Source: Spirosoma linguale DSM 74
Lineage (GTDB): Bacteria > Bacteroidota > Bacteroidia > Cytophagales > Spirosomataceae
Direction of reading: 5' to 3'
Assembly: GCA_000024525.1 (NCBI GenBank)
Contig: CP001770.1
Location: forward strand, 1-64,000
Length of the DNA stretch: 64,000 bases
The number at the start of each line of letters is the position of its first letter. The first letter of the stretch is position 1. Below, piece by piece: positions 1 to 64,000 of this stretch. The translations under genes and the position numbers were made by a program. The notes under the pieces are model-generated. The model did not search any database, had not been told where the DNA came from, and saw only the letters and a list, made by a program, of their open reading frames with translations.

Positions 1-82
1 TATTGCTTTGGTGACCGGGCCTAACGTTTAAAAAAATAGTCCATTGAAGGGAATAAAATTGACCCTAAAGGAGTAGTAGCTA

Positions 83-2554
83 TTACGGTTTGGTATTAAG
101 GCTCCGCTTCAGGAGTTGCGCGTTTAGGGCTACAATCACGGTACTCGCACTCATTAATACCGCACCAAGGGCCGGACTAAGTACAAAGTTGGGATATAAC
201 ACCCCGGCCGCTAACGGAACCGCAATCACATTATAACCCGTCGCCCAGAACAGGTTCTGAATCATCTTACGGTAGGTAGCCTTGCCAAAATCAACCAGAT
301 TGGTAATATCGGTGGGTTTGCTGTTGACCAGGATAATGTCGGCGGTTTCAGCGGCCACGTCGGTGCCGGAGCCTACGGCGATACCTACGTTGGCCTGCGC
401 TAAGGCAGGGGCATCATTAACCCCGTCGCCGGTCATGGCTACGAATTGGCCTTTTGCCTGTAAATCCTTTACGATCGTTACTTTCTGGTCGGGCAGAACC
501 TCGGCGAATACCCCGTCCAAACCCAGTTCTTTAGCAACGGCATCGGCTACTTTCTGGTTATCACCGGTCGCCATATACACCTTTATACCCGACTCCTGTA
601 AGCGTCGAACGGCTTCTTTAGAATCATCGCGTATACGGTCAGCTAAGGCTACGTAACCCATCAGTTGATCGTTTATCAACACGAAGATTACCGTTTCCGC
701 TTCGCTGCCAGTGGCATCCGGGGGCAGTTTGATACCTTTTTCTTTCAGATAGCCAGGACTGACGACTACGACCGATTTTCCGTTCACTATAGCCATAACG
801 CCTTTACCCGTAATGGATTGAAAGTTGCTGATTGCTGGCAAATCCAGTTTCCTTTTTTGGGCATCACGAACAATGCCCTGGGCAATCGGGTGTTGTGACT
901 GTTGTTCCAAAGCGGCTGTCGTACCTAACAGGGTAGTCTCGTCCATATCTGCCGACAACACCTTGACGCGTGTAACGCCAAACTCACCTTCGGTCAGCGT
1001 ACCGGTCTTATCAAACACCATCGCGGTAATTTTTCGGGCCTCCTCAAAGGCAGTCCGGTTACGAATCAATAATCCTTTTTGGGCTGAAATGGCCGTGGAG
1101 ATGGCTACTACCAGCGGAATCGCCACGCCCAGGGCATGGGGGCAGGCCGTCACCATGACCGTCACCATCCGCTCGACGGCAAAAGCGACGTCTTTACCCA
1201 ACCAGAGCCAGGTTACAAGCGTGATGAACCCCACCGACAGGGAAATGATGGTTAACCAGCCCGCTGCGCGGTCAGCCAGGGTCTGAGTTTGCGATTTGGC
1301 GTTCTGAGCCTCCTCAACCATTTTAACCACTTTGTTGAGGTAGCTGTCTTCTCCCCGGTGGGTGACCTTAATCTTGAGCGACCCTTCCCCGTTGACCGCC
1401 CCGGCGATAACCGTATCGCGCAGCGCTTTTTGTACGGGTACACTTTCACCCGTTAACATACTCTCATTTACCGCGCTATCTCCCTCGACCACTTCACCAT
1501 CCGTCGGAATACGTTCGCCAGGCCGAACCAATACTACGTCCCCAACCGTCAGCGACGTTACGTTTACGTCGCTAATAGTTTCTCCGTTCACCTTGTGAGC
1601 ATCTGAAGGCAACATCTGTACAATCAACTCCAATGAGTGTGAGGCTCCGGCTACCGATTTCATCTCGAAATAATGGCCCAGCAGCATGATATCAATCAGC
1701 GTGGCCAGCTCAAAGAAGAAATCCATACCACTCAACCACCCAACCAATACGACGACGCTATAGACATAGGCGGTGGTGATGGCTACGGCAACGAGCGTCA
1801 TCATGCCCAACTGCCGATTCCTTAGTTCGCCGATCATACCCGTCAGGAATGGCCAGCCGCCGTAGCCATAAATGATGGACGCAAGCACCAGCACCACCCC
1901 ATTCCGAAAGGGGAAATCAATAGTATAGCCTGTCAGGTCGCGAAACATCATCGACAGGAGGACAACCGGCACCGACAGGGCGAGACAAATCCAGAATCGG
2001 CGTAAAAAGTCGGCGATCATGGCCCCATGATCGTGTCCCCGCATCGGCGGACTGCCATGCCCGCCCTGCTGGCCATGCCCCATCTTGGAATGATCCATTT
2101 TAGAATGATCCATCTGGGCGTGATCCATCGACTCATGTTCCATCCCTATGCCACCCTGATGTTGTTCAGGACTATCAGGTCCACTGTGGCCATCGTGCCC
2201 AATGTGTTGCAGTGCCCGCTGTTCAGCGGGTGATTCGGCAGCAGACGCTTCGTGGTTTGCATCCGGTTCGTGGTCATGCGGGTGATTGGCAGGTGACCCG
2301 CTGGCCTGATGGTCGGTATGTGTGGGGACCGGTTCATCACGAGCTTCCATTACATGAAATGACCCGACCGTCGAAACCAATTGCTGTATGTCGGCAACGG
2401 AAGGAAGTTGCTCAACCGTAAGCAAGGCTTCGGGTGGGTCAACTGTTAACAGGGCGTCGATGATACCGGGCTGACCAATCAAACGGTTTCGGATGGCTTC
2501 GGCCTGCTCGGTGGTCGTTAGGCCGTGTATCATATACCGGTGTTGATGCGTCAT
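83..2554 (-). CDS. CPH-type heavy-metal P1B ATPase (CopB-like)
   Basis: An 823-residue inner-membrane ATPase that would pump copper (or a related cation) out of the cytoplasm. Visible motifs are TGES (about 368-371), the CPH metal-binding motif in membrane helix 6 (471-473), the phosphorylation site DKTGTLTEG (from 515) and GDGVNDAPAL near the hinge. CPH rather than CPC places it with the CopB-like P1B-3 group, for which Cu(II)/Cu(I) transport has been described. The first 70 residues look like an HMA fold but have no CxxC. Residues 75-180 are a His/Met-rich stretch with repeated MDHSKM-like units, a likely metal-binding tail. It is divergent from the HMA-AraC regulator gene, and the 276-base gap between the two starts holds candidate operator repeats. 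The substrate is inferred. Confidence 0.93.
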   Translation of the reverse strand: MTHQHRYMIHGLTTTEQAEAIRNRLIGQPGIIDALLTVDPPEALLTVEQLPSVADIQQLVSTVGSFHVMEARDEPVPTHTDHQASGSPANHPHDHEPDANHEASAAESPAEQRALQHIGHDGHSGPDSPEQHQGGIGMEHESMDHAQMDHSKMDHSKMGHGQQGGHGSPPMRGHDHGAMIADFLRRFWICLALSVPVVLLSMMFRDLTGYTIDFPFRNGVVLVLASIIYGYGGWPFLTGMIGELRNRQLGMMTLVAVAITTAYVYSVVVLVGWLSGMDFFFELATLIDIMLLGHYFEMKSVAGASHSLELIVQMLPSDAHKVNGETISDVNVTSLTVGDVVLVRPGERIPTDGEVVEGDSAVNESMLTGESVPVQKALRDTVIAGAVNGEGSLKIKVTHRGEDSYLNKVVKMVEEAQNAKSQTQTLADRAAGWLTIISLSVGFITLVTWLWLGKDVAFAVERMVTVMVTACPHALGVAIPLVVAISTAISAQKGLLIRNRTAFEEARKITAMVFDKTGTLTEGEFGVTRVKVLSADMDETTLLGTTAALEQQSQHPIAQGIVRDAQKRKLDLPAISNFQSITGKGVMAIVNGKSVVVVSPGYLKEKGIKLPPDATGSEAETVIFVLINDQLMGYVALADRIRDDSKEAVRRLQESGIKVYMATGDNQKVADAVAKELGLDGVFAEVLPDQKVTIVKDLQAKGQFVAMTGDGVNDAPALAQANVGIAVGSGTDVAAETADIILVNSKPTDITNLVDFGKATYRKMIQNLFWATGYNVIAVPLAAGVLYPNFVLSPALGAVLMSASTVIVALNAQLLKRSLNTKP

Positions 2555-2654
2555 ATTTCTGGTTCCGTTAGTATTCGTTGTGTATTCTGAAAGCGCAAAA
2601 CACGCTAATTCATTCTAATTAACTCACTTTACGCTAGAAAAGGCCGTACTACAA

Positions 2655-2689
2655 AAATTCTGCAAGGCAAGACCCAAATTTTGCAAGCC
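2655..2689 (+). promoter_or_regulatory. Two 14-bp direct repeats, 21 bp apart
   Basis: AAATTCTGCAAGGC (2655-2668) and AAATTTTGCAAGCC (2676-2689) are near-identical direct repeats with a 21-bp period, that is two helical turns. This is the geometry expected for a dimer of an AraC-type regulator, and the adjacent gene encodes one. The site lies between the divergent ATPase and regulator genes, upstream of the ATG chosen at 2831. Binding is an inference from spacing and context only. Confidence 0.45.
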
Positions 2690-2830
2690 CTGGCATCACG
2701 CATACCCATAGCTTTGTTTGCTATCGTATTGAGTACACTGCCTACATTATTAACAGTGCGCGGTGACGGGGTAAGTAGTCGGGTTGGCATTCAACAGTCC
2801 GGCGGCCCTGTTAGATATTGCCCGATAGAG

Positions 2831-3487
2831 ATGGAGCCAACAATAATAAAAGCGATTCAACCGGACGATCAGAACGACGGTAACGCGGAACACCAGGGAG
2901 GTTTGCTACGAATTCGGGGCATGGTGTGCGCCCGGTGCATCGATGTCGTTCAAAGCGAACTGACCCAGGCTGGCTTCGATGTCCTTGCCGTTCAGTTAGG
3001 AAAGGTTACGCTGCGAGACCCTTTAACGTCGAATGACATGGAGCGCATCCAGACCGTTTTATCGAAACAGGGATTTAGTCTGCTTGAGGGCCAACAGAAA
3101 CTGACTGTTCACCAGCGAACCAAAACGTTTGTTGATTCCTATTTCGCCCAGGCGACTGACCTTAGTGAAAGCAAAATCGGAACGCCAAACCGCCGTCTAT
3201 CAACCCAGATTCAGGACGCGCTGGGCCTGGATTATGACACCATCAGCGGTCAGTTTACAAAAACAGAGGGCATCACGTTGGAACGGTATATCATCCTCCG
3301 GCGAATCGACAAGGTGAAAGAATGGCTGGTCTACTCAGATGAGACCCTCACCGAAATTGCCCACCGAACGGGTTACAGTAGTGTGCAACATCTTTCCAAC
3401 CAATTTCGGCAGCAGACCGGCCTGACTCCTTCCTATTTCCGTCAGGTACGTCAACAGAAACAAGCGTTACAGCAGGGGACCCTGTAA
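2831..3487 (+). CDS. HMA domain-AraC fusion transcriptional regulator
   Basis: About 218 residues from the ATG at 2831. The N-terminal part is an HMA-like beta-alpha module with a CARC (CxxC) metal-binding motif in the loop (GMVCARCIDVV). The C-terminal part is an AraC/XylS double helix-turn-helix, with LTEIAHRTGYSSVQHLSNQF and the TGLTPSYFR signature. The reading frame stays open upstream to a TTG at 2681, but that extension overlaps the operator-like repeats and has no domain character, so the internal ATG is preferred. Fusion of a metal-chaperone fold to an AraC DNA-binding domain suggests that copper binding directly controls the flanking ATPase genes. This architecture recurs in Bacteroidota copper loci, as far as I recall. 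Confidence 0.88.
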   Translation: MEPTIIKAIQPDDQNDGNAEHQGGLLRIRGMVCARCIDVVQSELTQAGFDVLAVQLGKVTLRDPLTSNDMERIQTVLSKQGFSLLEGQQKLTVHQRTKTFVDSYFAQATDLSESKIGTPNRRLSTQIQDALGLDYDTISGQFTKTEGITLERYIILRRIDKVKEWLVYSDETLTEIAHRTGYSSVQHLSNQFRQQTGLTPSYFRQVRQQKQALQQGTL

Positions 3488-3622
3488 GCGGCCGTGCAAT
3501 CAATACGCTGGTGGTGCGGCATCCTAACCGGGTTCCCCTAAAATCTCACAAGCGGCCGGGGTAATTGTATAACGAAAGGGGTGGTACGCGGGGCGACCTT
3601 TGTCCTATAAATTGACGAAACC

Positions 3623-5884
3623 ATGATGACCCAACCCATTACTGCTCCTGCAAAATCCGCAACTAGGGGTGAGCTAACCCGCCAAACGTTTCCAGTACTG
3701 GAGATGACCTGCGCAGCTTGTGCCGTCAGTGTCGAGTCCATGCTTAGCCATACACCCGGCATTGCGAAAGCGGCTGTCAATTACGCCAACCAGTCGGCTT
3801 CGGTCGAGTATGACGCTAAACTGATTACCCCGGCCGGGATGCAGCAGGTAATACAGTCGATTGGCTACGACTTAGTGGTCGACGTTGACGATCCTCAGCA
3901 GGTACAACAGGAAGCGCAACAGCGACAGTACGAATCGCTGAAGAAGCGAACCTTGTGGGCAGGCATTCTTTCCGTTCCAGTGGTCGTATTGGGTATGTTC
4001 TTCATGAATGCGCCCAGCGCCAACTGGATTATGATGGCGCTGTCAGCACCGGTGGTGTTCTGGCTGGGGCGGTCCTACTTCGTCAACGCCTGGAAGCAGG
4101 CCCGTCATGGCAAGACCAACATGGACACGCTGGTGGCACTCTCAACGGGCATTGCCTTTCTGTTTAGTGCCTTCAATACATTTTACCCCCAATTCTGGCA
4201 CAGTCGGGGCCTTCACCCACACGTTTATTTTGAAGCCGCTGCGGTAGTCATTGCCTTTATTTCATTGGGTAAGCTGCTGGAAGAACGGGCCAAATCGAAC
4301 ACCGGCTCGGCGATCAAGAAACTGATGGGCCTGCAACCCAAAACCGTCCGCGTTGTCGAGGGTGACACTGACCGCGAATTACCCATTGCACTGGTACGCG
4401 TCGGACAGGTCATTGTCGTGCGACCGGGCGAGAAGATTCCGGTGGATGGCGTGGTCGAGTCAGGTAACTCGTTCGTCGATGAAAGTATGATTTCGGGTGA
4501 GCCGGTGCCGGTTGAAAAGCGACCGGGCGGGTTGGTCTTTGCCGGGACCATCAACCAGAAAGGTGCATTTCGATTCAAGGCACAGAAGGTAGGGGGTGAA
4601 ACCGTACTGGCGCAGATTATCCGAATGGTGCAGGAAGCCCAGGGCAGCAAAGCACCCGTACAGAAATTAGTGGATAAAATTGCCGGGATTTTCGTGCCCG
4701 TTGTCATTGGTATTGCCATCCTGACGTTCGGAGCCTGGATGCTCTTAGGAGGTGAAAACGCGTTTACTCATGCTTTGCTGACCTCCGTTACGGTGCTGGT
4801 CATTGCCTGTCCCTGTGCGCTGGGGCTGGCTACGCCAACGGCCATCATGGTCGGTGTAGGCAAAGGGGCCGACAATAATATTTTGATCAAAGATGCGGAA
4901 AGTTTGGAACTCGGTTACAAAGTCAATGCCGTCGTACTCGACAAAACCGGCACCATTACCGAAGGCAAACCGACCGTAACGGATCTGGCCTGGCAGGTAA
5001 GCGACGGTGAGGTGGCCAATTTATTGCCCATACTCTACGCGCTGGAGTCCCAATCTGAACACCCTCTGGCCGATGCTGTCGTCGAGCGGCTACGAGGTAA
5101 CGGCATCAGCGGCACGGCTCTTGAGGAGTTTGAGAGCTTGACCGGCCGGGGCGTTTCAGGCCGCTACGGGAACACGACGTATGCCGTGGGTAACGCCCGG
5201 CTATTAACGGAGCGTGGTGTTGGGGTTGACCGGGCGGTTCAACTGTTGGCAACTGGCTGGCAAAACGAAGCGAAAACGGTCGTGTATTTCGCCGATCAGA
5301 CGCGCGTTCTGGCGGTACTGGCCATTGCCGATCCGGTAAAAGAGACCTCCCGTGAAGCCATTCATACACTCAGAAAACGGGGTATTGCCGTGTACATGAT
5401 GACCGGCGACAACGCGCAAACGGCTGAGGCTGTGGCCAAAGCCGTCGGCCTGAGTGATTTCCGGGCCGAAGCCCTGTCCGCCGATAAAGCCGCGTTTGTG
5501 AAGGAGCTTCAGCAACAGGGCAAGGTCGTGGCCATGATTGGCGATGGCATCAACGACTCGCAGGCACTGGCGCAGGCCGATGTCAGTATTGCGATGGGAC
5601 GCGGTTCTGACATCGCAATGGATGTAGCCAAGATGACGCTCATTACCTCCGACCTGAACAGTGTACCCAAGGCTTTGCAACTCTCCCGTAAAACCGTGCA
5701 GACTATCCGGCAAAATTTATTCTGGGCCTTCATCTATAACCTAATTGGGATTCCCATTGCAGCCGGGTTGTTATACCCCGTGAATGGCTTTCTGTTGAAC
5801 CCGATGATTGCCGGGGCTGCGATGGCACTTAGCTCCGTGTCAGTGGTTACGAACAGCCTGCGGCTACGGGCGACTAAGCTGTAA
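3623..5884 (+). CDS. copA: Cu(I)-exporting P1B-1 ATPase
   Basis: A 753-residue copper-exporting ATPase. It has one N-terminal HMA domain with MTCAAC (28-33), a long membrane region, the actuator-domain SGEP (about 291-294), the transport motif CPC in [12 protein letters not shown] (396-398), DKTGTITEG (Asp near 440), an HP dipeptide in the nucleotide-binding domain, and [12 protein letters not shown]. These mark a P1B-1 Cu(I)/Ag(I) exporter acting in the inner membrane. It follows the HMA-AraC regulator by 135 bases on the same strand and precedes a small HMA chaperone. ATG codons at 3623 and 3626 are both possible starts. The two P-type ATPases of this island belong to different metal-motif classes and probably divide the work. 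Confidence 0.96.
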
Positions 5885-5935
5885 TGAACAAAGGGAACCG
5901 TTTATCAAGACATAAACTAATAACTAACAACGAAT

Positions 5936-6157
5936 ATGGAAACGCTGAATTTCAAAACAAACATTAAGTGTAGTGGTTGCGTGGCAACCGTAACGCCTTT
6001 TCTCAATGACATCGAACAACTCGATGGCTGGAATGTAGACACCGCCTGCCCGGATAAGATTCTAACCGTGCAGACAACGGACAACCGCATTGGTGAGGAG
6101 GTTCGAAAAGCGGTTGAACGGGCAGGCTATAAAGCAGACCCAATACCACGGCCCTGA
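5936..6157 (+). CDS. Small HMA-domain copper chaperone (CopZ-like)
   Basis: A 73-residue single-domain protein with the HMA metal-binding loop KCSGCVATV near residue 12 and the beta-alpha-beta-beta-alpha-beta pattern of CopZ-like chaperones. It would carry Cu(I) in the cytoplasm and hand it to the CPC-type ATPase encoded 51 bases upstream. It is probably co-transcribed with that gene and is followed by a stem-loop that could end the transcript. Assignment rests on size, the CxxC loop and position. Confidence 0.85.
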   Translation: METLNFKTNIKCSGCVATVTPFLNDIEQLDGWNVDTACPDKILTVQTTDNRIGEEVRKAVERAGYKADPIPRP

Positions 6158-6192
6158 TTTCCAAAATTTTGTAATAGTATGATCTTAATCTT

Positions 6193-6226
6193 ATAAGCTG
6201 GTCCACTGTCCGGTGGGGCAGCTTAT
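6193..6226 (+). terminator. Stem-loop terminator after HMA chaperone gene
   Basis: ATAAGCTG (6193-6200) pairs with CAGCTTAT (6219-6226), with additional CCAC/GTGG pairing inside, and is followed by a T-rich stretch. It lies between the chaperone gene and the next plus-strand gene. Confidence 0.6.
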
Positions 6227-6256
6227 TTGTTTTAACAGTACTCAACAAATCTATTT

Positions 6257-6769
6257 ATGGAAACACACAATCAACATACCGACCAGGCTCGGTCAATGCA
6301 GCAGGGCCACACGATGGCTGGGCAAAACCACTACGGCAAATTAGCCATCATGGGAGTCTTGTCCTTTTTATCAATGTATACCCTTATGTACTCGATGGTG
6401 GACCGCTTTGAAAATGTAATTCCGAACGTCAATCAGTTGTATATGGCTGGCCTGATGACAATGCCAATGCTTATTATCGAAGTACTATTAATGTCGTCCA
6501 TGTATACAAACAAACAGCGGAATGTTCTGGTCGTCGCGATTAGTACCCTAGCATTGGTCGGCTTTTTTTTCCTCATTCGTGATCAAACGGCGGTTGGCGA
6601 TAAGCAGTTTGCCAAGTCGATGATTCCGCACCATGCCGCAGCCATTCTGATGGCTAGGGCGGCCAAACTCAGCGATCCCGAACTGCAAAAGTTACAGCAG
6701 GATATCATTTCAGCGCAGGAAAAAGAAATCAGGCAAATGAAGGACAAAATCGCTGAACTGGATAAGTAA
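6257..6769 (+). CDS. Membrane-anchored DUF305 protein
   Basis: A 170-residue protein with a His/Gln-rich N-terminus, three predicted membrane helices (roughly 30-50, 60-82 and 92-112), then a DUF305 segment outside the membrane containing MIPHHAAAILMARAA and a KEIRQMKDKI helix. DUF305 proteins are ferritin-like helical proteins often found in copper and silver loci; their exact biochemical role is unsettled. Placement between the HMA chaperone and the multicopper oxidase supports a copper-related role. It is shorter in its DUF305 part than the two minus-strand DUF305 proteins farther on. Confidence 0.85.
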   Translation: METHNQHTDQARSMQQGHTMAGQNHYGKLAIMGVLSFLSMYTLMYSMVDRFENVIPNVNQLYMAGLMTMPMLIIEVLLMSSMYTNKQRNVLVVAISTLALVGFFFLIRDQTAVGDKQFAKSMIPHHAAAILMARAAKLSDPELQKLQQDIISAQEKEIRQMKDKIAELDK

Positions 6770-6863
6770 AGAGGGTTGAGAGACCAGGCCTGTCAATTAT
6801 AAACGGCTCTGCTATAAGGTAGGGCTTTTTGTTTTATTAGATTATAATTCGAAAGCACTGATT

Positions 6864-9704
6864 ATGAAACGTTTTTTTCTCATCACCTGTCTTGTTCTGG
6901 TGTTTACGGCCAGCAATGGACAACATCAACAGCACACAATGCCCGATGCCAATCGGTCGGCTGAGCAACCTCACAATCCTGACAAGTCTAACTTCCCAGC
7001 TGTCAAAACAAGTTTACCAGTGTCGCGGCCACAGGCGTTGGCGAACGTAAAGCCGACAGGGAAACGGGTACCGTATGATCTGATCATTGATGAACAGATG
7101 GTTAATATTACGGGCAAACCCAAAAAGGCCATGACCATAAACGGTGGGATTCCCGGACCCACCATGCGGTTTACAGAAGGTGATGTAGCCGTTATCCGGG
7201 TTCATAACAAACTGAAAACAGAAACCTCACTGCACTGGCACGGCATCCTGCTCCCCAACAAACAGGATGGTGTTTCGTATTTGAATACCCCCCCTATTCA
7301 AGCGGGCGACACCTACACGTTTGAGTACCCCCTCGTTCAGTCAGGTACGTACTGGTTTCACTCCCACACGCGCTATCAGGAGCAGATTGGCGTATACGGC
7401 TCGATTGCCATTCAACCTCAGCAGCCCACTCACAAAGTAGATCATGATTTGGTGTTACTATTGTCGGATTGGACGGATGAAAATCCGGCCCATATCCTGA
7501 AAAACCTGAAACGGCGCAACGAATGGTACTCGATCAAAAAAAACAATGTCCAATCGCTCAACCGCATTATTCAGCACAAGGCCGTGGGGGCGTACCTGCG
7601 GCAGTCGATGATGAAAATGGCACCGATGGATATTTCCGACGTTTACTACGACCGGTTCCTGGTAAATGGAAAAGACACGGTTCGATACCCGGAAATCAAA
7701 GCAGGTCAAACCGTTCGGCTTCGGGTTATCAACGCCAGTGCGTCCACCTATTTTCACGTTAATTATGCCGGTGGTCCCATGAAGTTGATTGCTGCCGATG
7801 GTCTGGATGTTCAACCGGTGGACGTTGACCGGCGGCTAATTGCCATTGCTGAGACCTATGACTTTATTGTCACTGTCCCAAACGGTGGCGCTTTTGAAGT
7901 ACGGGCGACGGCACAAGACGGTTCTGGTTACGCAACGGCTTTGCTGGGAAAGGGTAAGGCGAAGTACGCCCCCACTATCCCCCGCCCCGATCTGTATAAA
8001 TTAACCGCCAACATGAGTCGAATGGGGGGGGTGGGCATGGGTACGATGAACATGGGCAAAACCGACACAACTGCTCAGACTAACTCCGACATGAACGGCC
8101 CCATGATGCACGATATGGCCGGGATGAATCATGGGGCTAGCCAACAACCCGTAAATTCGGCAAAACCGGGCACCAAAGAACCAACCATGGGGAACATGGA
8201 CCATAGTCAGATGCAGATGGGACAGACTAAGCCAGCACAGGCCGTACCCGTCAAACCGAAAAAGCAGGATCCGATGGCCGGGATGGACCACAGCCAGATG
8301 GATATGGGTGAAAAGCCGTCTGCCAAGCAGCCGACTCCGGCAAAAAAGGCCTCAAAGCCGTCAAAAGCGGTTGGATCAATGGCTGGGATGGATCACAGTG
8401 GCATGAACAGGGACGGCATGAAAACGGCCAAAGATGGTAAGATGGACATGACGGGGATGGACCATGAACAGATGGACCACTCCTCCATGCCCGCGTCGGC
8501 GGACCGGGGCATGGATCATAGTAACATGGCCATGAAAATGGATTCGATGCCCACTACGAAAACGGACAGCAAAAAGCCGGATGACATGGCTGGCATGGAT
8601 CACAGCAAAATGAACATGGACAGTAAAACTGGCGATATGGCCGGGATGAAAGGAATGAGCAGTGGGGGCGGGGGTATGGAAGGAATGAATATGATGGACG
8701 AGCAGAATACCATCGACTACAGCGTTCTCAAGTCTCCCGAACCGATTGTCTTTCCGGCGAATCGCCCTATCCGCGAAATACCGCTCACCCTGTCGGGCAA
8801 TATGTTCCGCTACATCTGGGGCTTCAACGGACAACCACTGTCCCGTGCGGATATGATTCAGATTCGGCGGGGCGAAATTGTGCGTATCCGTATGACGAAC
8901 AATACCATGATGATGCACCCGATTCACCTGCATGGTCATTACTTCCGCGTACTGAACGGGCAGGGTCAGTATTCACCCCTGAAGCATACGGTGAACGTAT
9001 CGCCCATGGAAAACGTCACGATTGAGTTTATGGCTGATGACGAGAAAGACTGGTTTTTTCACTGTCACCTACTGTATCACATGCTAAGCGGAATGGCCCG
9101 CGTGGTTAGCTATGGCGACAAACCGGACTCATCCATTGCTGCTATTCAAAAACTTCACCTGCGCGACATGCGCGATAATCAGCCGTTTGTCTGGGGCTTC
9201 CTGCAACCCGGTTATCCGATCAACTATTTTAGTCTAAATGTCTCTACTAACAAAAACGCCATCGTTGCCGGGGGAGACCACGACTGGCGCACAAATCGGT
9301 TCGAGTTCGACTTGGACTATGAACGCTATCTCGGCGATTGGTTGCGGGTGTTTGCCGGGATTGACGGCGGGAATGAAGAGTTTTTGCGCCGGGTACGGCC
9401 CGAAGATGGGGTCGTTACCGACCGGCGTATCGTCCGGGCTGTGGCGGGTATTCGGTATATGTTGCCGTTTTTGATTCAGTCCGAAGTAAAACTCGATACA
9501 CGCGGTAACGTCCGTTTCCAGCTAAACGGCCAGCAAATGTTGTTTCCCCGCCTGGATTTCCAGTATCAAACGCAGTGGTTAGTGGGGAGTTATGTGCGGG
9601 CGCATGTTGAGCTACAGTACACCGTCACCAAAAATCTGTTTCTGCACACCGATTACGATACCCGGTACAAAACAGTTGGTGGTGGGCTGGGTTACAATTT
9701 CTGA
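6864..9704 (+). CDS. Multicopper oxidase fused to CopB-like outer-membrane barrel
   Basis: A 946-residue secreted protein. Residues 1-20 are a signal peptide. The cupredoxin domains carry type 2/3 copper motifs HWHG (124-127) and HSH (166-168); the last cupredoxin has HPIHLHGH (about 686-693) and HCHLLYHML (about 732-740). Residues 380-620 are a long insert of repeated MDHSxM/GMDH units that probably bind Cu(I). From about 770 to the end the sequence looks like alternating amphipathic strands ending in an aromatic residue (GLGYNF), resembling CopB outer-membrane proteins. In proteobacteria PcoA/CopA and PcoB/CopB are separate proteins, so this reads as a natural fusion. It would oxidise Cu(I) at or near the outer membrane. 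It ends at a strong bidirectional terminator. Confidence 0.93.
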   Translation: MKRFFLITCLVLVFTASNGQHQQHTMPDANRSAEQPHNPDKSNFPAVKTSLPVSRPQALANVKPTGKRVPYDLIIDEQMVNITGKPKKAMTINGGIPGPTMRFTEGDVAVIRVHNKLKTETSLHWHGILLPNKQDGVSYLNTPPIQAGDTYTFEYPLVQSGTYWFHSHTRYQEQIGVYGSIAIQPQQPTHKVDHDLVLLLSDWTDENPAHILKNLKRRNEWYSIKKNNVQSLNRIIQHKAVGAYLRQSMMKMAPMDISDVYYDRFLVNGKDTVRYPEIKAGQTVRLRVINASASTYFHVNYAGGPMKLIAADGLDVQPVDVDRRLIAIAETYDFIVTVPNGGAFEVRATAQDGSGYATALLGKGKAKYAPTIPRPDLYKLTANMSRMGGVGMGTMNMGKTDTTAQTNSDMNGPMMHDMAGMNHGASQQPVNSAKPGTKEPTMGNMDHSQMQMGQTKPAQAVPVKPKKQDPMAGMDHSQMDMGEKPSAKQPTPAKKASKPSKAVGSMAGMDHSGMNRDGMKTAKDGKMDMTGMDHEQMDHSSMPASADRGMDHSNMAMKMDSMPTTKTDSKKPDDMAGMDHSKMNMDSKTGDMAGMKGMSSGGGGMEGMNMMDEQNTIDYSVLKSPEPIVFPANRPIREIPLTLSGNMFRYIWGFNGQPLSRADMIQIRRGEIVRIRMTNNTMMMHPIHLHGHYFRVLNGQGQYSPLKHTVNVSPMENVTIEFMADDEKDWFFHCHLLYHMLSGMARVVSYGDKPDSSIAAIQKLHLRDMRDNQPFVWGFLQPGYPINYFSLNVSTNKNAIVAGGDHDWRTNRFEFDLDYERYLGDWLRVFAGIDGGNEEFLRRVRPEDGVVTDRRIVRAVAGIRYMLPFLIQSEVKLDTRGNVRFQLNGQQMLFPRLDFQYQTQWLVGSYVRAHVELQYTVTKNLFLHTDYDTRYKTVGGGLGYNF

Positions 9705-9739
9705 ACGGACTGTCGCGTCGGTAGCAAATTAAGCGGATG

Positions 9740-9778
9740 ACAAAAGGGGGTAGCTATTTACTAGCTACCCCCTTTTGT
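9740..9778. terminator. Bidirectional 17-bp stem-loop terminator
   Basis: A perfect 17-bp inverted repeat (9740-9756 with 9762-9778) with a 5-base loop. The ends are A-rich and T-rich, so it works in both directions. It sits between the convergent multicopper oxidase gene and the minus-strand DUF6799 gene. Confidence 0.9.
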
Positions 9779-9818
9779 GTTAGGTTATGACCGTGGGTCA
9801 ACTGGATTAGTTTGTCCG

Positions 9819-10154
9819 TCAGGGCATTTTGCTGGTGCCGGGATGTACCATCATTTTGCCGTTTTTCATCATGCAATGGTCACCTTCTTTCATCTTTGTA
9901 ACCGTGCCGTCTTTAGCCTTGCAGGTGCCATCGGTCATGCAGAGGGTGCCGTCGCTCATGGTCATGTTCATCGTCATAGGCGACAGTTTGCCGTGTTGCA
10001 TCATCATCATTTTGCCGCCCTTCATCACCATGTAATCCTCATGGGCTGGTTTGACAGCAGCATGGGCTTTGTGTTTGGGGGTAGTCTGGGCCTGGGCCGC
10101 GTCGCCGAGTCCGGCCAGCAACAGGAAGGCGAGTACGCCAAGAGAGTTTTTCAT
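9819..10154 (-). CDS. Secreted Met-rich DUF6799-type protein
   Basis: A 111-residue protein with a signal peptide (first 22 residues, ending AQAQ), a His/Lys-rich spacer and then repeated MxxGKMMMM / MSDGTLCMTDGTCK units, which resemble DUF6799 as I know it. The regular turn-rich, Met-rich repeats suggest a periplasmic metal binder, probably for Cu(I). No enzymatic motif is visible. It is a single-gene unit that converges on the multicopper oxidase gene; the upstream gap of about 190 bases contains no other gene. Confidence 0.75.
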   Translation of the reverse strand: MKNSLGVLAFLLLAGLGDAAQAQTTPKHKAHAAVKPAHEDYMVMKGGKMMMMQHGKLSPMTMNMTMSDGTLCMTDGTCKAKDGTVTKMKEGDHCMMKNGKMMVHPGTSKMP

Positions 10155-10346
10155 AGTAAAAGATTGATTGGTTGTTAAATTATTGATATTTCATTTTAAA
10201 CGGAATATTTTGGGATTGACCGGCTCATCAGCTTTTTTTAGCAACCAGTTAACTTCGGTCATTGGTCGGCTGAGCCAGCTACATCTTGATTATAGGGACA
10301 CCTCAAGAGTTCACATAAAAATATACGCCCTGACGTTGTAACTCGA

Positions 10347-10766
10347 CTATATACGCAGACGGTAGAGAACCAACGCTACTACCCAGGGAAATGTGAAGCT
10401 CAGCAGGAGCCACATGAAGTCTGAACCAATTATAAAATTGACAATCGTCATCCAGCCAATTGAACTCAACCCTGCTAGCATAGTAATGGTAACGACCCCA
10501 GGTGAGCGAGTACGAAACGAAGTGCGGGCCATAAAAACAGTCAACAACCCGGTGGTAAACAGGTGACCGCCCAGTACCCAAAAAACCTTTTGCAACCAAG
10601 ATGGAAGCATAGGTAAATGCTGTTTCACTGTCTGCATAGATGTTCCCATGTAGTGCAGGTCCTCAGGCAATAAAGGAGGCCGAAGGATAATAAAGTACAA
10701 ACCCATGCCCGACAGAATGAATCCCGCCACTGATAGAACACTTGCTGAGTATGGTTTGAGCGTCAT
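10347..10766 (-). CDS. Small integral membrane protein, last in redox operon
   Basis: 139 residues with about four hydrophobic helices (near 12-32, 58-78, 92-112 and 115-135) and no signal peptide. I do not recognise the family. It is the last gene of a minus-strand operon that also encodes the heptaheme cytochrome, cytochrome b-like protein and flavin reductase, 50 bases after the cytochrome gene. A helper or subunit role in that redox complex is a guess from context. Confidence 0.7.
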   Translation of the reverse strand: MTLKPYSASVLSVAGFILSGMGLYFIILRPPLLPEDLHYMGTSMQTVKQHLPMLPSWLQKVFWVLGGHLFTTGLLTVFMARTSFRTRSPGVVTITMLAGLSSIGWMTIVNFIIGSDFMWLLLSFTFPWVVALVLYRLRI

Positions 10767-10816
10767 TGTGGTGATTTGGCTAATTTACTTTGATACAATC
10801 TGATTCCATCGGTACG

Positions 10817-11617
10817 TCAATGATGCTTGTAAAAACCCACGCCTTTGATGTCGTTCCAAAAGGTCGTTTGGTGGCATTTGTAGCACTGTGTCACGTCAAC
10901 CCCTCCGCAGCACCCCTCAACCTGCCCGCTGCTCCCCCCGGCCACCACCGTTTTATCAACCATCTCGAAGTGCATCATATAGTGGCTTGGCGGGGCCTGA
11001 TGGCACTGAACGCACTCCGTTGAGCGGGGGGATGGATGCTGAAACGCCGAAATCGTCCACTCCGTAGCGGCATGGCACGACGCGCAGTCCGGGCCGAACA
11101 AACCGAAATGGGGCGGGGCTTTGGGGTTATGGCAACTAGCGCAGTTCAGGCTGGCTTCGAGGGATGACAGTAGCGGGTGATTGGCGGGCAACTGGGCTTT
11201 AGCGGCCTGGTTAGGCATCTTCGTTCCGCCCGCAAACAACTTCCCACCGATTTTGGCTAAGGCTTCGTGGTTCATCACGCGCAGGTTTGCGTTCACCCCC
11301 AGATGCTCCATGTGGCAGGACACGCAGTTGCCGATGGTCGCGTGAAAGGCGGTTGGCTGCCGACCCAGCAATTCTTTGTTGTCGGCGTGGCAACTAATAC
11401 ATTTCGCTTCGTTAATGCCCATCACCGGCGTGTGGCAGGCGGCACAGTTGGTGGCAAATTGCGCGTGAGCCGCCGAGAGGTGACCCGGACTCACCTGACT
11501 CTGCCAGTTGACGTTTATAGGCTTGCTGTTGGGCTGTCGGAATGCGTAGAAAACGGCTACCGCAAACACCAGCCCGGCCAGCATCAACAACCAGGTTTGC
11601 CCTTTTAGTTGAACCAT
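10817..11617 (-). CDS. Membrane-anchored heptaheme c-type cytochrome
   Basis: A 266-residue protein with an N-terminal hydrophobic anchor (about residues 8-26) and seven CxxCH heme c attachment motifs: CAACH, CISCH, CVSCH, CASCH, CASCH, CVQCH and CYKCH. It would sit on the periplasmic face of the inner membrane and pass electrons. The start overlaps the end of the upstream cytochrome b-like gene by 13 bases, which points to translational coupling and a shared complex. Motif spacing is like cytochrome c3/c7-type domains, but I cannot name the exact family. Its electron acceptor is unknown; copper reduction or oxidation is only suggested by the island. Confidence 0.9.
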   Translation of the reverse strand: MVQLKGQTWLLMLAGLVFAVAVFYAFRQPNSKPINVNWQSQVSPGHLSAAHAQFATNCAACHTPVMGINEAKCISCHADNKELLGRQPTAFHATIGNCVSCHMEHLGVNANLRVMNHEALAKIGGKLFAGGTKMPNQAAKAQLPANHPLLSSLEASLNCASCHNPKAPPHFGLFGPDCASCHAATEWTISAFQHPSPRSTECVQCHQAPPSHYMMHFEMVDKTVVAGGSSGQVEGCCGGVDVTQCYKCHQTTFWNDIKGVGFYKHH

Positions 11618-12366
11618 CGCAGTCCGAAATAAATCGCTGACCAGATGTGGAAAACGAGCAGTACATAAAAGGCACTCGACGTGGCAATATGGGCGACGAG
11701 CCAGTAGGTCGTGCGTCGTTTCAGGATATCGTGCGTCGCTATGGCGTATTCGAGATCGGCGATTGATTCGGTCAGCCGCTCGGCGCGGAGTTTGAGCGGG
11801 GCATTTAGGTCAACCACCGCAGGCTCGGTTCCCCAAAAACTGTTCAAGTCGCGGCCCACAACATCATGGGAGGCCACGTAGGTCATGTCGGCGTTCTGCG
11901 GCTGTGCCATTGCCGCTGTTAGTTGGTTATACTCGGTGGCCAGACTATTGAGCAGGTCTTTTTTCTCGCGCACTTCCATCGACGCATACGCCAGGTAATA
12001 CCGCCCGACGAAGCCACTGAATACCGTTAGCAGCATCATGGCCGTCAGCCAGATACCGAGGTTGTTTTGAAAATGGTGGCCCGTATGCAGAATCGCCAGA
12101 ATCGAGCCGATGATACCCGTATAGACGTGCCCCGTCAGCAGGGTACCGAGCGAAACGCGCTTCGTGACGAATTGCTTAACCCCCTCAATCCGCTTCACGG
12201 CAGAATAGATCAGGGGCGGTAAAATCATCAGCAACGCGCCTAACACGGCTAGAACTCCGCCCGTCAGACTACCAGGGAAGCGCGGTGAATGATGAAACAG
12301 GAAGCCTAGCCACAGTACAAGCTGAAAGGCAAGCAGCCCACCGATAATAGTTCGTTCGTTTTTCAT
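11605..12366 (-). CDS. Cytochrome b-like integral membrane protein
   Basis: 253 residues with about five hydrophobic helices. Histidines in helix contexts (GHVYTGIIGSILAILHTGHH near 93-112 and the VAHIATSSAFYVLLVFHIW helix near 225-243) could bind b hemes. A soluble helical segment lies between the third and last helices. It would link the flavin/2Fe-2S reductase on the cytoplasmic side with the multiheme cytochrome on the periplasmic side. Heme binding is inferred; the family was not identified with certainty. It follows the reductase gene by 5 bases and overlaps the cytochrome gene. Confidence 0.78.
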   Translation of the reverse strand: MKNERTIIGGLLAFQLVLWLGFLFHHSPRFPGSLTGGVLAVLGALLMILPPLIYSAVKRIEGVKQFVTKRVSLGTLLTGHVYTGIIGSILAILHTGHHFQNNLGIWLTAMMLLTVFSGFVGRYYLAYASMEVREKKDLLNSLATEYNQLTAAMAQPQNADMTYVASHDVVGRDLNSFWGTEPAVVDLNAPLKLRAERLTESIADLEYAIATHDILKRRTTYWLVAHIATSSAFYVLLVFHIWSAIYFGLRWFN

Positions 12367-12371
12367 GGGGT

Positions 12372-14438
12372 TCAGGCGTCTACTGAGACGGGTGCGGTTA
12401 CTTTAGCCTGGCACGCCAGGATGATTTGCTGTGCTTTGTCCTCATCGGTCAGCGCGTCCTGAACTGCCATCGTCACGTTGCCTGACAACAGCTTGACCTT
12501 GCAAATCCCGCACGTCCCCACCCGGCACGAATAGTCGATGTTTACGCCAATGTCTTCCGACGCTTCCAGTATCGATTTGTCCGGGGTCAGCAGGGCCGTT
12601 TTGTTAGATTTAGCAAAGGTGACGACCGCCGTATTGGCGCGTGTTTCAGGTGCAGCTGGTTGTTCTGATTCTTCACCGTCCGGCGCTTTTACAGGTGCAT
12701 CGGTTGTCGGTAACGGAGCCTTGTCGACCGGTGGCGGACCTGCAAACACCTCCTGCATAACATTCTCTTTCGGCACGTTCAGCGCTTTCAACATTAACGT
12801 TACCGCATCCATCAATGACTTTGGTCCACAAATGTGGATCATGCGGGAGACAATATTCGGCACCCGTTCAGCCAATAGTTCTTTGGTAAGATGACCGGGT
12901 ATGAACTCAATACTTGCCCCGCCTTGCTGTCGGCTGAGCACAAAAAAGACGTGTAAATTGGAGTACCTCTTTTGCAGGTATACCAGTTCTTCCCGGAAAA
13001 TAATGCTGTCCTCGTCCCTACAGGAAAAGAAGAAATAAATTTCCCCTTTCCAGGAGCGATCGGTTAGATAGCGGGTGGCACTCATCATGGGCGTTAACCC
13101 GACACCACCGCCAATGAACACCGCACTTTTAGCGTGTGTTTCAGTAAATATAAATTTGCCTGACGGCCCGGTGACTTGCAGCAATTCGCCGGTGTGAACC
13201 TCCATATCCAGATACCGCGATACGGTGCCAAATTCTTCCTGCTTGACGGTGATTTCGCAGTAATCCCGGTGCGTAGGCGAGGAAGCAATGGTATAGGATC
13301 GTTTGAGGGGAATGCCGTTTGGTGTTACCGATAAGGTGATAAACTGCCCCGGCAGGTAATTGAACGGCAGTCTGCCGCCCCCCGGATCGGTCAGTCGGAA
13401 GGTCTTGACGTTGGGGGTTTCCTGAAAAATTTCGGACACCAGCAACGTACCCGAAAACGAATTTGGTTTCGAGGGCGTATTGTCGGGATTGGGCGTGGCA
13501 CCCGGTTGAGCAACGGGCGCGGGAGACGCAGGCGCAGGGATGACCGCATCAGCCGGTTCGGGTTTTGCCGCAGATGGTCTAGGTGCGGCAGGTAGTGAGC
13601 CACCCGTGGGTGCCGCAGCATCGGGCTTGGCACCGCCCGGAGGTGATATCGACTCGTTCGGGTTGCCGCCCAATTTTTCAACGAGCGCGTTAGCGCGTTT
13701 CATCTTCTGAAAATACAGCCAGATCATCGTGACGGCAAACGCCACCAGCATCAGCATGATAACGTAGTGAAACCACGACAGCCCACCAAACCCCGGTAGT
13801 TTCTCCGGCTGATTGGTGGACGCGAGTCCCATAGTCTGGTTGAACCACTGCTGTGCCATCGTGCGCGGGTCTTCGTTTTCGGCCAAGGCCCGTTGCGCGG
13901 AAAATCCGCTTTCGAGCAGCCGTTGACCTTGCCGAATTTCTTCGGTAGCGGCCCGTTTAATGTCCAAATCCTGATTTCGGGACTGTACGGCATCCGATAG
14001 TTTTCGCAGGCCAGAAGCCATTTGTGCGTTCCCTTCGCTGATCCAGGCATCGGATGCCTGTTTGATTTCGTCACGTTTTTCGGGGATCAGGTCCGGCATC
14101 TTCATCAGGGTTGGATAGGGTGCCATTGGGGGAGCCTTGCCCATCCCCTTCATCATATCCCCCATTTCGGCCATCATCCCCCCTTTGGCTCCGTCATCCA
14201 TCCCACTGCCACCAATCCCCCCTTTGCCACCACCTGCCATCCCCCCTGGAGCCCCGCCCGAATCGGGCGCAATAGTTACTGACGACATGGCGGTTGCTGT
14301 TCCAGACATCGGCGCGGCTGAGGCCTGCGGATGGTGCTTTTCATGCTCGCTTTGCGCCTTGGTGACCGATACACCTGCCAGTAGCATGACTGTTATCGAC
14401 AGAATTGAAATGCCGCTTCGATGATACGTCATACACAT
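12372..14438 (-). CDS. Periplasmic-domain / FNR-like / 2Fe-2S ferredoxin chimeric reductase
   Basis: About 688 residues. Order: signal peptide or first anchor; a Gly/Met-rich segment (GGMAGG, MMAEMGDMMKGMG); a helical periplasmic part; a transmembrane helix (FHYVIMLMLVAFAVTMIWLYF); a Pro/Ala-rich linker; an FAD/NAD(P)H oxidoreductase domain with RSYTIASS (flavin binding) and GGGVGLTPMMS (nucleotide binding); and a C-terminal plant-type 2Fe-2S ferredoxin with CRVGTCGIC and a distant ILAC. It would oxidise NAD(P)H in the cytoplasm and feed electrons to the cytochrome b-like neighbour. The frame is open upstream to 14489, but that overlaps the preceding gene; ATGs at 14438 and 14432 are better. 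The Met-rich periplasmic part is unusual for this reductase family. Confidence 0.9.
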   Translation of the reverse strand: MCMTYHRSGISILSITVMLLAGVSVTKAQSEHEKHHPQASAAPMSGTATAMSSVTIAPDSGGAPGGMAGGGKGGIGGSGMDDGAKGGMMAEMGDMMKGMGKAPPMAPYPTLMKMPDLIPEKRDEIKQASDAWISEGNAQMASGLRKLSDAVQSRNQDLDIKRAATEEIRQGQRLLESGFSAQRALAENEDPRTMAQQWFNQTMGLASTNQPEKLPGFGGLSWFHYVIMLMLVAFAVTMIWLYFQKMKRANALVEKLGGNPNESISPPGGAKPDAAAPTGGSLPAAPRPSAAKPEPADAVIPAPASPAPVAQPGATPNPDNTPSKPNSFSGTLLVSEIFQETPNVKTFRLTDPGGGRLPFNYLPGQFITLSVTPNGIPLKRSYTIASSPTHRDYCEITVKQEEFGTVSRYLDMEVHTGELLQVTGPSGKFIFTETHAKSAVFIGGGVGLTPMMSATRYLTDRSWKGEIYFFFSCRDEDSIIFREELVYLQKRYSNLHVFFVLSRQQGGASIEFIPGHLTKELLAERVPNIVSRMIHICGPKSLMDAVTLMLKALNVPKENVMQEVFAGPPPVDKAPLPTTDAPVKAPDGEESEQPAAPETRANTAVVTFAKSNKTALLTPDKSILEASEDIGVNIDYSCRVGTCGICKVKLLSGNVTMAVQDALTDEDKAQQIILACQAKVTAPVSVDA

Positions 14439-14473
14439 GGATTTTATCGGTTGTTGTGTAGAGTACTGTCCCC

Positions 14474-15007
14474 TTAATTTCCGCAACATTTCCGGGTCAA
14501 TCCCATGCCTTTATCCACCATGTCCATGCCTTCGTCCATCATGGTCATGCCTTTGTCCATCGTGTTCATTTCAATTCCTTTATCGGCCATATCTTTACCC
14601 TTATTCATCAGGGCCACACCCATGTCCATTAAGGAAATATCATCGTTGGTCATAGTTCTATCGGCCAGCGTACCCTGCTCTTTTTTTATTGATTCTTTAC
14701 TCTTATCCATTTTGTCCAGCCCTTTTGCCATGACTTCCAGCCCCTTTTTTATGGTCGGTTTATCGTTGGCGTCCTGACCTTCATCTATGATCTTTTTGCC
14801 AGAAGTGACCATATCCATACCCTGATGGAATTGGTTCATACCCCCATCATTGCTCGGCTGCCCGGCTGCCTGGGCCACGGAATCGGCGCTAGTGTCCCCG
14901 CTGACATTTTTTTTCGTATAGCAGCCCGCGACGAAAACCGACGCAAACGTGACGAGGAACAGACACATGATGCTGATGTGTAGCATCGGCATGATTATTT
15001 TTTTCAT
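14474..15007 (-). CDS. Met-rich lipoprotein, paralogue of the next gene upstream
   Basis: 177 residues starting with a lipoprotein-like signal (VTFASVFVAGC, lipid Cys near 29). The body is built of 12-14-residue units such as MDKGMTMMDEGMDMVDKGM, ending in KCCGN. Each unit would form a helix with Met and acidic side chains, suited to soft metal ions. The same layout and a CCG end are seen in the protein encoded 103 bases upstream, so the two are duplicates that diverged. It is part of the six-gene minus-strand operon leading into the reductase and cytochromes. No known named family; a copper-binding role is inferred. Confidence 0.78.
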   Translation of the reverse strand: MKKIIMPMLHISIMCLFLVTFASVFVAGCYTKKNVSGDTSADSVAQAAGQPSNDGGMNQFHQGMDMVTSGKKIIDEGQDANDKPTIKKGLEVMAKGLDKMDKSKESIKKEQGTLADRTMTNDDISLMDMGVALMNKGKDMADKGIEMNTMDKGMTMMDEGMDMVDKGMGLTRKCCGN

Positions 15008-15110
15008 AACTCTTTGGATTGCTGATGATTAAGTAGATTTTACTGTCTATACTTTACGCCTTGGCAGTGAGGTATTGCGTGACTATATCCCAGTTTCTGG
15101 ACAGCTCAGA

Positions 15111-15875
15111 TCACATATCATCGTCCATCATCGGAGCCTTCTTCATTGGGGCTTTGCCTTTTTTCATCGGGGATTTTTTCATGGGTGCTTTCTTTATCTT
15201 GTCTCCGCAACACATGTCCGTCATGGTCATGCCTTTGTCCATCATGTCCATACCCTTATCCATCATATCATCGTCCATCATACCCATCCCTTTGTCGGCC
15301 ATTCCTTTGCCCTTATCCATCATGCCCATGCCCTTGTCCATCATGTCCATGTTATCGTCCGCCATGCCCTTATCGGTTGCGGCTTTATCTTTGCCCATAG
15401 CACCCATGCCTTTGTCGGTTATGGATTTGTCTTTGCCCATTGTGTTCATGTCCATGTCAGCCCCTTTTTTGCCAGACATTTTGCTCTTTGCATCGGTCAT
15501 CATCTCCTGACCCATGGCCATCATGTCCATGCCCATGTTTATCAGTTTCATCCCCCGTTCCATCATGTGTTTATCCTTGGTGGCTTTGCCTTTATCCATC
15601 ATTTTTTTGCCGGACTTTACCACGTCCATACCTTGATGAACCATGTCCATGCCGTCGTCAACCACCCGTTGCGCCGTTAACAGAGCGACAGCATTAGTTT
15701 TCGTGTCCGTATTGATACCCCGCTCAAGGTTGTTGCCCGTAGCGAAGACCGCCACAAATGCGAGCAGTAACAAGCCCATTAAGCCTATTTTCAATGTAAG
15801 GCTTCGCTTGTTCAGGATGAGTTTGCCCAGACCGGATGAGCGGTGGCTGATGATTGTTAAAAATGTATTGTTCAT
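15111..15875 (-). CDS. Met-rich repeat protein with N-terminal anchor
   Basis: 254 residues. A hydrophobic segment (about 31-48) anchors or exports it; the rest is more than ten repeats of MDKGMxMMDKG type, a DMCCGD motif and a Lys/Met-rich tail (APMKKSPMKKGKAP). It is first in the operon of Met-rich proteins and redox proteins. Repeats of Met every three to four residues on one helix face are a known way of holding Cu(I) or Ag(I), so a periplasmic metal sponge is plausible. Reverse-strand open frames over this gene are by-products of the repeat. Length could vary between strains through repeat slippage. Confidence 0.75.
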   Translation of the reverse strand: MNNTFLTIISHRSSGLGKLILNKRSLTLKIGLMGLLLLAFVAVFATGNNLERGINTDTKTNAVALLTAQRVVDDGMDMVHQGMDVVKSGKKMMDKGKATKDKHMMERGMKLINMGMDMMAMGQEMMTDAKSKMSGKKGADMDMNTMGKDKSITDKGMGAMGKDKAATDKGMADDNMDMMDKGMGMMDKGKGMADKGMGMMDDDMMDKGMDMMDKGMTMTDMCCGDKIKKAPMKKSPMKKGKAPMKKAPMMDDDM

Positions 15876-16165
15876 AATCGTTTGTGTTTATATTGATTTA
15901 GTCACAGGATAAAGCAACGCATAGGCGGATGCACACCCAATGACCTTGGTCAGTCGTTGACCTGATTCTTGATATGGTCGGGGTTATCGGTACATCACCT
16001 TGCTTAACTTAGTAAGGTCAGGCGTCCATACGTTGATGGTTTAGTACCAAAATGTTTGGCAGCTATTGATGGTCTACACCAGACCACCGGACCTATCTGA
16101 CAATGGCTTTCAGGTGAAGCCCCGCTTTTGCTGGGGCGGGTTGCAGGCAGCCGAGCGACTATTGT

Positions 16166-16211
16166 TCGCAACCGGAGAAGAATGAATCGTTCATAATCGT
16201 CTGAGTTTATA
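16166..16211 (-). pseudogene. Remnant of a third Met-rich gene start
   Basis: The segment 16190-16211 repeats the leader of the neighbouring gene (15871-15892) with two mismatches in 22 bases, and the similarity runs into the coding part: the minus-strand reading is M-N-D-S-F-F against M-N-N-T-F-L, then stops after eleven codons. It looks like the 5' end of a duplicated and deleted paralogue. The remaining intergenic bases between 15876 and 16467 show no convincing gene. Confidence 0.4.
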
Positions 16212-16467
16212 GGTGGCCGACTAAGGGCTATACGCTAAGAACGCGGCTTCCGCGCAAACGGGTAGTAACGGGGCTTGTAAGATTCGGCGAAATCGTTATA
16301 GAACTTCCTGAATATCAACAAAATATCCATATACTGCCTTTGAGACAAGTATTATTTTTAGGGGCCTTGCCCGCTTTTCCTCCCGTACAGGCGGCAAGTA
16401 AACTATTCACCCGATCCGCTGTTTTTAAAATGTCGGCTCACGTGAGCGACGGAAAGCTCAACTGATA

Positions 16468-16695
16468 ATGAAAAACTCACTCATTACCCTTACTCTCTCA
16501 CTGCTCCTGTTCGGTGGGGTTATTGCCCAAGATGCCAAACAGACAAAGGCACCCAAAAAGTCAGCGAAGTCAGCTAAAAAGATGGATCATAGCAAAATGA
16601 AAATGGATGGTATGTCCGGCGACATGAAAGGCATGGACCATAGTAAAATGAAAGGTATGGACCACAGTAAAATGAAGATGAAGAAAGACTCGTAG
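16468..16695 (+). CDS. Small secreted MDHSKM-repeat protein
   Basis: 75 residues: a signal peptide (about 1-20, ending IAQ), a Lys-rich spacer and four MDHSKM-like units. The same hexapeptide occurs in the CopB-like ATPase tail and in the multicopper oxidase insert, so the whole island shares one metal-binding motif. A periplasmic copper-binding peptide is likely, but no structure or enzyme motif can be claimed. It converges on the first DUF305 gene across a strong terminator. Confidence 0.72.
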   Translation: MKNSLITLTLSLLLFGGVIAQDAKQTKAPKKSAKSAKKMDHSKMKMDGMSGDMKGMDHSKMKGMDHSKMKMKKDS

Positions 16696-16717
16696 TCAAC
16701 TTGTTGGCTATTACATT

Positions 16718-16771
16718 AAACAGAAAATGCCCCGATTAGCTTGCAGAAGTTAATCGGGGCATTTTCTGTTT
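16718..16771. terminator. Bidirectional 21-bp stem-loop terminator
   Basis: A perfect 21-bp inverted repeat (16718-16738 with 16751-16771) around a 12-base loop, with A/T-rich outer ends. It separates the convergent MDHSKM-repeat gene and the DUF305 gene. Confidence 0.92.
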
Positions 16772-16787
16772 CAACAAGCGTTATTCG

Positions 16788-17381
16788 CTAGTGCAGGTTG
16801 ACTTCCAGCTTCTTAAGCTCGGCCATCTCTTTAGTCTGCACCTTGATAACGTTATTGGCCATTGTCTTCATCTTTTCCGTCTTCCCTTCCTTCAGGAATA
16901 CACGGGCCATATCAATGCCCTGCTGGTGGTGCTGGGCCATCATGCTGGCATAGTCATGATCCACGTTGCCGTTCATCGAGTGCTTGCCGCTGTGCATAAT
17001 CTCCATACCCTGCTGACCTAACTTCGAAGACCCCGACATAGGTTTATGACTGCTCAGAAACTGGTCAAGTTCCTTAATCTCCTTCTGATTGTTGGTCTTG
17101 ATTTTGATCCCCAGAGCCTTTACCTGTGCATTCTTGCCCTGCTTGATTTCCATATCTGACATATCGACCGCTGACTGGTGGTGCATCTTGAGCATCATGG
17201 CAAAATCATGATCGGGGTCGCCGGTCATTTTCATGCCCATCATCTTGGTCATACCCGACTGCATCGATTTCATCATTGCATTGCTGGCTGATGATTGGCC
17301 ACTTTGAGCAAACATAGGCTCAGTAAAAGCCAGTACTGTGGTCAATACGGCGGCACTTATCAGATTTCCTTTCATTGCCAT
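16788..17381 (-). CDS. Secreted DUF305 protein
   Basis: 197 residues with a signal peptide (first 25 or so) and two DUF305 repeats, seen as GDPDHDFAMMLKMHHQSAVDM and VDHDYASMMAQHHQQGIDM. The paired His and Met residues of each repeat form the putative metal site of this ferritin-like fold. It lies 25 bases downstream of a second DUF305 gene on the same strand, so the two are probably co-transcribed. It differs from the membrane-anchored DUF305 protein at 6257 in being fully secreted. The function of DUF305 is not settled; its copper-island placement suggests copper binding. Confidence 0.88.
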   Translation of the reverse strand: MAMKGNLISAAVLTTVLAFTEPMFAQSGQSSASNAMMKSMQSGMTKMMGMKMTGDPDHDFAMMLKMHHQSAVDMSDMEIKQGKNAQVKALGIKIKTNNQKEIKELDQFLSSHKPMSGSSKLGQQGMEIMHSGKHSMNGNVDHDYASMMAQHHQQGIDMARVFLKEGKTEKMKTMANNVIKVQTKEMAELKKLEVNLH

Positions 17382-17406
17382 AAACGTTGGTTTGATACTG
17401 TATTGG

Positions 17407-18036
17407 TTAGTAATTTTTGTTGGCTTTCAGCCAGTCTTGTAGCGTACCAATTTCTTTCTTTTGATCCTCGATGATTTTAGTAGCCATCTGCCGGATCTGG
17501 GCATCATCGCCATATTTAAGCTCTGACATAGCCATTTCCAAGGCACTTTGATGATGGTCGATCAAAAGCTGGGCGTAGTCCACATCCGAGTCACCCGTAA
17601 GAATACGGACATCCTGCGCCCGCATCATTTTCATCATCGACTCCATTTCCTCGGCATTGTAGGTGGGTCCGGCCGCAATGGGAACCGGCGTATGGCCCTG
17701 TAAAAATTGAGCAAACTGGCTGATTTCCGCAGTTTGAGCAGTAATTACCTGTTGCGCCATCGCCTTCATGGCCTGATTGTCGCCTGATTTAAGTTCCTCG
17801 TTCGACATATCAATGGCCCCCTGGTGGTGCATTCGCATCATCATTGAGAAATCATGGTCAGGGTCGTTGGTATCCGTCATTTTGTCCATCTCTGCCATCA
17901 TACGATGGTTAATCTGTTGATACACATTGGCATCATGTTCCTGTGGCGTTATACCCTCACTATTTTTTGTACAGGCGGTCATAACTCCCCCCATCAATAC
18001 GAAGAAGCCAGCTAGTTTAAATACGTTACTTTTCAT
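17407..18036 (-). CDS. DUF305 lipoprotein
   Basis: 209 residues with a lipoprotein signal (FVLMGGVMTACTKN, lipid Cys near 22) and two DUF305 repeats with MMMRMHHQGAIDMS and LLIDHHQSALEMA. It would be tethered to a membrane facing the periplasm. First gene of a two-gene unit with the secreted DUF305 protein. The two proteins are clear paralogues with the same repeat layout, one anchored and one free. Confidence 0.88.
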   Translation of the reverse strand: MKSNVFKLAGFFVLMGGVMTACTKNSEGITPQEHDANVYQQINHRMMAEMDKMTDTNDPDHDFSMMMRMHHQGAIDMSNEELKSGDNQAMKAMAQQVITAQTAEISQFAQFLQGHTPVPIAAGPTYNAEEMESMMKMMRAQDVRILTGDSDVDYAQLLIDHHQSALEMAMSELKYGDDAQIRQMATKIIEDQKKEIGTLQDWLKANKNY

Positions 18037-18229
18037 TGCGTTGAGATATGCATTTGTTCCTCTACATAACTTGTGGTTATTGACCTGAGTTTTTACAAGA
18101 TTACCCCTGTAGACTTATAGAATTTACGGATCTCATTAAGTTAATGTCATTTGAATTAGTTACGGTCACTTGTTTATCTGCCTTTCATCCATCACCTTAG
18201 TCACTTGACTTATTGCTTTACTCCCTATC

Positions 18230-19480
18230 ATGCTTGCTGACTCCTTTACCCGCCTGGTTGACGACTACAAACAAAACCCGAATCTGATTTACCAAAGTTG
18301 GTTTCTGCACAATGAAGACCGTCTGAAAGCCTTTCGCTCGATCCGGCGTGGCGTCTTACAAGTCATCAGTGACATTAAAGACGGTTCGTTTCCCAACGAT
18401 TTCAAAGGCAGTTCTCTTGAGTTTGTGCTCACCTGCATCACCGAGCAGAAACAGGTATTTGAAGGCGCGTCGCATCCTTTCTACTGGAAACCAAAGCTGC
18501 GTATTCCAGATATTTATGAGAATCAGGACCACAAGCGCTATTTCGGTCAGTTTCTGGAATGCTGCCTGAAAGCCACCAAACCCGAAACCATTGTCAACGA
18601 AATTCACAAACTGGATGCGCATAAGATCAAAGGGTTGGGGCCGGCCGTAGCCAGTATTCTTTATTTCCTGCATCCAACCTGGGTCCCCCCTTTTAATACG
18701 GCGATCATTAATGGCTATAACCGACTCTTTAATGAGCGTCGGAAACTAGGATCGTGGTCGGAATACCTGGCCATCCGCGAAAAGATGCTGACGGTAAACA
18801 ACGAGTATCGGTCTGTGCTGTCAAACGACCTGGGTGCCCTGGCGGGTTTGTTATTTGAGGTTGGAGCGGGTAACCTGCTGGTACCGGGACTGGCCGATCA
18901 ACCGGCCGTTGATCGGGAAAAGCTTCAGAAACAGATAGAAAAACGCCACAAAGGTGTGGTTGATGAACAACAGGAAGAACATACGCACAGCGAGATGCAG
19001 TATCACCTGCTAACCATTGGTCGGGCGCTGGGGTATGACGTGGCCGCTGCCCGAAATGACATGTCCCGTCACTATAACGGACATTCGTTTTCCTTCCTGA
19101 GTTTACCTGCTCTACCTCCCCTACCCGTCTCGGCTGAAACGAGCCAAACGATCAGCCTAATTGACATTGTCTGGTTAGAAAAAGGTACCGGTCGAATTAT
19201 CTGTGCCTTCGAGGTTGAGAAAAGCACGTCCATTTATTCCGGTATACTACGATTGACGGATTTAATCTGTTCATTACCTGACCATGCCACTGCGTTGTAT
19301 TTAGTGGTTCCTGATAGTCGCAGGAAAGAGGTAGAAATTCAACTAACCCGCCCGTCAATTAAGCAGACAAACACGCCAATTCGCTACATGCTCATGTCTG
19401 AGCTTCGGACCCATTGTGATGCGTTATGCAAATTTGGTGATAGCCACCGGGTGTTGGAGAAGATTGCCCGCTCTGTGTAA
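18230..19480 (+). CDS. HhH-like domain plus C-terminal nuclease-like domain
   Basis: 416 residues, no signal peptide. Residues 120-155 contain a helix-hairpin-helix-like stretch (HKIKGLGPAVASILYFLHP), as in DNA glycosylase-type folds. The C-terminal third has an aspartate in LIDIVWLE followed by AFEVEKSTSIYSGILR; the D...ExEK pattern resembles a PD-(D/E)XK nuclease core. A DNA-binding nuclease, perhaps restriction-like, is the best guess. It lies between the copper island and the replication region as a single gene on the plus strand, and no methyltransferase is next to it. Family name not recognised. Confidence 0.7.
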   Translation: MLADSFTRLVDDYKQNPNLIYQSWFLHNEDRLKAFRSIRRGVLQVISDIKDGSFPNDFKGSSLEFVLTCITEQKQVFEGASHPFYWKPKLRIPDIYENQDHKRYFGQFLECCLKATKPETIVNEIHKLDAHKIKGLGPAVASILYFLHPTWVPPFNTAIINGYNRLFNERRKLGSWSEYLAIREKMLTVNNEYRSVLSNDLGALAGLLFEVGAGNLLVPGLADQPAVDREKLQKQIEKRHKGVVDEQQEEHTHSEMQYHLLTIGRALGYDVAAARNDMSRHYNGHSFSFLSLPALPPLPVSAETSQTISLIDIVWLEKGTGRIICAFEVEKSTSIYSGILRLTDLICSLPDHATALYLVVPDSRRKEVEIQLTRPSIKQTNTPIRYMLMSELRTHCDALCKFGDSHRVLEKIARSV

Positions 19481-19913
19481 ATGCATAATTGAGTGATTAT
19501 TTCAGCACGCCTTTCTTGTGTTAAATAATACCATTTATCTTTTAGAAACATGCGACCCACCGCTGTGGTCGGAATTTTGCCGTGGCTGCCCGGCCTTTTT
19601 TATTTGGGTATGCCAATAGTAAGCCCAGAATAACTACTAGGAAAGCGTTTCTTCAAACGCCCCTTTTAAGCAACCATGAGCCCAACTTCAGCCAGTTACG
19701 TCAATACTAGCCAGGCTTAGTCTCAAATTGTTATCTCAAAAATCAACATCTCTTTTTCAAAGGAGGGTATGAGTTTGTGAGACTATTATTTGCTAAATGA
19801 GAAGTTATAGACTTCTTCGCATACCTACCCTGTTCTGTCTTACGACTAGTAAAATGCACTCTTATTCATATTTAATCTAACTACCTGTAAGTATCGCCAG
19901 CACACTGAACTCG
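19481..19913. other. Intergenic stretch without recognised content
   Basis: 433 bases between two convergent genes. I see only short open frames without family resemblance and no strong stem-loop, repeat or RNA gene. Confidence 0.5.
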
Positions 19914-20759
19914 TCAAGGTTCATCAAACAAATCTAACTGGGCCTGATCATTCGCTGGAGTTAATAGGCCAAACGCTTCCTGGCTTTCTAACTCGGTCCG
20001 TGGCCGAGCGTAAAGCCATTTAGGCCCTGATGTACTTTTAAGCGAAAACCGGTTCAGGTAATTCTCGATTTCCTTGTTCTGCTGCGGATGCACCCGGTTT
20101 ATTTCTGCCATGTTGACAAAAATAACGTTTTGCTTACTCTGAGTGATGTTACCAACCCGATCACGAATATGGTGTAGCAAGTGCTCTGAGGCATTGTCAT
20201 ACTCACCGGTTGGCAACTGGTATTTATAGCTGATATATAAGTAAGCATACCCCCGCTGGTAGGTTGAAACGGCTAACTCATATTTAGCTGATTGTTGCTG
20301 AACTTGCTGCCAGGCTTCTATTTCCTGCTGGGCATTGTATATTTTACGACGAGATTCAGCCTGGGCCAGTGGCGGTAAGTGGTCTATCTTATTCTGTAGC
20401 TGGTTAATTGATAATAACAAGCCATTGAGATAGTCATTAATATGTTCGTCGCGTTCTTCTTCTGTGAGGTCATGTGGCTTTTTGAGCCAATATTTATGCT
20501 TACTGAAAAAACTCATGCGTACAGCTGGCCGACCATAGTTGATCAGTTTCACGGTTTTGCATCCAAAGTCCCGCCAAATGGCGAAATCAGCCATGTATTT
20601 ACTATCGACAAAATGAATGTCGCCACATTCCTGCCAATTACCCTCTATATCCCATTCATTCCGGTCAGGTCTAAGTTTCGGAACTTTAGTAATTTGTTCT
20701 GATAAACCTGTTAGTAAGAACTGATACTCCTTTTCACTAAATTTTGTCTTTTTCTTCAT
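19914..20759 (-). CDS. Unknown protein next to the replication origin
   Basis: 281 residues, soluble and charged. The N-terminal half has several aromatic-rich strands (IHFVDSKYMADFAIWRDFG), the middle a long helix (about 115-155), and the end a short acidic tail. I do not recognise a family. It is transcribed away from the iteron region, which is common for plasmid maintenance or copy-control genes, but nothing in its sequence shows such a role. A 19-bp palindrome lies 44 bases upstream of its ATG. Confidence 0.68.
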   Translation of the reverse strand: MKKKTKFSEKEYQFLLTGLSEQITKVPKLRPDRNEWDIEGNWQECGDIHFVDSKYMADFAIWRDFGCKTVKLINYGRPAVRMSFFSKHKYWLKKPHDLTEEERDEHINDYLNGLLLSINQLQNKIDHLPPLAQAESRRKIYNAQQEIEAWQQVQQQSAKYELAVSTYQRGYAYLYISYKYQLPTGEYDNASEHLLHHIRDRVGNITQSKQNVIFVNMAEINRVHPQQNKEIENYLNRFSLKSTSGPKWLYARPRTELESQEAFGLLTPANDQAQLDLFDEP

Positions 20760-20802
20760 GGCGGAGAAGGGTGAATTTAGTATAAAGATAATTACCTTTT
20801 TA

Positions 20803-20821
20803 TTTTACTCTCAGAGTAAAA
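20803..20821. promoter_or_regulatory. 19-bp palindrome upstream of the unknown origin-side gene
   Basis: TTTTACTCT-C-AGAGTAAAA is a perfect 9-bp inverted repeat with one central base. It sits in the promoter region of the minus-strand gene starting at 20759. A repressor site is plausible; a small hairpin is the alternative. Confidence 0.4.
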
Positions 20822-21041
20822 CTAATTTTTATGAAATGATTTTTCTATTTCTGATTTAAAAATTTGATCCTCAATTCATGAGTAGACTTATCACCTCAAT
20901 ACATCTTTGATCAATTACAACTTGTTTCTTTTTTTTAATTGTTCTGAAATTGAGAACTTGATTATTTGATACTTGTAAGTCATTTTCTATGAGGGTAACT
21001 ATCTATAAAACAATTAGTTACGAAAGTTTCAATTAATATAA

Positions 21042-21215
21042 GGCAAGATCCAGATAGGTTTTAGCAAGAAGTAGGTAGGTTTAGGCAAGATAGAAGTAGG
21101 TTAAAGTAAGATGATGGTAGGTTCAGGCAAGACAGAAGTATCCACAATTGACCTTTTAAGCAAGATGGAAGTAGATTTGAGCAAGATAGAAGTAGGTTTA
21201 AAGCAAGATACATAT
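21042..21215 (+). repeat. Iteron array, probable replication origin
   Basis: About eight imperfect direct repeats near 20-22 bp with core GCAAGATAGAAGTAGGTT start near 21042, 21064, 21084, 21106, 21126, 21160, 21180 and 21202. Further partial copies are at 21387-21396 and 21411-21425, just before the Rep gene. One unit (21126) is followed by a divergent 13-base insertion. The flanks are strongly AT-rich. Tandem iterons directly upstream of a Rep_3 initiator are the usual form of an iteron-controlled plasmid origin; the Rep protein would bind them and open the AT-rich segment. Confidence 0.88.
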
Positions 21216-21487
21216 ACACTCATGATGCTTTAAATATAAATTTCAGTTAATTATATACATGCCATTTTTATTACCTAATAACAATATGTTACTCATATTA
21301 TTCGTTAAATTTTGGTAAGTACAACAGGTAAAACAAGCTAAATATAAACTGCTAATAATCAGATATATAGATAAGTAAAGCAATATAAAAGTAGGTTAAT
21401 GGAGCACCGTAAAGCAAGATAGGGATTTTCTATATTGCTTTGATAGCGATTATTCATATTTTTGAGCTAGACTTACCAGGAAATAAC

Positions 21488-22459
21488 ATGGGAGAACTCG
21501 TCCACATTCAAGAGCCGCTCCGGCTACTATTATCTCGAAACAACTTCGACTTACTAGAAAGGCGAGTTTATTGGCTGATACTCAGGCATATTAAACAGCT
21601 TCAGACCTTGAGGCCCGCTGAAGTCGAAACCCTTCCGAGTGAATTTCCGGCATTCAAGATTCCCATTACTGATTTACAACTACCTAATTCCTCTTCCGAG
21701 GTTAATTACTCTACATACAAGAGGGTTGCCCAGCGACTTACATCCCGGCAACTATACCTTGATTCCCCAGCGCAGCACGAGTTTACGTCAGTGGTCGTTT
21801 TTCCAATGGCCCGCTATAGTAAAGGTGTATTAACGGTTGAGGTTAATAAACACTTGGTGCCTTACATGATCGACTTAAGTAAGGGGTATACCAAGCTCCA
21901 ACTTCAGGCAGCCTTGTCCCTTAATAGTCAGTACGCTCAGAATTTATATACGAGACTCTGTAAGTTCCTTGATACAGGTATCTGGCGGGTTAGCGTTATA
22001 GATTTGAAAGACATCCTCGACGCCCAACAATACGTTCGCTGGTCTAACTTCAAGCAGACCGTATTGGCTCGGGCGATGGAAGAAATCAATCAGAAGACGG
22101 ATATCGAAGTTTTCGTCAACGAAAAGAGAGAAGGCCGCTTTATCACGACGCTCATTTTTACGATAAAGAGGCAGTCTCGAAAAGACAACAAAGCATTTGA
22201 TGCCTTTAACGAGGAAATGGACATGGTGTATGCTCAACCGACTGAAGAACTTCAGAGTAAAGCAACTCAAATACTACTTCAGAACTATCGATTCACTAGT
22301 GCCCAGATGCGAGAAATCGTCAGTAATGAAAACTTACTACAAGAATTTATTCGGCTCGACGTGTTGATCCAGAAGGGGTTCATTGATGTAAAGACGAATC
22401 CAACCAGGTACATCGCCGGCATCTTATTTAAAAAACCGAAAGTTGCGGCTACCAAGTAA
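21488..22459 (+). CDS. Rep_3 family plasmid replication initiator
   Basis: 323 residues from the ATG at 21488; a longer reading from TTG at 21440 is open but lacks support. The protein has the two-winged-helix layout of Rep_3/RepB initiators: an N-terminal helix (FDLLERRVYWLILRHI), a first winged helix, then SLNSQYAQNLYTRLCKFLDTG and a strand-rich second winged helix ending in RFITTLIFTIKR. It would bind the iterons upstream, both to start replication and to repress its own gene. Its presence with the array is the main reason to read this window as a plasmid. The extra C-terminal 80 residues are Bacteroidota-like. Confidence 0.93.
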   Translation: MGELVHIQEPLRLLLSRNNFDLLERRVYWLILRHIKQLQTLRPAEVETLPSEFPAFKIPITDLQLPNSSSEVNYSTYKRVAQRLTSRQLYLDSPAQHEFTSVVVFPMARYSKGVLTVEVNKHLVPYMIDLSKGYTKLQLQAALSLNSQYAQNLYTRLCKFLDTGIWRVSVIDLKDILDAQQYVRWSNFKQTVLARAMEEINQKTDIEVFVNEKREGRFITTLIFTIKRQSRKDNKAFDAFNEEMDMVYAQPTEELQSKATQILLQNYRFTSAQMREIVSNENLLQEFIRLDVLIQKGFIDVKTNPTRYIAGILFKKPKVAATK

Positions 22460-22486
22460 GTTAAGTGAATTTATTACTCAACGATT

Positions 22487-22978
22487 ATGATACGATTGAC
22501 ACTACCAAGAGCCTGCACGCTGTTGTGTTTGCTTCTGCTAGCTGGTTGTTCAAAAGAGAATGCCGGGCCAGCAATCGACTCCGCACAGATAGTCGGTAGC
22601 TGGCAGATTACCACGATTACGGCTGATCCTGCTGTTACCTCTCCCAATTATGGGAGTACTACAGATGTTCTCCAGCTATATCAGCAAAACATTGGTAAAG
22701 ATTGTGTGGGCCCAACCCGATACGAATTTGCGGCTGACGGCGCATTACAGCTCACAACCTCGGCGGATTGCCAGAATAGGTTGAAAAGTCTTTTCGGATT
22801 TACCTCAGCGAACTGGCGCACAAACGGCCAGCAACTACGCGTGGAAGGTAATTACGATGCACTCTCCTATACCGTGACGGAACAAAGTCCGCAGACTATG
22901 GTGTGGCAACGAACGGAGTACAACTCCCCGTTTGACGGGAAAACTCATTTGTATACGATCAAGTTGTCAAAGCGGTAA
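22487..22978 (+). CDS. Lipocalin-like lipoprotein
   Basis: 163 residues with a lipoprotein signal (LLCLLLLAGCSKE, lipid Cys near 21). The mature part starts with IVGSWQITTI and continues as beta strands with two further Cys residues, matching the lipocalin-like family common in Bacteroidota. Ligand and role are unknown. It starts 27 bases after the Rep gene stop and may be read from the same transcript. Confidence 0.8.
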   Translation: MIRLTLPRACTLLCLLLLAGCSKENAGPAIDSAQIVGSWQITTITADPAVTSPNYGSTTDVLQLYQQNIGKDCVGPTRYEFAADGALQLTTSADCQNRLKSLFGFTSANWRTNGQQLRVEGNYDALSYTVTEQSPQTMVWQRTEYNSPFDGKTHLYTIKLSKR

Positions 22979-23119
22979 GTTGGGGGGGCCAACATTCGTA
23001 CGAAATGTTCCGTCAGGCCAACTCTGCGGGTTAAATAACTCGACTTTAAGTGATCGATAGCTTACTTTGGCTGTTTAACCGGGTTTATTTCCCAGAAAAT
23101 ACGTTCAAAAGCTATTAAT

Positions 23120-23338
23120 TTGCCATGCATTGACTCAGTAAATAAATCGAACCAAATTTTAGACCAGCTCGACGCAGTAACGTCGGCTGGTGACATTCAG
23201 CAAATGGGATCTGGCATTCATAAATTGACAGGCGATCGAGCAGAATTCTGGTCGATCAAAGTTTCACCAAGCTACCGGATTATATTCCGGTTTGCAGACG
23301 GAGACGTTCAAAACGTTGACTACATAGATTATCATTAG
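23120..23338 (+). CDS. HigB/RelE-like toxin, N-terminally short
   Basis: The visible part (about 60 residues) matches the C-terminal two thirds of HigB ribosome-dependent mRNA interferases: LDAVTSAGDIQ, HKLTGDRAEFWSIKVSPSYRIIFRFADGDVQNVDYIDYH. Full HigB proteins have about 90 residues, so some 20-30 N-terminal residues are missing or lie in another frame; the only start is a TTG. It is 11 bases upstream of a HigA-like gene. It could be a decayed toxin or one with an altered N-terminus. Confidence 0.65.
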   Translation: MPCIDSVNKSNQILDQLDAVTSAGDIQQMGSGIHKLTGDRAEFWSIKVSPSYRIIFRFADGDVQNVDYIDYH

Positions 23339-23349
23339 GGAGCAACACT

Positions 23350-23538
23350 ATGATAAAAAGAGCATTAGCGCCTGTACATCCAGGCGAAATCTTACGAGAA
23401 GATTATATTAAGGAGCGCGGCTTGACCATTACAGAGGTCGCTGCAGGACTAGGCGTACCACGTCCTAATTTGTCTCCAATCTTAAATGAGCGAGCAGGTA
23501 TTAGTCCTGAAATGGCCGTGAAGCTGTCCGACTTATGA
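23350..23538 (+). pseudogene. Truncated HigA-like antitoxin
   Basis: 62 residues that match the N-terminal half of HigA antitoxins (APVHPGEILREDYI, LTITEVAAGLGVPRPNLSPILNERAGISPEMAVKLS) and then stop. HigA proteins normally continue for another 35-45 residues with the end of the XRE fold (AFG..EFWLNLQ). The helix-turn-helix is therefore incomplete. The stop codon overlaps the ATG of a small membrane-protein frame (ATGA), suggesting a deletion that joined unrelated sequence. Confidence 0.72.
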
Positions 23539-23711
23539 CAATTGAAACAGTAAATATCCTCTTCTCAATTGGATTAATAATGGGTTCGATCATCCTACTT
23601 ATCTACCTGTGGAAGAAGACCGATTGGAAACAAGAGCGTGAATTTCAACGGTACATGCGCTCCATTGACTCGAAAAAACTGCCTGAAAAGCCCCGATCAC
23701 CTAACCAATAA
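23535..23711 (+). CDS. Small single-pass membrane protein
   Basis: A 58-residue frame starting in the ATGA overlap with the HigA stop. Residues 6-25 (VNILFSIGLIMGSIILLIYL) form one clear membrane helix, followed by a basic, charged tail (KKTDWKQEREFQRYMRS). I do not recognise a family. Its overlap suggests translational coupling to the antitoxin remnant. Membrane toxins of this size exist, but no such function can be claimed. Confidence 0.5.
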   Translation: MTIETVNILFSIGLIMGSIILLIYLWKKTDWKQEREFQRYMRSIDSKKLPEKPRSPNQ

Positions 23712-23964
23712 GCGGTTACTCCGGATTCGAGGACAACATCGAATCGGTCTCGTCTTGGTTAGCCCGTTCTATGGTTTGGACGAATTCCTCTGTTGAAACC
23801 GTATGAATATAGGGGTCGTCAAGTTCTTCGGTCGAATCTGTATTAGTGAGCGGATCATTTACAATCATGCCTGCCGTAGCTTAAAGAATAAAACCAGGTT
23901 GAACCGGGTTATCAGATCAGAACCTGTCCAGTTCTGGAAAGTTCGCTGTAGAATCCGAAAGTCT

Positions 23965-25305
23965 ATGTCTACCCTGTCGCATCCTGTAAACTTGGCTGAA
24001 TTTGTTCACCGTCACACAAATTATATTTTGCGTGATTCGGTGAAAACCCAAGATTTCACCAATTTTAAGTTCCAAGTAGATTCTCTCTTTATGGCTGATA
24101 CACCCATCTCGCTGCAGCATTCCCAAAACCAGGGAAGCAACCAGACCCTCGGCAAGACAATCACCCGATATACCGTTAGTCAACTGATTCGCTATTTTGC
24201 GGCCGACCTGCCCAAAGCAAGCAATTATCCCCGACATGCCAGAGCTTATGTAGTGTTTTGTCTTAAGCAAGGTTTTGGCATCGATGGATTAAGCTTTACC
24301 CGATTTACCACAGAGTTACCGCCTAACCGGGTGTCGCCGATCCGTAAATTCTTACTATTCTATCAGACCATTGGAAGTCCAGCGGTCGTAGCCGACCCAA
24401 AGACCACTAAAATACCGCCAGCCGCTAACGAACTGATCTTGCGATTTATTCGCGAAGCAAAAAATTTGCGGGGTGACCGATCCAAGGAAACCTACACCAA
24501 AGCACTAAATGCCTTCTTCATTTATGTTGATCAGCAGCTTGCGCAGGGTCAACCGGCCTCATTCAGTGGATTGACAGTTTCTGATTTTGTGCAGCAGCTG
24601 AAAGATAACCAATACTCAGCGTTTACCATAAACCTATATCTGTCGGCCATTAAGCAGTTGGCAGCCTGGTGTATCCGAAAACGCGAGGATATCAAGTTGG
24701 TCGAAGATCAACTTAATGCATTGCGAGACATTGGCGACGTAAGGGGATTGGCTATCGAGCGAACCTTTTATAAAGACAGTTTGGAATCCCATGAACGGCA
24801 ACAGGTCTTAGGGGATATTGAGACGGCACGGGATAGATCTGTGCTTGTTTTATTGGGACTGGAGGGGTTACGCACCGTTGAAGTAACCCGGCTAAAGTTG
24901 GGCGATTTAGACTTCGAAAAGCATCAATTACTGGTGCTGGGAAAAGGGAAAAGCACAAAAAAAGCCATTAAATTTTTTGCCGGATGTCGTACGGTTATAC
25001 AAACTTATCTGGAAGAAACAGGCCGGTGGCCCCTTCCCTACGGCCAACGTGGGGAGTATCTATTTGATAATCTAAAGACGCATCAAATACGATATATAGT
25101 CGATAAGCAATTGAAGAAACATGGCTTGAAACGAACAGGTATGTCTGCTCACAGTTTACGGCATACGGTAGGCCAACTCTTACTGGAAGAAGGTGTTAGT
25201 TTAGAACATGTGCAGCAGCATCTGCGCCATGAAACGATGGAAACTACCCAGTTTTATACCAAGAAAAAGACCCGAAAAACGTATTTCCAGCAGATGCCCG
25301 ATTGA
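23965..25305 (+). CDS. Tyrosine recombinase / integrase
   Basis: 446 residues from the ATG at 23965; the frame is open farther upstream to 23803 but that part is unlike the family. An N-terminal SAM-like core-binding domain (about 120-240 of the long reading) is followed by the catalytic domain with Arg in LEGLRTVEVTRL, HSLRHT, LRHETMETTQFY and the nucleophile Tyr near the end. It would cut and rejoin DNA at specific sites: resolution of plasmid multimers or movement of a cassette. It is flanked by no obvious att repeats, and upstream it abuts the decayed HigBA unit. Confidence 0.9.
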   Translation: MSTLSHPVNLAEFVHRHTNYILRDSVKTQDFTNFKFQVDSLFMADTPISLQHSQNQGSNQTLGKTITRYTVSQLIRYFAADLPKASNYPRHARAYVVFCLKQGFGIDGLSFTRFTTELPPNRVSPIRKFLLFYQTIGSPAVVADPKTTKIPPAANELILRFIREAKNLRGDRSKETYTKALNAFFIYVDQQLAQGQPASFSGLTVSDFVQQLKDNQYSAFTINLYLSAIKQLAAWCIRKREDIKLVEDQLNALRDIGDVRGLAIERTFYKDSLESHERQQVLGDIETARDRSVLVLLGLEGLRTVEVTRLKLGDLDFEKHQLLVLGKGKSTKKAIKFFAGCRTVIQTYLEETGRWPLPYGQRGEYLFDNLKTHQIRYIVDKQLKKHGLKRTGMSAHSLRHTVGQLLLEEGVSLEHVQQHLRHETMETTQFYTKKKTRKTYFQQMPD

Positions 25306-25405
25306 CCTGATAGTCAAGACAGAAAAATAATAACGTTGTACCCTACATCGTTCCCTTCACAGTTGCCCAATATCGAGGTTTAACTAAAGAGCGACGGTAG
25401 CGTAA

Positions 25406-25663
25406 CTACCCTGGTAGGTCTAACCAGTGGTTTAGTGTTTCGCTGACATCAGGATGTTCAGCAGCCTGAAAATTTAACTCCAGATCTAAAAGTCGCAGTG
25501 CCTGCTCAAAAATTAGTTTCTGCGCAATTGTCGGCACAAAGTTGGGCTCGGCCAGATCACACGATAATTGATGCAAAGAGTCTACTCTAAATAAATAGGT
25601 TGATCCAGATAACATACTTTTCACAGCAAGGGTAGCTCGATTTTCAACATTCTTATACGGCAC
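25406..25663 (-). CDS. Small hypothetical protein
   Basis: 85 residues, mostly helical (VPTIAQKLIFEQALRLLDLELNF), acidic and without a signal peptide. No family recognised. It converges on the recombinase gene and is divergent from the GNAT gene, with about 200 AT-rich bases upstream. Plausible as a gene by length and composition, but unproven. Confidence 0.45.
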   Translation of the reverse strand: MPYKNVENRATLAVKSMLSGSTYLFRVDSLHQLSCDLAEPNFVPTIAQKLIFEQALRLLDLELNFQAAEHPDVSETLNHWLDLPG

Positions 25664-25869
25664 ATTTGCTACAATTGCATCACAAGTTTACAAACAAATA
25701 AATTTATTTAGCGGCTACCGGGTTAATCCGGCCGGATTTGAGGACAAACAGGGTATTTGTCAGGACAAACCCGTATTACCTATTCCCCGGTTGGCAAAAA
25801 GGCCAATGCGAAACGAATCAATTACTCTACTTGTTTTGTATATCTAATAGTTCAATCGAGTAATTCATT

Positions 25870-26940
25870 GTGAAGTCAGATCATTTTGCATTCTTAGGAC
25901 AGAATATCCTGTTCCAACGTGACTCCTTATCCCTGTGTGTATCAACTAACGCTGACCCACAGGCTGCCGAGCTACTTCAACAGACGACCTACGGCACCGA
26001 AGGTATTCGCTACCGTCAACTGGGTCAGGAAATTAAGCTAAAGCAACTCCACCAGCCCAATTTCTTTCATCTTTACGACCAGACAGAGTTAATAGGATTA
26101 TATTGCCTGGACCAGCGGCCAATTGATTTCCCGGGTGCCACGGTCAGTGGCTATTACGGTCGTTACCTGGCCGTGCGTGACGATGCTCAAGGCAACGGAT
26201 ACGGACAACTACTTAAAACGACTGCTGTTAATTACATCAGCCAAAACGTTTCAGGTCCTCTCCTATTTTACTCATACATTGAAAGCAAGAATAGCCGCTC
26301 CATGGCGGCTTCGCTTCGGGAAAATTTTGCGTCGGTGGCTCGACTTAAAACATTCATGTTCAGGCGATTCTCCCCCCATATGGATGAGCGTTTTAACGTG
26401 GTTTCAGTGGCGGATACCGACAGCATTCTGAATGCAATCCGAAGGCAGTATGCAGCCTACGGTTTCACGAATTTTTTGAACATCAATTACCGAAACCACT
26501 ACTTTACCCTAAAAGAAAATGGCCGCATCGTGGCTGGGATTCAGGCCAATCCAATCGTGTGGAAACTGATCCATATCCCTGGTAAGTTGGGGCCATTTAT
26601 CCGGTATATAGCCCCCTTTGTGCCAGGCCTCCGGCGGTTCTTCAACCCGTCGAGGCAGTCGTTCGTGGCTCTGGAAGGTGTTTTTATTGAGGACGGGCGA
26701 ACAGATCTGTTACCCATTTTGCTGGAAAGTGTATTGTCCCATTTCAATGTCCATACCGCTATGTGGCAGATTGACGAAAAAGATCCACTGATTAACCAAC
26801 TGAACAGCCGACAGATGGGCCGTCTCAGCCAGTTTCAGCCAGGGGTTACAACGCATGTTATGGTTAAGGCCGTTGACCTGCCTTCAAGCATTGAATTGGG
26901 CAAAGCGCCAGCTTACGTTTCCAGTTTTGACTACTCCTAA
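25870..26940 (+). CDS. GNAT-fold acetyltransferase-like protein
   Basis: 356 residues from a GTG start. Residues 30-150 resemble a GNAT domain with the acetyl-CoA loop seen as RYLAVRDDAQGNGYGQLL (QxxGxG); the second half (about 180-340) may be another, degenerate GNAT unit. Substrate unknown. It is followed after 66 bases by a LytS-like kinase and a LytTR regulator on the same strand, so the product may be controlled by, or feed into, that two-component system. N-terminal function is inferred from motif only. Confidence 0.75.
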   Translation: MKSDHFAFLGQNILFQRDSLSLCVSTNADPQAAELLQQTTYGTEGIRYRQLGQEIKLKQLHQPNFFHLYDQTELIGLYCLDQRPIDFPGATVSGYYGRYLAVRDDAQGNGYGQLLKTTAVNYISQNVSGPLLFYSYIESKNSRSMAASLRENFASVARLKTFMFRRFSPHMDERFNVVSVADTDSILNAIRRQYAAYGFTNFLNINYRNHYFTLKENGRIVAGIQANPIVWKLIHIPGKLGPFIRYIAPFVPGLRRFFNPSRQSFVALEGVFIEDGRTDLLPILLESVLSHFNVHTAMWQIDEKDPLINQLNSRQMGRLSQFQPGVTTHVMVKAVDLPSSIELGKAPAYVSSFDYS

Positions 26941-27006
26941 GTCACGCCGATTACAGTAGGCACTTGTTACTTTTCCAACTTAAGAAGAGCGGCTAGCCGC
27001 TGTCCA

Positions 27007-28416
27007 ATGAATCAAGTAGAAACGCAGTTAAAACAGTTACTCGAACGCTCCCAACAACAGCTATCCCAGCCCTTTTCCAACGTACAGCGTCGATTACTCT
27101 ATGTGATTAACATCACCTACCTGACATTGACACCTGTCTTTCTGGTCGGCGAAAAAATGGCCAGTGGCTCCTATGTTCCTGACAACCGACTTTGGTTCGT
27201 TTATGGTTTTGTTTGGTTTGCCAACTTGGTTTCGGGAGTTTATGCCTTCGTCTCGTTGAAGGGAAATCAGATCACTGTTTTTGGTAAACGGATAGACACC
27301 TCAAAACTTAAGCGCGGCTCTCAAACTGAGAAGGTTTTACGCTGGATAAGTGTTGTGTCGGTCATGTTCATGAGTTTAGCCAATATGACCGGTGTTGGCA
27401 ACCCCTCTACGGATTCGCTATTGACCGACTTTGCCTTGGCTCATTCACTGATTGTTTTGGCAGCCATGATACTGGGTCGAACCGTCATGCTGATTTGGGC
27501 GGGCGTTGTCATCGCAATTTTGATGTATGTGACGTTTGGTCAACTAAGTTATTCGTATCAGTTCAACTATCTGACCCCAGCCGAGTCGATTCGCTATGAG
27601 AAAGCCTTAACCAGACAACAGGCGTGGGCGTTAGATCGGCAAGCCGTTTTAAGGGCGAACCATCTTAATCCACCACAGGCATCGCGCTATTTCAACACCT
27701 GGTTTATTTTTATCGTGGTTGCAACAGCTACAGCCTATTTTTTTGCGGGCATTGCTCTTGACCTTTTCAAGGTAATTCCTGAAGTAACAGATGATATAAA
27801 AGGCGCCATCGAAGCCACTAAAGTGGCCGAAGAACGACGCCTATTGCAACAGCAGGAAACGCTTAGCGCTGAATTAAAGGCGCTGAAAGCTCAGGTAAAT
27901 CCACACTTCCTCCATAATACGTTAAATTATTTTTATATCCGGTCACAGGAGGTGGACCCTGAACTGGCTGAATCTATCATCAAACTGTCAGCCATCATGC
28001 GGTATAGCATGCGGGAGGATTTTAACACAGCCCGGCTTTCTGAGGAAATTGATTATATGAAGCAGTTTATCAGCCTGCACCAAGTTCGCTATTCACTCTG
28101 TATAAAATTTGATGTTACAGGTGATATGGAGCAACTGAATATTCTTCCTTTTCTGTTCATTGGCCTGTTAGAGAACGCCTTTAAGCATGGCAATATGACT
28201 GATCCGAGCCATCCCCTGGTTATTGATATACAGGCGAATGAGGATCGAATAGCGTTTTATACAACTAACTTAAAAAATAAGAAGAAGCGGATCGAGAGTA
28301 ATCATATCGGTCTCACCAATACGCGCCGTCGGCTTGAGCATGCGTATGAGAACTATACATTCGAGATCAATGAGACGGAAGACACCTTCTCCTGTAACCT
28401 AACTATTTATAGCTAA
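27007..28416 (+). CDS. LytS/YehU-type sensor histidine kinase
   Basis: 469 residues. The N-terminal half has about six membrane helices (46-66, 70-90, 113-133, 150-185, 235-255). It then has a coiled linker and the His_kinase domain with the phosphoacceptor in LKAQVNPHFLHNTLNYFY (His about 300) and an ATP-binding N box in LLENAFKHG (about 387-395). It would sense an unknown signal at the inner membrane and phosphorylate the LytTR regulator whose gene overlaps its stop codon by one base (TAATG). The sensor domain is not of a family I recognise. Confidence 0.92.
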   Translation: MNQVETQLKQLLERSQQQLSQPFSNVQRRLLYVINITYLTLTPVFLVGEKMASGSYVPDNRLWFVYGFVWFANLVSGVYAFVSLKGNQITVFGKRIDTSKLKRGSQTEKVLRWISVVSVMFMSLANMTGVGNPSTDSLLTDFALAHSLIVLAAMILGRTVMLIWAGVVIAILMYVTFGQLSYSYQFNYLTPAESIRYEKALTRQQAWALDRQAVLRANHLNPPQASRYFNTWFIFIVVATATAYFFAGIALDLFKVIPEVTDDIKGAIEATKVAEERRLLQQQETLSAELKALKAQVNPHFLHNTLNYFYIRSQEVDPELAESIIKLSAIMRYSMREDFNTARLSEEIDYMKQFISLHQVRYSLCIKFDVTGDMEQLNILPFLFIGLLENAFKHGNMTDPSHPLVIDIQANEDRIAFYTTNLKNKKKRIESNHIGLTNTRRRLEHAYENYTFEINETEDTFSCNLTIYS

Positions 28417-29144
28417 TGGCTTTAACGTGTTTAATCCTCGATGATGAGGAAATTTGTGTGAATCAGTTACGCAAATACATTGAAAAAGTGCCTACATTAA
28501 CCTTAAAGGCTTACTTCACCAATCCAAATGAAGCCCTTCTCTATCTGGAGCATGAAAAAGTGGATGTCATTTTCCTGGATATGGAAATGCCCAATTATGC
28601 GCTCGATGGCCTGGATGTTATCCGAATACTCGGTGACTCCCAGAACTATATATTTACCACAGCATATCCTAAGTACGCGTCTCCGAGTTACGAGTATAAT
28701 GCCGTCGATTTCCTTGAAAAGCCTATTCGGTTCGAACGGTTCACCATGGCCATTCACCGGGTGAAACAGATGCTGACTATTCAGACAAAAGGCGATACAA
28801 AAGCAACAGACAAATACACGTTTGTACGGGTTGACGGAAATTTCCAGCGGGTTGATTTTAATGATTTATGCTGGGTTGAGAGCGAGCGTAATGGTATTTG
28901 GTTCTGTACCGAAACAAACCGGTATTACAGCGCTTTGCCAATAAGTGACATTGAAGCCCGCCTTCCCAAAAATCAGTTTATCCGAGTCCACAAATCATTC
29001 ATTATTCCCATCAGCAAAGCAGAGGTGATTAACAGAGAAACGATCAGTATTCGAAGACAAGGAAAGCTCCAAGAAATACCGATTGGCGACACTTACCGAA
29101 AAGAGTTTATCACCTCGATTGAAAACAAGGTTATCAAGAGGTAA
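28416..29144 (+). CDS. LytTR-family response regulator
   Basis: 242 residues. The receiver domain has the acidic pair DDEE (9-12), the phosphoacceptor Asp55 in VIFLDMEMP and a Lys in the LEKPIRF strand. The C-terminal LytTR domain has RVDGNFQRVDFNDLCWVESERNG and the FIRVHKSFIIP signature. It would bind paired direct repeats upstream of its targets after phosphorylation by the adjacent kinase. Start codon overlaps the kinase stop, so the two are translationally coupled. Target genes cannot be told from the window. Confidence 0.95.
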   Translation: MALTCLILDDEEICVNQLRKYIEKVPTLTLKAYFTNPNEALLYLEHEKVDVIFLDMEMPNYALDGLDVIRILGDSQNYIFTTAYPKYASPSYEYNAVDFLEKPIRFERFTMAIHRVKQMLTIQTKGDTKATDKYTFVRVDGNFQRVDFNDLCWVESERNGIWFCTETNRYYSALPISDIEARLPKNQFIRVHKSFIIPISKAEVINRETISIRRQGKLQEIPIGDTYRKEFITSIENKVIKR

Positions 29145-29410
29145 GAAATCGAGATAACCTCTCAACCCCCTAATTAAATGGACATAATTTCCGCAAATAA
29201 AGTTTTATGCGATAATGAGCAAGGAAAAATAAGGATTTGAGTCAACGATTTCAGGCTTAGAAATCATTGTCCCATTTTGACGATTGGTCTCGGACATCCG
29301 TTCATTCATCGAAGGGTTTTCATGAACGATTTCAAAACATGTAAAAAACGTAGATAATTAACTTAATTATAGTAGCTTATGCGTTTAATAAACTTGTGAA
29401 ATTTACCCTT

Positions 29411-29740
29411 TTATTGGACGAAAATTGTCTGATCTATACGGTAGTCCTCCGATTGTGCAAGCACCACTGAATACCCATGACAACTTGAAAAGGGCAGCTT
29501 ACTCATATCATTAATTCCATAGATATCAGCACTAGTAATCCAATCAATATTCCCGTTCCAATAGTCAGTATTTTTAGTAGATGGCGTTCCACCACCCAGG
29601 ATCTTTTCACAAACATCATCTAACTTCACCCATTGCCATTCTGTAGGCAAGTCGGATTGACCGGCGGTAGCGTTATGAATGATAGGCGAAGCGGTGAGAG
29701 TTTGTTCAAGCGGAAAAACACTAAGTTGGTTGGCAGTCAT
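29411..29740 (-). pseudogene. Fragment of a type I restriction specificity subunit (HsdS)
   Basis: 109 residues. From residue 31 it matches the start of an HsdS target-recognition domain: LPTEWQWVKLDDVCEKILGGGTPST, YWNGNIDWITSADI. HsdS subunits have 400 or more residues with two such domains; here the reading stops after about one half of the first. No hsdM or hsdR is nearby. It is most likely the residue of a deleted type I restriction locus, marking the edge of the defence island. The surrounding bases (29145-29410 and 29741-29831) show no other gene. Confidence 0.72.
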
Positions 29741-29831
29741 AACGAGCTAAAATAGCTTTTTTGCCTGAAATTCAGTAACGAGGCCCGTATTTGCCCAGCT
29801 AATGGCATTCATACTCAGCTTATAAAAAGTA

Positions 29832-29839
29832 TATATTTG
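29832..29839 (+). promoter_or_regulatory. Bacteroidota-type -7 element
   Basis: TATATTTG fits the TAnnTTTG -7 consensus of Bacteroidota and lies 21 bases before the ATG at 29860. No good -33 TTG element was found at the expected distance, so this is a weak call. Confidence 0.35.
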
Positions 29840-29859
29840 TTGTTTGCCTTCAAGTACTT

Positions 29860-31305
29860 ATGCCAATAATGAACTGTACCCAACAACGACACAGATCGAA
29901 AAAAATTCATAAAATTTACAAAAAGAAGATTCGACGAAGGCGGAAGCTGGTACGTCTGCGGAACAGATACTTGAATTTGAAACATCATGCCCACCGTACA
30001 GGCAAAATCGATCAGACCCTGTCCAGCTTTCATGCGTTTACGGCTTCTGTTCGAGCAGGGAACCGCCCTTCACATTCTCAAACTATACAGTTCTTATCTA
30101 AAATCGTTACTGTTTTTGCTAATCAATCAAAATTTGATTTGGACAAAGGCCATTTCCAAGTCCCCAAAGTATTTTCTCTTACTGATAATTATCAGGAGAC
30201 CTTCACCTTCTTAAAACGGTTATTCGTAGTGCTGCATGCTCGTCATTCTATTGAGATAACTATTGACTATGCATATTGCGAGCGTATTGACTTGGACGCT
30301 TCGGTTGTGTTGGACGTGCTCTTGCGCGAGTTTATAATCAACATTCATAGTTGTCGGCAAAAGGGCCATAGAACAACTCACACCGTTAGACCAATCAATT
30401 TTAATCGTCCAGAAATTGAAGAAATTCTACTTTCCATTGGGTCGTACCGCATTCTGAAAGGATTATTTGTTGATTTCCCCAACAGTATCAGTTTTCCACT
30501 AAGGACGGGCGGCAAATATTATCCTGGTCAAGTTGAGATCAACAGTACGGATGTAGTTGCTTACATAGAACAGTGTCTCAACCGTTGTGATCGCGAACTA
30601 ACAGGGCCAACGAAAAAAGAACTTTCAGATATAATCGGTGAAGTACTTAACAACGCCGACGTTCATTCAACCATACAGCAGCATTACTTAATCGGTTACT
30701 TTAAGCTCAATCAAGACCAAGCCAAGACCGTAGGTACGTTCAATCTGGTAATCTTTAATTTTGGCGATACTATTTACCAAAAATTTAAAGACCCTGCTTG
30801 CCCAAATCAGACGGTAGTTAGTCAAATGAAAGAGCTTTCGAAGATGTACACAGAACGTGGGTGGCTGACGCAACTACTCGATGGTCCGCGTTTTGAAGAG
30901 GAAACGCTATGGACGCTATATGCGCTGCAACAGGGCGTTACAAGCTACAAAAACTGGGAGCGAGGCAACGGAACAATTGAGTTTATTGAAAGTTTTTTCG
31001 TCCTGAAAGGTGACAACGAACAAGCCGACGATTCTCAGCTCACGTTGCTCTCTGGCAATACCCGAATTACGTTCGATGGCACATATGGCATAAAAACACG
31101 AACCGGGACTGGACCGGATAATCAAAATGAATACGTTAAAGTTATGACTTTCAATGAATCAGGCGATATTCGCCAACAACCTGATCGAAATTTCGTTAAT
31201 TTTACACCCCATTTCTTCCCTGGAACTCTGATTTCAGCGAAGATTTGTATTAAACCGAGTAACACAGCAGTAAAAATCAACGCTCATGAATCCGCCACTG
31301 ATTAA
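29860..31305 (+). CDS. GHKL-type ATPase-like protein of a three-gene module
   Basis: 481 residues. The first 45 residues are very basic (RRRRKLVRLRNRY). Residues 75-200 look like a STAS-type alpha/beta unit (FVVLHARHSIEITIDYAYCERIDLDASVVLDVLL). The second half contains KKELSDIIGEVLNNADVHS (about 258-276), which resembles the N box of GHKL ATPases (conserved Glu, Asn and His), followed by NLVIFNFGDTIY and GNGT, which may be the G1/G2 boxes. Its stop overlaps the next gene by 20 bases. An ATP-dependent switch protein working with the DUF4325 partner is the inference. It lies inside the defence island; no described system with exactly this layout comes to mind. Confidence 0.75.
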   Translation: MPIMNCTQQRHRSKKIHKIYKKKIRRRRKLVRLRNRYLNLKHHAHRTGKIDQTLSSFHAFTASVRAGNRPSHSQTIQFLSKIVTVFANQSKFDLDKGHFQVPKVFSLTDNYQETFTFLKRLFVVLHARHSIEITIDYAYCERIDLDASVVLDVLLREFIINIHSCRQKGHRTTHTVRPINFNRPEIEEILLSIGSYRILKGLFVDFPNSISFPLRTGGKYYPGQVEINSTDVVAYIEQCLNRCDRELTGPTKKELSDIIGEVLNNADVHSTIQQHYLIGYFKLNQDQAKTVGTFNLVIFNFGDTIYQKFKDPACPNQTVVSQMKELSKMYTERGWLTQLLDGPRFEEETLWTLYALQQGVTSYKNWERGNGTIEFIESFFVLKGDNEQADDSQLTLLSGNTRITFDGTYGIKTRTGTGPDNQNEYVKVMTFNESGDIRQQPDRNFVNFTPHFFPGTLISAKICIKPSNTAVKINAHESATD

Positions 31306-31624
31306 TCTCGAAGACTACCGCACACCTGGGTCAAAAGTCTTTACCGGGCGTGATCGAGGGGAGGAAGTACGTAAGAAGTCACATATTGATGATCTAGTGG
31401 ATGCTAATCCAGAAGTCGTCATTGAAGTGCCTGCTGACGTTTGGTCAATCAATCCCTCTTTTTTGGAGCAGCTATTTTACAACATTGTGCCAAAGTTTGG
31501 TAAAGAAGGCTTTTACCAACGGGTTAGGTTTCATACAGAAGGGCTAGGCTACGACATTGCAAAAGACGTAGAGGAAGCTATTGACCGTCGATTGCGTAAG
31601 AGTAATGCGCTAAATTTTTATTGA
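31286..31624 (+). CDS. STAS-like DUF4325 protein
   Basis: 112 residues matching the STAS-like DUF4325 pattern: an N-terminal strand, GEEVRKKSHIDDL, a strand VVIEVPADVWSINPSFLEQLFYNI and a final amphipathic helix. STAS folds bind partner kinases or ATPases, as anti-sigma antagonists do. The 20-base overlap with the preceding ATPase-like gene implies coupled expression and a direct complex. Small size and no catalytic residues fit a regulatory or adaptor role. Confidence 0.8.
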   Translation: MNPPLINLEDYRTPGSKVFTGRDRGEEVRKKSHIDDLVDANPEVVIEVPADVWSINPSFLEQLFYNIVPKFGKEGFYQRVRFHTEGLGYDIAKDVEEAIDRRLRKSNALNFY

Positions 31625-31641
31625 TCTAACACTCAGTTAAT

Positions 31642-32250
31642 TTGATTCCGCAACCTCCTAATCCAAGCCAGCTTCCTACCGAGGCTGGCTTGTCTCTTTC
31701 CGACTGGGCCGATATAGCAAACGTAGTAGTGGCGGCACTAGCATTTGGCTTCTCTATTTATTCGTTCTGGGTACAACGAGAAAGGGACCGGCAAAGCCGA
31801 TTGGAAGCCGCAAATATTCTGGCGACGAATCAGAAAGAAGCAGAGCAACTACGTGCCCAAACCATCCGGCTACAGTGGTACAAAGACTTAGTGATTACTC
31901 CTAACATTAGACATCTAACAGAATTTTACGACACACTACAAGAGCTTGGTGAGAAAATAACAACACCAGATTTGAGTGACGAACAAAAAAAGAAGCTAAT
32001 CGAGGAGGTTAAAGAAGCACAACGGCTCGTCCGTAAAACCTTGGTTGATTCAATTTTACCGATTAACGATGAGTTACACAGTCGGGTCATAACAGGATTG
32101 GATCAATTGGTTGACGGAATAACAAACGCCATTGGAAACGATACACTAAAGCTATCAAATTCAACCGTAAGCGAAGCCTACATTGGTCAGCCCATCCAAG
32201 CATCAAAACGAGACATATTGACACTGATTTATGGTTATCGGGGAGACTGA
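31642..32250 (+). CDS. Membrane-anchored coiled-coil protein of the same module
   Basis: 202 residues from a TTG start. One membrane helix (IANVVVAALAFGFSIYSFWV, about 25-44) is followed by a charged coiled coil (RERDRQSRLEAANILATNQKEAEQLRAQ) and a helical cytoplasmic domain. It is 17 bases after the DUF4325 gene and so third in the operon. A membrane protein as last gene of a defence-island operon often acts as the killing or signalling part, but no pore or enzyme motif is visible here. No family recognised. The TTG start is the only one available at that position. Confidence 0.65.
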   Translation: MIPQPPNPSQLPTEAGLSLSDWADIANVVVAALAFGFSIYSFWVQRERDRQSRLEAANILATNQKEAEQLRAQTIRLQWYKDLVITPNIRHLTEFYDTLQELGEKITTPDLSDEQKKKLIEEVKEAQRLVRKTLVDSILPINDELHSRVITGLDQLVDGITNAIGNDTLKLSNSTVSEAYIGQPIQASKRDILTLIYGYRGD

Positions 32251-32504
32251 ATAGTCAGGCAGATAACACTTCGTTCAACTCATCAACTAAGGGTCACTTA
32301 TCGTCCCCAAACAACTACTAAATTAGACTCAGCCTGCTCAGCAAAGGGTGAATACTCAAAGGCTCAAAGGTCGAGCTGCAAGCTACAATTAGTATATGAT
32401 GTATTAGTTTATTTGAATACTATCATTTACTTATTAGGGGGGCGATCTTCGAAGTTGTCTCCTCACACTTTAAACTACAGGGCTTCTTTTAGTAACTGGA
32501 CTGA

Positions 32505-32765
32505 GCGTCGGCCGCAAAAAATTACGCTAAGGAAATTAATCTACGGGCGGGTTGGTTATCAGTAATTTACAAAAACGAAGAGTTGTACAAACGTCGCCCT
32601 TGGATTGAACATGCCAATGCTTGGCTTGACAGTTTCAAGACCCTGCTGGTTCGTTATGAGACGAATGTTGAAAATTGGCTCTCCTTCCATTGGTTGGCCT
32701 TTGTGGTGTTATTCTTGAGAAGAATCAATCGAAAAAAAATCCTAAACGGCTCTGAATCTAAATAA
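32505..32765 (+). mobile_element. C-terminal remnant of an IS4/IS5-like transposase
   Basis: The frame reads ELYKRRPWIEHANAWLDSF, LLVRYETNVENWLSFHWLAFVVLFLRRI, which matches the last part (C-terminal catalytic Glu region) of IS5-like DDE transposases. An in-frame stop lies at 32502 and nothing of the DDE core or of inverted repeats is seen. The 250 bases before it contain no gene. It is a decayed insertion sequence that probably helped assemble this island. Confidence 0.65.
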
Positions 32766-32851
32766 TAGTAAAGGTTTGGAATAAATGAAAAAACAACGAA
32801 GTTTTGTTTCTCAATCAAGCTCCAGCTATTATAAATAAATTTTCATATAAG

Positions 32852-34090
32852 ATGCGATTAATAATTACTTATATATTGCTATTTTCATTTGAAACAACTT
32901 TGGCCCAAAGTGATATGAATTTTTTGTATGGGACTAAATTAGATTCACTGTCGTATGAAAAAAGAAGAATCGAAAGTTTTTTTGGTTTGAAATTAACAAT
33001 TGATGGCAATACAAAATTTAGGAGTTGCACTTTAGTACAAGGTGTAGATCTTGAGTCGCCAACATTTAAAGGTAAAGTAGATTTTAGTAACTCTTTATTT
33101 TTGCAGAAAGCCGATTTTCAAAAACCTGAGTTTTTGAAAAGTTCCTACTTCAATAATTCTGTTTTTTATAAAGGGGCAAATTTTAGTGGAGTAATATTTT
33201 CTAAAACCGCAAATTTTAGTGGAGCACAATTTCTGGACAACGTCGATTTTAGCGATTCGGAATTTAGTGAAATTGTTTACTTAAACAATGCAATTTTCCC
33301 TCAAAAGTTAACCTTCAATGGTGCTAGATTTGGAGAAGTACCCAACTTCGACTTTGCTCAATTACCTGACTCCCTTATATTGAATAATGTAAATTTGTCT
33401 TCTATTAAATCTAATATATTTTTCAATAATATGGAATTAGATTCTCTAAGGAAACGAACAGGTAATCTAAATCAAAAATGTACCATTTTTCTTCACCATG
33501 TTGATTTTAGTAAAATAGTAATCAATTTCGAAAAGTTTAAACTAGGGTTTAATGAATCAACTAATTATGAAGATCGAGTAAGTCAGTATCAACAATTAAT
33601 TAAGAGATGTCAAGATTTAGGAATGGAGTCAAGTGTTGAAGGATTTAGCATTGTTTTGCAAAAACTAAAATTACAGCAAGCTTGGGGAACGTTTGCTCCG
33701 TTTTTTATAAAATTCCAATATTACTGGTGGAATTTTGGCTTTAAACGAAGTTTAATTTTGCGGAATATAATTTTCGCATTTTTAATTTCATTTATTATTT
33801 TTTTCATAGGTTTTAAGAAATTCGCACTTGTATATTTTCCAGTAGATCAACTGGGATTAACATCTAAAGATGCATTGATACTATGTTACAATCGCTCTTT
33901 GATAAATCAAATTAATAATAGATTTAAAATAGTTTTATTTTACACAGCATTAATATTCTTTGGTTGGAAAATGGATCATTCTAAGGTTAATTATCGAGCT
34001 TATCCTTGGACTTCTATATTAGTTTATTTGATCTATGTAGTTGGATTAATACATATAGCCTATCTTGTAGGTTTCGTAATTGATCATTAA
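32852..34090 (+). CDS. Membrane pentapeptide-repeat protein
   Basis: About 412 residues from the ATG at 32852 (longer reading to 32804 open). It has a signal peptide (IITYILLFSFETTLAQS), then about 15-20 pentapeptide A(D/N)FxX units such as VDFSNSLF, ADFQKPEF, ANFSGVIF and ANFSGAQF, which fold as a right-handed beta helix. The last 150 residues contain three hydrophobic helices (LILRNIIFAFLISFIIFFIGF; FKIVLFYTALIFFGW; WTSILVYLIYVVGLIHIAYLVGFV). The gene is much richer in A and T than its neighbours, which suggests recent transfer. Function unknown; a membrane-active effector is possible. Confidence 0.82.
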   Translation: MRLIITYILLFSFETTLAQSDMNFLYGTKLDSLSYEKRRIESFFGLKLTIDGNTKFRSCTLVQGVDLESPTFKGKVDFSNSLFLQKADFQKPEFLKSSYFNNSVFYKGANFSGVIFSKTANFSGAQFLDNVDFSDSEFSEIVYLNNAIFPQKLTFNGARFGEVPNFDFAQLPDSLILNNVNLSSIKSNIFFNNMELDSLRKRTGNLNQKCTIFLHHVDFSKIVINFEKFKLGFNESTNYEDRVSQYQQLIKRCQDLGMESSVEGFSIVLQKLKLQQAWGTFAPFFIKFQYYWWNFGFKRSLILRNIIFAFLISFIIFFIGFKKFALVYFPVDQLGLTSKDALILCYNRSLINQINNRFKIVLFYTALIFFGWKMDHSKVNYRAYPWTSILVYLIYVVGLIHIAYLVGFVIDH

Positions 34091-34302
34091 AAACTATTAG
34101 CCCTAATGTTAGTGGTAACGATAACGATTTACCAGAAAGATAATACTTCCATATTGATACTTTACTTCATCCGTTTCCTATAATTGTGGCTTGTCAATAT
34201 AGTTGCTGAGTACATTTCTACTTTAGCGCACTACTTCTCCTTATTTAGTTGTCATAACAGTCATAGAAAGTGCTGACCTTAATCGTCATGGAAATCAAGA
34301 TA

Positions 34303-35085
34303 CTATTTTGGGAACTTCTTTATAAATATAGCTAACTCACGTTCTTTGTTAACAGTAGCAAAATTCTCTTTGTGCCTATCATCAACTGAAGCATGGCAAC
34401 GAATACATAGACATTGTAAATTCTGTGGTCTGTTATCAGTTTTGCGTCCGTTCCGGTGATGTACATGCAAGAAGTGTCGATCCATTACGGCAGACAAATC
34501 AATTGAGCACTTCTCACATTTGTATGCCTTTGCTTCCCTGATTTTTTTGCTGATTAAAGAAAAATCGGGGGTATATCCAAAAATATCAACGACACTGTTA
34601 TCGGGTTCGGCTGCTGAACCATACTGCTCGACCAACATAGCATAAAAATCTTCTGTGTCTACAATCCCTTCATTTTGTGCGCCTATGAGTTGACGACAAT
34701 AGCCGCACAATTTTAAAATAGTATAAACATCTTTTTTAGGGTAAGGAGCTCCTCCCTGCCCTGAATCATACAATTGTACATTTTCTAATGTAGTAAAGAC
34801 ATAATCTCCATGAAGCTTCTGTCGCTTTTCTACTATCTCACAATCCGCTGTATGGAATTTGGGCTCTCCAAAGCGACTAATATTGGGTTTTTGATTAAAA
34901 ATGTACCCTTTGTATTCTTGGCCGTCTATCGTACAATAAATCCCATCGGACCGAATTACGATGTCGCCCTGCTGCATTCCTTTCAGCAGGTCACGTTTCA
35001 ATAGCTGAAATGTTCCGGCACTCGTTTTAGGAAAGCCTTTTTGATCTAAGTATTGCTGCAGACCATTGAAAGAATACAGGGTCAT
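34303..35085 (-). CDS. zorE: HNH endonuclease, ZorE-like
   Basis: 260 residues. The C-terminal third is an HNH domain: CEKC (190-193), HVHHRNG (207-213), DNRPQNLQCLC and CIRCH (to 231), with Cys residues that would bind a structural zinc. The first 140 residues are a separate, strand-rich part with three further Cys (GYC) of unknown role. It begins 4 bases inside the end of the ZorB-like gene. In type II Zorya systems the third gene is an HNH protein, ZorE, that acts on DNA when ZorAB senses phage; position and domain fit. Low sequence knowledge prevents certainty. Confidence 0.8.
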   Translation of the reverse strand: MTLYSFNGLQQYLDQKGFPKTSAGTFQLLKRDLLKGMQQGDIVIRSDGIYCTIDGQEYKGYIFNQKPNISRFGEPKFHTADCEIVEKRQKLHGDYVFTTLENVQLYDSGQGGAPYPKKDVYTILKLCGYCRQLIGAQNEGIVDTEDFYAMLVEQYGSAAEPDNSVVDIFGYTPDFSLISKKIREAKAYKCEKCSIDLSAVMDRHFLHVHHRNGRKTDNRPQNLQCLCIRCHASVDDRHKENFATVNKERELAIFIKKFPK

Positions 35086-35750
35086 AGCTTTATCTGGTTG
35101 AGTTCTTCAATGACTCGATCACTGTTGGTCACTATTCGAAACTCGACGCGACGCGATTGAACATCGTACTGTTTCCGGGTTATCTTTGAATACTTTCCAT
35201 CGGCATCTAAAGCACGGCTCCATCCATATCCACTGGTCGTTAGAATATATTGCAGGTGCCGTTGACTCTCTTGATTTAGTCGGAAGAAAGAAGGATGTTT
35301 TACCAAATAGTATAAAACATTATTCGCCCGTTGTTGGGATAATTCAATAGTTTGCTGGTAGTCCCCACTTGCCGTATGCCCTTCTACTCGAACCTCTTCT
35401 ATACTTTTCACGTACTCAGGTTTAGATATTATAGCCAAATATTTTGGTATAAATTGATTCAAAATGTTGACAAATTTGCCGGTTGGGACTCCCTTTCCAC
35501 CGTCGAACAAACCATCAGCATCTTTAAAGCGAATCGATAAATCATTATTTATTTCTAGATTCCATTGAGTTGCTACCTGACTAAATTCAGCTTTCAGATC
35601 TGTATAAATTTTCGCCTTGACGTCTTCTACCTGCCCCACTTTGTTTTGCAGTAAGCCCATATAGGCTAAGGCGATGAAAAGAAAGATAACCATCAATACG
35701 GTCATTAAATCGGCATAGGGAATCCAGAATGATTCTTTTTTCTGTCTCAT
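35082..35750 (-). CDS. zorB: ZorB-like OmpA/MotB-family protein
   Basis: 222 residues. One N-terminal membrane helix contains the proton-binding Asp14 in IPYADLMTVLMVIFLFIALAY, typical of MotB/ExbD-type stators. The C-terminal domain is OmpA-like peptidoglycan binding: VRVEGHTASG and LSQQRANNVLYYLV. In Zorya, ZorB forms a proton-driven motor with ZorA, anchored to peptidoglycan. Start lies 2 bases after the ZorA-like stop, and it overlaps the HNH gene by 4 bases, giving a tight A-B-E order. Confidence 0.9.
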   Translation of the reverse strand: MRQKKESFWIPYADLMTVLMVIFLFIALAYMGLLQNKVGQVEDVKAKIYTDLKAEFSQVATQWNLEINNDLSIRFKDADGLFDGGKGVPTGKFVNILNQFIPKYLAIISKPEYVKSIEEVRVEGHTASGDYQQTIELSQQRANNVLYYLVKHPSFFRLNQESQRHLQYILTTSGYGWSRALDADGKYSKITRKQYDVQSRRVEFRIVTNSDRVIEELNQIKL

Positions 35751-35752
35751 AT

Positions 35753-37171
35753 CTACCGTCGATTAGTAGGTTGACCACTCATAAATCGTTGGATTAGTCC
35801 ATCAAGATTTTGCAGGGTATCATTCAGCCGTTCATAAAACTCTTGATTTATATTCTCAAGATCATTTTTTAATGCGGTTGATGTGGTTGAAACGATATTT
35901 ACGGCTTTACTCATCTCTGCCCGGTACTTGTCCCAAACAGATCCATTTAAATTCCGAAACTCCTCCAGTTGCGTCACTAAGATTTCTGCTTTCTCATTGA
36001 AATTCATTTGATTACGGACCCATACGTTTAGCTTTTGAGTTGTCAAGTCGAAGGCATCGGTAGTTTTCACCAGTGTGCTTACAGCACCCTCAACTTTGCT
36101 GGTGATCGCAGTAAACGTCCCATCGCTAATCATGACTTTTTCGAGTTCCGAAACCAGTGTCATCAGTTTACCATCACCCGAAACTAATTCCTGATTCACA
36201 TCAGCCACCGTAGTTAGGACATTCGATGCCACTTTCAGATTATTAGTGGCAATGTCGACCTGCTCAATAATTGTCTTGACTTGCTCACTTAGTCTGGCGA
36301 CCTGCTCCTTGTTTTCCTTTTGCCAGGTGTTAAGCATTTGCACACTGCCGTTCAATTCCTTGAAGTTCTCCTTAACCAGCTTGTCGATAAGCTCACTCAT
36401 CTGTGCGTTGAACTGCTCTGTCGATGCCCGCATGACTTCCACTAACGCTTCAGTATTGTTCTTCCGCAAGAGCTCGGAAAACTCATCAAACTTGGCGGTA
36501 AGCAATTTTTGATTCCCAAGCATTGATTTTACAATGGCATCGACTCCTGTTTGCTGCTCTTTAGTATAGGTATCCTGCGCTTTCTTTAGCTCTGTTAAAT
36601 TCCTTATAATTGATTCTGATTGCCTATATGTAATTTGATAATGATCCTCTTCTTGACGGGTTTGAGTCGTTATCAAGTCGTTTAGCTTTCCAATTTGTTG
36701 GTTAAAGGTTGTGCTATTCTCTTTAACCGATACATTCACCATATCCAATTCAGTCCGGAAAGTCCGCTCTAAATTTTCTACCTGTGTGCTAATCAAGTTT
36801 AGGGCTGATAGTTCATCACTTGAGCTTCGCGGCCGGTCTGGCGACTGGTCAATGTGTTGCTGTACGGATGCCAACACTTTTTGGAAAATAATCAAGCCCG
36901 CAATCCCCAAAACAGTTGCAAAAAATGCAGATTTCAAGCCACCTAATAGCTGAGGTAAGCTTCCCTGAATGTCATTGGCATCAAAGTCCGATAAGCCATA
37001 GGCAATGCCTATGGCTGTACACATTATACCAATAGTAGGAAAAACTGAAGGGATTAAATCGAGTACATAGGGATTTACATTGGAAGGCGTACGGTAAGCT
37101 TTTCTCAGGTAATAAATACTATAAATTGTCCATGAGCCGAGAAAACCGGCAGGTAATAAAAATTCAGTCAT
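35753..37171 (-). CDS. zorA: ZorA-like MotA/ExbB-family protein
   Basis: 472 residues. Three membrane helices are visible (about 2-22, 40-60, 73-101) with a MotA/ExbB-like segment (IGIMCTAIGIAYGL; LGGLKSAFFATVLGIAGLIIF). Residues 130-460 are a long series of coiled coils, which would form the intracellular tail reported for ZorA. It starts 29 bases after the Res-like gene stop, and is followed at once by the ZorB-like gene. Together with the HNH gene it has the make-up of type II Zorya; there is no ZorC or ZorD helicase as in type I. Name given by architecture and order. Confidence 0.88.
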   Translation of the reverse strand: MTEFLLPAGFLGSWTIYSIYYLRKAYRTPSNVNPYVLDLIPSVFPTIGIMCTAIGIAYGLSDFDANDIQGSLPQLLGGLKSAFFATVLGIAGLIIFQKVLASVQQHIDQSPDRPRSSSDELSALNLISTQVENLERTFRTELDMVNVSVKENSTTFNQQIGKLNDLITTQTRQEEDHYQITYRQSESIIRNLTELKKAQDTYTKEQQTGVDAIVKSMLGNQKLLTAKFDEFSELLRKNNTEALVEVMRASTEQFNAQMSELIDKLVKENFKELNGSVQMLNTWQKENKEQVARLSEQVKTIIEQVDIATNNLKVASNVLTTVADVNQELVSGDGKLMTLVSELEKVMISDGTFTAITSKVEGAVSTLVKTTDAFDLTTQKLNVWVRNQMNFNEKAEILVTQLEEFRNLNGSVWDKYRAEMSKAVNIVSTTSTALKNDLENINQEFYERLNDTLQNLDGLIQRFMSGQPTNRR

Positions 37172-37200
37172 AAAGGAAGGTGGGAAATATAATTGGGAGA

Positions 37201-39846
37201 TTATAAAATGAGCTGTTTATCGGGTTGACGTCCTTGAGGTAGCCACCCATTTTTCGCTAATGTCGCCGGAATCATCTCGTACTTCATGCCCGATGCAGTA
37301 GCCATTTCATTAGCCCACTTCTTTTTAGCTTGTACTACCTGGTCGTCAATTTGGTAGTCAGCTTTCACTTCAAACATGACATAACTCTTGTCCATAAGTT
37401 GGACCAAAAAGTCCGGGTAATAGGTTCGCAGCGCGTGACTCTCTGGGTCAATATAGGGAATACAGAAATCGCTCTGTCCATGCGTCAGCATGCCCGTAAA
37501 CCAAACTTTATCTATTCTGCCATCGCGTAACAGCTCCTTAAAAAAGTCAAACTCGGGTACTGAGTCAAAGCAGTAATTGCTCAGATGGAATGATTTTGAC
37601 TCATAGGGCTTGTAGTCCGCTGCCTGGTAGTTAGCCACTTTATCAGGCTTTGCTTTAACCCGATAGAAACCATCTTTCGGTATTTTGACCAGCTCGATCT
37701 CTTGCTCCTCTTTGCTCTCGAAAGACTTCAATTCATACAACTCATTAAAAAGGTGCGGAATCACCCAGTCATAAAGCAGCTCATTGAATTCATTCACTGC
37801 TTCCAGTATGGCCGTCGTGCCTTCTTCCGAATCCCGTAGTAATTTGGCAATGCGTATTGGCGATAGATTCAGATATCGGGATATTTCAGCTACCAAACTC
37901 AGCTCCGAGAAGGTTCGCTTCTCTTTGATGCTGGTCAAGTCGCGCTCGGGACCAATCTTCTTAGTCAGATCGGCTAATGATCGTTCGGTCACCGTTATAC
38001 GGTACTGATCTGTTTGCGTTTCGCTCAGCTTTAATAATGGTCGTTCCGTTTTCTTCTCAACCATTTTGTACAGTTTCTGGACCCGCTGTATTTTTATCTT
38101 AACGGGTGGCGGCACTACCCGTACTTCGATCTGATCACTGTCATTATCCCCGGCCGTAGTCAGGTCTTCTAAAGTCAGTTTAAAGTTCTGATCGAGTTCG
38201 GCCCGAAGGATTGTTTCGCACTCTTTGGACAAGTACACCCGCGCGGTTTCCTGCACGTCGCCAATAGCACGCAAACAGCGCATTGTAGCCTGAAGAACAA
38301 ACACTTTTGACTTGGGCTCCCGGTGCATCGCTACTGAGAATAGACTCCGGCAGTTCCAGCCTTCTTTACCTTTGTTAACCAGTAAGACAAATTGTTTTTC
38401 AGAGGCCGGTGTATCCAGTAAGTTGAACTCCCGGATTTCGTCATTGGTGCTCTTTTCGGTGTTCTCCAGCACCTTACTAGTTTGTACGTTCATACTGGCC
38501 AGAATCTCTTCAACCAGGGGCCGTATTTCTGTTTTTAGCTCATCGACCGTGGTACAGAAAATAGCCATCTTAGGGAGCATACCCTCATAACGCTTGTTAC
38601 CAAATTGTTCGTAGAATCCAGCTATAGCCGATTGCAAAAACGCCTTGGTTTGGTCCCTGACGTTTTCATAAGCATCGAGTTTTACCTGCTTCAGATATTT
38701 GTTATCGATGGCTTCCTTCAGCCCGTAGCTATAGACTACTTCCGGAAGGAGTCGGCTGCCAACGTACGGTGTACCGGTGAAGTTGTAACAGGCTACTACC
38801 TGTTCGCCCTTATCGGCCAGCAGTTTAGCCAGGGCGTTGATCGTAGCTCGTAGGCTGGTCTGTTTGGTCGGATCGAAATCCTGTTCGAGCTTGGTCCCAA
38901 ATACGTGGTGGGCTTCGTCTACGTAGATTCCGAGGTTTCGGAGTCGTCTAAGCTTCTCGAAGCGTTGGTTGGTCAATAGTTCAGCCTCCGAATCCAGATT
39001 CTCGAAGTCGTACAGATCCTCAAAGTCCTTGTTCAGCTCTTTTATGTTGTACGTCTTCTTGGCATCAGCAAAGAGCAGATCAGCCGCTTTTTTAGCCTTC
39101 GCTTGCCGCTTTAGAATGATCTTCTGTGTATTGGAAATGATTATGTTGTAGGCGGTGCCATCCAGTACGTTCAGCGCATCGCCCGACTCATCAAGGAAGT
39201 GAAATTTTAGGTGCGTATCCAGCCAGTTCATGTACTCGGCCGGTACTACCCTCGACTTGTCGAAACTTTCGATTTCGCGCAGGGAAGTTAGTACGGTTTT
39301 GTCCGGCGCAAATACGAGCGCGTTGTGGCAGTACTTCTTGTCGAGAGGAAACTTGTTGGCTAACAAGAACTCGTAGAAGATACAGGTAGCCATCAGTACC
39401 GTTTTACCTAACCCCATGGTCAGGGCAAAGATGTAGTTCGGGTACGACTGCTTATAGGCGGCCATCTGCTGAAAAATAGCCTTGGCCGTGGCTTTGTCGG
39501 TTTCCTGGTCCTGCTCCAGTATATCAAATATCTGGACCTGACCGGTACGATCAGCCCCGCCAACTGTGCGGCCCTCGAATTTGCCTGTTCTGTCGAACCA
39601 GTCCTGGAAGATGTCTGACAGTTGGGCGTTATCGAAAAACTCTTTCAGGAAGACATAGATTTCCAGGGCTTCGAACTGGGGCTTACGCAGGTAGGAACCG
39701 GCGTTCGTAGGGTCGTTGAAGCGCAGAAATTTTTTGGTGATAGCCGGGTAACTGGCGTAAATATCTTTACGCTTCTCCTGGTGGAAGCGCAACAGAAATC
39801 GGTAGAAATGGAATTCAACCGGTTTGGTTTGGGTACGTTTAGCCAT
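37201..39846 (-). CDS. Type III-like restriction subunit (Res): helicase plus nuclease
   Basis: 881 residues. SF2 helicase motifs: TMGLGKT (143-149), DEAH (310-313), NFTGTPY and QATMRCLRAIGDVQETAR (motif VI). Near the C-terminus, YYPDFLVQLMDKSYVMFEVKAD gives a PD-(D/E)XK nuclease core (about 808-826). It pairs with the Mod-like methyltransferase 9 bases upstream. The unit would cut unmodified DNA after ATP-driven movement, as type III enzymes do. The annotation as type III rests on the Mod-Res pairing and domain order, since some related pairs are placed in other classes. Confidence 0.87.
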   Translation of the reverse strand: MAKRTQTKPVEFHFYRFLLRFHQEKRKDIYASYPAITKKFLRFNDPTNAGSYLRKPQFEALEIYVFLKEFFDNAQLSDIFQDWFDRTGKFEGRTVGGADRTGQVQIFDILEQDQETDKATAKAIFQQMAAYKQSYPNYIFALTMGLGKTVLMATCIFYEFLLANKFPLDKKYCHNALVFAPDKTVLTSLREIESFDKSRVVPAEYMNWLDTHLKFHFLDESGDALNVLDGTAYNIIISNTQKIILKRQAKAKKAADLLFADAKKTYNIKELNKDFEDLYDFENLDSEAELLTNQRFEKLRRLRNLGIYVDEAHHVFGTKLEQDFDPTKQTSLRATINALAKLLADKGEQVVACYNFTGTPYVGSRLLPEVVYSYGLKEAIDNKYLKQVKLDAYENVRDQTKAFLQSAIAGFYEQFGNKRYEGMLPKMAIFCTTVDELKTEIRPLVEEILASMNVQTSKVLENTEKSTNDEIREFNLLDTPASEKQFVLLVNKGKEGWNCRSLFSVAMHREPKSKVFVLQATMRCLRAIGDVQETARVYLSKECETILRAELDQNFKLTLEDLTTAGDNDSDQIEVRVVPPPVKIKIQRVQKLYKMVEKKTERPLLKLSETQTDQYRITVTERSLADLTKKIGPERDLTSIKEKRTFSELSLVAEISRYLNLSPIRIAKLLRDSEEGTTAILEAVNEFNELLYDWVIPHLFNELYELKSFESKEEQEIELVKIPKDGFYRVKAKPDKVANYQAADYKPYESKSFHLSNYCFDSVPEFDFFKELLRDGRIDKVWFTGMLTHGQSDFCIPYIDPESHALRTYYPDFLVQLMDKSYVMFEVKADYQIDDQVVQAKKKWANEMATASGMKYEMIPATLAKNGWLPQGRQPDKQLIL

Positions 39847-39854
39847 CGGTCGAA

Positions 39855-41789
39855 TTAGTAAATCGTTACGGTTTGTTCGAGCGATTCAGATAGCAGATCC
39901 GTTATCTTCACCCGGATTGTACCATGGTTAGCAGGAACCGGGTAGACACCCCGAACAAGGTTGCTCCCCTCGGGAATATCGACCGTTGCTGGTTCGAGTA
40001 CAGCTCCGTCGTAGTTCCAGTCAATCAGGACCGATTCGACCAGCTCTTTCCAGTTGCCTACGTCTTCTTTCATGAGCGAAAGCTTTTGCAGGAGGTTCAT
40101 GGGGAAGAACTCTCGGATGAGGAGTTGGTTGTTTTCGATGCTGATCTCCGCTTCGGCGTCCCGTTTGAACTCCAGCTTGGAACGGTCGCGTAACACATCG
40201 ACCACTTCTACGTCGACTGCATAACCCATCGTTTTTATCTCATTTTTGAGCTGGGCTGCCAAGTCAGGTTCATGCCCCATGCAGATGAGCGTAATTTGTT
40301 CAACGGGCCGGTTTGGGGCTTCGGACTTCTTTTTCTCGTAAGCTCTAAGGTCTATGTTGCTGAGCAGTTCATTCAGATCAGCGCGGGTTGCAATCCGGTT
40401 GACGGGCATTACTTTAATCAGCCGCCCATCTTTCTCACCGTCGAACAGCCCACCACCCGGAGCGGGTTCAACTTCAAGTGCCTTCATTAGCAGTTCTTTT
40501 GCTTCGAGCGGATTTCGAAAAACGTCGTAATGATTGACATTATATACTTGAAACCCCGTATAAACAGTACCGTCGTTCACTTTGCCATTTAACTCGTTTG
40601 CAATTTTAATGAGTCGTTTCGTTGTGGTCTGAATAGCACCTAGGTTAATATCTGCTCCAATGAACCGTCGACCTAGTTTCATAGCTACGGACTGCGTAGT
40701 ACCGCTACCCATAAAGCAATCGAAGACAAGGTCGCCTGGGTTAGAGGAAACTTGAATTATTCTTTCGAGTAGGGTTTCAGGTTTTTGAGTTGGATAATCA
40801 ACTCGTTCTCCTGAATGTGAACTTAACAGTTTTACATCCGTCCACATATCTTGAAGTGAAACTCCGGGCATTTCGTCGAGATAATATTTCAGTCTGGGTA
40901 AACCGCTACTTGTGTAATAAATTTTCCCTTCCTGCTCAAACTTTTCCATATTTGCTTTAGAATATGCCCAATATCTACCGCTACTTAACGTATATCCTTT
41001 CCATTCATAGGAAGTATCTCCTCCCGGTTTTCTTGCAGTTAAATCAACCGTTTGAAAAGCTCTTCCGTCTTCATCTTTCATGCGATAATTTTGCTTTATA
41101 TAATCATCGCTGTATGGTATATATTGCTGATTCCAAATGTAATTTAAGCTTTTACAGTAATAAAAAATTATGTCGTGTTGTCGTCCAAAGAATTTTGCAC
41201 CTTGTTTAGCATCGCTATGCGCGGCTGTTCTTTTCCAAACAATCTCATTTAAGAAGTTATTCTGTCCAAAAATTTCGTCCAATAGACTGCGGATGTAATG
41301 GCTTTTATGATAGTCGCAATGAACATAAATACTGCCTTTTTCGGACAATAATTCCTTGAGTATTATAAGTCGCTCGTACATAAATTGCAAGTACTCGTCA
41401 TTCGTCCAAATATCCGTATATTGCTTTTCTTCAAAACTTGTGGCATCGTTCATGATATCCTTACCACGTAGCTGAATCTTCTTTTTATAATCTGCTTTAG
41501 AATCAAATGGAGGGTCGATATATATCAAATCAACTTGGCCCCGGAATTTCTTCAACAGATGACTCATAACTTGGAGATTATCACCCCAGAAGATTTGGTT
41601 CATCCAGCCATCCGTTTCTTCACCATAAGTTTCTTTGAGTTGGGCCGGGTAAAACTGTGTAGTTGTAAATGGCCGTTTCCCTTGCCACCTAAGCTCAGGA
41701 TAACCTTTTATAGGTTGCTCGAATTGATACTTTTCTACTGTAACGTCTTCTTGTTTGGTGCGGACGTTGAGGTTAAGATCTGTTTGCAT
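39855..41789 (-). CDS. Type III-like adenine DNA methyltransferase (Mod)
   Basis: 644 residues. Catalytic motif IV is DPPF (92-95) and the AdoMet-binding motif FMGSGTT follows at 359-365, the order of beta-class N6-adenine or N4-cytosine methyltransferases; DPPF fits adenine. The central 130-340 region is the target-recognition segment. The C-terminal third has no motif I can name. It would modify the plasmid and host DNA against the Res protein. It is expressed between the small winged-helix-like gene (49 bases upstream) and Res (9 bases downstream). The recognition sequence cannot be read from the protein. Confidence 0.92.
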   Translation of the reverse strand: MQTDLNLNVRTKQEDVTVEKYQFEQPIKGYPELRWQGKRPFTTTQFYPAQLKETYGEETDGWMNQIFWGDNLQVMSHLLKKFRGQVDLIYIDPPFDSKADYKKKIQLRGKDIMNDATSFEEKQYTDIWTNDEYLQFMYERLIILKELLSEKGSIYVHCDYHKSHYIRSLLDEIFGQNNFLNEIVWKRTAAHSDAKQGAKFFGRQHDIIFYYCKSLNYIWNQQYIPYSDDYIKQNYRMKDEDGRAFQTVDLTARKPGGDTSYEWKGYTLSSGRYWAYSKANMEKFEQEGKIYYTSSGLPRLKYYLDEMPGVSLQDMWTDVKLLSSHSGERVDYPTQKPETLLERIIQVSSNPGDLVFDCFMGSGTTQSVAMKLGRRFIGADINLGAIQTTTKRLIKIANELNGKVNDGTVYTGFQVYNVNHYDVFRNPLEAKELLMKALEVEPAPGGGLFDGEKDGRLIKVMPVNRIATRADLNELLSNIDLRAYEKKKSEAPNRPVEQITLICMGHEPDLAAQLKNEIKTMGYAVDVEVVDVLRDRSKLEFKRDAEAEISIENNQLLIREFFPMNLLQKLSLMKEDVGNWKELVESVLIDWNYDGAVLEPATVDIPEGSNLVRGVYPVPANHGTIRVKITDLLSESLEQTVTIY

Positions 41790-41838
41790 TAGGATTTGGT
41801 GTAAGTGCGTTATTCAGCCAAAAATTGGCTAAGTTAAG

Positions 41839-42429
41839 TTATTCTGAAAATCGGACAGATCGTCGGTCAAGGTTAATCTGCTCTCTAACCACGTACCCAA
41901 GCCCTTCCTTTTCAATTATTGATAGGCTTTCTAGCTCAGCAAGAATGCATTGCATTATCTCCATCTTGATCTGAGCCTCAAAAAGAGAATTATACGTTTG
42001 GTACAACTGATCAAGCGTGAAATATGGCTCATCGTAGTGTCCAGTCCGGTAGATTCCATAGAGTACATTCGACTCAAGCGAAGAAAAGCTATGGGTTCTG
42101 ATGCCATTGAAGTCTTTGAGCAGAACCAGCACAGCCGCCAATGATACCCAAGTTTTATAGTCGATTCCCAGAGCGGCCAACGATGTCCATCCAAGGGTTT
42201 TCCATAACTGATATTGGTTTATGTACAAGACATTACGCCAACTGATCGATTGGGCAGTTAGCTCACCAGCTGATGATTCTGATATATCAACGGATCTTTG
42301 CTCTGTGTCTCGATGGTCGTTGTATGCCAGTTCGACATTGTTGAGCAGGGCAAGGATATCAATTTTGCTGGTATCAAGTTCAGGATACTCAGTTGTAAAA
42401 TACTGTCGGAAATTCACCGGGCGAGCCAT
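41839..42429 (-). CDS. Unknown protein with winged-helix-like end
   Basis: 196 residues, no signal or membrane segment (the hydrophobic stretch SLAAVLVLLKDF is short). The last 60 residues (IKMEIMQCILAELESLSIIEKEGLGYVV) have the helix-helix-wing rhythm of a winged helix. I do not recognise a family. It lies between the nuclease-like gene (13 bases) and Mod (49 bases) in the eight-gene run, so it is probably part of the defence locus, perhaps as DNA-binding adaptor or regulator. Confidence 0.7.
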   Translation of the reverse strand: MARPVNFRQYFTTEYPELDTSKIDILALLNNVELAYNDHRDTEQRSVDISESSAGELTAQSISWRNVLYINQYQLWKTLGWTSLAALGIDYKTWVSLAAVLVLLKDFNGIRTHSFSSLESNVLYGIYRTGHYDEPYFTLDQLYQTYNSLFEAQIKMEIMQCILAELESLSIIEKEGLGYVVREQINLDRRSVRFSE

Positions 42430-42442
42430 AAGACGTAATGAT

Positions 42443-43420
42443 TTACATGAACAGCCATTTCGCTATGGATGCATCTAATTCTGAGTCATTAAAAACGATT
42501 CTGTACTTTGGGTTGAAGCCCCCAGCCGTGTCATCATTCCTTGTGCTACCTCGATCAGTATCTACCCTATCTTGACTATTTGGCAATTCACCTGATATGG
42601 GAATCCAACCCTTGCTATAACGTTCATCTACTTCTGGGCGATTATCAGTATTGAATTGAATAAACAAAGATCCACCAGCCGCCTGGTCTTTAGTAGCGGA
42701 AGAATCTATAACTTCTTGATAAACGTCGATCATTGATCTGCCGACTAGATTGAAAATTTTATAAAATGGCTTTGCTATATGAAGACTGGAAAAGGATGGC
42801 TTTTTAATCCATTTTCCGCTATTATAATAAGTTTTACCTTTAAGTTTTCTAGCGTCCACATATGTGCAACCGTAAACTTCAATCTCATCGGTAGTTGAAG
42901 CAGTTATAGAAGATATAGTTCTTGCATTAGCGCTGAAGTTATAAAATAGATAAATTGGAATTGTCATCTCAATTCTTTTTCCGTCTATATTAAGCGGTGC
43001 ATGATTCGCGTATTCCAATAAACTATCAATTTGATGTTTAATTACCTTACTCTTCTTATCCCCTACGACATGATCAATAGAATTATATAGTCCTGTTTTA
43101 CCAGTTTTGCTGGCAATTTTCGCCTGGCAAGGCAAAAAGGCATAACCGTGACCTATCTTAATAAAAAGCTCAATATCATTCCCATTTGCTTTTTCATCTA
43201 TGGCCTCAGACATTTCAACGGCATTTGGGAAAGCTAAGGATAGTAGTCTAAATTGAAAAAGTAAATTTTGGGTAACAGTCACTTCGTGAAACTTTAAGCC
43301 TCTACTATTCCGAACAAATCTTATCTTTTCCCAAGTAACTACTGAAAAAAACTTAATAAAGGAGGCTATATTTTTTTTTGCAATAAATTCTGTATACGTT
43401 TTTTCTATAATACTGCTCAT
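42443..43420 (-). CDS. Predicted PD-(D/E)XK-like protein of the defence locus
   Basis: 325 residues. Around residues 75-100, ANGNDIELFIKIG followed by YAFLPCQAKI gives the spaced D/E...QxK pattern of some PD-(D/E)XK nucleases, as in DUF6615-like proteins as I remember them. The middle part is strand-rich (MTIPIYLFYNFSA). It is the second gene of the eight-gene run, between the UvrD-like protein (34 bases upstream) and the winged-helix-like gene. A nuclease role is inference; catalytic residues would need comparison with the family. Confidence 0.65.
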   Translation of the reverse strand: MSSIIEKTYTEFIAKKNIASFIKFFSVVTWEKIRFVRNSRGLKFHEVTVTQNLLFQFRLLSLAFPNAVEMSEAIDEKANGNDIELFIKIGHGYAFLPCQAKIASKTGKTGLYNSIDHVVGDKKSKVIKHQIDSLLEYANHAPLNIDGKRIEMTIPIYLFYNFSANARTISSITASTTDEIEVYGCTYVDARKLKGKTYYNSGKWIKKPSFSSLHIAKPFYKIFNLVGRSMIDVYQEVIDSSATKDQAAGGSLFIQFNTDNRPEVDERYSKGWIPISGELPNSQDRVDTDRGSTRNDDTAGGFNPKYRIVFNDSELDASIAKWLFM

Positions 43421-43454
43421 TACATACAGCTAGTTTACGAATTTACTAATATTA

Positions 43455-46355
43455 TTATAGGGAAAATTTACTTGGGTTACAATGATACCGCATATCGCAG
43501 TCGCCACACAACTTATCGGTCTTCTGTGTATGTGTCATATCGTAATCAAAATTTCCTATCTTCTTCACAACCTCGTCAAACGAGTTGACCGTAACGGCCA
43601 CATTATCCCGGTTGTACGGGAATGACACATAGGGACTACTACTCTCTTCTTTCGGATAGTATAAATTCATCCGGGACACGGTCTGGCCCGTTCGCTCTTC
43701 AACCAAATGAGCATAAATCTCCAGCTGCCTTCGGTACTGGTTTACCTGCCTCCTTAGCCGTGGGTCAGTTGTGTTCACATCCGGCTTATCGCCCGACTTA
43801 AAATCCACCAACTCAACCGTTCCGTTTTCTCCTTCGATCAGATCAATGGTACCTTTCAGGATATAGTCTTCCTTCACCAGCGATACGTCGACCTCGGCTT
43901 CCCGGATCAGGTGCCATTTGTCAGCTTGTCGATCTCGATACCGCAAAATCTGCCGGAGCAATGCGTCAAGTTGTGCTTGCCGGAGCTGACTTCGCTGCTG
44001 TTTGGCAAGTAAGTTGTAATTCAGATCGTACCAAGATTTTATTTTTTCATCCGTCAATTCATTGTGCGGCTCCCCGCGCAGTACGTGCCGGTGAATGTCT
44101 TCAATCGTCTGGTGCAGCAGCGAGCCCCCTAAAACGCCCCCCGTCCGTACTTCAACAAATTTTAGCTCCTTGTAAAATTTATACTGGAGTGGACAGTTCT
44201 CATACAGCAAAATGTGCGAAGTAAACGAGTACTCATGCTTAATATTCACCGGCTTAAGTGAATCAAACGTAAAGTCGTCCAATCGGAACGACGGACTGCG
44301 CCAAGAGGGTAACGAATAATGTACCTGATCGAAGTACTTGGATGGGCTACGCCCCTGCCCTTGTTTCTCCCGGGTTGTCAGGACCAGCAAATTCTGAGGT
44401 CTGGAAAAAGCGGTGTAATACAGTCGCCAAAAGTCAAAGCGATGGGTTTCTTCGGCAGGTTCAAACGGGGCTTTGTGTAAGTAAGGAGTTAAGTCAACGG
44501 CCTCCCGCTGAGTACGGGGGACAGCATTCAACGACCCAACCATAACAACGGGAAACTCCAACCCTTTTGCCTGGTGAATTGTCATAAACGATATGCATCC
44601 GGAAGGGGCCATTTCATCAAAGTCCTCATATTCCTGAATGCCACCTTCGTACACAAACCGCAGGTACTGGTTGAAGAAATTCTGAAGCACCGACTGCTGA
44701 TTTTTTGGCGTCAGGATTGTTACGTTGTAGAGATACTCAAAGCGATACAGTATTTTGGAAAGAAGGGCAATGTTGTAAGCAGCCCGAAGGTCTCGCTTCG
44801 GGTCTGTCATATTCACGTTCAGAAACTCAGAGAAAAGTGGAAATTCAAGTAGCTGATAAAGCAGGGCCGCAAAGGCATAGGTTGTTGAATCTGCCATGGC
44901 CGCATGAATTTTAGCTGTTTGCCGTGCCCACTGAATCAGATCACGGTGTTTAGCCGGATCGGCTCGCAGTGCATTGGCAAAAAACAACTTCCATTCCTGA
45001 TAGCGATCCCAAATACTTAATTGTGCGTCGTCTTGCCATTTCAAAGCCTCAAAGAGGTTAGGAAACAGGAAGATAAGGGCCCCCAGAATTAGCTTTACCT
45101 CGTCGCGCTCAAAGAACAGGGCCGATCGGGGTGAAAAAACCGGAACGCCATTTTCTTCCAAAAACTCCGTTAGTGCTAGCACCTGATCGTTTTTTACCGA
45201 CCGGAACAGCATGGCGATCTGATTCAGATCGGTAATCTTTCCCGATGCCAGCAACGACCGAATGAACTCCAGCACTTCTTCATGGTATTGTTCGGGCGAG
45301 CCTGATGCCCCTACCCGAATGACGGCCGGAGAGGTATGAAATTTTTCCGTACGAGGTACAATGGTCTTGTCGTACCGAAACGTAGTTGATGTGCCCCCGG
45401 TCCAGTCCATACGAGTCATCCAGTTATTGTAAAACGTGATGATGTCTGGATGGGAGCGGTAGTTTGTTTCAAGCCGGATAACGGTACACTTCTCAGCCGG
45501 GAAGTGATCGGGGAACTCAAGGATGTTCCGAATCGATGCGCCCCGGAATCGGTAAAGGCCCTGGTCGTCGTCGCCCACCACGCATAAATTGTGTCGAGGT
45601 CCTGTCAGCAAAAGGATTATACGCTCCTGAATGGTATTGGTGTCTTGATACTCGTCAATCATCAGGTAGCGAAATTTCTCCTGAAGCTTGTCAAGAATTT
45701 GCGGCTGATTTTCGAGCAGGTATAAGAACTCGGTTTGTATCACTGAAAAGTCCAGTACGTTTTCTTCCAGTAAGATCTCACGATAAATCGAATAGGCTTC
45801 TCCAAGAACCCGAACGGGAATATCCGTTGAGCTGGCCAGAACGATAGGGTCCAGGTACTCTTCTGATACTCTGTTTAAAAGTCGTACCAGATCAGACGCC
45901 CGCTCCCAGCGCGGCCGTGTCGGTTCACCAACCAGCACCTCAATGTCATCAATCTCCATAAATCGATTGATGTTTCGGTAGAGCACAAACTGCTGGTCGA
46001 AGTCATCCAGAATCCGGTAACTCCGTTTTAAGCGGGTGTATTCGCGGTACTCCTCAAGCAGACGTAGAAACAAGGAGTGCAATGTACCCAGATACATCTC
46101 ATTGAGATTTACCCGAAGACCAGACCTAAGAAGTTGATTAGATACACGGGTAACCAGCTCTTTGGCGGCCTTCTCCGTAAACGTGGCCACAAACAGATTT
46201 TCGGCCGGAGTACCCAGCTGTATCAATCGTACAATTCGATCAACCAGCGTTTTTGTTTTCCCCGAACCTGGACCAGCAATAATGAGTAATGGTCCTTCAG
46301 TTGCTTCAATAGCCTGAAGTTGTGCAGGGTTTGCTACACTAGATGAAACTAACAT
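43455..46355 (-). CDS. UvrD/AddA-like SF1 helicase with C-terminal nuclease and Fe-S cluster
   Basis: 966 residues. SF1 helicase motifs: AGPGSGKT (27-34), YLMIDEYQDTN (about 230), GDDDQGLYRFRGA, TIHQAKGLEFPVV and LYYTAFSRPQNLLVL. From about 730 the sequence has YENCPLQYKFYKEL, VELVDFKSGDKPD (about 852; PD-(D/E)XK core) and a C-terminal CGDCDMRYHC, four Cys that could hold a 4Fe-4S cluster as in AddB/Cas4-like nucleases. It would unwind and degrade DNA ends. It is the first gene of the eight-gene run that ends with the Zorya-like trio. Standard repair helicases are chromosomal; this one sits in a defence context. Confidence 0.9.
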   Translation of the reverse strand: MLVSSSVANPAQLQAIEATEGPLLIIAGPGSGKTKTLVDRIVRLIQLGTPAENLFVATFTEKAAKELVTRVSNQLLRSGLRVNLNEMYLGTLHSLFLRLLEEYREYTRLKRSYRILDDFDQQFVLYRNINRFMEIDDIEVLVGEPTRPRWERASDLVRLLNRVSEEYLDPIVLASSTDIPVRVLGEAYSIYREILLEENVLDFSVIQTEFLYLLENQPQILDKLQEKFRYLMIDEYQDTNTIQERIILLLTGPRHNLCVVGDDDQGLYRFRGASIRNILEFPDHFPAEKCTVIRLETNYRSHPDIITFYNNWMTRMDWTGGTSTTFRYDKTIVPRTEKFHTSPAVIRVGASGSPEQYHEEVLEFIRSLLASGKITDLNQIAMLFRSVKNDQVLALTEFLEENGVPVFSPRSALFFERDEVKLILGALIFLFPNLFEALKWQDDAQLSIWDRYQEWKLFFANALRADPAKHRDLIQWARQTAKIHAAMADSTTYAFAALLYQLLEFPLFSEFLNVNMTDPKRDLRAAYNIALLSKILYRFEYLYNVTILTPKNQQSVLQNFFNQYLRFVYEGGIQEYEDFDEMAPSGCISFMTIHQAKGLEFPVVMVGSLNAVPRTQREAVDLTPYLHKAPFEPAEETHRFDFWRLYYTAFSRPQNLLVLTTREKQGQGRSPSKYFDQVHYSLPSWRSPSFRLDDFTFDSLKPVNIKHEYSFTSHILLYENCPLQYKFYKELKFVEVRTGGVLGGSLLHQTIEDIHRHVLRGEPHNELTDEKIKSWYDLNYNLLAKQQRSQLRQAQLDALLRQILRYRDRQADKWHLIREAEVDVSLVKEDYILKGTIDLIEGENGTVELVDFKSGDKPDVNTTDPRLRRQVNQYRRQLEIYAHLVEERTGQTVSRMNLYYPKEESSSPYVSFPYNRDNVAVTVNSFDEVVKKIGNFDYDMTHTQKTDKLCGDCDMRYHCNPSKFSL

Positions 46356-46517
46356 GTAAAAGGTGTGAACAAAGTATAAGTATTACGGCAGATGATGGCG
46401 AATTAAGTCTAAAAATAGACTACTTCAAATAACATATTTTAAATGGTGTTATTACGCCTATTTAATCATTTGCGGTTTTAGCGTTTATCATCCAAAATGG
46501 TTAACGCAAGCAGTTTA

Positions 46518-46559
46518 TTGTTACAAATGGTTAAGGAGCGCGTTTATGATTTGTAACAA
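46518..46559. promoter_or_regulatory. 11-bp inverted repeat in the gap before the helicase gene
   Basis: TTGTTACAAAT (46518-46528) pairs with ATTTGTAACAA (46549-46559) around 20 bases. Both halves are followed or preceded by AATGGTTAA-like bases. The gap 46356-46630 holds no gene; it is the promoter region of the eight-gene minus-strand run, so an operator is plausible. Confidence 0.4.
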
Positions 46560-46630
46560 ACATTAACACCCCTTCATATATACGGGTAATTTGAGCTAAA
46601 AGAGGGGCAAAGCAACTCTAGAAGATAAGA

Positions 46631-47029
46631 CTATCGAATCAAGGTCACGAAAGGTGTGTACCGATCAAACTTGCTATCGTCAGATATCAACGTGAGGTTA
46701 TCGGCAAAAGCCGTAGCGATTAATAACCGGTCGAAGGGATCGCGGTGATCCTCATACAGCGGGATCGACTGATAGGCATCTAAATGATGAGGCAGGACAG
46801 GCAGGAGTTGAATGGCTAACACACGGGTCATCTCCTGGGAGATTTCAGTAGCCGTTCGGGTAGTGTCCAGCTTGCCAATCTTTTTCTTGATGGAGATTTC
46901 AAGCAGAGATACGGCACTTACAAACACTTCGTTGATGGTACTACGGATCAACTCCGTTGCCCGAGCTGATAATTGATCGTCTGCTTCAAGCACCCATAAT
47001 AGGATATGCGTATCAATCAGTATGCGCAT
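46631..47029 (-). CDS. vapC: VapC-like PIN-domain toxin
   Basis: 132 residues with a PIN fold: LIDTHILLWVLEADD (first Asp), the Glu in VSLLEISIKK, and the C-terminal HRDPFDRLLIATA and LISDDSKFD acidic residues. VapC proteins are Mg-dependent RNases that cut tRNA or rRNA. Its start codon overlaps the stop of the antitoxin gene by one base, as usual in vapBC pairs. Probably a stabilising pair for the plasmid or for the island. Confidence 0.92.
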   Translation of the reverse strand: MRILIDTHILLWVLEADDQLSARATELIRSTINEVFVSAVSLLEISIKKKIGKLDTTRTATEISQEMTRVLAIQLLPVLPHHLDAYQSIPLYEDHRDPFDRLLIATAFADNLTLISDDSKFDRYTPFVTLIR

Positions 47030-47286
47030 TACATGTAGTCTTTCAGTTCGTCCAAGGGCTCATTAAAGTCTGGTGCTAATTTAAAGCTCCCCTTCATGGT
47101 GCCAAAAGGACGTTCCGTTAATTCCGGATGATTGAGAGCGACCGGGGGCTTTATAGCTTTATTGGTGGTCGCCATTTGTCGAATGAAAGCTAACACGGCT
47201 TTACCTGTTTCGTCGCGATCATCGATTTCTAGTTGATAAATCATAGCTACTTTCTGCGCAAGCCATTTCAATGATACTTCAGCCAA
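47029..47286 (-). CDS. vapB: VapB-like antitoxin
   Basis: 85 residues with the C-terminal pattern RPFGTMKGSFKLAPDFNEPLDELKDYM, typical of antitoxins paired with Bacteroidota/cyanobacterial PIN toxins. The N-terminal part would dimerise and may bind DNA for autoregulation. It lies directly upstream of the toxin gene with overlapping stop and start codons. The promoter should lie in 47287-47615, which contains no other gene. Confidence 0.85.
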   Translation of the reverse strand: MAEVSLKWLAQKVAMIYQLEIDDRDETGKAVLAFIRQMATTNKAIKPPVALNHPELTERPFGTMKGSFKLAPDFNEPLDELKDYM

Positions 47287-47360
47287 GTTAACACTTTCCT
47301 TTACAGGATCAACGCGCTCCAGAAAGAATTACCAGACAGGTAAGGTAGACCCTTTAAGCG

Positions 47361-47384
47361 TTTTGTAAATGGTCGTTTACAAAA
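47361..47384. repeat. 9-bp inverted repeat, half of which recurs at 50139
   Basis: TTTTGTAAA (47361-47369) pairs with TTTACAAAA (47376-47384) around 6 bases. The 12-mer GTCGTTTACAAA (47372-47383) occurs again in the same direction at 50139-50150, so the two copies flank the cyclase-like gene. It could be a recombination scar or a regulator site; chance cannot be ruled out. Confidence 0.35.
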
Positions 47385-47615
47385 TGCCAAAAATTCCACC
47401 CAATACCATTAAGGGCTGATGGTGAGCGAACTACTTGAAACGAGCAAACTGATTCAACCTTTACACCTTTTGTCAAATGTGCTTTATGTTTTTAACATAC
47501 TGATTTTCAGTGCGAAAAAACATACAGCTTGTTAGGGGTTTGTTCGCCAAAACACTGTGGTGGTTAGGCTGCACACTTTCCTGCGGGAAGTGCGCCCTGT
47601 CGACTGTGAATTACC

Positions 47616-49427
47616 TTAAACAAAACCATAAATCAGAAATGTTTCACTTTTTTCTGATGTCCATTTTATTAATGATTTCAAAAATATGTATTTGCTTAAT
47701 ATTCTTTCCATCTCTCCGACTCGCTTATCGGTAGAATCGTAAGTTGAAACTAATGTTTCATACTTTTCGATTTGCTTATCTACATAGAATAATATTTGCT
47801 GTTTTATTATATCTATACTTTCTTTATTTACTTGAGATTTTGCAAAATCAAATATAGGTTGAGTGAAAGATTTTGTCATATCTAAAAGTGACTTTGTTAA
47901 TGTACCTAAATAATCTGTGCCATCTTCTGTTTCAACTAACTCATCTAAACTTGTTTGTAAATAATCGAAATACTTTATGGAGTTATCTAATAAATCAAAA
48001 GGATTCAGAAAAACTTTTTCAGGTTCTTCTCTCGGATATAAAAGTAGTTCGTCATAAAACAAGCCTCTAGTATTTTCTTTGTAATTTATAGATAGCCGCT
48101 CTAAAATAATCTTATCGACCGCGATAACAGGGTGACCAGTAGATTGCTCTAATTTATAGGCACTAACAAGACCTCCCGAAAATATCATATTTTTGTCTGC
48201 ATAAAAACTTCCAATAGATATTCCCCCTCTTACGAAGAATCCTTTTTGCATCATTGACAGTTGGTATGATTTAACCACAGTAGCTATTGAATGAAACTGA
48301 ATATGAAAGTCATTGCCAAACTCTATATATGGTAATGATATACATATACAGTCAGAAAACATTCTATATTCCAAATATTCTTGGAGATCTGTTTTGGCCT
48401 TTGAGTCAATTATATTCTCAATCGAAACTTGGACTGCTAATTCCAGTGTTTCGTGTAATTCATTAAGTAGATTAGATGTTTTGTCGGAATCATATTCCTT
48501 GATTATCGCTGAAAACCCAAGTATATCAATAAATGCAACAATTCTCGGTTCTGTATCTACAAGGCTACCTTTAAAGAGTTTTTTGGGAGATTCCAGTACT
48601 ATTACTTCCATAGGATCTTCACTCGGTACATCTATATAACACAACTTAAGAACTTCTAAAATATACTTTTTTATATTATATACATCTACATTTTTTTGAT
48701 CCAAAATATTTTCCGTTTGAACTTCTAATTCGATTAGAAGTTGAGACACAATGCTAAACTCTTGTAAGCTCTCGAAACTTCCACTGTCGAATTTTACTTC
48801 TAAGGATCGTCTTACTAAATCATCAACTTCTGTAAGAATGGCAATCCAGAAAATTTGTAAATCTAAATCATCTTGATAACGATAATGAAGTTTACGTACA
48901 TTTCGCTTGAATGCATTTACATATATTTTAACATCTGAATGAATAGTGTCTTTTTCATAAGGTAATTTATTCCGTATTATATTGGATATAATTTTTGTAC
49001 TCCATTGAAATAAAAAGATTTTCAAAATTTCTGAAAGAGCCGTCTCGGGGTAATAGATGCGCGGAACTTGAAAAACTGAATTTATAATATCTTCAGAATA
49101 AATTTCTATTAGCTGTTCAAAAAATACTTGAGGTGTCCACTTAACAAGGCCGTTAACGTAATTAGCATCAAAAAATATCTTTTTTATTCCATCAAAATCA
49201 ACAGTCTTTGCAACTGCTTTGAACTCTCTTGATCTCGTAATGTTTGGCGTTCTAAAGCGATTTTCACAATAACGTGTGATTTCCCCGCTCAAATCATCAG
49301 TAATTATTATTTCATCAATGTTTGAACTTAAAATATTTTGACTAATTATAACATTGAGCAAGGAATCAAAATACTCCTTATGGCTCTCTTCAAAGTTTGA
49401 GAATTGATAAATTTTGTACGTAATCAT
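47616..49427 (-). CDS. Class III nucleotide cyclase-like protein
   Basis: 603 residues. Residues 295-440 resemble the catalytic domain of class III nucleotidyl cyclases: IVAFIDILGFSAII with metal-binding Asp301, FSDCICIS with Asp359, and GFFVRGGISIGS (397-408). Cyclases of this broad kind include the pyrimidine cyclases of Pycsar anti-phage defence. The first 290 residues form a separate, mainly helical domain I do not recognise. No membrane, TIR or other effector gene lies next to it. A defence role is suggested by the position beside VapBC and the Zorya-like run. The gene is AT-rich relative to the copper island, which suggests transfer. Confidence 0.75.
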   Translation of the reverse strand: MITYKIYQFSNFEESHKEYFDSLLNVIISQNILSSNIDEIIITDDLSGEITRYCENRFRTPNITRSREFKAVAKTVDFDGIKKIFFDANYVNGLVKWTPQVFFEQLIEIYSEDIINSVFQVPRIYYPETALSEILKIFLFQWSTKIISNIIRNKLPYEKDTIHSDVKIYVNAFKRNVRKLHYRYQDDLDLQIFWIAILTEVDDLVRRSLEVKFDSGSFESLQEFSIVSQLLIELEVQTENILDQKNVDVYNIKKYILEVLKLCYIDVPSEDPMEVIVLESPKKLFKGSLVDTEPRIVAFIDILGFSAIIKEYDSDKTSNLLNELHETLELAVQVSIENIIDSKAKTDLQEYLEYRMFSDCICISLPYIEFGNDFHIQFHSIATVVKSYQLSMMQKGFFVRGGISIGSFYADKNMIFSGGLVSAYKLEQSTGHPVIAVDKIILERLSINYKENTRGLFYDELLLYPREEPEKVFLNPFDLLDNSIKYFDYLQTSLDELVETEDGTDYLGTLTKSLLDMTKSFTQPIFDFAKSQVNKESIDIIKQQILFYVDKQIEKYETLVSTYDSTDKRVGEMERILSKYIFLKSLIKWTSEKSETFLIYGFV

Positions 49428-50161
49428 GCTTTTCTAACTTTTATTGCAATGGAAGTTAGGTAATATTTTAATCCAATGTTCGCCTTGTCAAACAGATAGT
49501 ACCGCAAATCCCGAATTGGTCAAAGCAGGGCGTATCCCGTATCTACAAGTGCCAGAAATTGAACTTCTAAAAATTCGCTGTCACGAAACGTACGCCGGGG
49601 CGTTGGCGTTCACGCCCATCATGTTAGGTTTACTCAACGCCTATATGTACGCGAAATTGCGGAACTATGTTCTCTTGATTGATAAGAGTTTAAATTTTTG
49701 CGACATATTTGGCCGAACGATATACATGACATTGATGATGTAAAAGAATCAGTCAACTATAAAACTTTCAAACTCTTCTACAGTCAAATGACCTAACGGT
49801 AGGTTATGGTCGTTAAGGCCTTCTCTACTCCCCGTAGCGTATATGTTCTCGAAGGGTATCTGAATGTGTTTGGAATATTATGTATCCTTGTAGTATTACT
49901 CCACTGCAGCAAAGATACAGTCTGTAACACTTCTTTGGAGACTAACTTAGAAGTCGCTAATTGGTCAAATAAACCTCCTGACATTGGAAAATCGTGAACT
50001 ATTAAAGTGAACGGTTTTATTAAACGCAAAGAAGCCACTTTACAGCTCCTTCCATCCTACCCGGCAACCGTTCAATTAAACGTCCGTTTGTTTGGACCAT
50101 GGTCAACCAAAACCTTAATAGGCCAATGTGATAAAACTGTCGTTTACAAAGTACAGGATCA
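49428..50161. other. Gap between cyclase-like gene and mobilization region
   Basis: 734 bases with only doubtful frames: a 99-residue plus-strand frame at 49444-49743 (contains LVKAGRIPYLQVPEIELLKIRC, faintly excisionase-like, then loses sense) and short ones near 49800-50040. No RNA gene seen. It is probably decayed DNA at an island junction; it ends with the repeat copy at 50139-50150. Confidence 0.45.
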
Positions 50162-50461
50162 TTAGTCGAGCAGATGCAACAACCGACTCATAGCACTCTT
50201 TTTATCAGCCTCCCCGAGCCCATAAAACTGAACGCTATTATTGACTATACGTACGCCGTCCCAACGACCCATACTATCCTTGTAAATGACGCTGTAACCT
50301 GACAGGTCGCCTACCTCAGCACAGATATCTGCTAATACATAATCAATGTCGTTCGTGACGCTCCTGTTACCAAGATCGAGATCAACAATCGCAATGATAT
50401 TTCTCTCAACAGTATAGGTATAATCGGCGGCAAATGGCCTATTTGGTTTTCTACTATTCAT
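50162..50461 (-). CDS. Small hypothetical protein
   Basis: 99 residues, an alpha/beta pattern (NIIAIVDLDLG, YSVIYKDSMGRWDGVRIVNN) and no signal peptide. Unknown family. Its start is 8 bases after the stop of the 307-residue gene upstream, so they share an operon at the downstream end of the mobilization region. Confidence 0.6.
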   Translation of the reverse strand: MNSRKPNRPFAADYTYTVERNIIAIVDLDLGNRSVTNDIDYVLADICAEVGDLSGYSVIYKDSMGRWDGVRIVNNSVQFYGLGEADKKSAMSRLLHLLD

Positions 50462-50469
50462 GCCAGGGA

Positions 50470-51393
50470 TTATTTACAGTTGATGCGGATATCGAAGTAC
50501 GAGAGCTGGTTGCGAAACTGTTCACAGTTCAATTTCCGCTGACGAAGAACAGTTTGGCGAAGTTGCTGGCGTGTGTAATGACTACCTGGCATCAAACCAT
50601 TCGCTTCACAAAAGGCCTCTAACTGCTGCTGAGTAAATCGACTGGCTGAGCCAACTTTTAGCGCGATTTCAGCTTGTTCGACGTTGGTTCGAGTAGCCAA
50701 CTTAGCTCGCAAATCTGCTATGGCTGTTCTAACTGTCACCCCAAATCCCACATCGCCACGGTAGCTTACGCAGTAATCCCAAAATTCACCTTTCAACGCA
50801 CGTTGGTATAGAACGGCTCCAGCAATGCGGTGTTCTGTATGTACGGTCAAGTACCCATTCCGCTGGATGGATGCAATTGCCTTATCGTCGGCCAACTGGT
50901 AATCGAGCCGAAAAAATCGACCGATTGTCCTGATTAACCAATCTCCTGACCATTTTTCAATGGGAACGCTTCTAACAAGTCTTCCCCACTCCCTTCGTCC
51001 TTTGTAAAAATGAACAACAGCTTGTGCGTTATCCACCAAGATCCGGTAATCATCTATCACCGCAAAGGCATTGACAGATTGGTTAGCCTGTAAGTCGTTT
51101 AATGAAATCTCCTGCTGCATAAATTGGCGATTCGAGCCAAGCATACTACAGCCTGACGCGGCCCGGCCTGACGTTGCTCGGCCAACGGTAGCCCCGCCAA
51201 ATATACGCCATTTAGTGCAGTAGATTGACGGATAATGGGCATACAAACGTAATTGTGGTTGCTCGAGCCTTCTGTGGCCACTCTTAAATACCACATTTGT
51301 AGAGATTCGATCGTGATCAAAATAGGAAGTTAAGACTGCCAGAAGCCGGTTAATTTCCTGCGGACTTAATTCGTCAGGTAACTTAGTACGCAT
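50470..51393 (-). CDS. Hypothetical protein, 307 residues
   Basis: No signal peptide or membrane helix. Residues 75-105 hold a short duplicated Gly/Ala-rich stretch (GGATVGRATSGRAASG). A C-terminal part (GSASRFTQQQLEAFCEANGLMPGSHYTRQQLRQ) contains helices of DNA-binding rhythm. I do not recognise the family. It lies in the long minus-strand series downstream of the mobilization genes, typical of accessory genes carried with the plasmid backbone. Confidence 0.62.
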   Translation of the reverse strand: MRTKLPDELSPQEINRLLAVLTSYFDHDRISTNVVFKSGHRRLEQPQLRLYAHYPSIYCTKWRIFGGATVGRATSGRAASGCSMLGSNRQFMQQEISLNDLQANQSVNAFAVIDDYRILVDNAQAVVHFYKGRREWGRLVRSVPIEKWSGDWLIRTIGRFFRLDYQLADDKAIASIQRNGYLTVHTEHRIAGAVLYQRALKGEFWDYCVSYRGDVGFGVTVRTAIADLRAKLATRTNVEQAEIALKVGSASRFTQQQLEAFCEANGLMPGSHYTRQQLRQTVLRQRKLNCEQFRNQLSYFDIRINCK

Positions 51394-51436
51394 TCGACAT
51401 GCCCGGTGTAACGTCCCGGAGCCGGACAGTTAAATA

Positions 51437-51625
51437 TTAGACGGATTGATCCCGACTCACTCGCAGTAAAATAGTCAGTAGCAATAATCCGATCACTAAT
51501 CCACCAATGCCATAATCGGATATAAGCAAATGAGCCTCATTTTTGAACCACTTGTGTAAGTCTGTAAGCTGGTTATTTACAAAGAAGTAAGGACGACTAG
51601 CTAACGTAGTTTGAGCAATATCCAT
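51437..51625 (-). CDS. Small single-pass membrane protein
   Basis: 62 residues; one membrane helix near the C-terminus (YGIGGLVIGLLLLTILLRV) after a soluble N-terminal half. Unknown family. Spacing and strand agree with the neighbouring minus-strand genes. Confidence 0.5.
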   Translation of the reverse strand: MDIAQTTLASRPYFFVNNQLTDLHKWFKNEAHLLISDYGIGGLVIGLLLLTILLRVSRDQSV

Positions 51626-51670
51626 TGAGTTTATTCAGAAATTAGCAGAACACCATCCTCTGTTCTATTC

Positions 51671-52051
51671 TTAGACCACACTGCTTACGCCAACCTGTTC
51701 CGAAATAACTTGTGCTTCAGCAAAAGCCTGATTGAAGTAGCCGTCACGGTAATCTGCCATTAGCTGACTTGGGCTACTGTATACATAGGCTATATCCACA
51801 TTACCTAACCACGTCAGACTCTCCGTCTGCTCTGTATGATTGAAGCTGCCAATGTCGTGCCCGTTTGTCAATATGATGCTGATTACCTCAGGCACTTTTA
51901 CGTCGTTATCAGGATATGTTTCGTAAACCATAGCCAGGCTGCCTGCTGGATTAGGACCGAAAGATTCAGTTGTGCGAACAATGTCGCCAACCTGGTAATC
52001 TTTTACTATTTTCTCGTCTGGTTTCATGTTCTTCATGTTGAGGGCAACCAA
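51671..52051 (-). CDS. Hypothetical protein with SH3-like start
   Basis: 126 residues. The opening YQVGDIVRTTESFGPNPAGSLAMVYETY has the strand pattern of a small KOW/SH3-like barrel; the rest is acidic and helical. ATGs at residues 1, 6 and 9 are all possible starts. Family unknown; no membrane segment. Part of the minus-strand accessory series. Confidence 0.58.
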   Translation of the reverse strand: MVALNMKNMKPDEKIVKDYQVGDIVRTTESFGPNPAGSLAMVYETYPDNDVKVPEVISIILTNGHDIGSFNHTEQTESLTWLGNVDIAYVYSSPSQLMADYRDGYFNQAFAEAQVISEQVGVSSVV

Positions 52052-52143
52052 TTACTAATCCCCAAAAATATATAATTCACATCAAAATAAATAGAATCAA
52101 TATAAAATACATATTAAAAAGGTCGTAGAATTAGACGCTAAGG

Positions 52144-52557
52144 TTAGTCTTCATCAGGCTCATCCAAAGGAAGGCTTTCATCATCAAGCATAGATAGATT
52201 TGTCTGGACATCAGCAAGAGGAATAAATCCCAGAAATTCCACTTGAGTTGTTAGATCCGACTGAGTCCAAGCCGATGCTTGCAGCTTTCCCTCTTGCGTT
52301 ACCCGATGCCAGAGAGCACACCCATATATAATGTGGCCAGTCGTCCGTAGGCGAAAGGCAGGCGGTAGTGGTTTCGTGTAGAGCGCTTCATCATCGCAAT
52401 AGGCAGCATCAGAACAGTCGTCTATACTTATGGACTGCTGTCCGGCAATTGTAAGCCGACGAGCACCAATTTGCCGACAAACGTCCATCAGTGAATCATT
52501 TATATCAACGGGGTACACCTTTTCCAGATAGGGGTCAATCTTTAACAGCTTAGTCAT
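52144..52557 (-). CDS. Hypothetical protein, paralogue of the adjacent upstream gene
   Basis: About 137 residues from the ATG at 52557; the longer reading to 52629 runs through a terminator hairpin and is rejected. It shares FRLRTTGHIIYGCALWH and VEFLGFIPLADVQT with FRLRSTRQIIYGNGVW and IEFLGPVAYQPT of the neighbour, so the two are a tandem duplication. No known domain. Acidic C-terminus (LPLDEPDED). Confidence 0.62.
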   Translation of the reverse strand: MTKLLKIDPYLEKVYPVDINDSLMDVCRQIGARRLTIAGQQSISIDDCSDAAYCDDEALYTKPLPPAFRLRTTGHIIYGCALWHRVTQEGKLQASAWTQSDLTTQVEFLGFIPLADVQTNLSMLDDESLPLDEPDED

Positions 52558-52576
52558 CTTTGAGAAATAATTAAAA

Positions 52577-52608
52577 TCACGACCGTCTTCGCATAAAGAC
52601 GGTCGTGA
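52577..52608 (-). terminator. 13-bp stem-loop terminator
   Basis: TCACGACCGTCTT (52577-52589) pairs perfectly with AAGACGGTCGTGA (52596-52608); read on the minus strand it is followed by TTTTAATT. It ends the transcript of the gene at 52613-53002 and so separates the two paralogues. Confidence 0.88.
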
Positions 52609-52612
52609 CCGT

Positions 52613-53002
52613 TTACCATGAAAACACATATATTGGCGTAGGTTGATAAGCTACAGGACCTAGAAACTCAATCTCGGCTGTAACCTCCGTGAGACTTGCG
52701 TTAGGAGTTACCGTATCACCCTCCCCATTGCTACCGGTCCATACCCCATTACCGTAAATGATCTGTCGGGTAGAACGTAGCCTAAAAGCTACCTGGTAAG
52801 GATCGTCAGGGAGAAGGTCATTGCAGAAAATACCATCTCCATTAAGTTGGCGGGCAGTATAATCTATAGTGTCACAATCAATCCACTCGTATAACTGCTC
52901 TAATGAGCCATCGTGTGAAACTGAATTTACCTGCTTATTTGTAGCGTCGATAAGAAATACCGGTACTGGTTGTTCAGGAGAAGGAACGGGTTTCGTTGCC
53001 AT
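52613..53002 (-). CDS. Hypothetical protein, second copy of the duplicated pair
   Basis: About 129 residues from the ATG at 53002; the upstream extension to 53071 overlaps the terminator of the preceding gene. Central and C-terminal parts align with the neighbour at 52144 (LRSTRQIIYG, AEIEFLG). No signal, membrane or catalytic motif. Each copy has its own terminator, so the two may be expressed separately. Confidence 0.62.
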   Translation of the reverse strand: MATKPVPSPEQPVPVFLIDATNKQVNSVSHDGSLEQLYEWIDCDTIDYTARQLNGDGIFCNDLLPDDPYQVAFRLRSTRQIIYGNGVWTGSNGEGDTVTPNASLTEVTAEIEFLGPVAYQPTPIYVFSW

Positions 53003-53060
53003 CAATAAATGCCCGATATAACATGACGGAGCCGCACAGAAATAAAAAAAGTAAAGAAAA

Positions 53061-53080
53061 GCTGGACACAAGTGTCCAGC
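53061..53080 (-). terminator. 9-bp stem-loop terminator
   Basis: GCTGGACAC (53061-53069) pairs with GTGTCCAGC (53072-53080); on the minus strand it is followed by TTTTCTTTACTTTTTTT. It ends the transcript of the gene stopping at 53091. Confidence 0.9.
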
Positions 53081-53090
53081 TCAAATCGCC

Positions 53091-53804
53091 TTAGACCGTC
53101 GCAGCCTGTTCAGTTGCCACTTCCTGCAATTCGCCTTGCTCCGGTTCGGCAAGAAGATCTACAAACGGGTTGAATACGTTTTTGGCTACCTGCGTTTTAC
53201 CCATTTCGGTCAGCGTTTCACGTCGGAATAGATTGATTGTCTGCACGTAATCGCCCATTTCTTTCGTGAAAGCTTTATCTGCGGGTTTGTACGTAAACGA
53301 CGCGATATAGTATATGCCTTTGGGCTGTATTTTGTTATTCTCCCGCTTATCCGCATTCACCGTCAGCACTACCTCGTTAAGTTTGATACGGTTATATACC
53401 AAGGGGGTTATAAGTCGTTCCAGGTTAGCCACACTATAACCATGAAACAAAATTTCTGATACACAATTGTCTTCGTCAATGAAGAACAATTCGGCCCATT
53501 TTTTTAGTCCCTGCCCTAAAATATCATCCGAAAAGATGCGCCAGGCGATGGGCTGAAACGACAATGAAGAACCCAGTTTCTCAATATTGTTCTCGTCATA
53601 GTGAACTGAGAACTTGCCCTCCTTGGCATCGAATCGGTACTGTTTGGGGTTACCTGGAATGTAAAGGTATTTGTCTACAACCTCGCCCGTTTCAGTATCA
53701 ACAGTTTGAAAGGGACCGACCGGCGATCCGGCAACAGCAGAATTTGCTAACGCTTGCATTGTCTTTGCCCGAAATAACACGTCGGTGCCGCGCTTGGAGT
53801 ACAT
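53091..53804 (-). CDS. Hypothetical plasmid protein, 237 residues
   Basis: Soluble, mixed alpha/beta, ending in a Glu/Gln/Ala-rich tail (EPEQGELQEVATEQAATV). Motifs such as YLYIPGNPKQYRF and DNCVSEILFHGYSVANLERL are consistent with a conserved protein, but I know no family. It is followed by a strong terminator, and with 287 bases before the next coding start upstream it could have its own promoter. Confidence 0.65.
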   Translation of the reverse strand: MYSKRGTDVLFRAKTMQALANSAVAGSPVGPFQTVDTETGEVVDKYLYIPGNPKQYRFDAKEGKFSVHYDENNIEKLGSSLSFQPIAWRIFSDDILGQGLKKWAELFFIDEDNCVSEILFHGYSVANLERLITPLVYNRIKLNEVVLTVNADKRENNKIQPKGIYYIASFTYKPADKAFTKEMGDYVQTINLFRRETLTEMGKTQVAKNVFNPFVDLLAEPEQGELQEVATEQAATV

Positions 53805-53904
53805 TATAAAGATACGAAGTAACAGGCAGAAAACAGCAATAATATACTATAAATGAGACATATAACTCCACCCCCGCCCCCTTTCGTTCGTTTACTTCTT
53901 TCCT

Positions 53905-54108
53905 TTATTCAGATACTAAACCAGAAATCTGATTCAATTCCAGTTGTAAAAGCCTAAGGCCATAGCTAAGGGTAAGTTTGTCAAGTTTAGATAGTCTTAC
54001 CTCCTCTGAGGGTTCATTGATACGGTCAATGAGGTCACTCATTAATCGGTTATACTCTTCTTGCTCAACGTATCTACCCGGCATGTTCATCTGTTGCTCA
54101 GCATCCAT
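53905..54108 (-). CDS. Small acidic helical protein
   Basis: 67 residues, predicted all-helical (EEYNRLMSDLIDRINEPSEEVRLSKLDKLTLSYGLRLLQLEL). No family. It lies 57 bases after the Toprim gene and may be in the same transcript. Size and charge resemble small plasmid-borne accessory proteins. Confidence 0.55.
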   Translation of the reverse strand: MDAEQQMNMPGRYVEQEEYNRLMSDLIDRINEPSEEVRLSKLDKLTLSYGLRLLQLELNQISGLVSE

Positions 54109-54165
54109 GTTTTATTTATTAAAGCATTGACATTGAGTCAATAGCTGTGGCTGGTTCTCAAGTGA

Positions 54166-55533
54166 CTATATTAATTTTTGTGGAGTAGCTTTATAAGATG
54201 GGTTCTTCAGAGTGGGTTCTGGCCGGTCGACTTTTGCTTTTTGTGATTGTAATTCCTCGTTCCAATCCTTTGAAAAGGGGCGTTTGATAACCAATTTGTC
54301 GGTAAGCCCCCGCCATTCGACGGCCAGTTTTTCTATCCGGGTCAGCATTGGGCGGTGGTTAGGTAGGTGAATAGTCAGCAAACTATGGTTTCCCTGATGC
54401 ATCATGGCATCCGCGCTTGCTCTGTTCATATCGGGCGTGTACCCTTTGTTTAGGGTTGTCAATACCTTTTCCTGAAGCGACTCCAGGTGCGGCTTCCGCT
54501 TTACAACTTCATCCGGTAACCCATATACGTCAATAGACAGGGTGTTACTGTTCTTATTGTGACTGATACTTAACTGGTGATTCGCCTGCTCAATAGATTG
54601 GCCTGGAACTTGAAGTCGGCCGACCCAACCAATATTGAACCGAATACCGCTGTTATCATTGTCGTGGCCCAAGATAACCAGTTCAGGTTTGACCCGGTCT
54701 ATCAGCCGTTGTACTGTTAGGGGCTGAAGTGAAGAAGGTTGCCCACCTGTAGCAACATAGACCCGGTCATAGGGTTCCTTCGGTGGGTGAAGCTGGTGAT
54801 ACGATAAGGCGTCAATCGGACTTTCACAAATCAACATTTCCTTAGGCTGATGACCTTTTGGCAGGTTCGACACCCAGATACTTTCCAGGCGCTCGCCCCA
54901 TGTATGCCCATTCACTAAACCCGTTGGACTGTCGTTTTTCAGCAAAATGGCCGTAATGCCCTGTTCACTCTCCATCGGAAACACTGTATTGATGACCGTT
55001 TCCCCAGTTTTCTTGCTTATAAACGTCTTATTAAAGATTTTGCCGATGAATGCCCGGTGGCCAAGTGTGTCGACCGTTAAGCCTCGCCTGTCCATGAGAT
55101 AATCCGTATTGGTTAGTGGATCAAGTCTGAAGTAATGGGACATCGCCTTACTCCGGCTCGTGTCAGAAGGCGGTTGACTTTCAACCAGATCGGTAGAACG
55201 GCTTTTAGCGAGGTGTGACAAATCACCGGCGTACCGACCTATAAATTCGTGAAGCTGTTGCCAGCCTTCCCGCGTTGCCGTGTCGATATGGAGTTTGTCA
55301 ATCACATAATCAACAATCGTCCCCCGGTCACGGCTATCTTCAGGGTTGTAATAAAAATATTCGTTTGTTTTTTGATTGTTGCCGATAATGAGTTTTCGAC
55401 CTTCGGCGTTTTCGAGTACTGGCCAGCGCCGGGTCGATTTTCGCCGATCCTTCGAGAAGCCCTCTGTCTCCAGAAACTGCACCAGGTCAATCTGCTGCTT
55501 ATAGTCGGATAACTGCGGCTTAGTAGTTAGCAT
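54166..55533 (-). CDS. Toprim-domain protein (primase-like)
   Basis: 455 residues. The N-terminal region (WPVLENAEGRKLIIGNNQ, YFYYNPEDSRDRGTIVDYVI) resembles the DNA-primase-like zinc-less domain of Bacteroidota mobilization proteins. A Toprim core follows: MLICESPIDALSYHQ (catalytic Glu) and VILGHDNDNSGIRF (DxD). It would act in primer synthesis or processing of the transferred single strand. Bacteroidota plasmid Toprim proteins with DUF3991 are similar, but I cannot show DUF3991 here. It follows the tandem DUF3945 genes by 93 bases on the same strand. Confidence 0.82.
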   Translation of the reverse strand: MLTTKPQLSDYKQQIDLVQFLETEGFSKDRRKSTRRWPVLENAEGRKLIIGNNQKTNEYFYYNPEDSRDRGTIVDYVIDKLHIDTATREGWQQLHEFIGRYAGDLSHLAKSRSTDLVESQPPSDTSRSKAMSHYFRLDPLTNTDYLMDRRGLTVDTLGHRAFIGKIFNKTFISKKTGETVINTVFPMESEQGITAILLKNDSPTGLVNGHTWGERLESIWVSNLPKGHQPKEMLICESPIDALSYHQLHPPKEPYDRVYVATGGQPSSLQPLTVQRLIDRVKPELVILGHDNDNSGIRFNIGWVGRLQVPGQSIEQANHQLSISHNKNSNTLSIDVYGLPDEVVKRKPHLESLQEKVLTTLNKGYTPDMNRASADAMMHQGNHSLLTIHLPNHRPMLTRIEKLAVEWRGLTDKLVIKRPFSKDWNEELQSQKAKVDRPEPTLKNPSYKATPQKLI

Positions 55534-55626
55534 AAATGTATTTCAGTTAATTAAAACGTTGAGAGAAGCAGCTTAGGGGTTTGCTGTAAGTACCCGTCGG
55601 GCTCAATGCGGATTTGCTGTTTTGCT

Positions 55627-57042
55627 CTAATCCGTATTGTGTTTTCCGCTGGTGTCAGGCGCGATTTTCGAACCGTTTTTTTCGGGTGTACCATTTGGGA
55701 TGTGGTCGAAACGCAGGCCTCGGCTTGCCGCTGATACACGCACGTAGGCCGAAAAAGCTGTGCCGGCTTTACTCGTCATGTTATCGAGCCGAACGGCCTT
55801 TCCTTCGATCAGCCGCTGTTTTTGCAAGCCATTAAGTGTTACGCCTTTCAAATGGGACATCCGCTCAATTTTTGGTCGGATCACATCCGCGCGAAGTACG
55901 GTTAGTGTCTTAGTGTCTTTATCTACACCAATGAAGCCAGTGAACTTTTGGCCGCTCTGCTTGTCAACTAGTTCGGCAACCCGGCCCATGTCGCCATACT
56001 TATGGAGGTTTGCTTTATCCTTATCGGAGAAGGTATGTCCCAGGTAACTTTCTTTGAGTGTCAACTTGTGCTGGACGTCCTGAAGCACAAGTTGCGGGCC
56101 GTTATCTGGCGTATTCAGCACATACAGCTTTCCAATGCTGCCATCTCCTGTTTTGACGACATCCGTTTTTTGCCCATTAAGCAATCGCTTTGCGTTCTCG
56201 CCTGTCAGCTCGACAGCAAACTGACGAGTAGCCTGCTTGAGCAATGAATCTGGGTATCGAGCCTCTCCTACTACTGGTTGGACTTGACGATTTACTATTG
56301 GCTTCTCCCCTAATGGTGACACAACCATCGATTCGGTTGAAACAGGGCTTGACAGGCGCAGATTCACTAGCTGACCTGTTCCTAATAAGTTATCGGGGAT
56401 AGAAACGACCCTGGGAGATTGCCCTTTATTGAAAACCGTCAGATGAAATTGACGGTCCGCATAGCCGTAGCCAACTAGTGGCATATTCGGGTCGTAATGC
56501 CTGTAAAGTATGGTTTCAGGCATTTTTATAGCTTCCCGATAACCCAACCGATACAGATTCATCTCTGTAGGGCAATCGGGGTCACCAACCAAGAGTACAG
56601 GCTTTTGCCAGCTTATGGCCCTCATTGCTGGAAAAAAAAGCGGTTCATCTCGACGGTACCTCTCGTCAGTCAGTTCGACCGCCGATTGGTCATTGAAAAT
56701 GTATATGTCAATACCCTGTTCCTTTTGTGTGTCACACGGTTTGGATTGGTTTATCGTAGACCTAACTGACGAGGAGAGAGTACAGTACACGTCTAGCTGG
56801 CGATCATTTGCTAAACGGTGGTACAGATGCTGCGCATGAGACGTATTCTCAAATCTCAGTTCGATAGAAGCTGGTTGAGTAGTTGAATCCATCTCCGACA
56901 CATACTGGATTGACCCTTCCACAGGTTCGTCACTCGCAAGTTGCTGCCGAATCTCTTTAATAAAGGCCTCCCCTACCAGATCAAGCATCTGCTGTGCTAT
57001 TGAACCCCATCCCTGTGTGGTCGCTATCGGTCTAATTTGCAT
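55627..57042 (-). CDS. DUF3945 protein, downstream copy
   Basis: 471 residues. The C-terminal half (about 280-445) carries DUF3945-like units: LLNGQKTDVVKTGDGSIGKLYVLNTPDNGPQ, then ESYLGHTFSDKDKANLHKYGDMGRVAELVDKQSG, and FIGVDKDTKTLTVLRADVIR. The same units occur in the gene just upstream, so the pair is a tandem duplication with divergent N-termini. DUF3945 proteins are common beside Bacteroidota mobilization genes; function unknown. The N-terminal 250 residues show no domain I know. Confidence 0.85.
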   Translation of the reverse strand: MQIRPIATTQGWGSIAQQMLDLVGEAFIKEIRQQLASDEPVEGSIQYVSEMDSTTQPASIELRFENTSHAQHLYHRLANDRQLDVYCTLSSSVRSTINQSKPCDTQKEQGIDIYIFNDQSAVELTDERYRRDEPLFFPAMRAISWQKPVLLVGDPDCPTEMNLYRLGYREAIKMPETILYRHYDPNMPLVGYGYADRQFHLTVFNKGQSPRVVSIPDNLLGTGQLVNLRLSSPVSTESMVVSPLGEKPIVNRQVQPVVGEARYPDSLLKQATRQFAVELTGENAKRLLNGQKTDVVKTGDGSIGKLYVLNTPDNGPQLVLQDVQHKLTLKESYLGHTFSDKDKANLHKYGDMGRVAELVDKQSGQKFTGFIGVDKDTKTLTVLRADVIRPKIERMSHLKGVTLNGLQKQRLIEGKAVRLDNMTSKAGTAFSAYVRVSAASRGLRFDHIPNGTPEKNGSKIAPDTSGKHNTD

Positions 57043-57059
57043 AAAACTACATTATTAGT

Positions 57060-59060
57060 TTATCCTATTTTGGGACCTTTCTGTTTTTTTGCTTTCTTGG
57101 GTTTAGCCTCCTCCCCTATTGGCTTCGGCGCGTCCTGCTTTTTCTGTTTGGCTGGTTTGGGTACTTCGACCCGTTGTGCGGCTGTCTGCTTTACTTCTTC
57201 CGGTCGGCGCTCCGACTTTGGCTGAATCGTTTTCTTCCCGCCAGCACCATCTCCTTTGAATTGGTGTACAGGTTTGGTCAAGTCTTTGGCTGTCTTCTGA
57301 TCGACCGTTTGTTTGACCGCATTATCTGGGATTTTAGCGAATGTGAGCGAGCGTTTGGCGGCCGAAACCTGCACATAAGCGTTGAAGGTTTGACCGTTAT
57401 TACCAGTCATTCCTTCCAGCTTGATGGCTCGCCCCTGCTCTAAATTTTTTTGCTGCGGTTTAGTCAGTGTTACCCCTTTGATCGTCTGAGGAATGTGTAG
57501 CCGCTCTGTCCGAAGTACAGTCAGACTTTTTGTGTCTTTATCAACCCCGATGTATCCCACGAACGGCTTGCCAGTCATTTTGTCGGTCAGGTCCACGCGC
57601 TTTCCCATCTCCCCGTTTTTCTCTAAATTTTGCTTGTCCCGGGCAGTCAGCTCATAGCCGAGAAATTCTTTGGGTAACAGCAATTGCTTACGCTCCGGCT
57701 GTATTCCGACAATGGGGCCATTGTCTGGCGTATTGACGATATACAGTTTTCCGGAAATCTGAAAGGGTTTTCCCTCTTCACCCACCTGGGTTAGCTTCAT
57801 CAACCCGGTCTTTCGTCCGTTAAGCAAATCATCCAGGTGGCCTGCTTTTTCTAAATCCTGCCGGGTCACCCCAACCTTTTCGAATTGAGTGGCAACATCC
57901 GCCCACTGGTAACGAGTTTGTCGCCCCATTACGGGTATTTCTACGCCCTGTGTGTTTGTCTCGTTCATGGATACAACTTGAGTCTGATTATTTGCGATTG
58001 ATTGAGTAGTCGATTGTAGAGATATGCCGGCAGTTATGGTTGCTCCATCGAGCGCTGGCTTAGGTTCCATCCCCTTATTACCCGATTGGCTTTCAGCAGA
58101 CAGATGCCTCTCGGTCAAGGCTGGCACCGCAGCAACTAAGCTGTTGTGCCCCTGGGAGGTCTGTGCGTTTATAGGTTGGGGGATTTGAGCGCCTGTCTTG
58201 TCGAAAGTTCCCAGCCGTTCCCCCACCTGAGACGGTTTTGGGAAAGAATCCGGTTGACGTCCCATTTCATAAGGTTCCCGGTTGTCAGGCATTGCTTTTG
58301 CTGGCGCAATCCAGTCACTTACGGACTGCCGCAACCGTTGCCAGGCAGTTAAAGAGGGGCCTGATTCCTGGAGTAATTGGTATGACGGGGTCTCAACAGG
58401 TCTGATTTTTTCAGAAACAGCTTCCTGTATTGGCTGAAGAAGGTCATTGCTCTGGAGCTTGCCTTTCAATTCTTTATGTTGACGTTCCAGATCGGTTATA
58501 AATTGGCTCATCTGCTCATGGTTAAGCTGAGCATTGTGGAGGAAATTGGCCAGGAAACCCCCATTGATATCCAAGTGTAAAGTCACTGGACTTACCTGGC
58601 TTCGCAGTTGTGATGGGTTCAGATCGCCTACCTTTATGTTGTCACTACGGGTTTCGGTTTGGGATAGTCGGCCGGGCGTATCTACCACCTCTATACGGTA
58701 CTTCTCTTTCGAATCGATGAACGAAAGTGGCAGCCCCTTTACCGTTTCATGAATCTCCCATAGGTAGTCAGTAAGTTTGGTCCGGTCGCCATCAGGTGCT
58801 GTTTGGGTACGTTCTTCGATTCGTTTAGCCAAATCCGCTTTTTTAAGCGTCTCGTCATACAGGCATCGGGTAATCTCCTCATCCGACAATAAACCATCGT
58901 TGGCCAAGTACCCCCTCAACTGTTCATACTGTTCGGGCAGCACTAATTGGTATTGTTGCGTTTCTAACCGCTCAAATTCCTGCAATTGTGTAGCCTCTAT
59001 GCGGGTGTATTCACTGGGTTTGGGTTCTACCGTGCTTTCGGCAATAGGCATCGGTTCCAT
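57060..59060 (-). CDS. DUF3945 protein, upstream and larger copy
   Basis: 666 residues. DUF3945 units lie at about 410-600 (DDLLNGRKTGLMKLTQ, LYIVNTPDNGP, EFLGYELTARDKQNLEKNGEMG, YIGVDKDTKSLTVLR, VSAAKRSLTF). The N-terminal 400 residues are long, charged and partly helical; the end is Lys/Pro-rich (PKPAKQKKQDAPKPIGEEAKPKK), which suggests nucleic-acid contact. The downstream copy starts 17 bases after its stop, so they are co-transcribed. Role in mobilization is inferred from location. Confidence 0.87.
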   Translation of the reverse strand: MEPMPIAESTVEPKPSEYTRIEATQLQEFERLETQQYQLVLPEQYEQLRGYLANDGLLSDEEITRCLYDETLKKADLAKRIEERTQTAPDGDRTKLTDYLWEIHETVKGLPLSFIDSKEKYRIEVVDTPGRLSQTETRSDNIKVGDLNPSQLRSQVSPVTLHLDINGGFLANFLHNAQLNHEQMSQFITDLERQHKELKGKLQSNDLLQPIQEAVSEKIRPVETPSYQLLQESGPSLTAWQRLRQSVSDWIAPAKAMPDNREPYEMGRQPDSFPKPSQVGERLGTFDKTGAQIPQPINAQTSQGHNSLVAAVPALTERHLSAESQSGNKGMEPKPALDGATITAGISLQSTTQSIANNQTQVVSMNETNTQGVEIPVMGRQTRYQWADVATQFEKVGVTRQDLEKAGHLDDLLNGRKTGLMKLTQVGEEGKPFQISGKLYIVNTPDNGPIVGIQPERKQLLLPKEFLGYELTARDKQNLEKNGEMGKRVDLTDKMTGKPFVGYIGVDKDTKSLTVLRTERLHIPQTIKGVTLTKPQQKNLEQGRAIKLEGMTGNNGQTFNAYVQVSAAKRSLTFAKIPDNAVKQTVDQKTAKDLTKPVHQFKGDGAGGKKTIQPKSERRPEEVKQTAAQRVEVPKPAKQKKQDAPKPIGEEAKPKKAKKQKGPKIG

Positions 59061-59149
59061 ATATATTATGTATTGTTCCAGACAAAATTATTGATTTTAT
59101 ATATTCTTCATATAGTTTTATTACAAATAATTTATTATATATATTAATT

Positions 59150-59965
59150 ATGAATTTGAAGTGCCTCGGAGTTAGTACTACTCTCCTGCTACTGTGTGTG
59201 AAGACGCTTCAGGCGCAGGTCGTTTTCTCTTCTCCTAGTTCATCCTTGGATACGTCAACAGCCCAGCATAGTCCCGTCGGCTTTCGAGTTAGTTGCTTCG
59301 AATCAACGATAAACTTGCCGAATGAGGCTTCATCAAAAGTGTTTGGTACCACTCCGGACATAGACTCACTACTGACGTGCTATGCAGACAGTATTTTTAA
59401 TGGGTTGAATGCTCCTAAACTTTCTTTGGGCAACCGTTCACACCAGTTACAGTTTATTCCTGCCATACCACCCTTGCGGTTATTGTCCTGGCGGGAATAC
59501 CGTGTTACCAGTAAGTTCGGCTGGCGTACTCATCCAATTCGCGGAAATAGTAGCTACCATAACGGCATGGACATAGCTCAACCAGCTGGCACACCGGTTT
59601 ATGCAACTGCCTTTGGCGTTGTAAAATGGGTAAAGTGGGAAGTGGATGGATTGGGACTAGCCGTTTGTATAAAGCACCCAACGGGCTACGAGTCCATCTA
59701 TGGCCATCTTTCTACCCATGCAGTCCGAGAGAGGAATATTATCCAACAAGGAGCGATAATTGGACAGGTAGGCAGTACGGGGCGCTCTACGGGACCGCAC
59801 TTACACTATGCAATACTATTTCAGGGTAAGCCTGTTGATCCAGATCGGTATTGTTTTTTATGGATCAAGCAAACCAAAGTCGATTCATCCCAGATCCAAC
59901 AGCATCGGTTGATCGGGCCAGGTATATTTCAAAAAAGTGCCAAACGTATAATTGAGCGGGATTGA
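59150..59965 (+). CDS. Secreted M23 family peptidase
   Basis: 271 residues with a signal peptide (ending LQAQ) and a C-terminal M23 (lysostaphin-like) zinc peptidase: FGWRTHPIRG, HNGMD (His and Asp zinc ligands, about 137-141) and GRSTGPHLHY (about 210-219). It would cut peptide bonds in peptidoglycan. In mobilization and conjugation regions such enzymes help the transfer apparatus cross the wall. It is on the opposite strand to its neighbours, in a short AT-rich gap, so it probably has its own promoter. Confidence 0.9.
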   Translation: MNLKCLGVSTTLLLLCVKTLQAQVVFSSPSSSLDTSTAQHSPVGFRVSCFESTINLPNEASSKVFGTTPDIDSLLTCYADSIFNGLNAPKLSLGNRSHQLQFIPAIPPLRLLSWREYRVTSKFGWRTHPIRGNSSYHNGMDIAQPAGTPVYATAFGVVKWVKWEVDGLGLAVCIKHPTGYESIYGHLSTHAVRERNIIQQGAIIGQVGSTGRSTGPHLHYAILFQGKPVDPDRYCFLWIKQTKVDSSQIQQHRLIGPGIFQKSAKRIIERD

Positions 59966-59975
59966 GCAACAATTT

Positions 59976-60386
59976 TTATTCTGGCTTTTGCTCAACCTTA
60001 CTTATTTCTTCCATAAATTGATGGAGTAGTGCGAGTCGTTGGGCCTCACGCTGGTCATTAATACGTTGACGCTTGATCACTTCGTTTGTGAACATAGGTA
60101 CGTTTGGCTCTTCCTCCGGCTCGGGGTTGTAAAGCCATTCGTAGCTTACCTTGTGGCGTTTTACGTAATAGAGTGCAATCAGCGTGAACATTTCACGCGA
60201 GACCTTCAGCCCGTTTTCTAAACGATAGATCAGATTTTGCGTGGTACCAAACTCATCAGCGAGTTCCTGTTGGCTCATTTTCAGGAACTCGCGTACTTTA
60301 GCCATACGCCGGGCTATAAGTGCTGCATACGCATCATTTTCCTTTTCTAATTGTTCCATTCCTGGTATAATACGGTCGTTACTCAT
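59976..60386 (-). CDS. XRE-family helix-turn-helix regulator
   Basis: 136 residues with an XRE-type HTH at 30-85 (RMAKVREFLKMSQQELADEFGTTQNLIYRLENGLKVSREMFTL). Start overlaps the coupling-protein stop by 8 bases, suggesting co-expression and control of transfer genes, perhaps including its own operon. A charged C-terminal tail of 45 residues lacks a known domain. Operator not identified. Confidence 0.88.
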   Translation of the reverse strand: MSNDRIIPGMEQLEKENDAYAALIARRMAKVREFLKMSQQELADEFGTTQNLIYRLENGLKVSREMFTLIALYYVKRHKVSYEWLYNPEPEEEPNVPMFTNEVIKRQRINDQREAQRLALLHQFMEEISKVEQKPE

Positions 60387-62436
60387 TTTTAGGTTGTAGG
60401 TTCTCGACCAGGTGTTTCAATGCTGGGTCATTGGTCAGCCGCTCAATTTCGGCTTGAATTAACACAGAAATATCCTTTTTCACCCCGTTATAATTTGCCT
60501 CCAACATATAACTTAGTTGATGGTCAGAGATTTGGGCAAATTCAGTACCCGGCGGAATGGGCTTTACCCGCTCTAATTCGGCTATCATCGCTGGTTCTAC
60601 CAGTAGCCGAGCATGAAATATTTTCTGCTTGATAACCTCATCGAAGTTATCAGCCACTGCTCCGACAAAATGTCCTTGCGATAAATTCGAGATTTTAGAC
60701 TCGGGTATCACTGAATCAAGATTTTCGGAAATAGACAAGTTTGTATCCCGTTCCGTGAACGAGAGTGAGTGGCGTACCTGTTTGTTTTTCCCAAACCGGC
60801 TTGACATTGTTTTAGCCGTTTCGCCCAGCACCTGACCCGAAAACACATTTCCGATCGTGTTAAAGATGGTGGTAGCTTCCTTATCCCCGTAATCACGCTT
60901 TAACTGGCTTAGGTCCTGTAACCCCAGGCAGGTGGACACCTTGTTACTCCGTGCGGTCGCAATCAGGTTATCCAACCCCCGGAAATAAATAGTGGGCAAT
61001 TCGTCGATGATTAGAGATGACTTCAACCGACCTTTCTTGTTGACGAGCTTGATTAGCCTGGCATTGAAGAGACCAAGTGCAGCTCCATAGACTTCCTGGC
61101 GTTCCGGGTTATTTCCTACACATAGTACTTTGGGATCATCCGGATTATTAATGTCCAGGCTAAAGTCATTACCCGTCATTACCCAATAAAGAGCCGGGCT
61201 GGAGAGTCGGGAAAGTGGAATTCGGGCGGAAGCAATTTGACCTTCCAACTGCTCGTAGGCCTCATTTCTGAGGGCGCTGGCAAACGGTTTAAGCAAGTTT
61301 TCGATCTCGGGTTCCGATTGCAGGATCGGGAAAAGCTCGCGGTATTCAGCCCCGGCAAACTCAATGACATGGGGAAACGTACAGTAACGCTGACCGTCGT
61401 CAGGCAACCCCTGCTGTGCCAAACCTCTCAATCGACGCTCATCATACTTTTTGAGATACCAGACAACAGCCGTCAGAAAGTTCATCGGCGACTCAACGAA
61501 GAAATCGCCTTGTTTCTGAATCCATGATTTATTTAGGTTTAACAGAATGGTCCGGGCTGCTTCCTGTGCATCAATAATATCAGACATCAGCTCTGGCAAT
61601 AGCGGGTTGCACCGATTCGAGCGACGAGGGTCGTCAAAGTTGATGACGTAGAATGTCGGCATTCGTTTAAATGCCCGACGGTTTTTCTGTAAGTAATGGT
61701 ACGCGATATTCGACAGATCGGGAAATTTATAATCGTAGATGTACATGGTAAACCCTTTCTCAAGATGTTGCCGTATGAAGTTATTCACCACGGCAAACGA
61801 CTTCCCTGATCCAGGCGTACCCATAACCAACGTTGCCCGAAACGGATTGACCACATTTACCCACCCTTTTCGAATCCTCTTCTTGACGTTGTATTCCGTT
61901 GGAATATTGACCGAATATTCATTCTGTTTTAGCCCTGTCTCCTGCTCGAACGACTCATTTTCGTCGTTGAAAGCATCTTCTCCAATTTGAACACTCAAAA
62001 TCTGGTTGGCGTAACTCCCCGCTTTGATCAAGAGCAAATAGCCGATCAGGGTCGCCATCAAATAAGCTCCATTCCGTGTTTCAGCTGATAGCCAGAATAC
62101 CCGCAGGAGTTCTCCATTCATCAACAACAATGCCCCACCAACAATACCGGCTCGTGCAACATGCGCCCAGGTTACATTTAGCTGCTTACGCGTTTTGTTA
62201 CCAAACGTCCATATCCCCAGAAGTAATAAAGCAGCTATCTTGGAGTAAACTGGGTGAGAAAAAAGGTGGGTTGCCCTGTCGATGCTCAAGATGAACCGGT
62301 CTAGTAGGGCAAAGCTGAAACCTATTGATTGTAACGTATCGTAGCAGAAGAAGTACAGATGAAATCCAATCAGAGCTAACGACATAAACAGGAGCATATT
62401 CAGTATGCCCCTATACTCTTTATCCTGCGTTCCCAT
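60379..62436 (-). CDS. VirD4/TraG-like type IV coupling protein (MobC-like)
   Basis: 685 residues. About four N-terminal membrane helices (16-42, 58-78, 90-112, 118-136) precede an ATPase with Walker A GTPGSGKS (about 205-212) and Walker B SLIIDELPTIYF (about 472-483), plus DLSQLKRDYGDKEATTIFNTIGN, as in TraG/VirD4 coupling proteins. It would bring the relaxase-DNA complex to a type IV secretion channel. No VirB-like channel genes occur in this window, so the element looks mobilizable, or its channel genes lie outside. It is followed by the overlapping XRE gene. Confidence 0.92.
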   Translation of the reverse strand: MGTQDKEYRGILNMLLFMSLALIGFHLYFFCYDTLQSIGFSFALLDRFILSIDRATHLFSHPVYSKIAALLLLGIWTFGNKTRKQLNVTWAHVARAGIVGGALLLMNGELLRVFWLSAETRNGAYLMATLIGYLLLIKAGSYANQILSVQIGEDAFNDENESFEQETGLKQNEYSVNIPTEYNVKKRIRKGWVNVVNPFRATLVMGTPGSGKSFAVVNNFIRQHLEKGFTMYIYDYKFPDLSNIAYHYLQKNRRAFKRMPTFYVINFDDPRRSNRCNPLLPELMSDIIDAQEAARTILLNLNKSWIQKQGDFFVESPMNFLTAVVWYLKKYDERRLRGLAQQGLPDDGQRYCTFPHVIEFAGAEYRELFPILQSEPEIENLLKPFASALRNEAYEQLEGQIASARIPLSRLSSPALYWVMTGNDFSLDINNPDDPKVLCVGNNPERQEVYGAALGLFNARLIKLVNKKGRLKSSLIIDELPTIYFRGLDNLIATARSNKVSTCLGLQDLSQLKRDYGDKEATTIFNTIGNVFSGQVLGETAKTMSSRFGKNKQVRHSLSFTERDTNLSISENLDSVIPESKISNLSQGHFVGAVADNFDEVIKQKIFHARLLVEPAMIAELERVKPIPPGTEFAQISDHQLSYMLEANYNGVKKDISVLIQAEIERLTNDPALKHLVENLQPKNE

Positions 62437-62590
62437 TTGACGTTGACGTAGCGAAGAATTTTGAATAATTCATTTTCGTGGCTAATATATGACATATATT
62501 ATTTTCATCAACACAGTCTTTACTATCGTTCAAATAAGCTCCATTTGATTATTAGTATGCCATCCCCCATATATAAAATATATTATTTGC

Positions 62591-63913
62591 TTACATACGA
62601 CGTATCTTTCGCTGCTTATTTTTTTTCTGATTTTTCTTCATTTGACCTTGAACTAGCTCCTCTTCTATCGGCTTTTCTATCAGTCCCACAGTCTGATCCA
62701 TCACTTTGGATGTATTCGTTTTCTTTTCGGCATCTTCCTTAACCCCCATCTTCTCAGTTGAGGCTATTTCTAATCCCTCCACCCTACTTACCGGCCGTTT
62801 CCGAGCACCTATATCGTTTAGTTTGGTTTGTTTTTGAACGTCAGCTCTTTGACTTTTTTGGCTTAATAAGTCCAGCTTTTCTATTGGTTCCCGCTCTGTC
62901 ATTTGGGAGAAGCGTTTCAATAACTCTTGTCTGGTATAGTCCTTGTCTAACTCGGTTTCGTATACAACCACCTTGGCCCGGCTATTTACGTAGAGGTAAG
63001 CCCCCTCCGTTTCTTGTACCTTGATGCCAACTTGGCGCAAAGACTGTTTGTAGTCATGTTCGGTCAAGGTTCGGTAAGCAGCAAGTCGCTTTTGAAGCAG
63101 GGTTTCTACTGTTTTGCACTCTCTTTTGTGTCGATCTGCCTGATTTGAGAAAAGATCTGTCAACCTAGCATGTGTTGGTCGGCTTGGCAAACCACTTGCT
63201 TTTATAGGTCGATTGTTAGCTCCCTCAGGGTTAACATGCTGGTATGTTATTCCTGATTGACTACGCCCTGCTTTGGTATTCAATGTGATGCCTTCACTCT
63301 CCAAATACTTCTTGAAGCTATTCACAGATCCAAAGGAATACGTTTCCAATATCCTCTTCACCTTATCGGCAACTGTCTGCTTGGTTGATTGTAGATCAAC
63401 CCCTGCCCCCTCTCCTACCCTACGTGGCTCTTGAGACAGCGTTGTGCGTTCGGCTTGCACTAACTCGAAACTCGTTTCAAGTCGACGGCGTATTTTTTGC
63501 AACCGGTTCTTGATGAATTTGTCACTGATTTTATTCCCATTTGCATCCACCGCTACGGATACTATATGGATATGGGGATGTTGGGTATCATGGTGCTGGT
63601 ACATCAGGTAAGGTTGTTTTCCAAAACCTATTTCGGTCATCACCTTCTCTCCTATCACTTTCAACTGATCGGCCCTCAGTACCTCCGTTGGATGAAAGGC
63701 GATCGCTAAATGCACTGATGGCTTTTGAATTCCGGGGTTTAGACGAGCGTATTGTTCGAGTAATTGAAGCCTTAATTGAGGGTATTTCTGGGCTATCTCA
63801 TTACTAGGATAATTGGCTATTTGGATACGTTCAGCCTGTCCCTGTTCTACTTTCTGCTCATTGTAGCGGACTGCTCCCGCGACATCTTTTCCGGTTAAGA
63901 TTCGTATAACCAT
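62591..63913 (-). CDS. MOBP-like relaxase (MobB-like)
   Basis: 440 residues. The relaxase domain occupies about 1-180: a Tyr near 17 in AVRYNEQKV is the candidate nucleophile, and HHDTQHPHIHIVS (107-119) is the three-His metal motif. The rest has coiled charged segments and a Lys-rich tail (KKNQKKNKQRKIRRM). It would nick oriT and lead the strand into the recipient. Its start overlaps the preceding mobilization gene by 19 bases. The 154-base gap to the coupling-protein gene is AT-rich and has no gene. oriT itself was not identified. Confidence 0.9.
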   Translation of the reverse strand: MVIRILTGKDVAGAVRYNEQKVEQGQAERIQIANYPSNEIAQKYPQLRLQLLEQYARLNPGIQKPSVHLAIAFHPTEVLRADQLKVIGEKVMTEIGFGKQPYLMYQHHDTQHPHIHIVSVAVDANGNKISDKFIKNRLQKIRRRLETSFELVQAERTTLSQEPRRVGEGAGVDLQSTKQTVADKVKRILETYSFGSVNSFKKYLESEGITLNTKAGRSQSGITYQHVNPEGANNRPIKASGLPSRPTHARLTDLFSNQADRHKRECKTVETLLQKRLAAYRTLTEHDYKQSLRQVGIKVQETEGAYLYVNSRAKVVVYETELDKDYTRQELLKRFSQMTEREPIEKLDLLSQKSQRADVQKQTKLNDIGARKRPVSRVEGLEIASTEKMGVKEDAEKKTNTSKVMDQTVGLIEKPIEEELVQGQMKKNQKKNKQRKIRRM

Positions 63914-64000
63914 GTTGTGATTTGTTCGATGGTTGTCTGAATCCTCAAGAGTTCCTCGCTAATTTTTGTCTTAACTATCGACTGATCGCTCTCCTTTCGC
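63895..64000 (-). CDS. Partial C-terminus of a mobilization gene (MobA/MobC-like)
   Basis: The minus strand from the window edge reads an open frame of about 34 residues (RKESDQSIVKTKISEELLRI, then QTTIEQITTWLYES) that ends with TAA inside the relaxase start. The overlap and the helical end fit the small accessory (relaxosome) protein that precedes relaxase genes in Bacteroidota mobilization operons. The 5' part is outside the window, so the identity is inferred from order. Confidence 0.5.
   Translation of the reverse strand, partial: RKESDQSIVKTKISEELLRIQTTIEQITTWLYES

Follow-up and report, generated by a model that had tools for sequence, protein, structure and literature searches.

The eight genes at positions 34303–46355 of the window (the whole stretch of DNA analysed here, 64,000 nucleotides of the Spirosoma linguale contig CP001770.1) very probably encode two independent antiphage systems that lie end to end on a mobile element, with all genes pointing the same way. 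This reading is based on the independent occurrence of both units in other loci, differences in GC content between the genes, the published context of the UvrD–Mod–Res trio, intact motifs, relatives of the 325-residue protein (D325) found elsewhere, and the mobile-element genes of the contig. The coordinates of the eight minus-strand open reading frames were verified and are listed here from upstream to downstream, together with the basis of each assignment.

43455..46355, minus strand: UvrD-like SF1 helicase fused to a Cas4/RecB-like PD-(D/E)XK nuclease, 966 aa, unit 1 (Pfam, motifs)
42443..43420, minus strand: D325, DUF6615-like accessory protein, 325 aa, putative PD-(D/E)XK nuclease, insert in unit 1 (Pfam below cut-off, alignment, model)
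41839..42429, minus strand: 196-aa accessory protein with a predicted C-terminal winged helix, insert in unit 1 (predicted fold)
39855..41789, minus strand: Mod, beta-class DNA methyltransferase (DPPF, FMGSGTT), unit 1 (Pfam, PADLOC)
37201..39846, minus strand: Res, SF2 helicase with a TnsA-like C-terminal nuclease, unit 1 (Pfam, motifs)
35753..37171, minus strand: ZorA, MotA-like motor protein, unit 2 (PADLOC)
35082..35750, minus strand: ZorB, MotB-like, with an OmpA domain, unit 2 (PADLOC, Pfam, Asp of the TM helix)
34303..35085, minus strand: ZorE, HNH nuclease, 260 aa, unit 2 (PADLOC, HNH residues)

The gaps between these genes, in the same order, are 34, 13, 49, 8, 29, 2, and −4 bases long, and the nearest gene upstream of the block, encoding a PIN-domain protein, is 275 bases off. 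The preliminary description, which had given eight minus-strand genes with gaps of 50 bases or less, is thus borne out (the maximum is 49), and its gene identities (UvrD helicase-nuclease, Mod, Res, ZorA, ZorB, and HNH) hold by PADLOC and Pfam. Third-position GC varies along the block, from 0.57 in Res and 0.53 in UvrD through 0.46 in the 196-aa gene, 0.43 in Mod, and 0.36–0.44 in the Zorya genes to 0.29 in D325, differences that agree with separate origins. No terminator-like site was found at the junction of Res and ZorA, and the RNA fold there is unremarkable (z −1.4). Terminator-like sites number 7 against 12.1 expected, sigma-70-like sites show no excess (24 observed, 24.2 expected), and a Bacteroidetes-type promoter pattern gives 0 matches against 2.7 expected. 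Since all genes point in a single direction, with 29 bases and no terminator-like site between Res and ZorA, co-transcription is possible, and the eight genes may form one transcript, a point that weighs against the two-system reading.

Unit 1 has the layout of a type III restriction-modification operon, in which Res, bearing helicase and PD-(D/E)XK motifs, comes after a beta-class Mod. The 966-aa protein matches the Pfam families UvrD-helicase (220 bits) and PDDEXK_1 (78 bits), as well as Cas_Cas4 with 18.9 bits, a score below the cut-off in the window but above it in loci L043 and L050. Mod matches N6_N4_Mtase of Pfam (166 bits) and both MTase_III (208 bits) and MTase_II (296 bits) of PADLOC, and aligns with the structure of EcoP15I Mod (4zcf) at 66 bits. 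Res scores just 27 bits with REase_III of PADLOC; in Pfam it matches ResIII (24.7 bits) and TnsA-like N (32 bits), each above the cut-off, and no related solved structure was found at E 0.01. Because the relation of Res to known type III models is loose, we use "type III-like" as the careful name. In the window and in 10 loci the motifs for ATP hydrolysis, for methyl transfer, and of both nuclease sites are intact, with Walker A, DEYQDT, DFK, and four cysteines conserved in UvrD, and GxGKT, DEAH, and PD...ExK in Res. Comparison of Mod with its counterpart in Larkinella arboricola reveals that residues 161–320 are 32–50% identical per 40-residue block, whereas all other full blocks are 72–95% identical, the pattern that an exchange of the target recognition domain would produce.

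As a trio, UvrD–Mod–Res is an already published context and nothing new. According to a 2017 study (PMC5704561), UvrD-Cas4-like fusions most commonly neighbour type III Mod and Res; in the window, likewise, a UvrD helicase fused to a PDDEXK_1 (pfam12705) nuclease adjoins Mod and Res. A figure legend in the same source names an accessory PD-DExK gene. Compared with the system as that text describes it, the window has two additional proteins at the UvrD–Mod junction, D325 and the 196-aa one, and a type II Zorya downstream. The arrangement also resembles type III restriction-modification systems with a helicase-like ATPase gene 5' of mod (PMC8259958), in that a third ATPase gene precedes mod and res; however, the ATPase described there is SF2-like and has no nuclease motif, whereas the window protein is UvrD-like and carries a PD-(D/E)XK domain. 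Among the literature matches listed, there was no named UvrD–Mod–Res system and no pairing of one with Zorya.

The less known part of the block is the UvrD–Mod junction, which in the window holds the DUF6615-like D325 and the 196-aa winged-helix protein, in Larkinella arboricola a DUF6615 relative only, and which in 18 of 21 loci is too short for a gene. Since the Larkinella junction has the D325 relative without the 196-aa gene, the two genes need not occur together. The Larkinella D325 gene, too, was compared in third-position GC and is the lowest of four (0.44 vs 0.51–0.56). In locus L043 (IMGVR_UViG_3300006213_000042, positions 7232–8095), the junction encodes a 287-aa protein unrelated to D325, with no Pfam family and a hydrophobic N-terminus, which overlaps both neighbours (the last part of UvrD and the first part of Mod). 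The 196-aa protein, called winged-helix-like in the preliminary description, earns that name for its C-terminal part (about residues 107–185), which is a winged helix by predicted fold. A weak Pfam hint of the Cdc6_C winged helix (E 0.06) was also obtained, and no family was assigned at E 0.01 (PADLOC) or 0.1 (NCBIfam). Searches with this protein returned no solved structure by sequence and no match in plasmids, and a search of the viral collection with its family returned none.

The same description had counted two proteins without recognised families; this is true of the 196-aa protein but not wholly of D325, which matches DUF6615 (PF20320) with 20.6 bits, under the curated cut-off of 23.8. 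Given this score and the presence of PF20320 in 9 of 12 relatives, we call D325 DUF6615-like. An alignment of 28 rows, corresponding to 27 distinct genes (one gene appears twice, as P0004 and L008; L015, L024, L025, and P0001 from the window itself are not included), contains the invariant residues E46, E76, G80, D82, Q99, and K101, giving the family signature E, GxD, QxK. Such invariance of E, D, and QxK argues for catalysis. The structure model of D325 (pLDDT 74, pTM 0.78) has middling fold matches to Hjc/RecU, while the top rows of VIA-align are human Rep15 and not nucleases, and the best Foldseek hit has E 0.18; the PD-(D/E)XK nuclease fold is therefore assigned tentatively, as a feature of the model. 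By sequence, no solved structure matched D325. A relationship to Mrr, which has a similar-looking motif, was considered: profile comparison gave no match, but the ad hoc set of Mrr-bearing open reading frames contained unrelated ones, so that the result weighs little in either direction.

A single-sequence search found D325 in 1 of 296 genomes of the phylum, namely its own, none appeared in the species genomes before the alignment-based search, and the DUF6615 profile matched in 2 of 395 genomes; plasmid searches with D325 and with its relative from L016 gave no match, and no paper in the literature collection searched names DUF6615. Neighbourhoods are visible at 14 of 18 loci (L008 and L015 included). 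DUF6615 relatives also occur in a type I restriction-modification operon and next to DISARM-like genes, and several relatives lie in very different operons where the tests made recognised no restriction partner. In two Bacteroidota loci, a 1354-aa protein (L009:5928-9992 and L010:5901-9965, 63% identical to each other) overlaps the DUF6615-type gene by one base; the L009 protein was examined and has no Pfam or PADLOC family. In Spirosoma telluris (L015:9998-10950), the D325 relative is split across two frames, with no UvrD, Mod, or Res nearby. Judged from sequence, D325 is probably an exchangeable accessory nuclease.

Unit 2 fits a type II Zorya system by its PADLOC matches and motifs. PADLOC models match over nearly the full length (ZorA2 577 bits, ZorB2 216, ZorE2 339), and the corresponding NCBIfam models are best or near best but score far below their equivalog cut-offs (ZorA2 65 of 700, ZorB2 90 of 400, ZorE 57 of 600). 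ZorB matches OmpA of Pfam with 31.6 bits, and the aspartate of its TM helix is conserved in 13 of 13 rows, as is the HH...N...H pattern of ZorE in 10 of 10, the window included in both cases. Solved structures of MotA/MotB-like relatives, for instance 8vvi, exist for both ZorA and ZorB. The unit resembles the type II Zorya of PMC11890865 in having ZorA, ZorB, and an HNH-type ZorE in order with conserved catalytic residues, but differs from known type II Zorya in its distance from the NCBIfam equivalog models. For the Zorya II studied there, recruitment of the ZorE nickase by ZorAB upon infection has been shown.

Each unit occurs in other loci, and neither was found there with the other. In all 21 other loci in which the position of UvrD is visible, UvrD, Mod, and Res have the same order and strand, and tblastn with ZorA, ZorB, and ZorE gives no match in any of the 21 (E 1e-3 or 1e-2, by set). 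Downstream of Res, the side on which the window has its Zorya genes, at least 2.2 kb are visible in 18 loci and 0.8–1.6 kb in the other three. These loci comprise 7 plasmid records, 2 from the viral collection, 11 usable of 15 from a profile scan, and Larkinella arboricola, and are partly non-independent (L046 and L047 share 92% identity over 11 kb, and L094 resembles L047 at about 92% across 6.8 kb that fall into two pieces). L096 and L100 were dropped as duplicates of L043's contig and of L099; outside the 21 are also L092, where the contig edge lies inside Mod, L106, with Mod, a 154-aa Res-like reading frame, and no UvrD match, three phage records with matches, and the distant Res-like loci L003–L005, L063, L064, and L066 (24–31% identity), of which L063 has Mod and Res matches without UvrD. 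A search of plasmids with Res hit 24 records, in 13 of which 80% or more of the query matched at a single place, and 7 of the 24 enter the counts; the plasmids come from Tunicatimonas, Nitrosomonas, Phaeobacter, Yoonia, Blastomonas, Vibrio, and Enterococcus. Res is present in 3 of 222 genomes of the window's family at E 1e-30 (the third being distant, 28%) and in 3 of 395 genomes, and its profile matched 1 of 65 genomes, namely its own.

ZorA occurs in 2 of 200 genomes of the family at E 1e-10, and the ZorA2 profile, run against 395 Bacteroidota genomes, matches 12, including the genome of the window. The 12 other ZorAB loci (11 from this profile and one from the family search, 5 of them shortened by contig ends) all have ZorA and ZorB matches, 9 have a ZorE match, and none matches any of the five unit 1 proteins (UvrD, D325, the 196-aa protein, Mod, and Res). 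In genome G009, ZorA lies on one contig and a distant Res-like gene on another. Plasmids yielded one ZorA record, covering 54% of the query, and the viral collection none. The suggestion of one composite eight-gene system is thus not supported, since the trio without Zorya (21/21) and ZorAB without UvrD, Mod, and Res (12/12) occur independently, which the preliminary description had named as evidence against a composite, and none of these loci combines the two halves; the alternative offered with it, a stacked cassette, is the one supported. As to whether the 196- and 325-residue proteins go with Mod–Res or also with ZorAB, neither accompanies ZorAB in the 12 other loci, but relatives of D325 extend beyond Mod–Res to the type I and DISARM-like loci.

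The contig, 189,452 bases long with no overlap between its ends, carries genes for a Rep3 initiator, a tyrosine integrase, a MobA relaxase, a coupling protein, TraG, TraM, and DUF4138, which places the block on a plasmid-like or conjugative element. Upstream of the block (window 47616-49427, minus strand) lies the gene for a 603-aa protein with no convincing family and a GC content of 0.30 (0.24 at third positions). Beyond the window, the same contig encodes a 1159-aa SNF2/ResIII-type helicase (L069:16368-19847), perhaps another defence gene. A multicopper oxidase (window 6864-9704) and AcrB-type efflux genes (L071:11162-13186) suggest metal-tolerance cargo on the element. On a Tunicatimonas pelagia plasmid (L044:1888-15656), the trio lies between a phosphoribosyltransferase–DprA pair and a multiubiquitin/ThiF/DUF6527 run, sets that we take to be reminiscent of reported defence gene sets.

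In the two-system reading, Mod of unit 1 would mark self DNA, while the Mod–Res complex would recognise unmethylated sites, with Res as the cutter. The UvrD-Cas4-like protein probably unwinds and degrades DNA from the ends, preventing repair or recombination of what has been cut. D325 would probably serve as an exchangeable nuclease, mounting a second attack on DNA or becoming active once restriction has been blocked. A probable DNA binder or regulator is the 196-aa winged-helix protein. In unit 2, by analogy with the system described in PMC11890865, infection would lead ZorAB to recruit the ZorE nickase. This role of D325 has a less likely but serious competitor, in which it is no nuclease of unit 1: it would be either an unrelated passenger or a subunit that binds DNA or acts as a sensor without catalysis, its nuclease fold having decayed, and it would be regulated by the 196-aa protein. 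The weak fold matches and the very different operons of its relatives, several without a recognised restriction partner, speak for it, as do the WYL/HTH regulators that PMC5704561 reports in some UvrD-Cas4/Mod/Res loci; however, the invariant E, D, and QxK in 27 distinct genes argue for catalysis, and the Larkinella junction, lacking the 196-aa gene, speaks against an obligate pairing of the two.

A synergistic composite, in which the ZorE nickase uses DNA ends made by Res and UvrD-Cas4 and the halves are co-selected in this lineage, appears quite improbable. Its precedent is the synergy of Druantia III with Zorya II, with ZorE using DNA ends, described in a preprint (PMC13192584). The window is similar in that a Zorya II lies close to a system with a helicase-nuclease and that the eight genes are tightly packed on one strand, but here the neighbour is UvrD-Cas4/Mod/Res, the pairing was not found to recur in the 21 and 12 loci, and most Druantia-associated ZorE proteins of the preprint have an extra C-terminal region. 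By analogy, it is possible that the window's Zorya II uses ends from UvrD and Res. A bolder extension of the two-system reading is likewise improbable: DUF6615-type proteins would be interchangeable secondary effector nucleases across unrelated restriction operons (UvrD-Cas4/Mod/Res, type I, and DISARM-like), the UvrD–Mod junction would be a slot for such additions, and Zorya II in this strain would also use the operon's DNA ends, on the model of the Druantia III–Zorya II synergy.

With two independent systems as the preferred reading, the suggested novelty of eight genes gives way to two known systems that separate clearly, and the most interesting part becomes the two little-known extra proteins within one of two described kinds of defence. 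The analysis points to a little-studied, conserved, and probably catalytic family, the DUF6615-like proteins, that recurs in different restriction operons. If D325 is an add-on nuclease, restriction operons would have an accessory slot, and such a slot could help explain why similar restriction operons differ in phage range.
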